From Muribaculaceae bacterium (GTDB lineage: Bacteria; Bacteroidota; Bacteroidia; Bacteroidales; Muribaculaceae), in NCBI GenBank assembly GCA_024400935.1, contig JAKSLZ010000018.1, positions 1 to 43,291 on the forward strand: a stretch of 43,291 nucleotides of DNA, written 5' to 3'. The position numbers and the translations under genes were made by a program. Below the pieces are notes generated by a model that was not told the DNA's origin, ran no database searches, and was given only the letters and a program-made list of their open reading frames with translations. The first letter of the stretch is position 1; each line of letters begins with the position of its first letter. Shown in pieces: positions 1 to 43,291 of this stretch.

Positions 1-59
1 TAGGGCGGCTTGGGGACTTGCACCCGTTAGAATACGTTCGTGCTGGGCGAACCAACACC

Positions 60-90
60 AATCCCGGTAATCAATGCGACTACCGGGATT
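60..90. terminator. Stem-loop near left edge, possible terminator
   Basis: A perfect 10-bp inverted repeat (AATCCCGGTA at 60-69 and TACCGGGATT at 81-90) encloses an 11-nt loop. It is followed on the plus strand by a weakly T-rich stretch. It lies between whatever ends at the left edge and the convergent AraC gene. Positions 1-59 hold no complete gene. Frame 2 is open from the edge to a stop at about 69, but this is too short to identify. Confidence 0.4.
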
Positions 91-117
91 TATTGTGCTT
101 ACACCTCGCGACGAGGG

Positions 118-1008
118 CTACACGCCGTAGTTGTGTAGTTTGCGGTAGTTGACGGGGGAATGGCCCAGGTGCTTCTTGACAAATTTCCCAAAGAACGAGA
201 GGTTGTCAAAGTTGAGCTCTGAGGCTATCTCTTTCACGCTCATGTTGCTGTATAACAGCATCTGCTTGATGCGCGCCACCAGGCTCTGGGTAATGATTTC
301 GCTGGCCGACCTGTTGCTGTGCTGGCGGCACACGCTGGTGAGGTACTTGGGCGAGACGCACAGCTCGTCGGCATAGGACTTGACGCTGCGGTGACCGTCC
401 ACATTGTCGGTTACCAAATACAGGAAACGACGATAGAGCTTGTCGCCTTGCCTCAGGATGCTGGGGGTACCTTCCTCGGGGCGGCTGATGAACGACAGCA
501 GGTCGATGGACAAAGCCTTGAGGATCTCGAGCATCGTCTCCCTGTCAGCGTTGAAGGCGGGGTGTGTCATCTTGAAATCAGCAAGCTCGTAGTACTTATC
601 CAGCAGGGTAATCTCGTCGGCCGAAAGGGGTATCACGGGGTTAGACTGCAACATCATGACGGCATCTATCAGGCTCTTGTTGATGAGCGAGAACGCCATG
701 CGCGAATTAATGGCTACCAGCTTGCACGATACGTCGGGGCTCGTGTAGTCTATGGCAACCAGCGAGCGGGAGTTGACAAAGAGGGCGTCGTTTTGCTTCA
801 CTACTACTTCTTGCTCATTGATGCGCATTTTCATCTCTCCGTTGAGGCAAAAGAGCACCACGAGGAAGTTCACCCTAAAAACATTTGCGATATAGGGCAG
901 GGACGTGATGTTGTCGCCAAAGAAGAGCTCTCCGTCGTAGTATTTCATTTTCTTGGATATTGACGGGATATCCTGCAGGTTTAGCGTCGCGATGTCATGG
1001 GTATTCAT
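118..1008 (-). CDS. AraC family transcriptional regulator
   Basis: A 296-residue DNA-binding regulator. The C-terminal third (about residues 195-290) is a classical AraC/XylS double helix-turn-helix: a first helix pair around SVKSYADELCVSPKYLTSVCR, and a second around MSVKEIASELNFDNLSFFGKFVKKHLGHSP, which carries the family signature. The N-terminal 150 residues look like the cupin-like sensing domain of the family; the ligand cannot be read from sequence. The gene lies directly downstream of an iron-type alcohol dehydrogenase on the same strand. A strong terminator separates them, so it is probably transcribed on its own. A role in controlling the dehydrogenase is possible but only inferred from proximity. 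The ATG at 1006-1008 is the only good start before the hydrophilic N-terminus. Confidence 0.9.
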   Translation of the reverse strand: MNTHDIATLNLQDIPSISKKMKYYDGELFFGDNITSLPYIANVFRVNFLVVLFCLNGEMKMRINEQEVVVKQNDALFVNSRSLVAIDYTSPDVSCKLVAINSRMAFSLINKSLIDAVMMLQSNPVIPLSADEITLLDKYYELADFKMTHPAFNADRETMLEILKALSIDLLSFISRPEEGTPSILRQGDKLYRRFLYLVTDNVDGHRSVKSYADELCVSPKYLTSVCRQHSNRSASEIITQSLVARIKQMLLYSNMSVKEIASELNFDNLSFFGKFVKKHLGHSPVNYRKLHNYGV

Positions 1009-1074
1009 AGCTCTTATAGTTTTAGGTGGATCACTTGTTGCAAGATTAGTGTTCTTGGATATATCGACTTGATT

Positions 1075-1122
1075 AAAAAAACAATGGGCATAAGGATGCA
1101 GTAATCCTTATGCCCACATTGT
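1075..1122 (-). terminator. Rho-independent terminator of the alcohol dehydrogenase gene
   Basis: A 12-bp perfect stem (GGGCATAAGGAT at 1086-1097 with its complement at 1104-1115) is extended by further pairing of the outer ACAAT/ATTGT. On the minus strand it is followed by a run of six T at 1075-1080. It sits 10 nt after the stop codon of the dehydrogenase. Confidence 0.85.
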
Positions 1123-1132
1123 TATGAGTTGA

Positions 1133-2311
1133 TTAATCCTCGCGAATGGTATCAACAAAGATGTTGATGATGTCCTCACGGGTGAGGAAACGGGGATCGC
1201 CGTCGAGCATTGCGCTGCCGGTAGCGATGGCATTGTCGGCCAGGCCGTCAACGTCGGCCATGGTGAAGCCATACTCGCTGAGCTTGATGTTGTCGACCTT
1301 GCACTCACGCTTCATGATAGCGAGGGCGTCAAGGAAGTCGCCGGGACGTGCAGCCTTGTGCTGGGTCATCTTCTCGGCCATCTTCATGTAGCGCTTCATT
1401 GTGTCGTTCTTGAAGGTCTTGAAGTAAGCCTTAGACAGAGCGATGAGGCCTGCTCCGTGGGGCAGCTCGGGGTGCAGCGCACTCAGTGCGTGCTCCATAG
1501 CGTGCTCGCCAGTGCAGCCGCTGGTGCTCTCTACCATACCTGCCAGTGTGCTTGCCCATGCCACCTTAGTGCGTGCCCACAGGTTGTTGCCGTCGTTAAC
1601 GGCCACGGGGAGGTATTTGTATAATAATCGCACTGCCTCGAGTGCGTAGAGGTCGCTGATGGGTGAGTGATTCTTGTTGATATAACCCTCGGCTGCGTGG
1701 AAGAACGCGTCAAAGCCCTGGTAAGCAGTGAGTGCAGGGGGCACAGAGAGCATGAGCTCGGGATCAACAATAGCGAGTGTGGGATAAATGTGCTTGCAAC
1801 CAAATCCCATCTTCTCGTGAGTCTCTTCGTTAGTGATTACGCCCCACAGGTCCACCTCGGTGCCTGTGCCGGCTGTTGTGGGAATTGCCACGATGGGGAG
1901 CGCACCGGTCACCTTCTTACCGCCGCCTGTGCCGCCGTGTACATACTCCCAGAAGTCGCCGCCCATGTGGGCAGTGATTGCGATTGCCTTGGCAGTGTCG
2001 ATAGAGCTGCCGCCGCCCAGACCAATAACAAAGTCACACTTGTTGTCAAGGCACAGCTGAGTACCTTCCATCACGTGTGACTTAATGGGGTTGGGCAATA
2101 TTTTATCAAATGTCACATGCTCCACACCTGCTTTGTCGAGCTGCTCGATGAGACGGTCGAGATAGCCCAGACGCTTCATTGATGTGCCTGCCGAAATCAC
2201 GATGAGCGCTTTCTTGCCGGGCAAGGGCATGGTTGACAAGTTCCTGAGTTCCCCGGCACCAAACACGAGTTGGGTCGGGATGTTCAAGCCGAATTTCATT
2301 TTACCTTTCAT
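1133..2311 (-). CDS. Iron-containing alcohol dehydrogenase
   Basis: An NAD(P)-dependent dehydrogenase of the Fe-ADH family (392 aa from the chosen start), expected to interconvert a primary alcohol and its aldehyde in the cytoplasm. It shows the nucleotide-binding GGGSSIDTAKA motif and the downstream PTTAGTGTEV segment. The metal-binding residues fit FDAFFHAAEG (Asp and His) and the paired His of EHAMEHALSALHPELPHG. The open frame extends upstream to 2386. The ATG at 2309-2311 is preferred because the predicted promoter lies inside the longer frame, and a second ATG four codons later (2297-2299) is equally close to the family's usual start. The gene is monocistronic between a promoter and a terminator. 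The substrate cannot be deduced. Confidence 0.92.
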   Translation of the reverse strand: MKGKMKFGLNIPTQLVFGAGELRNLSTMPLPGKKALIVISAGTSMKRLGYLDRLIEQLDKAGVEHVTFDKILPNPIKSHVMEGTQLCLDNKCDFVIGLGGGSSIDTAKAIAITAHMGGDFWEYVHGGTGGGKKVTGALPIVAIPTTAGTGTEVDLWGVITNEETHEKMGFGCKHIYPTLAIVDPELMLSVPPALTAYQGFDAFFHAAEGYINKNHSPISDLYALEAVRLLYKYLPVAVNDGNNLWARTKVAWASTLAGMVESTSGCTGEHAMEHALSALHPELPHGAGLIALSKAYFKTFKNDTMKRYMKMAEKMTQHKAARPGDFLDALAIMKRECKVDNIKLSEYGFTMADVDGLADNAIATGSAMLDGDPRFLTREDIINIFVDTIRED

Positions 2312-2361
2312 AATAGTTAGTTTTAAGTGTACCGCTAGGTACAGTGGATAATTATTTGGGG

Positions 2362-2392
2362 TAAAATTAGTAATTTTTTTGCACATTTCAAA
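2362..2392 (-). promoter_or_regulatory. Bacteroidetes-type promoter for the alcohol dehydrogenase
   Basis: On the minus strand, TTTG (2389-2392) is followed after 19 nt by TAATTTTA (2362-2369), one mismatch from the Bacteroidetes -7 consensus TAnnTTTG. The predicted leader is about 45 nt. Confidence 0.5.
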
Positions 2393-2464
2393 GGGTTTTT
2401 ATATGAATTTCAAAATTACGGACATTTATGAGGCATTTATTGCCACCTTTGAGTCATCGCGAAG

Positions 2465-2558
2465 CTTGTGCCGGCACCACAACCACACTGCAATAGTGTT
2501 TGCGAAATCTCCGCACTGATAGTCCCATCACTGTATAATGACATGGGGCCGGCACAAG
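2465..2558. repeat. 94-bp intergenic inverted-repeat structure
   Basis: Perfect 11-bp arms (CTTGTGCCGGC at 2465-2475, complement at 2548-2558) enclose about 72 nt, which itself contains a small hairpin (ACACT-gcaat-AGTGT). No T-run follows on either strand, so it is not an obvious terminator. It lies between the end of the unknown two-gene operon and the dehydrogenase promoter. Confidence 0.5.
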
Positions 2559-2582
2559 AACACGGGAACGATGAAGCGCCCG

Positions 2583-2981
2583 CTACTGGGCACGCGCCAT
2601 CAGGAGCATGATGCGGGCACGGGCGGTGCGCCATGCCAGGCCGAAGTGGGTCCCCTCGTCGCCATAGTGGCGCAGCAGGGCATAGTTGGCAAGCAGGTCC
2701 ACAATGGTGTCGTGCACGGTGGCGGTGTGGCAGTCCATAGTGGCGGGAAGGGCAAGCCCTATGGTGATATTACCTTTGTCCAGAAACGGATTGTAGTTCC
2801 AGGCGTTGATATATCCTGCCAGTCGCATCCGCAGGTCGGCCAGGCCGTCCTCAATGCTCATCTCGAGCTTGCGGGCGTTGTCGGGGGTGAGTACTTTGAT
2901 ATCGGTCTCATAGGCCGCATGCCATGCACTGTCGGCATATATGCGGTCAAGGATTGTGTCCAGATCTATTGTGATTGTCAT
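2583..2981 (-). CDS. Hypothetical protein, second gene of a two-gene operon
   Basis: A 132-residue soluble protein that I do not recognise. It has no signal peptide and no membrane segment. It starts with an acidic, probably helical N-terminus (ITIDLDTILDRIYADSAWH), has several Trp and Tyr residues, and ends in a basic helix (FGLAWRTARARIMLLMARAQ). Its start codon overlaps the stop of the upstream gene by 4 nt (ATGA overlap), indicating translational coupling and a shared task with that gene. Its base composition is like the neighbours. Phage or mobile-element origin is possible but nothing in the sequence demonstrates it. Confidence 0.75.
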   Translation of the reverse strand: MTITIDLDTILDRIYADSAWHAAYETDIKVLTPDNARKLEMSIEDGLADLRMRLAGYINAWNYNPFLDKGNITIGLALPATMDCHTATVHDTIVDLLANYALLRHYGDEGTHFGLAWRTARARIMLLMARAQ

Positions 2982-3418
2982 GATTTCAAGGTCTTGTTGA
3001 TTTTGTGGTATGCATAATCGGGGGTAAAGAAAAATTGCGACGCACGACAGTTGTCGAGCACAAACTCAAGGGCACGTGGCACCGAGATGTCGCCATAGGA
3101 GCACAGCTGCTTCACCATCAACGCAAGTTCCTCCCACATAGACGCTTGATTAGAAGGCTTGACAGGGTTGACACCTTGATTGAGTATCGATGACACCACC
3201 AGATAGGCGCGGTCATAGCTCACATGATAGTGAGGCCTGAAATTGTGCGTGACATACTCTACTGCGGCATGGCGGGCATCAGAGACACCGGCCTCGAGCA
3301 TCAAGTCGAGCACGCGGCGATAATAGTCCATAAACTCGTTGTCGCGCTTAATGCGGTTGCGGTGCTTACCGCTTATCCCGCTTCCACCAGAATAGTTGTA
3401 ATGAGTGTGATGATTCAT
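2978..3418 (-). CDS. Hypothetical protein, first gene of a two-gene operon
   Basis: A 146-residue protein that I do not recognise. The N-terminus is unusually rich in His, Asn, Gly and Ser (MNHHTHYNYSGGSGISGKHR), followed by a predicted helical body with many aromatic residues (MDYYRRVLDLMLEAGV, YVTHNFRPHYHVSYDRAYLVV). There is no signal peptide. A strong promoter lies about 60 nt upstream, and the next gene overlaps by 4 nt, so the two form a dedicated operon. The start at 3416-3418 gives the shortest leader; no alternative start lies nearby. The function is unknown. Confidence 0.75.
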   Translation of the reverse strand: MNHHTHYNYSGGSGISGKHRNRIKRDNEFMDYYRRVLDLMLEAGVSDARHAAVEYVTHNFRPHYHVSYDRAYLVVSSILNQGVNPVKPSNQASMWEELALMVKQLCSYGDISVPRALEFVLDNCRASQFFFTPDYAYHKINKTLKS

Positions 3419-3476
3419 AATAGTTTAAATGTAGATTAAGGTTAATAAAAATATTGGTTGTGCGTTTTTTGCACTG

Positions 3477-3508
3477 CAAAGTTAATACACAAAATGGTAA
3501 ATTGCAAA
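3477..3508 (-). promoter_or_regulatory. Promoter of the hypothetical two-gene operon
   Basis: On the minus strand, TTTG (3505-3508), 20 nt, then TAACTTTG (3477-3484), a full match to the Bacteroidetes sigma-ABfr type consensus. The leader to the first ATG would be about 55 nt. Confidence 0.65.
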
Positions 3509-3641
3509 TATTTTGTGGTATTTTTACATTTTTATAACAATAGGGATTATCTCGATAACACATTTCTTTACATGCCCCCACAACCCTGTTGACCATGTTA
3601 TGCAGCACGGTGCGAGAGATTTAGCGACATCTATTTCGTTA

Positions 3642-3672
3642 TTTGTAAAATAATTGTTATCTTTACACTTTG
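3642..3672 (+). promoter_or_regulatory. Promoter of the Xaa-Pro aminopeptidase gene
   Basis: TTTG at 3642-3645, then 19 nt, then ACACTTTG at 3665-3672, one mismatch from TAnnTTTG. The ATG at 3706 lies about 27 nt after the expected transcription start. Confidence 0.5.
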
Positions 3673-3705
3673 TAAACGAATATAATCTTAAAACTCAATA
3701 CTATT

Positions 3706-5103
3706 ATGTTTAGCAAAGAAACTTATGTAGGCCGTCGCGCCGAACTCAAAAAGCTCGTAAAGAGCGGTGTTGTGTTGTTGTTTGGCAACAACGAGTCACC
3801 CTGCAACTACCCCAACAACGCCTTCTATCCCTTCCGTCAGGACTCATCGTTCCTCTACTACTTTGGCCAGAATCGTGATGGGCTGGTGGGCGTCATCGAC
3901 ATCGACAATGACAAAGAGACACTGGTGGGCAATGACATCGACATCGAGGACATCGTGTGGTATGGCTCGGTCGACAGCATGGCCGACATGGCAGCACAGG
4001 TGGGCGTGGCTAACAACGCGCCCATGAGCGCACTCAAAGCGATTTGCGATGAGGCCAAGGCCCAGGGACGCACCATCCACTTCCTGCCTCCCTATCGCCA
4101 CGACAACATGATACAGATCATGGACCTGCTGGGCATTCACCCCTCACAGCAGCGCAAAGAGGCTTCTCATGTGTTGCGCATGGCGGTAATAAAAATGCGC
4201 AGCGCCAAGACTGCCGAGGAAATCGAGGAACTGGAGCGCGCCAGCGTCATCGGCTACAACATGCACACCACAGCCATGCGACTGGTTAAGCCCGGACTGA
4301 GCGAGAAATACATTGCCGGACAGATCGACGGCATCGCGCTCTCTTACGGCGCCAAGACCAGCTTCGCCACCATCTTCTCGCAACACGGCGAGATCATGCA
4401 CGGCAACCCCTCTGAGGCCCTGCTCGAGGACGGACGTCTCGTGCTGTGTGACTGCGGTGCCGAGACACTTAACAACTACTGCAGCGACCACACCCGCACA
4501 ATGCCCGTCAACGGCAAGTTTACCCAGCGCCAGCTCGAGATCTACAGCATCGTTGAGGAATGCCACGACCTGGCCCTCAAGGTGGCAGCCCCCGGCGTCA
4601 AATACCAGGACGTGCACTTTGCTGTGTGCCGCCTCATGACCGAGCGTCTCAAGGAACTGGGTCTGATGAAGGGCGACGTGGACGAGGCCGTAGCTGCCGG
4701 TGCACACGCCATGTTCCTGCCTCACGGACTGGGTCACATGATGGGCATGGACGTGCACGACATGGAAGGACTGGACCAGATATATGTAGGATTTGACGAG
4801 GAGACCCGCCCCAACCTGGAGCAGTTTGGCACTAACTGCCTGCGCATGGGCCGACGCCTCGAAGAAGGCTTCGTGGTTACCGACGAGCCGGGCATCTACT
4901 TCATCCCCGCCCTCATCGACGACTGGCGTGCCAGCGGACACTGTGCCGAGTTCCTCAACTTCGACATGCTGGAGACCTACAAGGACTTTGGAGGCATCCG
5001 CATCGAGGACGACCTGCTCATCACCGCCGACGGCTGCCGCTTCCTGGGCAAAGACCGCATCCCCTACCACCCCCACGACGTAGAGGAATTCATGGCCAAC
5101 TAA
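3706..5103 (+). CDS. pepP: Xaa-Pro aminopeptidase (M24B family, aminopeptidase P)
   Basis: A 465-residue cytoplasmic metallopeptidase that removes N-terminal residues preceding proline. An N-terminal creatinase-like domain (about residues 1-170) precedes the pita-bread catalytic domain. All five expected metal ligands are present: D249 (LCDCGAE), D261 (CSDHTRTMP), H344 (LPHGLGHMMG), E394 (VVTDEPGIY) and E434 (GIRIEDDLL). H340 and the HGLGH context match the family. The length is normal for bacterial aminopeptidase P. The gene stands alone behind its own promoter, with a 9-nt repeat array beginning 45 nt after the stop. The antisense strand carries a long spurious frame because of codon bias. 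The gene symbol is given by family. Confidence 0.93.
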   Translation: MFSKETYVGRRAELKKLVKSGVVLLFGNNESPCNYPNNAFYPFRQDSSFLYYFGQNRDGLVGVIDIDNDKETLVGNDIDIEDIVWYGSVDSMADMAAQVGVANNAPMSALKAICDEAKAQGRTIHFLPPYRHDNMIQIMDLLGIHPSQQRKEASHVLRMAVIKMRSAKTAEEIEELERASVIGYNMHTTAMRLVKPGLSEKYIAGQIDGIALSYGAKTSFATIFSQHGEIMHGNPSEALLEDGRLVLCDCGAETLNNYCSDHTRTMPVNGKFTQRQLEIYSIVEECHDLALKVAAPGVKYQDVHFAVCRLMTERLKELGLMKGDVDEAVAAGAHAMFLPHGLGHMMGMDVHDMEGLDQIYVGFDEETRPNLEQFGTNCLRMGRRLEEGFVVTDEPGIYFIPALIDDWRASGHCAEFLNFDMLETYKDFGGIRIEDDLLITADGCRFLGKDRIPYHPHDVEEFMAN

Positions 5104-5148
5104 CCCCTCTAAGCTTTCTAGCCCCAAAAAACCATAGCCCCTATAAAT

Positions 5149-5269
5149 CCTAGAGAGCCTAGAAAGCCTAGAGAGCCTAGAATGCCTAGAGAGCCTAGAA
5201 AGCTTAGAAAGCTTAGAGAGCCTAGAGAGCTTAGAACGCCTAGAGAGCCTAGAGCGCCTAGAGAGCTTA
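5149..5269. repeat. 9-nt tandem repeat array (CCTAGAGAG type)
   Basis: About 13 consecutive degenerate copies of a 9-nt unit (CCTAGAGAG, with variants CCTAGAAAG, CTTAGAAAG, CCTAGAATG, CCTAGAGCG) fill the gap between pepP and the four-helix-bundle gene. The unit length is exact throughout; only positions outside the TAG core vary. The CTAG core is self-complementary, so neighbouring units can pair. Confidence 0.9.
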
Positions 5270-5307
5270 TACCCCTCCCACTCCACCCCTTAATAAAATG
5301 AAAAAAA

Positions 5308-5964
5308 ATGAATAAACCCTCATCCTCGCTTAAACGCCAGAGCAACTGGAACAAACTTTTCTTTTACCAGAAAAGCGAAGTCCTGTTCCAGCTCACTGTC
5401 GTGTTTTGCAAACGATTTTTGCCACCCTATGGCGACCGCACGGTAGACCAGATGGTACAAGCCGCACGCTCAGGAAAACAAAACATCGTCGAGGGGCTTG
5501 CCGATGGTATGACATCTACCGAGATGCAACTAAAACTGCTGAATGTGGCTAGAGCCAGCCTGCAAGAACTACATGAAGACTATCAAGACTACCTAAAAGC
5601 TCACAAGCTGGAGCAATGGGACAGTTCACATTCACGCTATTCATCGATGGTGGAATATTGCAAGTCTCACAACACGCTTGAGGATTATTCATCTTTTTTC
5701 ACTCGATGGTCAAGCGAAGAAATGGCAAATTGCGCCATAACGCTGTGCCACATGACAGACACCTTGATGAGCCGCTATATAAAAGCACTCGACGAGGCAT
5801 TTGTGAAAGAAGGGGGAATAAAAGAGCGCATGTATGCTGCCCGCACGGGATATCGCAAAGGACAAGACGAGCGCCTCAGCTTTCTCGAGAAAGAAAACGC
5901 ACAACTAAAAGAAGAAATAGCCAGACTAAAGCGCCTCCTCGTCGAGAACGGCATAGTATATTGA
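5308..5964 (+). CDS. Four-helix-bundle suffix domain protein
   Basis: A 218-residue protein matching, by recognition, the Bacteroidetes family of four helix bundle proteins with a suffix domain, related to the 23S rRNA intervening-sequence (IVP) proteins. The core segment around residues 50-90 (GKQNIVEGLADGMTSTEMQ, then LLNVARASLQELHEDYQDYL) is characteristic. The C-terminus (about 190-215: LEKENAQLKEEIARLKRLL) is a short heptad coiled coil, suggesting oligomerisation. There is no signal peptide. The molecular role of the family is not established; the related Avd proteins of diversity-generating retroelements share the fold and bind nucleic acid, but no reverse transcriptase is present here. 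The gene is more A-rich than its neighbours and has 9-nt periodic repeat arrays on both sides, consistent with a mobile or repeat-associated cassette. Confidence 0.8.
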   Translation: MNKPSSSLKRQSNWNKLFFYQKSEVLFQLTVVFCKRFLPPYGDRTVDQMVQAARSGKQNIVEGLADGMTSTEMQLKLLNVARASLQELHEDYQDYLKAHKLEQWDSSHSRYSSMVEYCKSHNTLEDYSSFFTRWSSEEMANCAITLCHMTDTLMSRYIKALDEAFVKEGGIKERMYAARTGYRKGQDERLSFLEKENAQLKEEIARLKRLLVENGIVY

Positions 5965-5976
5965 GGCAACAGGAAC

Positions 5977-6045
5977 AAAAAAACCATATAAGCCACACAG
6001 GCTATAAGCTACTTATGTAGCCTATATGACCTATGTGGCTTATAT
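5977..6045 (-). terminator. Palindromic 9-nt repeat array acting as terminator of the LRR gene
   Basis: Segments 5986-5997 and 6034-6045 form a perfect 12-bp outer stem (ATATAAGCCACA and complement). The interior is made of 9-nt modules (AGGCTATAA, GTAGCCTAT and similar) that continue the imperfect palindrome over 60 nt. On the minus strand the structure is followed by seven T (5977-5983), as expected for a rho-independent terminator of the large LRR gene ending at 6085. Confidence 0.7.
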
Positions 6046-6084
6046 ACTTTATATTGCCCGTATGGCTTTATCTTGCCACCAGTC

Positions 6085-9000
6085 TTACTTCATCACCTTG
6101 CTGGTGACGGTTGAGCCGTCCTTGAGGGTCTTGACAACGATGTTGACGCCTTCCTGCATCTCTTCGATGCGCTGGCCGGCAAGGTTGTAATAAGCTGTGC
6201 TCACAACCTCTACCTCGGCATCCACATCCTCTACCTCGGTCACGATATTGGCATTAGCACTCCAGTCGAGGTAGAATGTGCTGGTAGAGCGACCGTTGTT
6301 GTAGGTGTACTCGGCACGTCCGTTCGCTCTTGTGCTGTTTTCGCTCGAAGGAGTGAGGACCGCGATGGTGCCATACAATTTTTCAGAATCAATATCGCCT
6401 ATAGCGGCAGCCTTGCGTGAGCCTGTCACTGTGCCCTGGACGCCATCACCCCATGAGTTCACGCTGCTTGCGCTGAAGTTGTCCTGGGCAAGGCTGGGAC
6501 GAGGTTCGCCCTTGAGTTCGTCCTGACTGGTCTTGGTGTCGAGGAAAAAGCCGCCATTTTCGCCGGCATTTTCATCCAGCTGGAAGTAATACAACTTAAC
6601 GGGCTTATTATCCTTAGTGAACGCAGCACACTCGGCTGTGATGGTGCGGCCGTTGTCCACGTCAACGATTGCCTCGGGAGCGAGTGATGTAGCGCCGCTA
6701 AGGTCGATGCCATTGATGTGGTTGTGAGCAAACTCCATGCGGGTGAGCGCAGCGAGTGATGTGGGCAGGGTGATGTTATACAAGTTATTGTTATTGGCAA
6801 CAACGGTCTGCAACGCAGTTGAAGCGAAGTTAAGGTCACTCAGCCAGTTACCCTGGGTTTCGTCACACTTGTCATTATTGCTGCAGTCAAAGTGAACCAG
6901 CGCGTTGTTTGATGCCAGGTCAAGGTCTTTAACGTGGCAGCGAGCCAGGTCGAGGTAGCGCATTGCACCGCTTGCGCGCACGTCGAGCGATGCCAGAGCA
7001 GCGTTGTCATAGCACTTGAGCGAGTCGAGTGCGGTAGCGCCGTTGAGCTGGAGCGAAGTGAGGCCGCTGTTAGATACCCATGCGGTCTTGAGGTTCTGCT
7101 TTCCGCTCAGGTTGAGGCCGTCGGCGCCATAGGCGTTGTTATAAGCGTGCAGATACTTGAGGTTGCTGTTGGCAGTCACGTCGAGCGAAGCGAGGTTGCT
7201 GTTGTCCTCGCAATAGAGCAACTCAAGATTAGTAGCAGTGTTGAGACCAGCAAGACCCAGGCCGCCTACTGCCTGCTGAGTGCGAGTGTCGGGGTTGGGA
7301 TCGGGATGGCCGTAAGGTTCAGCGTCGATGCGTGCCAGGCCGGTGTTGGGAACGTAAACCTGCTTGAGCTCGGGGTTGTTGTTCAGCGACAGCGAGGTGA
7401 GGTTGGTCTTGTCGTTAGCCTGAGCGATAACCAGGTGGGGGCAATCGTCGGCAACACACTCAACGAGTTCTCCATTAGCCTTGAGGTTCAGGGTATGGCC
7501 CACGCCGGTGCTGCTCCAGTGTGACCAGTTGTTCTTGGTCCAGTTACCTGACACATTGAGATACTTGAGGTGGGGGAGCTTGGTAACACCTACCGAGTCG
7601 AGGTCGCTGTTTGCAACATTGATATATTCAACATTGGGACAGCCGTCCTTACCATTGGGGTTCCATGAGCCCTGCATAGTGTAAGAGTCTTGACCACGTG
7701 TCTCAATCATGCTGATGCGTTTCAGGTAGTCAAAACCTTGACCTTCAAAGTTTTTGAGGAAGCCAGCTGATTTCATACCGTTATAGTCAGCATAGAACTC
7801 CTCAAGTTTGTTGCAGTTACTGATGAGCAGGTAGTGAGGTTCACGATTCTTGGCAGTTTCATTTCCACGCTTTGCAAAGTTGGCCATGTAGTAGTCCTCT
7901 TTGTACTTGTCGAGGCGGCCGTCACGGGCAAAGTGATGGATGGCGGTGTAACTGATGTCGATATACTTAAGCTCTTTATTATAAATAAGGTTGAGCATGC
8001 GCAAGCCGACGGTATCGTTGAACTCACCAGGGTCGCCGGGAGTGTGGAACTGCTTATTAACAACGCTGTTGTCGCTATACTCAGTGATGGTGCGGTTGTT
8101 GCGCACGATGAGAGTCTCAAGCAGGGTATTCTTGTGCAGGTGGAGCGAGTCCTGGAGCAGGTTGTTGCTCAGGTCAAGGTACTTGAGACCAGTGAGGTGC
8201 TCAAGGCTACTGCGGGTAGGAGTTGCAGGGCGATAACCGTTATCGCCTTGAGAACCAAAAGTTTTGTAAGCGTTGCTGAAGGTAGTAAACTTGTTGTTAG
8301 CTGCTTTGAGTACTTCAATGCCTGTACAGCCGTCAGTTGAATTTTCTTGACCCAGCTGACTGAAGTTGCTGTTCTCAATATCAAGCACTTTGAGAGCGCT
8401 CAGACCCTTGATGTAGAGGCCCTGTGCGGCACTAACACCGGTAGCCGAAGCAGTCTTGGTAAGGTTAGCATTGCCGTGCAGGTGAACCTCAGTAAGGTTA
8501 GCGTTGTCACCAAGTGCCAACGCACTCATTGCACTGTTCTCAACAGTGAGCGAAGTGAACCCATTGCTACCCAGATCAAGACCCTCGAGGGTATTGCCAG
8601 TGAGCGAATACTCTGCAGGGAAATTGTTGCTCTGCAGCGAGAGGCAAGTGAAAGGACCACTCACAGCAGGAACGTCGCTAAACTGGTTGCCATCAAGCAC
8701 CAAGGTCTTGAGCAAAGCACAGTTATCACCATTGATATTGGGGACAGAAGTGAGTCCACTATTAGTGATTGAAACGTATGTCACCTTTGCGTTACCCGAT
8801 ACATCCACCGTCTCCAGCGCGGGACAGTTGCTGATTTCCTGATGGGTGAAAGTATTACCACTGATTCTCACAGTTTTCAAGTTCTGGAAGCCATCAATAG
8901 AACCATTTGTAGCCCACTTAGCATTTTCGGCAATAAAGGTTTCGAGCAAAGGGTTATTGGCAGGCTTGAGATATGTCTTCTCACGATTCTCAAACCACAA

Positions 9001-9750
9001 GTCGGTGCCACTCATGTCAAGATACTTGAGATTGGGCATCTTGCTCACGTCAACACATGTAAGACTGGGGTTATTTGCCAAAATGAGAGTTTCAAGTTTG
9101 GTCAATGTGCCGATGGCACCACTTGCGTTTATACCTGTACCAACACCTCCTGTAAGAGCGTTATTGGTCATATCGAGATACACAAGATTGGGCTGCTTGG
9201 CTACACCACCCGACCAACCGGCAAGCTTGGGGCAGTTGGCAAGTTTCAATGTAACAAGAGTAGTCACACCATAGGTTGAGTTGATAGCCGAGAAATAACC
9301 GTAGTTGTCGCTATCACTGGCATCGAACTCCTCAAGCGGAGTAACCGGAGATTTCGACAAGTTGATGTAATGATTGGTCGCTGTCGCGGCATACTGCGAG
9401 AAACCTATGATGCGGTCATTATTGCGAATAGACAGTTTCTTGAGCTTGGTGTTTGATGACAAAACGAGGTGACTGAGGTCATTGTCATCGAGGATGAGTT
9501 CGGTGAGCTCGGTGAACTTTTCGATACCAACGATAGATGTAATGCCCTTGCCTGTGAGGTCGAGGGATGTTACACTTGTGGCTTCGACCGACGTTGCGCC
9601 GAGTGCTTGTTGCAGAGCGGCGCGGAACGCTGCATCAGGGAATGTGTTGGCGTCAGTTAAATCCGCTGTTGCCGCTTGGGCCGTGGGGGCCGTGAATGCC
9701 AGGAGCAGGATAGCGGCCAGGGCTGTTAGTTTTGTAGCAATCTTTTTCAT
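6085..9750 (-). CDS. Large exported leucine-rich repeat protein
   Basis: A 1221-residue surface or secreted protein. Residues 1-26 are a signal peptide ending in APTAQA. Residues about 30-1050 are a long series of degenerate leucine-rich repeats of the LxxLDLSxNxL type (for example LKYLDLSNNLLQ, LETLILANNPSL, LKYLDMTN), which should form an extended solenoid. The C-terminal 35 residues contain YYNLAGQRI followed by a short beta-rich stretch ending in KVMK, a motif typical of secreted Bacteroidales proteins and similar to type IX secretion C-terminal signals. The partner or ligand is unknown. It is monocistronic, with its own -7 element and a palindromic terminator. The start ATG (9748-9750) directly precedes the signal peptide. 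BspA-like adhesins are one possible functional analogy. Confidence 0.88.
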   Translation of the reverse strand: MKKIATKLTALAAILLLAFTAPTAQAATADLTDANTFPDAAFRAALQQALGATSVEATSVTSLDLTGKGITSIVGIEKFTELTELILDDNDLSHLVLSSNTKLKKLSIRNNDRIIGFSQYAATATNHYINLSKSPVTPLEEFDASDSDNYGYFSAINSTYGVTTLVTLKLANCPKLAGWSGGVAKQPNLVYLDMTNNALTGGVGTGINASGAIGTLTKLETLILANNPSLTCVDVSKMPNLKYLDMSGTDLWFENREKTYLKPANNPLLETFIAENAKWATNGSIDGFQNLKTVRISGNTFTHQEISNCPALETVDVSGNAKVTYVSITNSGLTSVPNINGDNCALLKTLVLDGNQFSDVPAVSGPFTCLSLQSNNFPAEYSLTGNTLEGLDLGSNGFTSLTVENSAMSALALGDNANLTEVHLHGNANLTKTASATGVSAAQGLYIKGLSALKVLDIENSNFSQLGQENSTDGCTGIEVLKAANNKFTTFSNAYKTFGSQGDNGYRPATPTRSSLEHLTGLKYLDLSNNLLQDSLHLHKNTLLETLIVRNNRTITEYSDNSVVNKQFHTPGDPGEFNDTVGLRMLNLIYNKELKYIDISYTAIHHFARDGRLDKYKEDYYMANFAKRGNETAKNREPHYLLISNCNKLEEFYADYNGMKSAGFLKNFEGQGFDYLKRISMIETRGQDSYTMQGSWNPNGKDGCPNVEYINVANSDLDSVGVTKLPHLKYLNVSGNWTKNNWSHWSSTGVGHTLNLKANGELVECVADDCPHLVIAQANDKTNLTSLSLNNNPELKQVYVPNTGLARIDAEPYGHPDPNPDTRTQQAVGGLGLAGLNTATNLELLYCEDNSNLASLDVTANSNLKYLHAYNNAYGADGLNLSGKQNLKTAWVSNSGLTSLQLNGATALDSLKCYDNAALASLDVRASGAMRYLDLARCHVKDLDLASNNALVHFDCSNNDKCDETQGNWLSDLNFASTALQTVVANNNNLYNITLPTSLAALTRMEFAHNHINGIDLSGATSLAPEAIVDVDNGRTITAECAAFTKDNKPVKLYYFQLDENAGENGGFFLDTKTSQDELKGEPRPSLAQDNFSASSVNSWGDGVQGTVTGSRKAAAIGDIDSEKLYGTIAVLTPSSENSTRANGRAEYTYNNGRSTSTFYLDWSANANIVTEVEDVDAEVEVVSTAYYNLAGQRIEEMQEGVNIVVKTLKDGSTVTSKVMK

Positions 9751-9823
9751 ATGGAGTCCAGTTTTGTTTCAATTCGTTACCGAAACGACCGGTTAAACAT
9801 CGCATTTTAAACAATATACACTG

Positions 9824-9831
9824 CAAAGATA
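9824..9831 (-). promoter_or_regulatory. -7 promoter element of the LRR gene
   Basis: TATCTTTG on the minus strand, a full match to TAnnTTTG, placed about 75 nt before the LRR start codon. No clear -33 TTTG is seen at the usual distance. Confidence 0.5.
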
Positions 9832-9919
9832 ATAAAAATTCTTATATAATAATAGGTGTAAGTGTGTTTTTTTTCTATAAATGTGGTGTTTTTGAGATAG
9901 TTCCTGATAAGCTAAGTGT

Positions 9920-9995
9920 TCCAGATTTTCTAGATATTCTAGGTTTTTCTATACTTTCTAGGATTTCTAGAGTTGCTAGAATGTCTAGACAGTCT
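9920..9995. repeat. 9-nt periodic repeat array (TTTCTAGnn type)
   Basis: About eight consecutive 9-nt modules carry a CTAG or CTA core (TTTTCTAGA, TATTCTAGG, GATTTCTAG, AGTTGCTAG, AATGTCTAG). They lie between the LRR promoter and the terminator of the GGGtGRT gene. This array and the two features around it account for most of the 322-nt gene-free stretch 9751-10072. Confidence 0.75.
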
Positions 9996-10010
9996 CAATC
10001 CCTAAAAACG

Positions 10011-10044
10011 AAAAAAACTCCTGCCCCAGGATGGGACAGGAGTT
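10011..10044 (-). terminator. Rho-independent terminator of the GGGtGRT operon
   Basis: A 12-bp stem (10016-10027 with 10033-10044, one G-U pair) is followed on the minus strand by a run of seven T ending at 10011. It lies 28 nt after the GGGtGRT stop codon. Confidence 0.85.
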
Positions 10045-10072
10045 GTGTTATAACGGGTTGTAAGGGTTATTC

Positions 10073-11086
10073 TTACTTGTTGAGTGCCTGAGCAACGTCA
10101 ACGGCGCAAGCTACGGTGCAACCTACCATGGGGTTGTTACCGATGCCCAGGAAGCCCATCATCTCCACGTGAGCGGGAACTGATGAAGAACCTGCGAACT
10201 GAGCGTCTGAGTGCATGCGGCCCAGGGTGTCGGTCATACCGTAAGAAGCGGGACCTGCAGCCATGTTGTCGGGGTGCAGTGTGCGGCCTGTACCACCACC
10301 TGATGCTACGCTGAAGTAGGGCTTACCAGCGAGGATGCGCTCCTTCTTGTAAGTACCTGCAACGGGGTGCTGGAAGCGAGTGGGGTTGGTTGAGTTACCG
10401 GTGATTGATACGTCAACGTCTTCCTTCCACAGGATAGCTACGCCTTCGCGCACGTCGTCAGCGCCGTAGCATTTAACCTTAGCGCGGGGACCGTCGCTAT
10501 AGGGAGTCTCAGCTACAGTCTTGAGCTCGCCAGTGAAGTAGTCAAACTCAGTCTGAACATATGTGAAACCGTTGATGCGAGAGATGATCTTAGCAGCGTC
10601 CTTGCCCAGACCGTTGAGGATAACGCGCAGGGGCTCCTTGCGCACCTTGTCGGCCTTAGCGGCGATCTTGATAGCGCCCTCAGCAGCAGCAAATGACTCG
10701 TGACCTGCGAGGAATGCGAAGCACTTGGTCTCCTCACGGAGCAGACGAGCTGCCAGGTTACCGTGACCCAGACCTACCTTGCGGTCGTCGGCTACTGAAC
10801 CGGGGATACAGAATGCCTGAAGACCCAGACCGATTGCCTCGGCAGCGTCAGCAGCGTTCTTGCAACCCTTCTTGATAGCGATTGCACTACCGCAAACGTA
10901 TGCCCACTTAGCATTCTCAAAGCAGATGGGCTGAGTTTCTTCACATGTCATATAAGGATCGATACCAGCAGCTTCGCAGATTGCGTTAGCCTCCTCAATG
11001 TCCTTGATACCGTTCTCGTTAAGAACAGCGATAATCTTGTTGATTCGACGATCTTGCGATTCGAATTTTACTTCTCTAATTGCCAT
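10073..11086 (-). CDS. GGGtGRT protein
   Basis: A 337-residue protein of the family named for its signature. The motif GGGTGRT is present at residues 263-269, followed by LHPDNMAAGPASYGM. The biochemical function of this family is not established. It is regularly found next to a NifU-like iron-sulfur scaffold protein, as here, which suggests a role in metal-sulfur cluster handling or in a metabolic enzyme that needs it. There is no signal peptide. It is the second gene of the operon, 17 nt after the NifU-like gene. It is preceded by a perfect AGGAGG (11095-11100) 8 nt before the ATG, which is exceptional in this genome, where other genes lack Shine-Dalgarno sequences. Confidence 0.92.
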   Translation of the reverse strand: MAIREVKFESQDRRINKIIAVLNENGIKDIEEANAICEAAGIDPYMTCEETQPICFENAKWAYVCGSAIAIKKGCKNAADAAEAIGLGLQAFCIPGSVADDRKVGLGHGNLAARLLREETKCFAFLAGHESFAAAEGAIKIAAKADKVRKEPLRVILNGLGKDAAKIISRINGFTYVQTEFDYFTGELKTVAETPYSDGPRAKVKCYGADDVREGVAILWKEDVDVSITGNSTNPTRFQHPVAGTYKKERILAGKPYFSVASGGGTGRTLHPDNMAAGPASYGMTDTLGRMHSDAQFAGSSSVPAHVEMMGFLGIGNNPMVGCTVACAVDVAQALNK

Positions 11087-11094
11087 AATGTATT

Positions 11095-11100
11095 CCTCCT
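11095..11100 (-). promoter_or_regulatory. Canonical Shine-Dalgarno of the GGGtGRT gene
   Basis: Minus-strand AGGAGG, 8 nt before the ATG at 11084-11086, inside the 17-nt intergenic gap. No other gene in the window has such a site. It may ensure efficient re-initiation behind the upstream gene. Confidence 0.7.
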
Positions 11101-11103
11101 TTA

Positions 11104-11796
11104 TTATTCGTTACGTGGGTCAATGTACTTAGCAGCGTCAGCGAAGCGGCCATAGCTACCCTTAGCAGCCTCGAGAGCCTCTTCGGGTGTCTTGCCCTTC
11201 TTCAACGCGTCGGTAAACTTGCCAAGGTGCAAGAACTCATAACCGATAACCTCGTTGTTCTCGTCCAGAGCCATGCGAGTGCAATAGCCCTCGGCCATCT
11301 CGAGGTAGCGGGGACCCTTAGCGAGGGTACCGAACATGGTACCTACCTGGCTGCGGAGACCCTTACCGAGGTCCTCAAGAGAAGCACCGATAACGAGACC
11401 GCCCTCTGAAAAAGCGCTCTGGGTGCGACCGTAAACAATCTGAAGGAAGAGCTCGCGCATTGCGGTGTTGATAGCATCGCACACGAGGTCGGTGTTGAGA
11501 GCCTCAAGGATGGTCTTGCCGGGCAGGATCTCGCTTGCCATAGCGGCTGAGTGAGTCATACCTGAGCAACCGATAGTCTCAACCAGGGCTTCCTGGATGA
11601 TACCTTCCTTAACGTTGAGGGTGAGCTTGCAAGCGCCCTGCTGGGGAGCACACCAGCCGATACCGTGAGTAAGGCCTGAAACATCTTTGATTTCTTTTGA
11701 GCGTACCCACTTTCCTTCTTCAGGAATCGGTGCTGAAGGATGGTTAGCACCCTTGGCTACACAGCACATGTTTTGTACTTCGTGAGAATAAATCAT
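11104..11796 (-). CDS. NifU-like iron-sulfur cluster assembly scaffold protein
   Basis: A 230-residue cytoplasmic protein resembling the IscU/NifU N-terminal scaffold fold. Conserved features are MIYSHEVQNMCC at the N-terminus (paired Cys 11-12), ALVETIGCSGMTHSAAMASE (the central Cys motif) and the QQGAC region. It lacks the [2Fe-2S] and Nfu domains of full NifU. It is longer than IscU (about 130 aa), with a C-terminal extension (about residues 160-230) that includes LGKFTDALKKGKTPEEALEAAKG. It is the first gene of a two-gene operon with the GGGtGRT protein. The presumed role is to bind or pass on an Fe-S cluster for the partner protein; the client is unknown. Confidence 0.85.
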   Translation of the reverse strand: MIYSHEVQNMCCVAKGANHPSAPIPEEGKWVRSKEIKDVSGLTHGIGWCAPQQGACKLTLNVKEGIIQEALVETIGCSGMTHSAAMASEILPGKTILEALNTDLVCDAINTAMRELFLQIVYGRTQSAFSEGGLVIGASLEDLGKGLRSQVGTMFGTLAKGPRYLEMAEGYCTRMALDENNEVIGYEFLHLGKFTDALKKGKTPEEALEAAKGSYGRFADAAKYIDPRNE

Positions 11797-12127
11797 AATT
11801 AGTTATTAATTAATATGATAGTAAATAAATATATGTTTTGTTATAAACAAAGCGTATTTAACTGCGTAAAGTTACAAAATTTTCTTCACATTTCACCCCA
11901 TCGCCCGCCTCATTTTTACAGGATAAACATTTTTTAGCACATCAACGACCGGGGGCAACTCTACAGCAATGGGGATTATCTCGCGCAGGACTCGTAAATG
12001 ATGCAGAAACACTGAGATAATCAAAATGACTTTTTTGACTAAAAAGCACAAAAAGTTCCATAACTATTTTTTGTTTTTTACGTTCTTTTAGTCTGAAAAA
12101 GAGAATATTGCTAAATTATTACGGGAT
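11797..12127. other. Gene-free AT-rich stretch upstream of the NifU-like gene
   Basis: No coding frame is supported. A minus-strand -7-like element (TAACTTTA, 11867-11874) probably serves the NifU-like gene. Further right, GATTATCTC (11974-11982) and GAGATAATC (12013-12021) form an inverted repeat with a 30-nt spacer. The rest shows homopolymeric A/T runs only. Confidence 0.4.
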
Positions 12128-12356
12128 GAGGTTAATGGGTTAAGAGGTTAAGAGGTTAAGAGGTTAAGAGGTTAATGGGTTAACTTTAAACCCTTAAACC
12201 CTTAAACCTTTAAACCTTTAAACTCTTAAACCCTTAAACCCTTAAACCTTTAAACCTTTAAACTCTTAAACCCTTAAACCCTTAAACCTTTAAACCCTTA
12301 AACCTTTAAACTCTTAAACCCTTAAACCTTTAAACTTTTAAACCTTTAAACTTTTA
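12128..12356. repeat. 8-nt repeat array with opposed arms (GGTTAAGA / CTTAAACC)
   Basis: About seven units of GGTTAAGA/GGTTAATG (12130-12184) are followed by about 21 units of CTTAAACC/TTTAAACC/TTTAAACT. The first block is roughly complementary to the second, so the array can fold back. Within the second block a 40-nt higher-order unit of five 8-mers recurs. The right end runs into the stop codon of the CotH gene (12354-12356). Confidence 0.92.
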
Positions 12357-13925
12357 CCTTGCACAACCCTCTATGGCAGCGGTCTTGACGCGGAAGAAGT
12401 TGTTGTCGCGGCTGTCTTCGAGCAGGCGGTACTCGCCGTGGTTGCCCCACGATGCGGGACGGTCCTCGATGTACATGTCCTCGCCAGTGTCGTTAGATAC
12501 ATACTGCTGTATCTTGGCCTGCCATGCACGGATGCGGGCTGTGGCCTGGTTGTAGTGCATCATGCCATTGGTCTGGTCAACAAGCTCCTGGAGATACTGC
12601 ACATACTTGGCCTTGTACTCGGGGATGCTGAGGATGCGCGAGGTGAGCAGGTTGCCGTCGTGGCCCCACTTGAGCGGATCCTGTCGGCCCGAGTCATGCT
12701 GCACACCGCAATCCGAACTGGTGCCCAGTGTATTATCGTAGTCATAGGGGATCATGTACACCTTGTAGTCGGTGAGATCCTCGGTAGTGAAGTAAAGGTA
12801 GTAGTTATTGCTGTTGTTCCAGTAGTCGTCCCACATGCCCACGGCCACGTTTACAGCCAGCGTGCGCAGGAACAGGTCCACGTCGCACACCTCTGCAATC
12901 CACTGCTTGAAGCTGTCGTCGCTCTTGCCGGCAAGCTTGAGCTGGAAGTCGATGAACTGCTGCTTGGCGTTGTCAAAGTTTGCGATATTGGTCTGTAGCG
13001 TGTAGGTGTGGCTGTCGTCGCTGTCGTCGTCGGCAAAGTATTCCTTGTTGTAGGGGTCGGTGAGCGAAGCGGGGCCGCTGGCATACTTGCACTTCCACAG
13101 GTTGCCCTTGTTAGTGCCAAACATGTTTTCATCCTTGCGCTGCTTGAGGTAGTTGCCGTCGACAGGTTCAATCATCTCGTACACACCCAGGTAGGTCTCC
13201 TTGCTGTCGCCATCTACATGTAGCCACAGGCGGCAGTAGTTAGAGCGTGATGCCGTCCACACGCCATAGTCGCGGAAGAGATTGTAGCAGAAGAGTTCGC
13301 GCACATAGGCGGGGTCGTCTTTGAACCACTTGAGGTGCAGCTTGTGCACACCATGCACATCGTGCTCCTTGTCGTCGACCCACTTGTGCATGTTGATGCC
13401 GAAGTGCACGTGGTGCCAGTCGGTGTTGTTAGCCTGGTGGTCCTGTCCCTGCCATCCCTCGGGGCGGCGGCGCGAGGTGTTGCCCTTGAGGCGCAGACCC
13501 ACCTCTTCGACGGCAAAGTTCTCGCCGGCCATGTTGAAGTTCATGTCGGCCACGATATATTGCTTGGTCCTGTTGTTAGAATCATAGAGGCGGAGCAGGC
13601 GGTTCCACTCGTCGAGCGACACACTGAGGTGAATCTCGGGAAGTTCGTCCATGTTCCACACCCAATCCACGTTAGTGCGCACCAGCTCGCGGCGGCCCGA
13701 GAGCACATAGTTCACAACGGCGTTGATGTCAGCAATATCGATGACGCCGTCCTCGTTGACGTCGGCAGCGTCGTCCTCGATGCCGCCCATCACCCTGTTG
13801 ACGACAGTGTTGATATCAGTAATGTCGATAGAATTGTCACGGTTCACGTCACCGCGGTAATAAACCTTGGCCTGCATGCTTGCCGAGACAGCAAGCACCG
13901 CCAGTAAAGAAAGTAAGTAGCGCAT
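12354..13925 (-). CDS. CotH-kinase family protein with N-terminal dockerin
   Basis: An exported protein of 523 residues. Residues 1-19 are a signal peptide (MRYLLSLLAVLAVSASMQA). Residues about 25-78 hold two F-hand type calcium-binding repeats (DVNRDNSIDITDIN and DVNEDGVIDIADIN), as in a type I dockerin. The remainder is a CotH-like domain (spore-coat protein kinase fold), with LRLKGNTSRRR, LHLKWFKDD, LGVYEMIEPVD and the acidic metal site MIPYDYDNTLG. CotH domains are atypical kinases in spore formers; in gut bacteria they are often found with dockerins and their substrate is unknown. The longer frame to 13982 is rejected because it spans the promoter and would bury the signal peptide. The dockerin at the N-terminus rather than the C-terminus is unusual. 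Confidence 0.88.
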   Translation of the reverse strand: MRYLLSLLAVLAVSASMQAKVYYRGDVNRDNSIDITDINTVVNRVMGGIEDDAADVNEDGVIDIADINAVVNYVLSGRRELVRTNVDWVWNMDELPEIHLSVSLDEWNRLLRLYDSNNRTKQYIVADMNFNMAGENFAVEEVGLRLKGNTSRRRPEGWQGQDHQANNTDWHHVHFGINMHKWVDDKEHDVHGVHKLHLKWFKDDPAYVRELFCYNLFRDYGVWTASRSNYCRLWLHVDGDSKETYLGVYEMIEPVDGNYLKQRKDENMFGTNKGNLWKCKYASGPASLTDPYNKEYFADDDSDDSHTYTLQTNIANFDNAKQQFIDFQLKLAGKSDDSFKQWIAEVCDVDLFLRTLAVNVAVGMWDDYWNNSNNYYLYFTTEDLTDYKVYMIPYDYDNTLGTSSDCGVQHDSGRQDPLKWGHDGNLLTSRILSIPEYKAKYVQYLQELVDQTNGMMHYNQATARIRAWQAKIQQYVSNDTGEDMYIEDRPASWGNHGEYRLLEDSRDNNFFRVKTAAIEGCAR

Positions 13926-13960
13926 TTTGTAGTCTTTTATATGAGTTTGAATTTTCAATG

Positions 13961-13968
13961 CAAAGTTA
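13961..13968 (-). promoter_or_regulatory. -7 promoter element of the CotH gene
   Basis: Minus-strand TAACTTTG, matching TAnnTTTG, 35 nt before the ATG at 13925. It forms a divergent promoter pair with the element at 14012-14019. Confidence 0.55.
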
Positions 13969-14011
13969 CAAAATTTATTCAAATTGTTAAAATCAAGTGC
14001 AATAATTATTG

Positions 14012-14019
14012 TAACTTTG
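14012..14019 (+). promoter_or_regulatory. -7 promoter element of the RNA methyltransferase, leaderless start
   Basis: TAACTTTG, with the ATG of the methyltransferase only 7 nt after it (14027). Since transcription normally begins about 5-8 nt after this element, the mRNA is predicted to have no or almost no leader. Confidence 0.55.
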
Positions 14020-14026
14020 CAACACT

Positions 14027-15403
14027 ATGCAACTACCCGAACAGTTTATTGCCCAGATTGAGCGGCTATTCCCTGGCGAGAGCGACGCAATGCTGCGCGC
14101 CATCAGCGAGACTAATCCCAGCGTGAGCGTGCGTGTAAACGATGCTCGTGACGCTGTTGTGCCCACCGGTGTTGACACGGTGCCCTGGTGCGACCGTGGA
14201 TTCTACCTCGATGAGCGCCCGCAGTTCACCTTCGACCCCATGTGGCACGCCGGCATGTATTATGTGCAGGATGCGTCATCTATGTTTATCCACCACGTTA
14301 TCAAGTCGTTGGTCGATGAGCCCGCCGTCTTTCTCGACCTGTGTGCCGCTCCCGGCGGCAAGACCACAGCGGCACTGCAGGCACTGCCCGAGGGTTCGCT
14401 TGTGGTGGCAAATGAGATCGTGGTGTCGCGTGCCCGTGTGCTGGCCGACAACGTGAGCCGCTGGGGCAATCCCAATAGCGCCGTCACTTGCTGCGCTCCG
14501 CGTGGGCTGGGCAAACTCAGGCATGCCTTTGACGTCATCGCAGCCGATGTGCCGTGCAGCGGCGAGGGAATGATGCGCAAGGACGACGAGGCCGTCAGCC
14601 AGTGGTCACCGGCACTGGTCGAGCAGTGTGCCGACCGCCAGCGGGGCATCATCGCCGACATCTGGCCCGCACTCAAGCCCGGCGGACTGTTTATCTATAG
14701 CACCTGCACTTACAACACCGAAGAGAACGAACAAATGCTGGCACACATTGTTGAGGAATATGGCGCTGAGGTGCTTGAAGTGCCTGTTTCGCCCGAGTGG
14801 CCCATCCATGCGGGCGTCAACACCGAGCTGCCGTGCTACCGCTTCCTGCCCCACCTCACCCGTGGCGAAGGATTGTTCATGGCCGTGCTGCGCAAACCTG
14901 CCGACGAGCCCGTGCGCCCCGCTAAGCCCGGCAAGAAACAGCGCACCCCGGCGCGCACCGATGCTCCGCGCACGCTCAAGCAGTGGCTCCTGCAGGAAAA
15001 AGATTACAAAGTGACCGTCACCGGCGACACCGTGGCCGCCGTGCCCAAGCAATATGCCGCCATCATCGACCTTCTGGCCGAGTGCAACCTCATGCAGGCA
15101 GGCGTCACGCTAGGCACCGTCAAGGGCAAGAACTGCGTGCCCGCGCAGTCATTGGCACTGAGCTCGGCTCTCAACCGTGAGGAGTTCCCCGAGTGCAAAC
15201 TCGACTACCCCACCGCCATCGCCTATCTGCGCGGCGAGGCCATCACCGTAGACGCCCCACGAGGCTATGCCTTAGTCACCTACAACGGCGCTCCGCTGGG
15301 CTGGATAAACAACCTGGGCAACCGTGCCAACAACATGTACCCCAAGCCCCTGCGCATCCTCAGCACCCACGCCCCCGAAACCGCCCCCCAAGTAATCAAA
15401 TAA
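14027..15403 (+). CDS. rRNA (cytosine-C5-)-methyltransferase, RsmF-like
   Basis: A 458-residue SAM-dependent RNA m5C methyltransferase of the NOL1/NOP2/Sun family. The SAM-binding motif is LDLCAAPGGKTTAALQ. The two catalytic cysteines are C177 (DVPCSGEGMMRKD) and C227 (YSTCTYNTEENEQ). A C-terminal extension of about 170 residues (KQWLLQEKDYKVTV onward, with YLRGEAITVD and LGWINNLGNRANNMYP) is the RNA-recognition region found in RsmF-type enzymes rather than in RsmB. Its target is probably 16S rRNA; the exact cytosine cannot be told. The N-terminus (MQLPEQFIAQIERLFPGE) fits the family, supporting the leaderless ATG. It is convergent with the next gene and shares its terminator. Confidence 0.92.
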   Translation: MQLPEQFIAQIERLFPGESDAMLRAISETNPSVSVRVNDARDAVVPTGVDTVPWCDRGFYLDERPQFTFDPMWHAGMYYVQDASSMFIHHVIKSLVDEPAVFLDLCAAPGGKTTAALQALPEGSLVVANEIVVSRARVLADNVSRWGNPNSAVTCCAPRGLGKLRHAFDVIAADVPCSGEGMMRKDDEAVSQWSPALVEQCADRQRGIIADIWPALKPGGLFIYSTCTYNTEENEQMLAHIVEEYGAEVLEVPVSPEWPIHAGVNTELPCYRFLPHLTRGEGLFMAVLRKPADEPVRPAKPGKKQRTPARTDAPRTLKQWLLQEKDYKVTVTGDTVAAVPKQYAAIIDLLAECNLMQAGVTLGTVKGKNCVPAQSLALSSALNREEFPECKLDYPTAIAYLRGEAITVDAPRGYALVTYNGAPLGWINNLGNRANNMYPKPLRILSTHAPETAPQVIK

Positions 15404-15425
15404 ACATTTTCAACCCCTCTTCAAA

Positions 15426-15473
15426 CCCCAAAAACGCTACAGCAGGGACCGTCCCTACTGTAGCGTTTTGGGG
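15426..15473. terminator. Bidirectional terminator between convergent genes
   Basis: A long near-perfect hairpin: a CCCC-A-run-ACGCTACAG arm from 15426 pairs with CTGTAGCGTTTTGGGG ending at 15473, with an inner AGGGAC/GTCCCT stem. TTTT follows on the plus strand. It can serve both the methyltransferase and the BspA-like gene. Confidence 0.85.
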
Positions 15474-15488
15474 TTTTAGAGAGGTTGC

Positions 15489-17615
15489 TTATTTACCCAG
15501 GATGAGGTTGAGAACTATGTTGGCATCGGTGATATCAACAGCGTAGTCGCCGTTGACGTCGACATTGCCTTCAATGTCTTCGGTTTTGGTTTTACCTAAT
15601 ATTATGTTGATGAGGATGTTTGCGTCAGTGATATCGACCACGCCGTCGCCGTTCACATCGCCGTCATATATATGGCTGTTGGGGTCGGTGCCGTTGACCA
15701 TGACTGTGGCATATACCGAACTATCAAGAGCCTCGGGTATCTCAATATAGGCGCAGCCCGATCCTACGCGGTTAGCCCTGGAGTTGCTGCTCAGGCACTT
15801 GAACACATCATCGGTGTGATTCCATATATAATAAGAGGCCTGGTCGGTATTGTCCTTTGTGTAGCCGCCAGCATAAGAGCCTATCAGCAGGTTCTTGACA
15901 TTGAACGGTCGTGCCGGTGCCTTGGGGTGCTCAAAGTAGATGCGGTCGGCTCCGTAAGAATAGGCGATGGCGGGAGTACCAGCGGGCAGAGCCATTGTGC
16001 GAGGCACCTCAGTGTATCGGGCATTGACATAGCTGCTTCCCTTATCATAGTCGCTGACGATCTCAAACACATGTGCCCAGTAGCTGCTCTTGGCAGGGAT
16101 GAGGTCGATGTTGCAGTAGATGGGAGCGCGGTTGTGAGCACCCAGGTCCACGTAGGGCAACATGCGCCACTTTTGCTCGGCAGTCCAGTTGAGCGACTGG
16201 AATGCATTATACACATGATTGTTGACATAGCAGATGAAATCATCGGCATTGTCGCCATAGAAGCAATCCTCCACACTGGTCGACATCAGGAAGTCTGACT
16301 CCAGCACAATCTTGTGCAGCGGACAACCGCGGAATGCGTCCTTGCCTATCTTGAACTGGTAAGTGCGGTTAGTCAGGTGCTGGTCGGTAGTGAGCGACGA
16401 GCAGTAAGCGAACGCCTCTTGCAGAATCTGGTTTACCGACGCAGGTATGGCGGTGTTGAGTTTCTTGCAGCCGTAGAACGCCCTGTTGCCTATGTAGTTG
16501 AGCGTAGCCGGCATGTCAAATGTCTCCAGCGAAACGCAGTTAGAGAACGACGATGTGCCTATGTAGGTGAGTTTGTCCACACCGGTTATCGTGGTGACGG
16601 GGGTCGCATAGAAGGCACTCTGCTTGATGGCCTCAAGCGAGTTGCCGGCGACAAAGGTAACCCGAGAGAGTTTCAGGTTGTTAAGGAACGCGTATGCCTC
16701 GATGGTTACTGCCGTCTTGGGAATGGTGACTTTCTCGAGCTTTGTGCAGTTCTCGAACGCACCCTCGTCCACCTTGGTCAGGCCGGTGAAGTATTGCAGT
16801 TCGTCAAACTTAGTGATTTTAGTCTGTCCCTGAAACACATCGCCCAGCGATGTCACGGCAGCAGCCTCGCCATAGCTCAGTTGGCCGTCCTTGTTGGTGT
16901 CCCAGCGGCTCACGCACAGCGATTTCACCAACGCGTCTTCAAAGAGGATGACATCGGTGGGCTTAATCAGATCGATGGCCATAGAATAAAATTTGCTGCC
17001 GTCGAGCATGCGGTATCCCTGGTCGGTAAGGGTGATGGTAGCGGGGTCGGGGCTGGTGATGCGGCATCCGTCGAACGACACGCCCGACGCACCCTCCAAT
17101 ACCCTGCCTTCGCTTGCCGAAAGGTTCACCTTACAGTTAGCAAAAGAGGCTGTGGCCTTGTCTTTTATGTTCATGGCAACCGTGTTTGAACTCAACTTCA
17201 ATGTACAGTTAGTCACGTTAATCCCCTTGGCCACCAATCCTACATTACAAGTTACTACTTCCAACTGGTCGGCGGTGCCAGCACCTTTAACATTCAGCGT
17301 CGCAGAGCTATATGCAGCCCAAGCCGCTGGGGCTTTGACGGAGCACTTTCCCTTGATGATAAGCGTGATATCGCCATCATAGTTACCGTCGCTAAATATA
17401 GGTCTATCAACAGTGGTGTTTATCACTGCATTGTCGAGAGTGAAAGTTCCCGTATTATAATCACACACAACCGTACCGCTCACCACATTCTCGGTGAGTG
17501 TGTCGGTCTGAATCTCCTTACCGCAAAAGAAGTATACAGGGCGTGCTTGCGCACTGACGACGCCCGCAATCACTGTCGCGAGCAGTATAAAAAGTGAAAA
17601 GAGGTTCTTTTTCAT
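15489..17615 (-). CDS. Exported BspA-type leucine-rich repeat protein with C-terminal dockerin
   Basis: A 708-residue secreted protein. Residues 1-24 form the signal peptide (MKKNLFSLFILLATVIAGVVSA). An N-terminal beta-rich region of about 210 residues resembles a parallel beta-helix (repeated short Cys- and Asn-containing turns). A single EF-hand lies at residues 239-250 (DTNKDGQLSYGE). BspA-like LRR_5 repeats follow from about 260 to 440 (VDEGAFENCTKLEKVTIP, IGNRAFYGCKKLNTAIP). The last 57 residues are a dockerin with DVNGDGVVDITDANILINIILG and a second copy. The start at 17613-17615 is preferred over 17630 because it begins the signal peptide. The function is probably adhesion or attachment to a dockerin-binding partner; no partner is visible. 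Confidence 0.87.
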   Translation of the reverse strand: MKKNLFSLFILLATVIAGVVSAQARPVYFFCGKEIQTDTLTENVVSGTVVCDYNTGTFTLDNAVINTTVDRPIFSDGNYDGDITLIIKGKCSVKAPAAWAAYSSATLNVKGAGTADQLEVVTCNVGLVAKGINVTNCTLKLSSNTVAMNIKDKATASFANCKVNLSASEGRVLEGASGVSFDGCRITSPDPATITLTDQGYRMLDGSKFYSMAIDLIKPTDVILFEDALVKSLCVSRWDTNKDGQLSYGEAAAVTSLGDVFQGQTKITKFDELQYFTGLTKVDEGAFENCTKLEKVTIPKTAVTIEAYAFLNNLKLSRVTFVAGNSLEAIKQSAFYATPVTTITGVDKLTYIGTSSFSNCVSLETFDMPATLNYIGNRAFYGCKKLNTAIPASVNQILQEAFAYCSSLTTDQHLTNRTYQFKIGKDAFRGCPLHKIVLESDFLMSTSVEDCFYGDNADDFICYVNNHVYNAFQSLNWTAEQKWRMLPYVDLGAHNRAPIYCNIDLIPAKSSYWAHVFEIVSDYDKGSSYVNARYTEVPRTMALPAGTPAIAYSYGADRIYFEHPKAPARPFNVKNLLIGSYAGGYTKDNTDQASYYIWNHTDDVFKCLSSNSRANRVGSGCAYIEIPEALDSSVYATVMVNGTDPNSHIYDGDVNGDGVVDITDANILINIILGKTKTEDIEGNVDVNGDYAVDITDANIVLNLILGK

Positions 17616-17646
17616 AATCGAAAACAGCAAATAGTTTTATTTGCTA

Positions 17647-17678
17647 CAAAGATACACAAAAAAACGCTAACCCGCAAA
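17647..17678 (-). promoter_or_regulatory. Promoter of the BspA-like gene
   Basis: Minus-strand TTTG (17675-17678), 20 nt, TATCTTTG (17647-17654). Full consensus; leader about 25-30 nt. Confidence 0.6.
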
Positions 17679-17792
17679 ACCTCCACGCATTTACCCACCT
17701 CCATCATCCGGCCAAAAGCGTATGTCATTACACATTTTTCTCGTTTGAGATGAAATATCATACAATTTGTTTCTTGTTATCATTTTTTTTAT

Positions 17793-17800
17793 TACCTTTG
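17793..17800 (+). promoter_or_regulatory. -7 promoter element upstream of the AAA ATPase
   Basis: TACCTTTG matches TAnnTTTG. A TTTG lies at 17766-17769, a slightly long 23-nt spacing. The element ends exactly where the 22-bp repeats begin, which places the repeats in the 5' leader. Confidence 0.45.
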
Positions 17801-17902
17801 CATTGAACATTTTTGCTCAGCGCATTGAATATTTTTGCTCAGCGCATTGAATATTTTTGCTCAGCGCATTGAACATTTTTGCTCAGCGCATTGAACATTT
17901 TG
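17801..17902. repeat. 22-bp tandem repeats in the leader of the AAA ATPase gene
   Basis: Four complete 22-bp copies (17801-17822, 17823-17844, 17845-17866, 17867-17888), each beginning CATTGAA and ending TTTTTGCTCAGCG, differ only by one C/T. A truncated fifth copy follows. The second and third copies contain TATTTTTG, itself a match to the -7 consensus. The ATG of the ATPase gene follows at 17919. Confidence 0.93.
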
Positions 17903-17918
17903 CAATAAATATAACATT

Positions 17919-19109
17919 ATGAACTATAAAAGACCTTATTATACAACTGTTCTACAGCGTATTAACGAACAGCGCAGCAAACTGCAAGTCATTGTAGGGC
18001 CACGCCAAGTGGGGAAGTCTACATTGATTGGACAGGTACTTGAAGAATGTGAGATTCCGCACGAGAGCTATTCGTCAGATGATGTTACAGGCGTCACTGC
18101 TGACTGGCTGTCACAACTATGGGAGTCGCAACGACTCAAAATGGAGGCTCATAGCGAAACAAAACGTCTGCTAGTAATCGACGAAGTACAGAAAATAAAT
18201 AACTGGAGCGAAACCGTAAAGGCCGAATGGGACCGCGACACAAGAGAAAAAAGAGAACTCATTGTGGTTTTGCTTGGCTCATCTCGCATGTTGATTGAAA
18301 AAGGGTTAACAGAATCTCTTGCCGGACGATTTGAACTCATCAGGATGCCTCATTGGACTTATCCCGAGATGAGAGATTGCTTTGGTTGGAGTATCCCACA
18401 ATATGTATTTTACGGAGGATACCCCGGAGCGTCTCAATACATCAGTGACGAAAAAAGGTGGAGAACCTATGTAAAGGATTCGCTTATTGAACCCTCTATA
18501 TCAAAAGATGCACTGTTAAATACCAAAATAACCAAACCCCAACTGCTAAGGCAACTTTTTGAACTTGGATGTAGCTACAGCGGCGAGATATTATCATTAA
18601 CTAAAATGATTGCTCAGCTGCAAGATGCAGGCAATGTCACGACTCTGGCAGGCTATCTGCACCTACTGGACGAATGTGGATTGCTATGTGGTCTACAGAA
18701 ATATGCCGAAGACAAGGCGCGTAAATACAATTCAATCCCGAAATACCAAGTATATAACAGTGCTTTGCGCAGCGTTTATTGCGACGAATCATTTGACGAG
18801 GTGATTGAGGATCCCAAAATTTGGGGGAGATATGTCGAATCGGCAATAGGTGCACATCTGATAAGTCAGGCAGCCATTGTAGGTTACAGTGTTTATTACT
18901 GGCGAGAAAAAAATGAGGAAGTAGATTTTATATTGGTGCGGAACCGGAAAAAAATCGCCATCGAAGTGAAAAGCGGCCGACGTACTACCAACAAAGGTCT
19001 ATCAACATTTGCAGAATCCTATAATCCGCATCGCTCTATCGTAGTCGGTTCTGGAGGACTCTCGGTCGAAGAGCTCTTGACAATGGACCTGGAAATCCTG
19101 TTCAAATGA
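17919..19109 (+). CDS. AAA-family ATP-binding protein (AAA_14 / DUF4143)
   Basis: A 396-residue cytoplasmic P-loop ATPase. Walker A is GPRQVGKS at residues 27-34 and Walker B is LLVIDEVQ with D88-E89. The C-terminal half is the DUF4143 domain, ending in a PD-(D/E)XK nuclease-like signature (YYWREKNEEVDFIL, then IAIEVKSG around residues 327-355). Family members are common and highly variable in Bacteroidetes and are often in accessory regions. Their role is unresolved, with defence or DNA-related functions suggested. The coding sequence is more AT-rich and uses more AGA/ATA-type codons than its neighbours, suggesting transfer. It stands alone between repeats and a terminator. Confidence 0.9.
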   Translation: MNYKRPYYTTVLQRINEQRSKLQVIVGPRQVGKSTLIGQVLEECEIPHESYSSDDVTGVTADWLSQLWESQRLKMEAHSETKRLLVIDEVQKINNWSETVKAEWDRDTREKRELIVVLLGSSRMLIEKGLTESLAGRFELIRMPHWTYPEMRDCFGWSIPQYVFYGGYPGASQYISDEKRWRTYVKDSLIEPSISKDALLNTKITKPQLLRQLFELGCSYSGEILSLTKMIAQLQDAGNVTTLAGYLHLLDECGLLCGLQKYAEDKARKYNSIPKYQVYNSALRSVYCDESFDEVIEDPKIWGRYVESAIGAHLISQAAIVGYSVYYWREKNEEVDFILVRNRKKIAIEVKSGRRTTNKGLSTFAESYNPHRSIVVGSGGLSVEELLTMDLEILFK

Positions 19110-19132
19110 AGCATAGAGCCTCGGATATAAAG

Positions 19133-19169
19133 AAGCCCCACGCAACACCATAGTAGTTGCGTGAGGCTT
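19133..19169 (+). terminator. Terminator of the AAA ATPase gene
   Basis: A 14-nt arm at 19133-19146 (AAGCCCCACGCAAC) pairs with GTTGCGTGAGGCTT at 19156-19169, with one mismatch. It is followed by a T-containing TATCTT. Confidence 0.75.
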
Positions 19170-19170
19170 T

Positions 19171-19269
19171 ATCTTAAAGTCTTATAGGACGAAGTCCGTC
19201 CTTATAGCGAAGCGTCCTTATAGCCTGCGCGAGCAGGCGTTCTTAAAGCGCAGCGTTCTTAACGTCTTA
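19171..19269. repeat. Array of mini-hairpins separated by TTATAG / TTAAAG
   Basis: Six units each begin TTATAG, TTAAAG or TTAACG and end GTC, GTCC or GTTC. Their lengths are about 8, 20, 16, 25, 16 and 8 nt. The four longer units contain short hairpins with loops closed by a C-G pair: GGACGAAGTCC, GCGAAGC (19207-19213), GCCTGC-GCGA-GCAGGC, and GCGCAGC. The array ends in the stop codon of the M6 protease gene (19267-19269). Confidence 0.85.
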
Positions 19270-21495
19270 GTTCAGCATCAGGTTGAGGAGTTCGTTGACG
19301 TCGGCGATGTCATCCAGGGAGTCACCGTTGACGTCGGCGCGGCCGTTGTACTTGCTTGCGCTGTCAAAGCCTAACATAATATTGATCAGAACATTGACAT
19401 CATTAATATCTACCTTGCCGTCGCCGTTCACGTCGCCCTTGACTGCGGGCTTACCAGGCTCGCCGTTGTAGTATATGGTAAAGTCGTCAACATAGATGGG
19501 CACGGTCTTGCTGCCGGCACTCATCTGCACGCGGAAGAGCGCACCCTGAGTGTTGAGCAGGTTGAGGGCCCATGAAGTGCTGGCCTTGGTGTTGCCCGAG
19601 ATTGAGACGGGAGTGCTGCCCGATGAGCTCTTGGGCTTAACCCATGTGGTGCCGCCGTCGATGCTGTACTGCAGCGCAACCTTAGCAGTTGTCGATGATG
19701 TGTTGTTCACCTCAAATGTAATCTGGTCGCAGTTGTAATAAACAGGCTGGGTCGAAGTGAAGACGCTGGGCGTGAGCATTGACACCGCACGCTTGCCGTT
19801 GCAGTTGCCTGTGCCGGGCTCTACCACGTTGCACTGGTTGAAGTCCCAAGTGGCGAAGTTGCCCTGCACGCCGGTTGCAGTCTTAGATGTGGTGGCAGGC
19901 ATCTTCTCAAAGTCCTCAACTACCTTCTGCACATCATTCTCGTTTCTAAAGTCAAACGAAATGACACCGCCCACCTCGCTGATGTTGAACAAACCCATCT
20001 CGGTGGTTGAGCCGTTCCATGTGGCGAGCTTGGGTTTAGAAGTTGAGCACAGCTTGTTGTTGCCTGTGGTGCCGGGGAACGGGTCGCTTGCAAGCGATCC
20101 CGAAGTAGAGTTGCCGGCACGCAGCAGCTCGTAGTAGTTGTGATTGGGATTAGCGTTAACGGTGTTGTTGTTCCAGGGCGAGGTGCTGGTAGAGTCAACA
20201 CGCGCCACAATCATGCCGTGACCGGGCAGATAAGCATCCCAGCGGGTCTTCTGACGGTTGTCCAGGATGAAGTACTCACGCGCAACGGGCGACTTGATGA
20301 TGTAACCCTCGTTGCTCATGATGGGGTTGAGGGTATAGTGGCCGGGGGTAGTGAGCACAGTGGGCTTGGCAAAGCCTAATGAATAGCGCTCATAGATGCT
20401 GTAACCGCAGGGAGTGCGGCTGCTGTTGGCCGAGCCGCCACCTGCCATGATGTCCCACATGTCGGGGTCGTGGCTTTGGCCGCTGGTCTCATAGTTGGTG
20501 TCATACAGGTCGGGGAGACCCAGCACGTGGCTGAACTCGTGGCAGATAGTGCCGATGCCTTCAACGGTGATGCTGGCGGGCTCTGATGTCCAACCGTAAA
20601 GCTCGGTTGAGCAAGCATAGTAGCCTATGCGCTTGCCGTCGTAGTTAGTATAATAGAACGATGACTGGTGGGGCCACAGCCAGTTGCCGTTATTGCCCGC
20701 AAATGACGATGACATACCCGCTACCTGGAAGAACACGAGGTCGACGGTACCGTCGCCATTGCCGTCATAGCGAGAGAAGTCGCAGCCCATGTTATCGGCA
20801 GCGGTAAGGGCAGCCTTGAAGATGGTCTGGGCATAGCTGGTGCCGCGGAACGATGTGCTTGAATAGTTCACACTTACCGGGCCGATGATGTCAAACTCGG
20901 GAGTGAACATACCGTTGCTGTTCTCGGTGTAATAGTCGCGCAAACTGCCGGTGCAAGGCACACGCTGGCCGCTGGTGTTGGTGTAACCGGTCCAGTTGGG
21001 AGTATTGCACATCTCGCTGTAGAATGCGTTGGGATCGGGCATCGAGAACTTCACGTCGGTGAGGTTGATGAGGATGATGAGGCCGCGGTAGTTGCTGTAG
21101 TTGGGAGCCTTCTGGGGCTCGCCAGGAGCCGACATACGCTTAGCGCGCTGTGCCTCGCCCTGAGCATGAGCGTCGCGGTCAGTGATATACTTGGCAGTCT
21201 GTGCTAAGAAAGCATTCTCGGCGGGAGTGCGGTCGGCAAGGTCGTGTGCCTTGATGCCGCTGGCCTTAAGCTGCTCGCCGTCGCGCACGGCATACTGGTA
21301 AACGCCGCTCGCGTCCTGAACGATTGTGTAACCGTCAACTGTGGTGTTGAAGTGATAATACTCGTCGCCCACCAGCTTGATGGTGAGTTGCGAGCCGTCG
21401 GGCTGGGCAACCTTAGCATTGCCGCGGTGAGCCGGGATTGCCATTGCAGCAATCGACACCAGTGCCGCAAGTGCCCCTAAGAATGTTCTTTTCAT
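19267..21495 (-). CDS. M6-family metalloprotease with C-terminal dockerin (copy 1)
   Basis: A 742-residue secreted zinc protease of the immune inhibitor A (M6) type. Residues 1-22 are the signal peptide. An N-terminal propeptide-like domain (TIKLVGDEYYHFNTTVDGY) is followed by the catalytic domain. The zinc motif HEFSH is at residues 319-323 in ICHEFSHVLGLPDLYDTNYE, with the downstream Met-turn-like DIMAGGG. A C-terminal jelly-roll-like beta domain (about residues 540-680) and a dockerin (last 56 residues, DVNGDGKVDINDVN and a second repeat) complete it. It is a close paralogue of the next upstream gene. Secreted M6 proteases degrade host or dietary protein; the actual substrate is unknown. 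The mini-hairpin array directly abuts its stop codon. Confidence 0.92.
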   Translation of the reverse strand: MKRTFLGALAALVSIAAMAIPAHRGNAKVAQPDGSQLTIKLVGDEYYHFNTTVDGYTIVQDASGVYQYAVRDGEQLKASGIKAHDLADRTPAENAFLAQTAKYITDRDAHAQGEAQRAKRMSAPGEPQKAPNYSNYRGLIILINLTDVKFSMPDPNAFYSEMCNTPNWTGYTNTSGQRVPCTGSLRDYYTENSNGMFTPEFDIIGPVSVNYSSTSFRGTSYAQTIFKAALTAADNMGCDFSRYDGNGDGTVDLVFFQVAGMSSSFAGNNGNWLWPHQSSFYYTNYDGKRIGYYACSTELYGWTSEPASITVEGIGTICHEFSHVLGLPDLYDTNYETSGQSHDPDMWDIMAGGGSANSSRTPCGYSIYERYSLGFAKPTVLTTPGHYTLNPIMSNEGYIIKSPVAREYFILDNRQKTRWDAYLPGHGMIVARVDSTSTSPWNNNTVNANPNHNYYELLRAGNSTSGSLASDPFPGTTGNNKLCSTSKPKLATWNGSTTEMGLFNISEVGGVISFDFRNENDVQKVVEDFEKMPATTSKTATGVQGNFATWDFNQCNVVEPGTGNCNGKRAVSMLTPSVFTSTQPVYYNCDQITFEVNNTSSTTAKVALQYSIDGGTTWVKPKSSSGSTPVSISGNTKASTSWALNLLNTQGALFRVQMSAGSKTVPIYVDDFTIYYNGEPGKPAVKGDVNGDGKVDINDVNVLINIMLGFDSASKYNGRADVNGDSLDDIADVNELLNLMLN

Positions 21496-21571
21496 ATTCT
21501 ATTTTGATTTTAAGTTTTAAATACTCAAGTTCTGGTAACCACACAGCAACAGTCCTTTGTGCATAGTCCCC

Positions 21572-21649
21572 GCGCAGATTTCACTGATCTCATAGATAAA
21601 TCATTTTATCTTTCAGTTAAAAAAACTTCGAGATCTGTGAGACCTGCGC
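21572..21649. repeat. Imperfect palindrome of 9-nt modules between the M6 genes
   Basis: A 20-nt arm (21572-21591) and its near complement (21630-21649) differ at three positions, with a 38-nt AT-rich loop. Both arms follow 9-nt phasing (GCGCAGATT, TCACTGATC, TCATAGATA on the left; AGATCTGTG, AGACCTGCG on the right). No T-run follows on the minus strand, so simple termination is not evident. Confidence 0.7.
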
Positions 21650-21693
21650 GAGACAGTCACATTGCTGAGCTAAAAAAAGGTTATAGAAAACGC

Positions 21694-23928
21694 TTACTTA
21701 CTCAGGATGAGGTTGATGAGGATGTTCAGGTCGTTGATATCAACGGTGCCGTCGTTGTTAATGTCGGCGCGGCCGTCAAATGTGTCGGCGCTGTCTTTGC
21801 CCAGCACTACGTTGATGAGCAGGTTCATGTCGTTGATGTCCACGACGCCGTCGTTGTTAACGTCACCGGGGCTTGCAGGCTTACCCTCCTCGCCGTTGTA
21901 GAAGACTGTGAAGTTGTCGATGAAGCAAGGCACTGTCTTGCTACCTGCGCTCATCTGCACGCGGAAGAGTGTACCCTGGGTGTTGTAAACCTCGATGGGC
22001 CATGAAACGACTGCGTTAGAGTTTGCAGCCACCTGCACGGGAGTAGCGCCTGTTGAGCTCTTGGGCTTAACCCAGGTCTTGCCACCGTCGGTAGAGTAAG
22101 TGAGGGCCAACTTGGCTGCTGTAGATGATGTGTTGTATGCCTCAAATGTTACCTGATAAGCATTGTAGTAGATGGGAGTGGCCGATGTGAACGCGCTGGG
22201 GGTTAACATGCGCACTGCATGCTGACCGTCGCACTTGCCAGCACCGGGAGCGTTGTTGTAACACTGGTTGAAGTCCCAAGTGGTGAAGACACCCTTGACA
22301 CCTGTAGCAGTCTTGTTGGTAGTGGTGGGCATTGCCTCAAAGTCCTCGACGAGACTCTTTACTTCGCCCGAGTTCATCACGTCAAACTCGATGACGCCGT
22401 TGCTCTCAGTGATGTTGTAGATACCCATAGACATAGTAGTGCCGTTCCATGTGGCAAGGGCGGGCATCGACTTGGCATTGAGTTGAGAGTTACCTGTTGA
22501 ACCGGGGAAGGGATCGCTTGCCTGTGCGCCGCTCTTAGAGTTGCCTGCGCGGAACATCTCGTAGTAGTTGTGCGAGGGGTTGCAGTTCACTGTATTGTTG
22601 ATCCAGGGAGAACTGCTGGTAGAGTCCACGCGGCACACAATCATGCCATGGCCGGGCAGATAAGTGTCCCAGCGAGTCTTCTGGCGGTTGTCGATGATGA
22701 AGTATTCCTTAGCAATGGGCGACTTGAGGATGTAACCCTCGTTGCTCATCACGGGGTTGAGCGTGTAGTGGCCGGGGCTGCCGATGACTTCGGGATTGGC
22801 AAATCCCAGTGCATAGCGCTCAAAGATGGTGTAACCCACGGGGGTGCGTGCCGAGTTGAAGCTGCCGCCGCCAGCCATGATGTCCCACTCCTCGGGATGG
22901 TGGCTCTGGCCGCCAGTCTCGTAGTTGGTGTCATAGAGGTCGGGGAAGCCCATCACATGGGTGAACTCGTGGCACATGGTGCCGATACCCTCGATGGTGA
23001 TTGTTGAGGGATAAGCCTCAAAACCGTAAATCTCGGTAGAGCTTGCATATGTGCCGAAACGCTTTCCGTCATAGGTGGGCGAGCTCCAGATTGACGACTT
23101 GTGGGGCCACAGCCAGTTGCCGTTGTTGCCGCCAAAGCTTGACGACATACCTGCAACCTGGAAGAACACCATGTCAACATATCCGTTATTGTCGGTATCA
23201 TACTTGGTGAAGTCACAGCCCTTGGCATCGGCTGCAGCGAGAGCGGCCTTGAAGATGGTCTGGGCGTTTGAAGTACCCTTCATGTCGGTAGACTTGTAGT
23301 TAACATCAACCGGGCCAATGATGTCAAACACGGGCTGGAACACACCGTTGCTGTTCTCGTTGTAGTAGTCATACATACTACCGGTGCAGTTAACGAACTT
23401 GCCGCTGTCGTCGGTATAGCCGGTCCAGCCATGAGCGTTGACCATGTCGTTGTAGAACTTGTTGGGGTCCTTCATCGAGAACTTCACGTCAGTGAAATTG
23501 ATGAGAATGATGAGACCGCGGAACTTGCTGTAGCTAACCGCCTTGTTGGGACCAGCGCCTTGCACATCGCGCTGCACGCGCTTAGCCTCGCCTGAAGCGT
23601 GCTCCTCGCGGTCGGTCATATACTTGGCTGTTGTGCTCAGGAAAGCCTTCTCGGCATCGGTGCGCTGCAGCTCGTCGTGAGCCTTGACGGTGCTGGCCTT
23701 GAGACCCTGGCCGTCGCGCAGGGCATACACATACACTCCGGCATTGTTCTTCACGATGGTGTAGCCATCGGTAGTGGTATTGAAGTGATAAAACTCATCG
23801 CCTATCAACTTGATAGTCAGCTTGGAGCCATCGGGTTGCGTAATCATTACGGGATCACGATGTGCCGGAATTGCCATTGCACTGATTGCAACGAGCAACA
23901 TTGCCATGAATAACGAAATTTTTCTCAT
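21694..23928 (-). CDS. M6-family metalloprotease with C-terminal dockerin (copy 2)
   Basis: A 744-residue paralogue of the preceding gene with the same order of parts: signal peptide (MRKISLFMAMLLVAISAMA), propeptide-like domain, M6 catalytic domain with HEFTH at residues 320-324 (MCHEFTHVMGFPDLYDTNYE), C-terminal beta domain and dockerin (DVNNDGVVDINDMN and DINNDGTVDINDLN). The start at 23926-23928 is chosen because the longer frame to 23976 would run through the predicted promoter. The two genes are head to tail with about 200 nt between them. This copy has the complete promoter; whether copy 1 is co-transcribed across the palindrome is unclear. Confidence 0.92.
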   Translation of the reverse strand: MRKISLFMAMLLVAISAMAIPAHRDPVMITQPDGSKLTIKLIGDEFYHFNTTTDGYTIVKNNAGVYVYALRDGQGLKASTVKAHDELQRTDAEKAFLSTTAKYMTDREEHASGEAKRVQRDVQGAGPNKAVSYSKFRGLIILINFTDVKFSMKDPNKFYNDMVNAHGWTGYTDDSGKFVNCTGSMYDYYNENSNGVFQPVFDIIGPVDVNYKSTDMKGTSNAQTIFKAALAAADAKGCDFTKYDTDNNGYVDMVFFQVAGMSSSFGGNNGNWLWPHKSSIWSSPTYDGKRFGTYASSTEIYGFEAYPSTITIEGIGTMCHEFTHVMGFPDLYDTNYETGGQSHHPEEWDIMAGGGSFNSARTPVGYTIFERYALGFANPEVIGSPGHYTLNPVMSNEGYILKSPIAKEYFIIDNRQKTRWDTYLPGHGMIVCRVDSTSSSPWINNTVNCNPSHNYYEMFRAGNSKSGAQASDPFPGSTGNSQLNAKSMPALATWNGTTMSMGIYNITESNGVIEFDVMNSGEVKSLVEDFEAMPTTTNKTATGVKGVFTTWDFNQCYNNAPGAGKCDGQHAVRMLTPSAFTSATPIYYNAYQVTFEAYNTSSTAAKLALTYSTDGGKTWVKPKSSTGATPVQVAANSNAVVSWPIEVYNTQGTLFRVQMSAGSKTVPCFIDNFTVFYNGEEGKPASPGDVNNDGVVDINDMNLLINVVLGKDSADTFDGRADINNDGTVDINDLNILINLILSK

Positions 23929-23965
23929 ATCTTTTAGGGTTTTACTGATACAATAAAATAATTCC

Positions 23966-23997
23966 CAAAGATACAAAGAAATCTTTAATTATACAAA
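23966..23997 (-). promoter_or_regulatory. Promoter of M6 protease copy 2
   Basis: Minus-strand TTTG (23994-23997), 20 nt, TATCTTTG (23966-23973); the leader is about 35 nt. Confidence 0.65.
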
Positions 23998-24054
23998 TCA
24001 AGCCCCTGATTTTCAAAAATCACATAAATATTGTGACCCATCGGCTACTATCTG

Positions 24055-24783
24055 CTACATTCCCAGCAGGAAGCCGTGCATTATGGCGCGATACCACGGG
24101 GAGCGCGTGCCATCCTCGTTGAGCATGGTGCACTCGTGCTCGCGGGCGGCACCGGTGGTCGACTTTTTCATCACCAGCACAAAGCGCTTGGCATGGGCCT
24201 GAGGCAGGGTTTTGATGCGGTACAGGTCTTCCATGCTGAATCCGGCTAACTGACACTCTCCCTTGAACTTGCGCAACACCTCGCCAGGGATGCACACCGA
24301 GAACAGTCCGCCGGGAGCAAGCAGCTCATAGGCCCCGGTAGCAAGCACGTCAAAGGGAAGACTAGACGAATGGCGCGCACGGGTGCGGCTGTCGTCGGGA
24401 CACTCGAGACTCATATCGAAGTATGGAGGGTTGCACACCACAGCGTCAAAGGTACCGGTCAGTCCCTCGGCCCGGGCCCGCGGCACATAGTCCTGGAACG
24501 AGACGTGATGCAGCGTGATGCGTTCACCCATGGGCGAAGCGGCAAAATTGGCCGTGGCATCGACCACCGCGTTGTCGTCGATCTCGATGGCGGTGATGCG
24601 AGCCTCAGGATAGCGCTGAGCCAGCATGAGCGACAGCACGCCCGTGCCCGTGCCCACATCCAGGATGCGGTTTCCGCCTGCCGAGAGCGTACCCAGCAAG
24701 TCGCTGTCAGTCCCCACCTTCATCGCGGCATGCTGCTGTTGTATGCTAAACTGCTGATATTTAAATATACCCTTCTTACCCAT
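24055..24783 (-). CDS. trmN6: tRNA1(Val) (adenine(37)-N6)-methyltransferase, TrmN6-like
   Basis: A 242-residue SAM-dependent methyltransferase expected to modify A37 of tRNA-Val. The N-terminus FKYQQFSIQQQHAAMKVGTD matches the family consensus. The SAM-binding motif I is DVGTGTG (residues 42-48), and the N6-adenine methyltransferase motif is NPPYF (118-122). The length is normal for YfiC/TrmN6. It lies downstream of a tRNA/rpsT operon on the same strand, but a terminator and a repeat array separate them. Other NPPY-type RNA or DNA N6-adenine methyltransferases are the main alternative, though the N-terminal pattern favours TrmN6. Confidence 0.88.
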   Translation of the reverse strand: MGKKGIFKYQQFSIQQQHAAMKVGTDSDLLGTLSAGGNRILDVGTGTGVLSLMLAQRYPEARITAIEIDDNAVVDATANFAASPMGERITLHHVSFQDYVPRARAEGLTGTFDAVVCNPPYFDMSLECPDDSRTRARHSSSLPFDVLATGAYELLAPGGLFSVCIPGEVLRKFKGECQLAGFSMEDLYRIKTLPQAHAKRFVLVMKKSTTGAAREHECTMLNEDGTRSPWYRAIMHGFLLGM

Positions 24784-24819
24784 TATCGTAAAAAAATGAT
24801 TAAAACCCTAAAACCCTGC

Positions 24820-24930
24820 TCCCCTAGAACCCCTAGACGACCTAGCCTCCCTAGACCCCTAGATCATCTAGAACCTCCAGAAAATCTAGTCAATCTAGAA
24901 TATCTAGCCCATCTAGATTATCTAGAGTTT
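24820..24930. repeat. 9-nt periodic repeat array (nCTAGAnnn type)
   Basis: About 12 consecutive 9-nt modules with a CTAG core run through the interval (CCCTAGAAC, CCCTAGACG, ACCTAGCCT, then TCTAGTCAA, TCTAGAATA, TCTAGATTA). One unit is shortened by 1 nt. It lies between the trmN6 start and the tRNA terminator. Confidence 0.85.
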
Positions 24931-24953
24931 CAATTCCCAAACCCATACGACAA

Positions 24954-24983
24954 AGAGCGTTAAGCGGTTGTGCTTAACGCTCT
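24954..24983 (-). terminator. Terminator of the tRNA-Glu / rpsT operon
   Basis: A perfect 12-bp stem (AGAGCGTTAAGC, 24954-24965, with complement 24972-24983) and a 6-nt loop. It begins 4 nt after the tRNA 3' end. The following minus-strand sequence has only a short T-run. Confidence 0.75.
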
Positions 24984-24986
24984 GCG

Positions 24987-25058
24987 TAGCCCATAGCAGA
25001 ATCGAACTGCTCTTTCAAGAATGAAAATCTTGCGTCCTAGCCGATAGACGAATGGGCC
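24987..25058 (-). tRNA. tRNA-Glu (anticodon TTC), downstream copy
   Basis: A 72-nt cloverleaf on the minus strand. The acceptor GGCCCAT pairs with ATGGGCT, the anticodon stem is CAAGA/TCTTG with loop TTTTCAT (anticodon TTC), and the T arm is AGCAG-TTCGATT-CTGCT. CCA is not encoded. The sequence is identical to the copy at 25414-25485. Confidence 0.95.
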
Positions 25059-25117
25059 AACTACGGTCACCGCACCCATCGCTGAGTCACGAGCCGTGTA
25101 TTTTTAAAATCCGCTGA

Positions 25118-25372
25118 TTAGCCCAGCTTGTTGATATAAAGAGCCAGCTTAGACTTGAGGTTAGAAGCCTTGTTCTTCGAGATTGTGTTCTTGCGAGCCA
25201 GCTTGTCGAGCATAGAAGAAACCTTCTTGTGCTGTTCGATTGCAGCTGCCTTGTCAGTCATCTTGCGCAGGTCGCGTACAGCGTTGCGCATAGTCTTAGC
25301 GTAATAACGGTTACGAAGTTTGCGAGCCTCTGATTGGCGGATTCTTTTGATTGCTGATTTATGGTTTGCCAT
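25118..25372 (-). CDS. rpsT: 30S ribosomal protein S20
   Basis: An 84-residue, highly basic, all-helical primary 16S rRNA-binding protein of the small ribosomal subunit. The N-terminus [20 protein letters not shown] is the family hallmark, and the C-terminal [20 protein letters not shown] also fits. The length is normal. It lies between two identical tRNA-Glu genes on the same strand, with gaps of about 40 and 60 nt, so the three genes are probably cotranscribed from the promoter upstream of the first tRNA and separated by tRNA processing. Confidence 0.97.
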
Positions 25373-25413
25373 AATTGTTTTTTATTTCTAGTCTATTTTT
25401 TGTTGTTAATTTG

Positions 25414-25485
25414 TAGCCCATAGCAGAATCGAACTGCTCTTTCAAGAATGAAAATCTTGCGTCCTAGCCGATAGACGAATGGGCC
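25414..25485 (-). tRNA. tRNA-Glu (anticodon TTC), upstream copy
   Basis: A 72-nt cloverleaf identical to the one at 24987-25058, with anticodon TTC in loop TTTTCAT. It is first in the operon, about 32 nt after the -7 element. Confidence 0.95.
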
Positions 25486-25516
25486 AACTCGCACCTACTC
25501 GCGCAAAATGCGACTG

Positions 25517-25547
25517 CAAAGATAGATATAGTTTTTTAATTGGCAAA
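25517..25547 (-). promoter_or_regulatory. Promoter of the tRNA-Glu / rpsT / tRNA-Glu operon
   Basis: Minus-strand TTTG (25544-25547), exactly 19 nt, TATCTTTG (25517-25524): the best consensus promoter in the window. Confidence 0.75.
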
Positions 25548-25661
25548 ATTTAACGACAATAAAACGTGTTTTTTGGGTGTTTTTTTTGATTTTTATAGTA
25601 AAAAACGCAAAAAAATAGTATCTTAGTGCCAAATTTGCGACATCAACTGCGCCCCACTCTC

Positions 25662-26384
25662 ATGTATGACAAACTTAACGGCATAGTCCTCAACACGGTA
25701 AAATACAGCGACCGCACCAGCATCGTGCATGTCTACACCGACGTGCACGGCCTCATGTCGTTTGCCGTGCCACAGGGCCACACCCGCGGGGCCCGCATGC
25801 GCAACTCCATGCTCCTGCCCCTGTCGCTCATCGAGATGGAGGCCCGCATCACCCCTGGGCGTGAGCTGGCCACGATGCACGACATGCGGCGCACGGTGCC
25901 CCTCATGAGCATCTATTGCGACCCGGTGAAGAACGCCATCGCCATGTTCATGAGCGAGGTGCTCACCCATGTGATCCAAGAGCACGAGCACAATGCCCAG
26001 CTTTATACTTATATATATAACAGTATACACGTGCTGGAAAATGCCGAGCGCGGCATTGCCAACTTCCACATCTGCTTCCTGTTTCACCTGGGAGCATTGC
26101 TGGGCATACAGCCCGATGTGGACTCTTACCGTGACGGATACTGGTTTAACATGGCCGAGGGCACATTTATGCCAGGTGCACGCGGCGGCCGCTACCTGCG
26201 CCCCGAGCAGGCCCGTCTCATCGTGCTGCTGTCGCGCATGCGATATGGCAACATGCACCTGTTTCGCTTCAACCGCGACCAGCGCAACCAGGTGCTCGAC
26301 ACCATCCTCGACTACTTCAAGCTGCACCAGAGCACCCTGGGCACCCTGCGCTCGCCCGACGTGCTCAAGCAACTGTTTATATAA
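25662..26384 (+). CDS. recO: DNA repair protein RecO
   Basis: A 240-residue recombination mediator that, with RecF and RecR, loads RecA onto SSB-coated single-stranded DNA. The N-terminal OB-fold region begins MYDKLNGIVLNTVKYSDRTS and contains the typical VHVYTDVHGLMSFAVPQG. The rest is helical and ends in ILDYFKLHQSTLGTLRSPDVLKQLF, as in Bacteroidetes RecO. The zinc-finger Cys set of some RecO proteins is not evident. The start ATG at 25662 is preferred over 25626 because it fits the family N-terminus. It reads away from the rpsT operon. Confidence 0.9.
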   Translation: MYDKLNGIVLNTVKYSDRTSIVHVYTDVHGLMSFAVPQGHTRGARMRNSMLLPLSLIEMEARITPGRELATMHDMRRTVPLMSIYCDPVKNAIAMFMSEVLTHVIQEHEHNAQLYTYIYNSIHVLENAERGIANFHICFLFHLGALLGIQPDVDSYRDGYWFNMAEGTFMPGARGGRYLRPEQARLIVLLSRMRYGNMHLFRFNRDQRNQVLDTILDYFKLHQSTLGTLRSPDVLKQLFI

Positions 26385-26426
26385 AAACACACAAACGACA
26401 ACAAAAATCGTCGATATTTTTTGCAA

Positions 26427-26461
26427 TTTGTTGCCAAAAAGAAAAATTTCACATAACTTTG
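26427..26461 (+). promoter_or_regulatory. Promoter of the exported protein gene at 26509
   Basis: TAACTTTG at 26454-26461, with TTTG at 26427-26430 (23-nt spacing) or GTTG at 26430-26433 (20-nt spacing). Leader about 42 nt. Confidence 0.5.
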
Positions 26462-26508
26462 CAACAAATTACAAGGGAAATAATACATTTATCAAAAAAT
26501 ACAAGCTT

Positions 26509-28185
26509 ATGAAAAAGACTTTACTCTTAGGTTTAGCTACCGCGATGGCCATGTCATTGCAGGCACAGCAGCTCACAACTGCAACACAGTTATCACACCC
26601 CATGAAGCGCCAGGGCGTTACCCTGAGCGAGCGTGCCCAGAAAGCAACATTTGCAGCCAAGAAGGCCCACAAGGTTGCCGCCAAGGCCGAGGCTCCCGTC
26701 CTCGACCAGCCCGCAGGAACCCTGTTTGAGAACATGTATGTGACCAGCGCGTCTTACGGCCTGGGCTGGGGCGACGTTTACTACCAGGAAGTAGACGGCG
26801 GCTACGGTGCAGTAGTTGAAGGCGCCGACGGCAATCTCTATGTCAAGGCTCCGCTTTCGCAGGCCTACGTGTGGGATCTGGGGCACCCCTGGATCAAGTG
26901 CGACAAGGTTGAAGGTCAGGACGGCGTTTATGCGATGTCAATGCCACAGCCCTATGCCATCGACTACGGCGACCTGTACTACATCGAGCGCCTCAAGTAT
27001 GACGAGGACCTGGAGAGCTATGTTGCCGACGAGGACAACCAGACCGTGCGTTTCCAGTGGAAGGACAACGTGCTCACACAGCTCGACGACTGCTTCGTGG
27101 GACTGTGCGACGAAACTCACGACTGGTTCTACATGGCCGACAACGGCATCAAGTATGTAGTCAACAACGACAAGGTTGCCCAGGTTCCTGCCGACTATAC
27201 CGACGTGAGCGACATGCGCATGTATTTCAAGGATGATCCCTCGGACCTCGATTCAGAGGATAACAAGTTTGTCAAGTCGGCAGCCTCTGAGGACGAGGAG
27301 TCTACCGTTGCCTATATCCTGGGGCTTAACGACAACCTCCCCGACGCACCCGTCATGGTCGTTGCCAACATGCAGACCGAGAAGTTTGAAATCCCCACTT
27401 GCCAGTACATGGGCGTAGACATGATGTACAACTCTCACATCTATTTGCTCACAGGCAACGCCAAGGTTGAAGGTTCTGGCAATAAAGTTTATTTCAATTA
27501 TGACAAGACCGACAATCTCGAAATGACCTATGACGAGGACCTCGACGCTCTGGTAGCAGCCTATCCCGCATCGCTCATCGTGAACTGCGGCCGCAACTTG
27601 CTCTACATTGCCGACGAGTTTGTTGCTCCCAGTTTCACAAGCCTTGACGACGAGCCCATGACTCCCGCCACCCCCACCGACCTTACAGTCAAGGAATCAG
27701 TATACTTCGACATCGTCAAGTTTGTCATTCCCTCGGTAGACGATCAGGGCGATGACCTCAACACCAAGAAGCTCTACTACAACATCTACCTTGATGGCCA
27801 GGTTTACACCTTCGACCCCGAGGTATTCGTGGGCCTGAGTGCACCCATGACCGATGTTCCCTACGGATTCAGCGAGAGCGAGTATGACATCTACATGACT
27901 TCTTCAACTAAGGTCAACACCATCTACTTCTATGACAACGACTACAAGACCATAGGCGTACAGAGCGTTTACCGCGGTGGCAACGAGGAGCATCGCAGCG
28001 ACATCGTCACTTACACCCGCTCAATAGTGGGCATCGACGGCATCAGCACCGATGTGCGCACAGTCAAGAGCGAGAGCTACTACAACGCTGCCGGACAAAA
28101 GGTTGACGCAAGCGCAAACGGCTTGATTTTCAAACACGTAGAATACACTGACGGAACCACTCAGACCTTCAAGGTTATAAAGTAA
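26509..28185 (+). CDS. Exported protein of unknown function with YYNxxGQ C-terminal motif
   Basis: A 558-residue secreted protein. Residues 1-20 are the signal peptide (MKKTLLLGLATAMAMSLQAQ). A short basic stretch (about 30-60) is followed by a beta-rich, strongly acidic body with many Tyr, Asp and Trp residues. I recognise no catalytic motif. The C-terminus carries ESYYNAAGQKVDASANGLIF and ends FKVIK, the same type of tail as in two other proteins of this window, which suggests export by the same route. The frame is open far upstream through recO, but the ATG at 26509 is the real start because it begins the signal peptide behind a promoter. A terminator follows. Confidence 0.85.
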   Translation: MKKTLLLGLATAMAMSLQAQQLTTATQLSHPMKRQGVTLSERAQKATFAAKKAHKVAAKAEAPVLDQPAGTLFENMYVTSASYGLGWGDVYYQEVDGGYGAVVEGADGNLYVKAPLSQAYVWDLGHPWIKCDKVEGQDGVYAMSMPQPYAIDYGDLYYIERLKYDEDLESYVADEDNQTVRFQWKDNVLTQLDDCFVGLCDETHDWFYMADNGIKYVVNNDKVAQVPADYTDVSDMRMYFKDDPSDLDSEDNKFVKSAASEDEESTVAYILGLNDNLPDAPVMVVANMQTEKFEIPTCQYMGVDMMYNSHIYLLTGNAKVEGSGNKVYFNYDKTDNLEMTYDEDLDALVAAYPASLIVNCGRNLLYIADEFVAPSFTSLDDEPMTPATPTDLTVKESVYFDIVKFVIPSVDDQGDDLNTKKLYYNIYLDGQVYTFDPEVFVGLSAPMTDVPYGFSESEYDIYMTSSTKVNTIYFYDNDYKTIGVQSVYRGGNEEHRSDIVTYTRSIVGIDGISTDVRTVKSESYYNAAGQKVDASANGLIFKHVEYTDGTTQTFKVIK

Positions 28186-28233
28186 CACCCGTATAGACAT
28201 TTTAGCTCCACATCACGGAGCAAAAACAGCCAC

Positions 28234-28270
28234 AAGCCATCATCCCACAACGGGGTGATGGCTTATTTTT
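28234..28270 (+). terminator. Terminator of the exported protein gene
   Basis: A 13-bp stem (AAGCCATCATCCC at 28234-28246 with GGGGTGATGGCTT at 28252-28264, one G-U pair), followed by ATTTTT. Confidence 0.88.
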
Positions 28271-28365
28271 CCATAAACATGGTGCAATACCCCTTCTATA
28301 GAAGCGGCAAGTGTAAAAAAATGCAATTTTGTTTCAACAAAAAGAAAATTAAAATGTGCTTATAG

Positions 28366-28395
28366 ATTGTAATTACAGAAAAATGACTACCTTTG
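28366..28395 (+). promoter_or_regulatory. Promoter of the NhaD gene
   Basis: TACCTTTG at 28388-28395, with ATTG at 28366-28369 18 nt upstream. Leader about 50 nt. Confidence 0.5.
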
Positions 28396-28451
28396 CAGCG
28401 ATTTTAAGAAATTAATCCCAATAATACCTATTTTTGGACTATTTGATTGAT

Positions 28452-29765
28452 ATGTCTACGTTAACTATTTTAATTGTACTTGTATTCCTTCTGGGCTATG
28501 CCTCTATAGCACTCGAGGGCATCACTCGCGTCAACAAGGCCGCTGTGGCACTGCTCATGTTTGTTGCAACATGGACATTGCTCATGATGGACCCCTCGGC
28601 CTATCTGCACGGAGCCAACATCAACACCGTCATCGAGAAGCATCTGGGAAGCACCGCGACAACGCTGTTCTTCCTCATGGGCGCAATGGCCATCGTTGAG
28701 GTCGTGGACCGCAACGGCGGTTTCAACTTTGTGAGCGAACTGTTGCGCACCCGCAGCAAGCGGTCGCTCATGTGGCGTGTTGCATTCATGACATTCTTTC
28801 TGAGTGCCATACTCGACAACCTCACCACCAGCATCGTGATGGTAATGCTGCTGCGCAAACTGGTGCAGGAACGATATGACCGGGTGCGCTTCGCAGCCCT
28901 GATTGTAGTGTCGGCCAACTCGGGCGGTGCCTTCTCCCCCATTGGCGACGTCACCACCATCATGCTGTGGAACGGTGGCATGATCACCGCCGGAGGCGTC
29001 ATCAAGGAACTCATCATACCCTCACTCATATCGATGCTCGTGCCTGCCCTGATGCTCATGATGCAGCTCAAGGGCGAGCTCACGGCTCCTGAAAACGTGG
29101 AAAACGAGGCCATCGACGAGCTTAACGGCCACCAGCGCCGCACCGTCTTCTGCATGGGTGTGGGCGGACTGGTCTTCGTGCCCATCTTCCACAACCTCAC
29201 CGGGCTGCCCCCATTCATGGGCATCCTGCTCGTGCTGGGCTGTCTGTGGCTCATCACCGAGCTCTTCTATGGCACCAAGCGACTCAAATATCGCGAGAAC
29301 CTCAAGAACCGCATGAGCAAGTTGCTCAAGCGCCTCGACATGAGCACCATCCTGTTCTTCCTGGGCATCCTCATGGCTGTGGGTTGTCTTGAGGAGATAG
29401 GCGTGCTCGAGGAACTGGGCGTATGGCTCAATAACATGTCAAACGGCAACCACTACCTTGTGACCGGCCTCATCGGCGCCATGTCGAGCATCGTCGACAA
29501 TGTGCCTCTGGTGGCAGGCTGCATGGGCATGTACCCCATCGGCACCGGCGACATGGCTGTAGACGGCGTGTTCTGGCAGCTGCTGGCCTACTGTGCCGGC
29601 GTGGGTGGCTCGATGCTCATCGTGGGCTCAGCGGCAGGTGTCGTGGTCATGGGTCTGGAGAAGATCAGCTTTGGCAACTACATGAAGCACATGACACTGT
29701 TCTCGCTTGTGGGCTACCTGGCTGGTATGTTCAGCTATTACCTGCTGCGCACATTCATCTTCTAA
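28452..29765 (+). CDS. nhaD: NhaD-family Na+/H+ antiporter
   Basis: A 437-residue inner-membrane protein with about 11-12 hydrophobic segments, expected to exchange cytoplasmic Na+ for external H+. Signatures are LDNLTTSIVMVMLLRKLV, the loop SANSGGAFSPIGDVTTIMLW and the C-terminal GAMSSIVDNVPLVAG, a repeated DN-containing motif pair typical of the ion transporter superfamily. The start at 28452 is preferred over the TTG at 28434; it begins MSTLTILIVLVFLLGYASIA. It is monocistronic with a strong terminator. Na+ homeostasis is plausible where Na+-pumping respiration operates, as in most Bacteroidales. Confidence 0.92.
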   Translation: MSTLTILIVLVFLLGYASIALEGITRVNKAAVALLMFVATWTLLMMDPSAYLHGANINTVIEKHLGSTATTLFFLMGAMAIVEVVDRNGGFNFVSELLRTRSKRSLMWRVAFMTFFLSAILDNLTTSIVMVMLLRKLVQERYDRVRFAALIVVSANSGGAFSPIGDVTTIMLWNGGMITAGGVIKELIIPSLISMLVPALMLMMQLKGELTAPENVENEAIDELNGHQRRTVFCMGVGGLVFVPIFHNLTGLPPFMGILLVLGCLWLITELFYGTKRLKYRENLKNRMSKLLKRLDMSTILFFLGILMAVGCLEEIGVLEELGVWLNNMSNGNHYLVTGLIGAMSSIVDNVPLVAGCMGMYPIGTGDMAVDGVFWQLLAYCAGVGGSMLIVGSAAGVVVMGLEKISFGNYMKHMTLFSLVGYLAGMFSYYLLRTFIF

Positions 29766-29826
29766 AACACCACTTCATTCTGCAAAACTCCAGGAGGCGA
29801 GTTCTCTCCTCCACCCTATAAACACA

Positions 29827-29860
29827 CGAGGGGACCGGCATTAAACAGCCGGTCCCCTCG
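29827..29860 (+). terminator. Strong terminator of the NhaD gene
   Basis: A perfect 13-bp GC-rich stem (CGAGGGGACCGGC at 29827-29839, complement at 29848-29860) with an 8-nt loop, followed by CTTTAT. Confidence 0.92.
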
Positions 29861-29865
29861 CTTTA

Positions 29866-30030
29866 TCCCAGAAAGTGCATTAGGGCATGGATAAGATTTT
29901 AGATTATCATTGTGTCAGGATTTGCGCTATATTGAACGAGCATAGGGGTTCCTATGTGAGCGAAAGATAGCCCAAATCATGCCTATGAGAAGTAAAATAT
30001 TGCCATTTGCTCCTAATGAACTTTCTGGGA
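29866..30030. mobile_element. 165-bp MITE-like element with 19-bp terminal inverted repeats
   Basis: The left terminus TCCCAGAAAGTGCATTAGG (29866-29884) is the inverted copy of 30012-30030 with a single mismatch. Both ends are flanked by TTA (29863-29865 and 30031-30033), a possible 3-bp target duplication. The interior contains a small hairpin (CATAGG-ggtt-CCTATG, 29941-29956) and no convincing gene. On the minus strand a 35-codon open stretch (IIPESSLGANGNILLLIGMI and on) begins near the right end without a good start. A terminally paired noncoding RNA is the alternative. Confidence 0.55.
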
Positions 30031-30048
30031 TTATTTATGACTGTCAGG

Positions 30049-33000
30049 TCACTCGAGCATGAGACCTATGATGATGTTGAAATCGATGACATCGGTGCGG
30101 CCGTCACCGTTCACGTCGTCGCGGCCGTCGTATGTGTCGGCGGGTTCGTTGCCCAGCATGATGTTGAGGATGCAGTTGATGTCCTGAACGTCAATCTTGC
30201 CGTCGAGGTTCACGTCGCCGCGCAGTGCCGAGGGTGAGAACTGTACAAACGCCTCGGGACCAACGCCAACGGGGGTGACAATCGACACACCGTATGTTGT
30301 AATCTTGGCAGGCATGGGCATGAATGCCTCTTTCTCGGTCACGGTCTTGGCCACCTTGCCGTCGACGGTAATCTGATAGCCTTCAACCTCTACGCCCAGC
30401 TGCTTGCCGGTCTCAAAGGTAAGGTCGTCGATCTTAAGACCCATCTTAGCGGTAGAAACCACCTGGATAGCGAAGTATTTAGCACCCTGAGGCACCTCAA
30501 ACTTGCGCTCGGTCCAGCTCCACGACTGCTTCTCGGTGAGCACGTCATTGTTAATCTTGATAAAGTCAGTCTTGTCGGTTCCTGTGGTCGAGTAGAGCAC
30601 GTTGAACTCCTCAGCTCCCCAGTTGCCGCTCAAGCATCCTGTCCAGAACGAGATGATCTGCTCGTTGCCCGAGAGCTCGGGAGTGATGAGCCATGTGTCC
30701 ATGGTCTCAGTGCCGTCAAATGCCACGAGACTCTGTGCGCCGCTGTGCGGAGCGTATGCACCCGAACCGCCAAATCCGGCCTTCTTGTTGTCAAAGATGA
30801 GCCAGCCTATAGCTTCGCCGGCGTGGTCATACTTGCCGCTGCCACACTGCTTGGTGGTCTGCGGGTTGAAGTAGATGGTGTAGCCTTCGTCGGCGAGCAC
30901 CTCGTCGCCCACGCTGAAGGCGCTGTAGGTCTCAAAGCCTTGCTCAACCTGCTGGATGGTCGACTCGGGGATAGTCCATGTGAGGTGTACCTGGCCGTCG
31001 TCCTCGGTTGCGGCGAGATTGTCGACGGTGGGAATTTCGGGCTTCTCAAGGGTGAGCTTCACCGCATCGGTGTTGTTGGCAGCCACGGGGTCACCGTCAT
31101 TGACAACCTCGGCAGTGAGGTTGATTTCTTCGAGTTCGCTTGCACCTGCGCTAGTATAGATCAGTTTAACCTCCTTAGTCGAGAGCGGAGCGATTTCGGG
31201 GGTCTCGGCAACATAGGCGGTGTCGCCCGTAGCGTCGTTCTTAAGAATCACGCTGTAAGAGCCGGCATTAGCCTTCATCGAACCGTTGTTTGTCACCTTA
31301 ACCTTAATCACACACGAACCGCTGTAGGGCAGCTTGCCCTGGTTGCCCACGTCGCTCACCTTGAGCGCCATGTCACCGTCCACAGCATCCATGAGGCGCA
31401 CGTTGCGCACCATCTGATGCTCACGCTTGGCCTGTCCCTGGGGAGCACCCTGAGCGTGGAACTGGATGCTTATCCACTCGGCATCGGCAAATGCCGAGAG
31501 GTCGATTGCACGGGTAATCCACTTGTCCTCGGGGGTAGCGTCGCGCACTAAGCTGGCGACAGTGGTGAACTGCTCGATATTTCCGGCACCCACCTGCACG
31601 TCAAGGCGGTCGTTATAAGCCATCTCGCCCAGATACTGGTCAAATACCAGTGTGGTGTTCTGTGCACCGCCAATGGCAATCTTGCCGGTGTTGACCACAG
31701 CCTCGCCGGTGGGATAGTCGCACTTGACATAGAGCACGCCTTCGCCGTCTTCCATGCCATACTGCCAGCCCTCGGTGCTTGAGCCTACGGCCTTTTCTAT
31801 CACATACCACTCATAGGGGCTTGTGTTGAGGTCATCAACATAGGGCATATCATAAGGCTTGCCATAGAGGCACTTGTTAGTCTCCACGCGCTTGCCGCTC
31901 ACAAGGTTGTTTTCCACGTCTACAGCCTCGACATATACACTGAGCATAGCCTGGTCCTCGAGGTCGTCGACATTGCTCTGCACGATGACTGAGGGCGCGC
32001 CGGGCTCGCTGGTGCGGAATTTGACATACTCACCGTCGCCGCGGCGAATGTAGATGTTGTGGCTCACGCGGGCGGGGTCAACATAGCCGTTGATGCCATC
32101 GGTGAGAGGAGTATTCCATGAAGCCACGAGGTTACCGTCAACTACACGCAGCTTGCAGCCCATTGCCACACGCGGAGTGCCGTAGCCCACATAGGCCTGT
32201 GCCTTGATGGTGTCGCTGGGTGTGCCCGCTGCATTCACGGCTACCACGCTGTAAGTATTGAAGCCATTGGGCACGTCAACGTCGCTGAATCCCAATTCCT
32301 CGCCGGGCTCGCACTCGTCAAACGTCTGGACAAGCTTGTCGCCGCAGAATACGTTAATCTTAAAGTCGTTGAGTGCGCCGCCGTTCACTGTGGTGCGGGG
32401 TGCAGTGAACTCTACTTCACACTCGTGCTGTCCCTCGAGTGCAGGAGTGAGCTTGAGGTTCTCTACTCTAGAGGGTGCATCGATCGCTGCGCCTTCTTCG
32501 AGAACGATGTCGTCAATGCAGAACTCATAATGGTTAGCAGGCGAGATAGCGTGGAAACCGATGTTGTAGTTGCCGTCCTCGGGCACTACAAACGAGAGGT
32601 CATAGACAGTGTATTTAGTATCGGTGTACACGGTAGACTGCTGCACCTCAATCGTCATGTTATTGACTGTTGCGCCCTTACCGGCCTTGATTTCCATCGT
32701 CTCGGGATAGTTGGTAGCAACAGGGCGGGCAATATACTTCATGCGCACGCTCTTGTTGGCCTTTACTGCCACAGGAGGAGTGATGAGCCAGTCGTCCTTG
32801 GGCTCGGTTTCGTTAGCAACGATGGTAAACACCTGATAGTTGCCGCGTTCCTCATAGAACCATGTGGTACCGTCGCGGTTAGCGTCGATGATGGTGAACT
32901 GGTCAACGTCAACGTCGGGGTCTACGGGGAAGGCGTGCGGCAAGGCGTAGGCGTCACCAAATGCCACCTTGTTGCTCACGGTAGCCTTCGATGTCTTGCC

Positions 33001-34203
33001 GTCGTGCACTGCAACCACTGCATACTGACGCATCTCGATGCCTCCATGGTTAATGTCATTGATTGTATAAGATGTGCCAGTCACGCCGGTAGCCACCTCA
33101 GTGTTGTCCTTCTTGTCAATCACGTTGTAGGTTACGCCTGTGATGCGCTCGCCGGCCAGGTTAGTGGTCACTGCACTCCATGAAACCACCGCGTTGTTGC
33201 CGTTGCGGGTGAGGGTCACAGTTGCTGGAGCCGAGGGAACGGTCTTGTCCTGTACAATCTCGGTGGGCATATACATACCGCCGAAGAGGAAGTTAGACTG
33301 ATAGGTCGACGCCATGTAGCTGTTAAGGTTGATTGCCGCCATGTAGGGGAAGAGATACTCGTTGCCGTCCTCGGCAGTGTCAACCACGTCAAATGCCCAG
33401 TACAGCACATTGGTGTCGCGGTCGATGCACATGCCGCCGTTGCTGTACTCGCATGCAGGCGCAACGCCCAGGCTGCCTATGGTCTCAACGTTGCGGAAGT
33501 CCTTTGTGGTCTTGTAGAAGGTGCCGTCCGACCCTATGAACCACACGTTGCCCTGTGCGTCAAAGTCACAGCCTATGATGCCATAGGCGCTCACGTCAGC
33601 AATGATATTCTTGGTTTGGGTGTTCATGTCATAAGAGCACCACAGCAGTGCTGTCGCATCGCTGTTGAAGAAGGCACCATAAACCAGGCCGCTATCTTCG
33701 TCATAGCAAGCCGAGTAGAAGATGTTGCTGATGGCTTCGGTGCCCGATGACATCAGGCACTCGCCAGTGGCGAGGTCATAGATGCCCGCTGAGCCATACC
33801 AACTGCTCAGATACACCTTGCCACCACCCACTACCGATGCCGTGGCACTGGCAAACGAATTAGCCTGAATGTCAGAGCAGGCAATGATTTTTGTTCCCAT
33901 CGGGAACTGGTTATCGGGCACAAAACTGTAGATACCGGGATCTTCAACGTCGTCATAACCCATGATGAAGTTTGCCCACAGCGTGGGAGTTCCATCAGCC
34001 TTCAGGGCTGGAGCTTTGCGCAGGTCAGCAGCATTGAACTTGGGAAGGAGCGTTCCCAGTGCCGAAGAAGGCTTGCGCATCAACTTGCCGGCATTCTCGG
34101 TGTGCAACTTGTAGACGGGAGTCTTGGGGTTGCGCTGCACGCCCACTGCCATTGCAGCTACAGCCACTAGGGCCGCAACTACAGTACACAGGAGTTTTCT
34201 CAT
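30049..34203 (-). CDS. Giant exported Fn3 / choice-of-anchor-J / dockerin protein (copy 1)
   Basis: A 1384-residue secreted protein. Residues 1-20 are the signal peptide (MRKLLCTVVAALVAVAAMAV). An N-terminal propeller-like region of about 270 residues (repeats such as KVYLSSWYGSAGIYDLATGE) is followed by several fibronectin type III-like domains (starting SAPATVTLTRNGNNAVVSW) and carbohydrate-binding-like beta domains. A choice-of-anchor J (cleaved adhesin) domain lies at about residues 1100-1265 (AHSGAQ-type core, TWLITPELSGNEQIISFW). The C-terminal dockerin starts near residue 1328 (DVNLDGKIDVQDINCILNIM). It has the same length as its neighbour upstream and clearly arose by tandem duplication. 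It is probably an adhesin or polymer-binding component; no enzyme motif is seen. Confidence 0.88.
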   Translation of the reverse strand: MRKLLCTVVAALVAVAAMAVGVQRNPKTPVYKLHTENAGKLMRKPSSALGTLLPKFNAADLRKAPALKADGTPTLWANFIMGYDDVEDPGIYSFVPDNQFPMGTKIIACSDIQANSFASATASVVGGGKVYLSSWYGSAGIYDLATGECLMSSGTEAISNIFYSACYDEDSGLVYGAFFNSDATALLWCSYDMNTQTKNIIADVSAYGIIGCDFDAQGNVWFIGSDGTFYKTTKDFRNVETIGSLGVAPACEYSNGGMCIDRDTNVLYWAFDVVDTAEDGNEYLFPYMAAINLNSYMASTYQSNFLFGGMYMPTEIVQDKTVPSAPATVTLTRNGNNAVVSWSAVTTNLAGERITGVTYNVIDKKDNTEVATGVTGTSYTINDINHGGIEMRQYAVVAVHDGKTSKATVSNKVAFGDAYALPHAFPVDPDVDVDQFTIIDANRDGTTWFYEERGNYQVFTIVANETEPKDDWLITPPVAVKANKSVRMKYIARPVATNYPETMEIKAGKGATVNNMTIEVQQSTVYTDTKYTVYDLSFVVPEDGNYNIGFHAISPANHYEFCIDDIVLEEGAAIDAPSRVENLKLTPALEGQHECEVEFTAPRTTVNGGALNDFKINVFCGDKLVQTFDECEPGEELGFSDVDVPNGFNTYSVVAVNAAGTPSDTIKAQAYVGYGTPRVAMGCKLRVVDGNLVASWNTPLTDGINGYVDPARVSHNIYIRRGDGEYVKFRTSEPGAPSVIVQSNVDDLEDQAMLSVYVEAVDVENNLVSGKRVETNKCLYGKPYDMPYVDDLNTSPYEWYVIEKAVGSSTEGWQYGMEDGEGVLYVKCDYPTGEAVVNTGKIAIGGAQNTTLVFDQYLGEMAYNDRLDVQVGAGNIEQFTTVASLVRDATPEDKWITRAIDLSAFADAEWISIQFHAQGAPQGQAKREHQMVRNVRLMDAVDGDMALKVSDVGNQGKLPYSGSCVIKVKVTNNGSMKANAGSYSVILKNDATGDTAYVAETPEIAPLSTKEVKLIYTSAGASELEEINLTAEVVNDGDPVAANNTDAVKLTLEKPEIPTVDNLAATEDDGQVHLTWTIPESTIQQVEQGFETYSAFSVGDEVLADEGYTIYFNPQTTKQCGSGKYDHAGEAIGWLIFDNKKAGFGGSGAYAPHSGAQSLVAFDGTETMDTWLITPELSGNEQIISFWTGCLSGNWGAEEFNVLYSTTGTDKTDFIKINNDVLTEKQSWSWTERKFEVPQGAKYFAIQVVSTAKMGLKIDDLTFETGKQLGVEVEGYQITVDGKVAKTVTEKEAFMPMPAKITTYGVSIVTPVGVGPEAFVQFSPSALRGDVNLDGKIDVQDINCILNIMLGNEPADTYDGRDDVNGDGRTDVIDFNIIIGLMLE

Positions 34204-34254
34204 TTTTAATGATAATTTAAAGTAAGCAAATAATGTTTAGTTATAATTTTGATG

Positions 34255-34262
34255 CAAAGATA
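34255..34262 (-). promoter_or_regulatory. -7 promoter element of the first 1384-aa gene
   Basis: Minus-strand TATCTTTG, 51 nt before the ATG at 34203. The nearest TTTG (34287-34290) is 24 nt away, longer than usual. Confidence 0.5.
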
Positions 34263-34300
34263 GTAATTTTTAATGAAAAATGAAAGCAAATACAGCATTT

Positions 34301-34386
34301 ATAAGCCATCTAGGCCACATAAGCTATATAGGCTACATAAGCTATAACGGCTATCCAGGCTATAACGGCTATCCAGGCTATAACGC
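34301..34386. repeat. 9-nt periodic repeat array (nnnGGCTAT type)
   Basis: Nine or more consecutive 9-nt modules: ATAAGCCAT, CTAGGCCAC, ATAAGCTAT, ATAGGCTAC, ATAAGCTAT, then alternating AACGGCTAT and CCAGGCTAT. The alternation makes an 18-nt higher-order unit at the right end. It lies between the terminator of the upstream 1384-aa gene and the promoter of the downstream one. Confidence 0.9.
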
Positions 34387-34424
34387 AACAGTGGCCAGCG
34401 CTGTTGAGTGCGCTGGCCACTGTT
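34387..34424 (-). terminator. Terminator hairpin of the second 1384-aa gene
   Basis: A perfect 15-bp stem (AACAGTGGCCAGCGC at 34387-34401 and complement at 34410-34424) with an 8-nt loop, 24 nt after the stop codon. No T-run follows; the 9-nt array begins immediately instead. Confidence 0.75.
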
Positions 34425-34447
34425 AGGGATGTGATATTGCTTTAAAT

Positions 34448-37400
34448 TTAGCCTATCATGAGACCGAGTACGATGTTGAGGTCGATAACATCGGTGCGGC
34501 CGTCGCCATTCACGTCGTCACGACCGTCATAAGCATCGTCGGGATCACTGCCCAGCATGATGTTGAGGATGCAGTTGATGTCCTGAACATCCACCTTGCC
34601 ATCGAGGTTAACATCGCCATAGAGGCCTGAGGGCACGTAGTCAACGAATACCTCAGGACCTACGCCCTCTGGAGTAACGATTGCTACGCCATACTTAGTA
34701 GCCTTCTTGGGCATGGGCATGAGTGCCTGCATCTCAGTCACTGTCTTGGCAACCACGCCGTCAACACTGACTTGATAGCCCTCAACGTCGAAGCCAAGTG
34801 ACTTGCCTGCCTCAAACTGGAGGTCGTCAACCTTGAAGCCCATCTTGTCAGTAGAAACTACCTGGATTGCGAAGTACTTAGCACCTGCGGGAACGGTGAA
34901 CTCGCGCTTAGTCCAGTTCCAGGAATCCTTCTCAGTGAGAACCTTGTCGTTGATCTGGATGAAGTCACCCTTGTCAGTACCGGTGGTTGAGTAGAGCACG
35001 TTGAACTCCTCAGCACCCCAGTTACCAGTGAGACAGCCGCTCCAGAATGTGATGGTCTGCTCGTTGCCTGAAAGTTCGGGAGTAATCAACCATGTATCCA
35101 TCTTCTTAGAGCCGTCAAATGCCACGAGGCACTGGCTACCGCTGTGAGGACCGTAAGCACCGGTTGAACCGAAGCCTGCCTTCACGTTGTCAAAGACGAG
35201 CCAGCCGATGGGTTCGCCAGCGTGTTCATAATCGCCAGGACCGCACTTCTCGGTGTTCTGCGGGTTGAAGTAAACTGTGTAACCCTTCTCGGTGAGTACT
35301 TCCTCGCCCACGCTGAATGCGTCGAATGAGTCGAAGTCCTCTACAACATTCTCGAGGGTGTTCTCGGGGATGCTCCATGTGAGGAGAACGTTGCCGTCCT
35401 GCTCGCCTGCTGCAAGATCCAGCACGCTGGGTAGAGTGGGCTTAACGTAAGTGAGCTGCACGTTGCCGCTGTTGTTAGTCTCAACGGGGTCACCAGCGTG
35501 TTTAACCACTGCAGTGAGGTTAACCTGGGGATCCTCGTTGATGCCTGAGCATGTGTAAACCAGTTTGTATTCCTTAGTTGAGAGAGGAATCAGGGGTTCT
35601 TCAATCTCGGCAGTGTAAGCCACTGTACCGTCTTCCTTAAGGAGTTCTACACTGAAGTCCTCGGGAGTGACGAGCGTGCTACCGTTATTTGAAACCTTAA
35701 CGGTGATTGTGTTAGAGCTGTTATAGTTGAGCACGCCCTCGTTAGTCACATTGACAACCTCGAGTGCGAGGTCCTCGTCAACAGCGTCCATGATGCGCAC
35801 GTTAGCAATCTCCTGGAAGTCGCGCATCTCCTGACCTGCGGGAGCACCTGTTGCCAGGAACTGGAGGCTAATCCAGTCAGCATCCTTATAAGCGCTCAGG
35901 TCGATGAGTTCAGTTGCCCATGTTGCAGGGGGCACAGCATCGCGGTGGAACACTGTGATGGTCTCGAATTTCTCAACGCTGTTAACTGCGATTTGCAGTT
36001 CAAGATAGTCGTTCAGCGGCATTGTGCCCAGGTAGCGGTCAAACGCCAGCTTGGGATTCTTAGCGCCCTTGAGCTCGATCTTACCGGTGTTGATATAAGC
36101 CTCGCCGGTGGGGTGTGTACACTTAGTATAGAGCACGTTCACACCGTTCTGTGTGCCATACTGCCAACCATCGGTGCTGGTACCGATAGAATTTTCCATT
36201 TCGAACCATGAGTACTTGCCGTTGAGCTCGTCCTGATAGGGCAGCTCATAAGCCTTGCCATAGAGACACTTGTTAGTCTCCACGCGCTTAGCGCTCACGA
36301 AATTGTACTCCTTGTCGATTGCCTCAACCTTGACGTATGTCATGGTCTGCTCATAAACGTCGCAGTTAGTGAGCAGGACAACAGATGTGTCGCCAGGAGC
36401 TGTGGTAGTGTAAACTGTCCAGTCCTCAGCGTTGGGGTCAAACATGTAGACGTTGCAGCTCACGCGGGCGGGGTCTACATAGTGGCCGTTAGCGCCCACG
36501 TTCTGTGCGGGTCTCCATGAAGCCACGAGGTTGTTGTCAACCACGCGGAGCACGGGATCGTCAGTGACGCGGGGAACGTCAAAACCAACGTAAGCCGATA
36601 CTGTAGCGGTGTCGCTGGGTTCGCCGTTTGAGCCCACAACTACTACATTATATGTATTAAGGCCGTTAGGAACCTCCATGTCGGTCACTGCAAGTTCGTC
36701 GCCGGGCTCGCAGTCGTCGATAGTCTCAACGAGAGTAGTGCCGCGCAGCACATTGATCTTGAAGTCATTGCCCAGAGTACTGCCGTCAACGGTTGTGGTG
36801 GGAGCCTTGAACTCAATGTCACACTCATGGATACCCTCAACTGCGGGGATAGCCTTGAGGTCAGCCACCTTGTTGGGAGCTGAAGCAGCTGCGCCCTCGC
36901 TGATCTCGATGCGGTCGATCATCAGCCAGTAGCGGTCGGCATCGCTCACTGCGTGGATACCCACATTGTAGTTACCTTCCTCGGGAACAGAGAATGTAGT
37001 CTCATAAGCGGTGTAAGCCTGCTTGTTGATGAGGATGGTGTCGCTGGCGGTGATGGTCATGGCAGCAACGGTGTTGCCCTTACCAGCCTTCACCTGAATC
37101 TTCTCGTGGATATCGTCGGTCGAAGCACGTGCCAGGAACTTAACGGTCACTGCACGGTCGCCGCTCATGTGTACGGGAGGAGTGATCACCCAGTCGTCCT
37201 TGGGACGGGTTGTATTGTCGGCAATGCTGAATACTGTGAAGTTACCACGATATTCATAACCCCAGGTGATACCGTCGCGGTTAGCATCAATGAGAGTGAA
37301 CAGATCCACGTCATCACCCTCTTCGATGGGGAAGGTGTGAGGCAGTGAGAAGGCAGCACCGAAGGCAACCTTGTTACTCTTAGTGGCAACTGATTCCTTG

Positions 37401-38602
37401 TCGCCGTGAACTGCAACTACTGCAAATTCATACATGTCGATCTCAGCGGGAACGAAGTTGTTGATGGTGTAAGATGTGCGAGTGAGGCCGGTAGCCACGG
37501 TCTCGCCAGTGTTAACGTTAGTCACGTTGTAAGTAACGCCGGTGATAGTCTCGCCGCCCATGTTCTTGGTAACGGCATCCCATGTGATGACAGCGTTGTC
37601 GCCGTTGCGGGCGAGTGTCACGTTCTGGGGAGCCTCGGGCTGGTCTTTGTCAAAGACGAGTTCGGTGGGCTCGTACATACCAGCAAAGAGGTAGTTGCTG
37701 GGAATCAGCTTTGCCGAGAGGTCAACAAGGTTGAGGTCAACGACGTAGGGATAGAGCAAGTCGTCCTCCAGAGCATCAAATGCCCAGTAGAGCCTGTTGT
37801 TAGCATGGTCGATGGTGAAACCGCCCCAAGAGTACTCACACTCGGGAGCGACGCCCAGGTTACCTATTGCCTTGCGGTTAGCACCCTGCTTGGTCATCTG
37901 GTAGAATTGGCCCTCATCGTCCACGGCCCACACGGTACCGTTGTTGTCGATGTCACAACCGGCGATAGCGATGTCGCTCATGTCGGCCACGAGCACGGTA
38001 CGTGTCTGTGTCTTGAGGTCGAATGAACACCACTGCAGTGCAGTTGCGTCATCGTTCATGAACTGGCCGTAAACAAGACCGGTAGCCTCGTCAAAGAATG
38101 CACCATAAGTGATGTACTTATAGGCTTCGGCGTCCTGCTTGAAGAAGAGGCACTCCTTGGTAGCAAGGTCAAAGATAGCTGCATAGCCATACCAGCTCGA
38201 CATGAAGATCTTGCCGTCGCCCACTACCGAGTTAGAAGCGACACTCAGGAGGCCTCTGTAGTCCTGGTCGAGTGTGCTGTTAGTAATCACGGGGTTACCC
38301 ATGTTGAAAAGATCCACGGGTTCGAAGGTGTAGACACCGGGGTCAGCAATCTCCTCGTAACCCATGATGAAGTTGGCCCACAGGGTGGTGCCTGCCTCTT
38401 TGAGCAGGGTGTTGTTCTCCGACTTCTGCAACGACTTGGCGCTGATCAGCGGTGAAGTGCTCTGCTTCTTGAGGAGTCCTGCCGCATGACTATGGCGCAC
38501 AACCGATGGCACCGTAGCCTTGCGTGAGTTGCGGGGCATACCCGCAGCCATTGCAGCAACAGCCACGAGAGCGACTATTACTGTGCATAGGATTTTTCTC
38601 AT
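34448..38602 (-). CDS. Giant exported Fn3 / choice-of-anchor-J / dockerin protein (copy 2)
   Basis: A 1384-residue paralogue of the preceding gene with the same parts in the same order: signal peptide (MRKILCTVIVALVAVAAMAA), propeller-like N-terminal region (KIFMSSWYGYAAIFDLATKE), Fn3-like domains (EAPQNVTLARNGDNAVITW), choice-of-anchor J domain at about 1100-1265, and C-terminal dockerin (DVNLDGKVDVQDINCILNIM and DVNGDGRTDVIDLN). The C-terminal 300 residues are much more similar between copies than the N-terminal regions. Each copy has its own promoter element and terminator. No catalytic residues are recognised, and adhesion or cargo display is inferred. Confidence 0.88.
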   Translation of the reverse strand: MRKILCTVIVALVAVAAMAAGMPRNSRKATVPSVVRHSHAAGLLKKQSTSPLISAKSLQKSENNTLLKEAGTTLWANFIMGYEEIADPGVYTFEPVDLFNMGNPVITNSTLDQDYRGLLSVASNSVVGDGKIFMSSWYGYAAIFDLATKECLFFKQDAEAYKYITYGAFFDEATGLVYGQFMNDDATALQWCSFDLKTQTRTVLVADMSDIAIAGCDIDNNGTVWAVDDEGQFYQMTKQGANRKAIGNLGVAPECEYSWGGFTIDHANNRLYWAFDALEDDLLYPYVVDLNLVDLSAKLIPSNYLFAGMYEPTELVFDKDQPEAPQNVTLARNGDNAVITWDAVTKNMGGETITGVTYNVTNVNTGETVATGLTRTSYTINNFVPAEIDMYEFAVVAVHGDKESVATKSNKVAFGAAFSLPHTFPIEEGDDVDLFTLIDANRDGITWGYEYRGNFTVFSIADNTTRPKDDWVITPPVHMSGDRAVTVKFLARASTDDIHEKIQVKAGKGNTVAAMTITASDTILINKQAYTAYETTFSVPEEGNYNVGIHAVSDADRYWLMIDRIEISEGAAASAPNKVADLKAIPAVEGIHECDIEFKAPTTTVDGSTLGNDFKINVLRGTTLVETIDDCEPGDELAVTDMEVPNGLNTYNVVVVGSNGEPSDTATVSAYVGFDVPRVTDDPVLRVVDNNLVASWRPAQNVGANGHYVDPARVSCNVYMFDPNAEDWTVYTTTAPGDTSVVLLTNCDVYEQTMTYVKVEAIDKEYNFVSAKRVETNKCLYGKAYELPYQDELNGKYSWFEMENSIGTSTDGWQYGTQNGVNVLYTKCTHPTGEAYINTGKIELKGAKNPKLAFDRYLGTMPLNDYLELQIAVNSVEKFETITVFHRDAVPPATWATELIDLSAYKDADWISLQFLATGAPAGQEMRDFQEIANVRIMDAVDEDLALEVVNVTNEGVLNYNSSNTITVKVSNNGSTLVTPEDFSVELLKEDGTVAYTAEIEEPLIPLSTKEYKLVYTCSGINEDPQVNLTAVVKHAGDPVETNNSGNVQLTYVKPTLPSVLDLAAGEQDGNVLLTWSIPENTLENVVEDFDSFDAFSVGEEVLTEKGYTVYFNPQNTEKCGPGDYEHAGEPIGWLVFDNVKAGFGSTGAYGPHSGSQCLVAFDGSKKMDTWLITPELSGNEQTITFWSGCLTGNWGAEEFNVLYSTTGTDKGDFIQINDKVLTEKDSWNWTKREFTVPAGAKYFAIQVVSTDKMGFKVDDLQFEAGKSLGFDVEGYQVSVDGVVAKTVTEMQALMPMPKKATKYGVAIVTPEGVGPEVFVDYVPSGLYGDVNLDGKVDVQDINCILNIMLGSDPDDAYDGRDDVNGDGRTDVIDLNIVLGLMIG

Positions 38603-38676
38603 CTTGAAATTAATGATTTGATGTTAGTAATTGTACAATTTATAAGAAAATTGGTCTCGTGTCCCTAATATTTCGA

Positions 38677-38684
38677 CAAAGTTA
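38677..38684 (-). promoter_or_regulatory. -7 promoter element of the second 1384-aa gene
   Basis: Minus-strand TAACTTTG, full match to TAnnTTTG, 74 nt before the ATG at 38602. No clear -33 TTTG. Confidence 0.5.
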
Positions 38685-38884
38685 CTAAAATAATGTGGCA
38701 TTTACTAATTTTTTCGTTTTTTTGCATTACATTCTTACGTTTTTGCCCATTTTTTTGCCCAATAAAAGTTTAATTTGGACTAAAATTACCAATTGTTTGG
38801 CAAATCCAATACAAAGTTGACAACTGAAAGACAATGGGCAGAAAAATATATATTTTGAAATATTTTGAAAAAAAATTCCAGTTG

Positions 38885-38918
38885 TTTGTTATTTTTATAG
38901 AATTTTTATGTATCTTTG
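38885..38918 (+). promoter_or_regulatory. Promoter of the secreted protein gene at 39053
   Basis: TTTG at 38885-38888, 22 nt, TATCTTTG at 38911-38918. It would give a leader of about 130 nt. Confidence 0.5.
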
Positions 38919-39052
38919 CACAAACAAAGACATTTTGACCCATCTCAGGATTCGCAACACTGATGATAAGTAAAAATGTTTTTCTCTACATGCCTTCAGT
39001 TAAGGTGTTATGAATAATGATTTTAATAACTTTAGTTGCGGTTTTAAGAATT

Positions 39053-39838
39053 ATGAAGAAAAGTTTACTCGCTCTGATGTTGCTCGCAGGTGCAGCAACC
39101 GTTAACGCACAGGAAGTTGTGCAAGTAGGTAGTTTGGATGACGCTTCGTCAACTACCAAGTTCCCCTGGTATTCATCTTATGAGTGCAGCTCTTCGGAAA
39201 TTGTTTACACAGCCGATGACCTCAAGGATCTTCCTGCTGGTGATCTTTCTAAGCTCGAATTTGCAGTAACGGGCGGTCAGATGACTTACATTCACCTGCG
39301 CGTATGGCTTGAGAACACAGACGATACTCAGGTAGTGGGTGCAACTTCGGGCGAAATCAGAAACACTGACGAGATGACTAAGGTCTATGACACAGCTGGC
39401 AAGGGTTACTCCATGGACGAGCGCACAATGCAGGCTTACAGTGGTACTGGTTACCTTGATTGTCCTTTTGACACCCCCTTTAAGTACACAGGTGGTGGCC
39501 TGCGCATTCGCTTCGAGGCAACTGGCGGGAACTGGTGCATGAGTGAGTTCGCTTTTTTTGTTGACCAAAGCAAGGTAGATGCAAGCAGCGATAAAAATTG
39601 CAGCACAATATATGACTTCACCGAGAGCGGTATGAGAACTCGCTCTGCTGAGGCTGAGAGAAGTTTCCCCGTTGTTCAGTTCACTGTTACAAAGAGTGAT
39701 CCCATCACTGGCATCAACGACGTGACAGTTAAGGACGCTAAGGGTGTGACTTACTACAACATCAACGGCCAGAAGGTTGACGAGAACGCTAAGGGTCTCG
39801 TAATCTCAAGCGAGGGCAAGAAGTTCTATCGTAACTAA
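39053..39838 (+). CDS. Small exported protein with YYNxxGQ C-terminal motif
   Basis: A 261-residue secreted protein. Residues 1-19 form the signal peptide (MKKSLLALMLLAGAATVNA). The mature part is predicted to be a beta-sandwich (SKLEFAVTGGQMTYIHLRVW, GGGLRIRFEATGGNWC) resembling the jelly-roll regions of Bacteroidales adhesion proteins. It ends with VTYYNINGQKVDENAKGLVI and a short basic tail, the same motif class as the LRR protein and the protein at 26509. The ATG at 39053 is chosen over 39017 because it begins the signal peptide. A hairpin follows 22 nt after the stop, so it may be transcribed separately from the operon behind it. The function is unknown. Confidence 0.82.
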   Translation: MKKSLLALMLLAGAATVNAQEVVQVGSLDDASSTTKFPWYSSYECSSSEIVYTADDLKDLPAGDLSKLEFAVTGGQMTYIHLRVWLENTDDTQVVGATSGEIRNTDEMTKVYDTAGKGYSMDERTMQAYSGTGYLDCPFDTPFKYTGGGLRIRFEATGGNWCMSEFAFFVDQSKVDASSDKNCSTIYDFTESGMRTRSAEAERSFPVVQFTVTKSDPITGINDVTVKDAKGVTYYNINGQKVDENAKGLVISSEGKKFYRN

Positions 39839-39860
39839 TTTATAATTAGAATATCACAAA

Positions 39861-39909
39861 ACAATTCTCTGGGTCGCCTGTTTTACTACCGGGTGGTTCA
39901 GAGAATTGT
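39861..39909 (+). terminator. Long hairpin downstream of the secreted protein gene
   Basis: An 11-bp perfect outer stem (ACAATTCTCTG at 39861-39871, complement at 39899-39909) has additional GC pairing inside (GGGTcGCC with GGTGG-type partners). No T-run follows, so it could be a terminator or a processing/attenuation site before the FISUMP operon. Confidence 0.5.
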
Positions 39910-39975
39910 ACCTAATATAGATAGGTGTTAATACTCAATACAAGCGAAACAAAAACTATCTAATAATAGAGAACA

Positions 39976-40683
39976 ATGAGAAAATTATTTTCTGTTTTAT
40001 TACTGGTAATCGCAATGCCGCTTACTGCGCTGGCACAAGACAACATGGGCTCGGTTGTGATTACCCAGAAAGACGGTACCAAGCTGAGTATTCCCCGCTC
40101 AGGTGTGGCTAAAATCACATTTGACTCTATCCAGCTGAGCGCCCTCGAGGAGGTAGACCTGGGACTGAGTGTCAAATGGGCCAATGTGAACATTGACGTG
40201 ACTCAGTCGAGCAAGGTCGTTTCATCGCCCGAGGAGTGTGGCGGATACTACGGATGGGCCGATCCCACCGGTCTCAAGACCAGTGACAACAAGAATGACT
40301 ATCCCGGCATGACACGCCCCAAGAAAATCAGCGGCACCCAGTATGACATTGCTACCCAGCAACTGGGCGACGGATGGCGATTGCCCACTACTGCCGAGTT
40401 TGAAGAACTGCTCACACTCAAGTTTGAGAAAACAACCATCAACGACGTTCCAGGCATCCAATTCACTGCCGAGAACGGTAACTCCATTTTCCTCCCCTTG
40501 GCTGGATACCGCTACAAGGAGAATGTGTTCCAGACAGGTACCTACGGTTACTACTGGACTGGCGACCTCAACTCCGTCCTGGATTGGATGGCCGTTGAAC
40601 TTAACCTGGGCGACGGATTCAACCGCACTTCTAACAACGCCGTTTACAACGGTTGCTCAGTGAGAGCCGTAAAAGCGAAATGA
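39976..40683 (+). CDS. Exported FISUMP-like domain protein (single domain)
   Basis: A 235-residue secreted protein. The signal peptide is residues 1-20 (MRKLFSVLLLVIAMPLTALA). A short N-terminal module (VVITQKDGTKLSIPRSGVAKITFD, about residues 28-51) precedes one domain with EVDLGLSVKWANVN, GYYGWADPTGL, GDGWRLPTTAEFEELL, NGNSIFLPLAGYR and YYWTGDLNS. This pattern belongs to the Fibrobacter succinogenes major paralogous (FISUMP) domain group, whose function is not established and which is common in secreted Bacteroidetes proteins. It is the first of at least four short-spaced genes on this strand. Confidence 0.82.
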   Translation: MRKLFSVLLLVIAMPLTALAQDNMGSVVITQKDGTKLSIPRSGVAKITFDSIQLSALEEVDLGLSVKWANVNIDVTQSSKVVSSPEECGGYYGWADPTGLKTSDNKNDYPGMTRPKKISGTQYDIATQQLGDGWRLPTTAEFEELLTLKFEKTTINDVPGIQFTAENGNSIFLPLAGYRYKENVFQTGTYGYYWTGDLNSVLDWMAVELNLGDGFNRTSNNAVYNGCSVRAVKAK

Positions 40684-40732
40684 TCTTTAAACAAGAAACC
40701 CAACATTGAAGTAAAAAACAACATCCCATATT

Positions 40733-41155
40733 ATGAAAAAATATTTATTTGCATTAATTGCAGCATTCACAATGTTCCAGGTGGCTTGGGCTGACTACAG
40801 CAAAGATAATCTGGTAGTGTTAACCAAAGAAGGTGCTTCTAATTTTTACAGCCTTACCACTCGTCCTGTTGTGAAATTCAACGGCGGCGAAATGGTGCTT
40901 AAGTCGGCTGGTACCGAGGTGAAGTTTGCGCTGGGCGACATCCAGGAAATCGTTTTTGCCAAGGGAACTGACACCAAGAAAGGCGACGTGAACGGTGACG
41001 GCAGTGTTGATATCAGTGATGCTAACATCCTCATCAACATCATTCTGGGAAATGACGACGCCGGCAACTATGGTGGCCGCGCCGACGTTAGTGGCGATGG
41101 CGGAGTTGATGTTTCAGATGTCAACGAGATTATCAACCTCATCTTGAACAACTAA
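40733..41155 (+). CDS. Small exported protein with C-terminal dockerin
   Basis: A 140-residue secreted protein. Residues 1-20 are the signal peptide. A short beta module (NLVVLTKEGASNFYSLTTRP, then EVKFALGDIQEIVFAKG, about 23-80) corresponds to the N-terminal module of its FISUMP neighbours, but the FISUMP domain is absent. Residues about 84-140 are a complete dockerin (DVNGDGSVDISDANILINII and DVSGDGGVDVSDVNEIINLI). It looks like a minimal adaptor: the N-terminal module of the operon linked straight to a dockerin. It lies 49 nt after the first FISUMP gene and 10 nt before the next. Confidence 0.85.
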   Translation: MKKYLFALIAAFTMFQVAWADYSKDNLVVLTKEGASNFYSLTTRPVVKFNGGEMVLKSAGTEVKFALGDIQEIVFAKGTDTKKGDVNGDGSVDISDANILINIILGNDDAGNYGGRADVSGDGGVDVSDVNEIINLILNN

Positions 41156-41165
41156 TGTGACTGTT

Positions 41166-42569
41166 ATGAAGATCAAGTTATTAACTCTTGTTCTCGCTAT
41201 GTCGGTGCTCTCGCTTAACTCTATGGGCGAGACCAAACGATATGTCCTGCACATCAACAAGACCGACAAGACTGTCGAGAAATATGACACTGAAGATATA
41301 GAGTCTCTTGAGAGCACTCCCGCTCCCACCGACACAAGATTTGAAGCAGTTGACCTGGGTCTGAGCGTTGAATGGGCAACCGCAAACCTTGACATCCATC
41401 GCTCTACTAAGGTGGCCAATGGTCCCGAGGGACAAGGTGGACACTATGGCTGGGGCGACCCCACTGGCAACCACTCGGAGCAACCCGATAACGCTACATG
41501 GACTCCCTACGAGCCCGACCGTGCTAAGTGTCTGTCATACTACGGCGGTGAGAATCCTCCCAAGGACATCTGCGGTACCGACCTCGACATCGCACGCGTG
41601 CACTGGGGCGGTGACTGGCGTCTGCCCAGCCGTGCTGAGCAAGATGAACTGCGCGAGAAATGCGAATGGACTAAAGAAACTCTGAACGGTGTTACCGGCT
41701 ATCGCGTTACTGGCCCCAACGGCAACAGCATCTTCCTGCCTGCTGCGGGTTTCCGTTTTGCATCAAGCAACTTCGGCGGTGACTACCTGAGCTACTACTG
41801 GAGCGGTACACTCAATCCCAACCCCGGTTACTCAGATTATGCTTACTATCTCGAGACTACTCCCGACTATCACGAGTGGCTCAGCGCTGCTCGCTATATC
41901 GGTCAGAGCGTGCGCGCCGTTCGCGATGCTTATAACACCATCCTTATCCTGAAAAACGGTGAAAAGCACGTGTATCGCATCGACGAGATCGAGAGCATCA
42001 CCGTTGAGGAATTCTCAACCGACGAGGACTACTACGAGGCTGTTGACCTGGGTCTGAGCGTTAAGTGGGCTGCCGTTAACCTCGACATCGACCAGTATGA
42101 CTATGCTGCTCCCGCACCCGAGGTGCTGGGCGGTTACTACGGCTGGGGCGATGCCACAGGCCGCAACCACTCGGAGAACGAGGACGACTATCCCCGTTAC
42201 GACAGCGAGAAGTCTATCAGCGGCACCGACCTCGACCTTCTGCACAACTATTGGGGTGGCTCATGGCGACTGCCCACTATGCAAGAGTGCGAGGAACTGC
42301 GCAACGAGTGCACCTGGACCTGGGAGGTCGTTAACGGCAAGGCCGGCTATCGCGTGACCGGTCCCAACGGCAACAGCATCTTCCTGCCCACATCAGGCTG
42401 GCGCGTCGGCGAGAAGATTGACCAGAGTTACGTCGGCACTCACGGCTACTACTGGAGTGGTACTAACGTGTCGGCTTTCTATGTTTACCAGATTGCGTTC
42501 TCACAGAAGTATCAGTGGTATTACAACTACCGCTACAACGGATACCAGATGCGTGGTGTAAGAAAATAA
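41166..42569 (+). CDS. Exported protein with two FISUMP-like domains
   Basis: A 467-residue secreted protein with an internal duplication. The signal peptide (MKIKLLTLVLAMSVLSLNSMG) is followed by the short module RYVLHINKTDKTVEKYDTED (about 23-50) and a first FISUMP-like domain (AVDLGLSVEWATANL, GWGDPTGN, GGDWRLPSRAEQDEL, NGNSIFLPAAGFR). A second copy of the short module (ILILKNGEKHVYRIDEIESI, about 257-280) is followed by a second domain (AVDLGLSVKWAAVNL, GWGDATGR, GGSWRLPTMQECEEL, NGNSIFLPTSGWR). The repeat unit is thus module plus domain. The ATG at 41166 is preferred over the GTG at 41157. It is 10 nt behind the dockerin gene, so clearly co-transcribed. Confidence 0.85.
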   Translation: MKIKLLTLVLAMSVLSLNSMGETKRYVLHINKTDKTVEKYDTEDIESLESTPAPTDTRFEAVDLGLSVEWATANLDIHRSTKVANGPEGQGGHYGWGDPTGNHSEQPDNATWTPYEPDRAKCLSYYGGENPPKDICGTDLDIARVHWGGDWRLPSRAEQDELREKCEWTKETLNGVTGYRVTGPNGNSIFLPAAGFRFASSNFGGDYLSYYWSGTLNPNPGYSDYAYYLETTPDYHEWLSAARYIGQSVRAVRDAYNTILILKNGEKHVYRIDEIESITVEEFSTDEDYYEAVDLGLSVKWAAVNLDIDQYDYAAPAPEVLGGYYGWGDATGRNHSENEDDYPRYDSEKSISGTDLDLLHNYWGGSWRLPTMQECEELRNECTWTWEVVNGKAGYRVTGPNGNSIFLPTSGWRVGEKIDQSYVGTHGYYWSGTNVSAFYVYQIAFSQKYQWYYNYRYNGYQMRGVRK

Positions 42570-42591
42570 TTTTATTTGACATAGCAACATC

Positions 42592-43291
42592 ATGAAACGA
42601 TTAGCAATTATATTAAGCACAATATTTGCACTGCTCGCGATGCCCGTTAATGCGGCAAAGAAAGAGCTTGTGATGATCATCACCGACACAGCAGGCGTTG
42701 AGCAGATTATCCCCGTTGAGAAAATCGACAGCGTCCTCTTTGCCGAGGATGTGTGCGAGACAGTCGAGGGACACGCTGTAGTCGACCTAGGACTCTCGGT
42801 CAAGTGGGCCTATGCCAACCTCGACCTTGAAGGCGAGAACATGGAGAGTGCTCCCTATGTGGAGAACGACAAAGCACTCTACGGCTGGGCCGACCCCACA
42901 GGCAAGCAGCACTCAACATCGCTCGACGACTATCCCGCAGGCGTGAACTGGCCCCCCAACAATGTGTCGGGCACCGACCTTGACATCGTCAAGAAGAACT
43001 GGGGCGGCGAGTGGCGACTCCCCACCGACGAAGAGATGAAAGAACTCATGAACGATTGCACCTGGACATGGGAAACCGTAAACGAAGCCCACGGCTATCG
43101 CGTCACCGGCCCCAACGGCAACAGCATCTTCCTGCCTGCCAACGGTTTCCGCTATGGCGAAGACACTGACGCCAAGGGTGTTTCGGGCAACTACTGGAGC
43201 GGCACACTCTCTACCGACAATGCCAACTCAGGACGTAGCATCTCGTTCAACTCAGTCATCAAGGGAACAGGATACTCAATGCGCATGTATG
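42592..43291 (+). CDS. Exported FISUMP-like protein, truncated by the window edge
   Basis: A partial gene of at least 233 codons that is open to the last base. The signal peptide is MKRLAIILSTIFALLAMPVNA. The short module LVMIITDTAGVEQIIPVEKI precedes a FISUMP-like domain (VVDLGLSVKWAYANLDL, YGWADPTGK, GGEWRLPTDEEMKELM, NGNSIFLPANGFR, YWSGTLST). It begins 22 nt after the preceding gene, continuing the operon. The number of further domains lies outside the window. Confidence 0.82.
   Translation, partial: MKRLAIILSTIFALLAMPVNAAKKELVMIITDTAGVEQIIPVEKIDSVLFAEDVCETVEGHAVVDLGLSVKWAYANLDLEGENMESAPYVENDKALYGWADPTGKQHSTSLDDYPAGVNWPPNNVSGTDLDIVKKNWGGEWRLPTDEEMKELMNDCTWTWETVNEAHGYRVTGPNGNSIFLPANGFRYGEDTDAKGVSGNYWSGTLSTDNANSGRSISFNSVIKGTGYSMRMY

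Follow-up and report, generated by a model that had tools for sequence, protein, structure and literature searches.

Short extragenic palindromes that are dispersed, stand in arrays, are restricted to species and evolve fast are described for the REP/BIME elements and their RAYT (Y1) partners, and some REPs carry GCGNAGC at their apices (PMC2817692). DNA mini-hairpins in which two or more G–C pairs hold a GNA or GNNA loop are extraordinarily stable, GCGAAGC melting at 78 °C, and are known in the source consulted from oligonucleotides (PMC4686876). Our search of the literature, whose scope was limited to open-access papers, found no genomic repeat family built on this d(GNA)/d(GNNA) rule and no description of the array family reported here. 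We analysed a window, the whole 43,291-nucleotide stretch of DNA under study, from a Muribaculaceae genome (G000), and found that a row of small hairpins at one of its gene ends is a copy of a lineage-restricted, dispersed family of hairpin arrays anchored at stop codons. The genus is probably Sodaliphilus, within the Muribaculaceae; G176, G152, G186, G205, G210 and similar labels denote relatives of G000 in this genus.

The array occupies a region (window positions 19132–21495) in which the minus strand is the mRNA strand, and its parts, listed in mRNA order, are as follows.

19267–21495, minus strand: open reading frame 5′ of the array, Peptidase_M6 with Dockerin_1 at the C-terminus (Pfam)
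19267–19269, minus strand: stop codon TAA of the M6-peptidase/dockerin gene, followed by G (TAAG)
19255–19266, minus strand: leading part, a degenerate first unit TAAGACGT (stop codon included) running into the first full anchor TAAGAAC (19261–19255)
19248–19254, minus strand: hairpin 1, GC-TGC-GC; plus strand d(GC-GCA-GC)
19239–19247, minus strand: spacer TTTAAGAAC
19223–19238, minus strand: hairpin 2, GCCTGC-TCGC-GCAGGC; plus-strand loop d(C-GCGA-G)
19214–19222, minus strand: spacer TATAAGGAC, first copy
19207–19213, minus strand: hairpin 3, GC-TTC-GC; plus strand d(GC-GAA-GC)
19198–19206, minus strand: spacer TATAAGGAC, second copy
19187–19197, minus strand: hairpin 4, GGAC-TTC-GTCC; plus strand d(GGAC-GAA-GTCC)
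19171–19186, minus strand: tail TATAAGACTTTAAGAT
19132–19170, no strand assigned: imperfect inverted repeat with a T-rich flank, terminator-like by eye, following the array

Read along the mRNA strand, the order is TAAGACGT, TAAGAAC, GCTGCGC, TTTAAGAAC, GCCTGCTCGCGCAGGC, TATAAGGAC, GCTTCGC, TATAAGGAC, GGACTTCGTCC and TATAAGACTTTAAGAT. The six units described in the original prediction, and its four loops closed by C–G (GAA, GAA, GCGA and GCA), were present as stated. The prediction had also let the array end at the stop codon of the M6 protease; the stop codon does mark that edge (TAA, 19269–19267, minus), but the array sits past it, in the 3′ untranslated region. In place of the 8-nt base repeat proposed for the plus strand, a 9-nt spacer on the mRNA strand, T(A/T)TAAG(A/G)AC, describes the base unit better. 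This spacer, with a stop triplet inside it, alternates with a palindromic insert of variable stem to form the family unit. A TATAAGA tail terminates 13 of 25 arrays in G000 (by eye), and tails at L067, L052 and L066 show a second short repeat, of the GCCTATATAG / GCTTATATGG type, after some hairpin arrays. A consensus terminator scan made no call at 19132–19170. The open reading frame adjoining the M6/dockerin gene (window 21694–23976) is its paralogue by eye, and no array-pattern match was found at the 3′ end of that frame.

Taken alone, the locus makes a moderate case against chance. Its four C(GN(N)A)G hairpins within 99 bases were reached by 5 of 5,000 dinucleotide shuffles, and under a stricter rule in which the second pair must also be G–C the locus holds three hairpins, a number that 18 of 5,000 shuffles reached. 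In a scan of the window, plus-strand 99-base stretches with four such hairpins start at 19151–19190 only, all overlapping the array, and the minus strand contains at most two per 99-base stretch. The fold of the whole 99 bases was weakly better than that of shuffled sequences (z = −1.56 as RNA and −1.65 as DNA). Chance is ruled out by the genome-wide repeat: the tandem pattern TAAGRACG-N2-24-TWTAAGRACG gave 70 matches in G000, compared with 1 for a reversed-pattern control. A 231-base query matched 25 places in G000, itself counted. The original view that the array is not accidental, and that it belongs to a repeat family with hairpins between constant spacers, was borne out.

Across the genus, pattern matches occurred in 8 of 101 genomes and hairpin arrays in 3, the related gut bacteria G000 (70 matches), G176 (18) and G152 (3), in which genes are followed by short palindromic inserts rich in G and C. 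G222, G168 and G153 had a single match each, with no palindromes by eye. G205 (1 match) and G210 (2) carry a 32-bp tandem repeat that contains TAAGGACG and lies upstream of an ORF (L439, L440), with a GTAAAA/TTTTAC palindrome and an 8-nt loop in the G210 repeat; because its copies are identical in sequence and located before an ORF, we judged this repeat by eye to be different and set it aside as a family member. The search pattern is exact, so decayed arrays would escape it. Among 149 Muribaculaceae genomes, which include nine other genus members and neither G176 nor G152, four besides G000 matched, once each and with no palindromes by eye. A scan of named-species genomes returned at least 115 stretches with one array among them, in Candidatus Sodaliphilus fimicaballi E4_193, very probably the species of G176. 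A phage or plasmid origin was rejected, as blastn of 19100–19280 found no match in phage and plasmid records; a spacer-pattern scan of viral contigs gave one match per stretch among the matches listed, at the level of the pattern only. Rfam gave no match up to E = 1 in 18900–19500. Neither outcome named beforehand as counting against the prediction, an equal density by chance or relatives without the array or its units, occurred.

We next mapped the arrays, defined by at least two anchors, in 35 G000 stretches (the window and L051–L084) that surround the matches listed and cover part of the genome, with gene calls checked at seven loci. These stretches contained 25 arrays, and 21 of them follow a gene in the sense orientation (two-sided binomial P = 0.0009). 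In all but one of the 21, the start falls in the interval from 3 nt upstream to 21 nt downstream of the stop codon's end; the remaining one, behind yebC, begins 62 nt from the stop, beyond a terminator-like repeat (by eye). The TAA of the first anchor is itself the gene's stop codon in five of the 21 sense arrays. L054 belongs to these five; its reading frame crosses earlier units before stopping at an anchor (by eye), so that the array starts inside the frame and units can precede the stop codon. The other four of the 25 arrays are inverted, each near a sense array. Placement was similar in the relatives: 6 of 8 arrays in G176 and 2 of 2 in G152 follow a gene in sense, and of these eight, seven start within 23 nt of the stop and one at 61 nt.

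By Pfam, the genes in front are unrelated, comprising phosphoglucose isomerase, IF-2, an amino-acid-kinase family protein, semialdehyde dehydrogenase, YebC, a CLC channel, peptidases and an amylase; Era, LeuRS, ArgC and PyrH, named by eye, are also among them, several front genes have a C-terminal dockerin in common, and the front gene at L054 had no Pfam match. An array also lies between an argC-like gene and the next gene on the same strand. At L054, positions 2848–3386 (C53 of G000), a 23S_rRNA_IVP gene has a sense array on one side and, on the other, an inverted array opposed to it, and the orthologous site in G176 (L220) has the same pair of opposed arrays.

Extraction from G000 gave 109 inserts, 96 with at least two outer pairs. 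Over the three genomes, 126 of 146 inserts had two outer pairs, 116 of 146 were paired down to a 3–4-nt loop, and 20 of 146 lacked two outer pairs, a few inserts being chance matches outside arrays. Stems include GC, GGAC, GGGC, GGCAC, GGTGC, GCTCGC, GCCTGC, GGTTGC and GGAGC; those of G000 are 2–8 bp long and all have G first. A function as fail-safe stops in all frames was considered and rejected: unit periods (n = 74) left a remainder modulo 3 of 1 in 36 cases, 0 in 21 and 2 in 17, and frame-keeping periods were not avoided.

Comparison of species separated the fate of the sites from that of the hairpins. Sequence downstream of era was read at 30 loci, and that downstream of leuS at 30 loci as well. 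In G000 and G176 both genes are followed by an array; by eye, none was present at the remaining 28 loci of either gene, G186 being covered for both genes and G152 for leuS. All six G176 array stretches align with G000 array stretches, with unit content differing at era, leuS and argC; the G152 infB array aligns with its G000 counterpart, and the other G152 array stretch aligns at its dockerin-like end only. At leuS, G000 and G176 differ in the number and identity of hairpins and keep the last unit (with two base differences) and the tail TATAAGACTTA. At argC the two have GCTCGCAAGCGAGC in common but not the hairpin of the unit preceding it, and their last units agree in stem and differ in loop. 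Array sites are conserved and hairpins exchanged between these two species, in agreement with the prediction that units would occur in related genomes and be gained or lost: two other genomes have units, and gains and losses are seen between species. At the 3′ end of leuS, several other members of the genus (L376–L403) carry various inverted repeats in place of a hairpin array, and gene 3′ ends in the genus therefore seem to turn over fast.

The loops follow a rule that distinguishes the two DNA strands. On the mRNA strand, 126 hairpins from the three genomes have 76 TN(N)C loops and 0 GN(N)A loops, a contrast that overstates independence because units copy each other; 59 distinct hairpins with 3–4-nt loops have 24 and 0, respectively. 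A TN(N)C loop on the mRNA strand reads as d(C-GN(N)A-G) on the template strand, where 76 of 126 units therefore fall, by loop class, under the rule for hyperstable mini-hairpins of single-stranded DNA. Perfect background hairpins from the same genome stretches (stem of at least 4, closed by C–G) comprised 24 TN(N)C and 17 GN(N)A, that is 41 of 387 in either class, compared with 20 of 50 TN(N)C among distinct array hairpins with stems of at least 4 (Fisher P = 8 × 10−7, the copies being not fully independent). The earlier assignment of the loops to the d(GNA)/d(GNNA) class was thus right for a part of the units and for one DNA strand, and 50 of 126 fall outside it: 3 VTNC, 6 CNNG, 31 fitting no stable motif known to us and 10 long loops. 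The tetraloops d(cGNABg) and d(cCNNGg) are also stable and would cover the 3 VTNC and 6 CNNG loops. Hairpins with the GCCTGC stem mostly lie outside the rule, and units with GGAC and GGCAC stems have A–T as their second pair. ViennaRNA DNA energies scarcely separate the strands, 2-bp hairpins standing at about +1.2 kcal/mol on either. A tendency in the counts for shorter stems to need a special loop was not significant on distinct types (268 of 5,000 permutations), and a stem-length dependence of the loop rule was dropped.

Copies of the family are dispersed, and most share one orientation and one position, after the stop codon of genes that are unrelated to each other; its d(C-GN(N)A-G) loops, where present, are confined to the template strand of the gene. 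From this pattern we tentatively favour, with somewhat less than even confidence, a reading in which 3′-end arrays turn over fast, are shaped by hairpin formation in single-stranded DNA and are tolerated at stop codons. Hairpins would form in single-stranded DNA of template-strand sequence, which for a gene co-directional with replication would be the sequence of the new lagging strand. Hairpin-assisted slippage or fold-back copying there could add, lose and re-perfect units, and would account for the variety of paired stem sequences, the confinement of stable loops to one strand and the rapid turnover. Short homology may seed new loci at TAA(G) stop codons; arrays would be tolerated there and not inside genes because every unit restores a stop codon, and a transcribed array may additionally act as a barrier at the 3′ end. 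We know of no bacterial counterpart of the fold-back synthesis carried out by Pol theta. The human enzyme performs such synthesis from two terminal base pairs, and the related Klenow fragment does not (PMC11292364). A more specific version, which we regard as unlikely although far from negligible, is a natural repeat family whose sequence is dictated by the single-stranded folding of one DNA strand. In this version an enzyme acting on single-stranded DNA, or a step of DNA synthesis by a polymerase where genes end, would either recognise d(C-GN(N)A-G) mini-hairpins or produce them, would freely rewrite the stems, and would place the hairpins at stop codons.

The strongest rival gives the arrays a role in RNA. 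A row of stem-loops selected in the mRNA 3′ untranslated region could protect the 3′ end, adjust how the upstream gene is terminated or translated, or bind a protein through UAUAAG(A/G)AC spacers and UN(N)C loops, an explanation that we consider quite possible without thinking it probable. The sense orientation of 21 of 25 arrays near a stop codon is what such an element would predict, and palindromes are retained while stem sequences change between species; the array that follows the argC-like gene and precedes its same-strand neighbour also fits. However, computed as RNA, units with 2-bp stems come to about +2 kcal/mol (the DNA value is likewise positive, at +1.2), the conserved loop class is a known DNA stability motif on the opposite strand, and arrays occur in 3 of 101 genus genomes although many of the front genes are general housekeeping genes. 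To our knowledge, UN(N)C loops have no such stability role in RNA.

We consider it very unlikely that the array is a REP/BIME-type element mobilised by a Y1 (HuH) transposase that recognises single-stranded DNA hairpins of one strand. None of 27 Y1_Tnp loci in G000, G176, G152 and G186, which are incomplete genomes, had a TAAGRACG anchor in flanks of up to ~1.5 kb, several of these loci have other palindromes alongside (by eye), and the arrays show no GTAG-type head and no single conserved stem sequence, even though Y1_Tnp genes are present (12 in G000, 8 in G176 with one below the family cut-off, 5 in G152 and 2 in G186) and the strand-specific loop class resembles the substrate expected of a Y1 enzyme. 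GCGNAGC occurs in REPs listed for Citrobacter, Enterobacter sakazakii and Klebsiella (PMC2817692), and this keeps the explanation alive. Several Y1_Tnp genes of G000 (L009–L018) are bordered by gene-specific palindromes (by eye) and look like separate REP/RAYT-type families. Finally, chance or an assembly artefact, for which the modest single-locus statistics (5 of 5,000 shuffles; fold z of about −1.6) might have left room, is practically excluded by the G000 count of 70 against 1 and by arrays at orthologous positions in the separate assemblies of G176 and G152.

If our preferred reading of fast-turning 3′-end arrays shaped by single-stranded DNA holds, the arrays would be a natural, strand-resolved record of short hairpins forming, or being recognised, in bacterial single-stranded DNA. 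Orthologous arrays in sister species display unit gain, unit loss and stem replacement, and the origin and spread of short palindromic repeats without a visible transposase would become testable.

We also considered where the spacer came from. Bare tandem TAARRAC occurs in 35 of 60 other genus members, with up to 112 matches per genome (for example, L360 and L407), and three tandem TAARRAC gave no match in G000, G176 or G152 in a search of 61 genomes. Eleven of the 20 bare loci read lie at most 14 nt before a start codon, unlike the hairpin arrays with their placement at stop codons. Derivation of the spacer from this genus-wide heptamer is only suggestive, and the same grade applies to the earlier proposal that hairpins were inserted into an older bare repeat.

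Among known systems, TAACTGA and other heptamer tandem repeats are likewise short, intergenic and tandem with stop triplets, but are described as bare and without hairpins (PMC4679880), whereas the G000 arrays carry hairpin inserts. CGTC-tagged palindromic repeats, reported from five phyla with Bacteroidetes among them, are likewise short and dispersed, with a conserved tag on one side of the palindrome (PMC3733652), and the template strand of the array reads CGTCC or CGTTC beside the stem. Those repeats have stems of 8–9 bp that almost always start with A–T pairs and loops of 4–5 nt (PMC3733652), and are not known to us to form head-to-tail arrays with exchanged stems; a terminal unpaired CGTC with an 8–9-bp stem starting in A–T was not found in G000, where stems of 2–8 bp start with G. 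The organelle palindromes of Volvox (PMC2670323) and the LIMP of Lobosphaera (PMC4524435) resemble the family in having a conserved loop class and in proliferating in the intergenic DNA of one lineage, but they are organellar, have TAAA/TTTA loops or a fixed 7-mer, and are not known to us to be tied to stop codons. With REP/BIME elements the family has in common many dispersed copies of an extragenic palindrome. No Y1 gene between two inverted repeat copies was found at the 27 Y1_Tnp loci of these incomplete genomes, and in place of a GT(A/G)G head and a conserved palindrome, the template-strand spacer reads GT(C/T)CTTA(T/A)A. Unlike REP/BIME elements, the array units run head to tail, with a spacer that bears a stop codon and a stem that changes from unit to unit.
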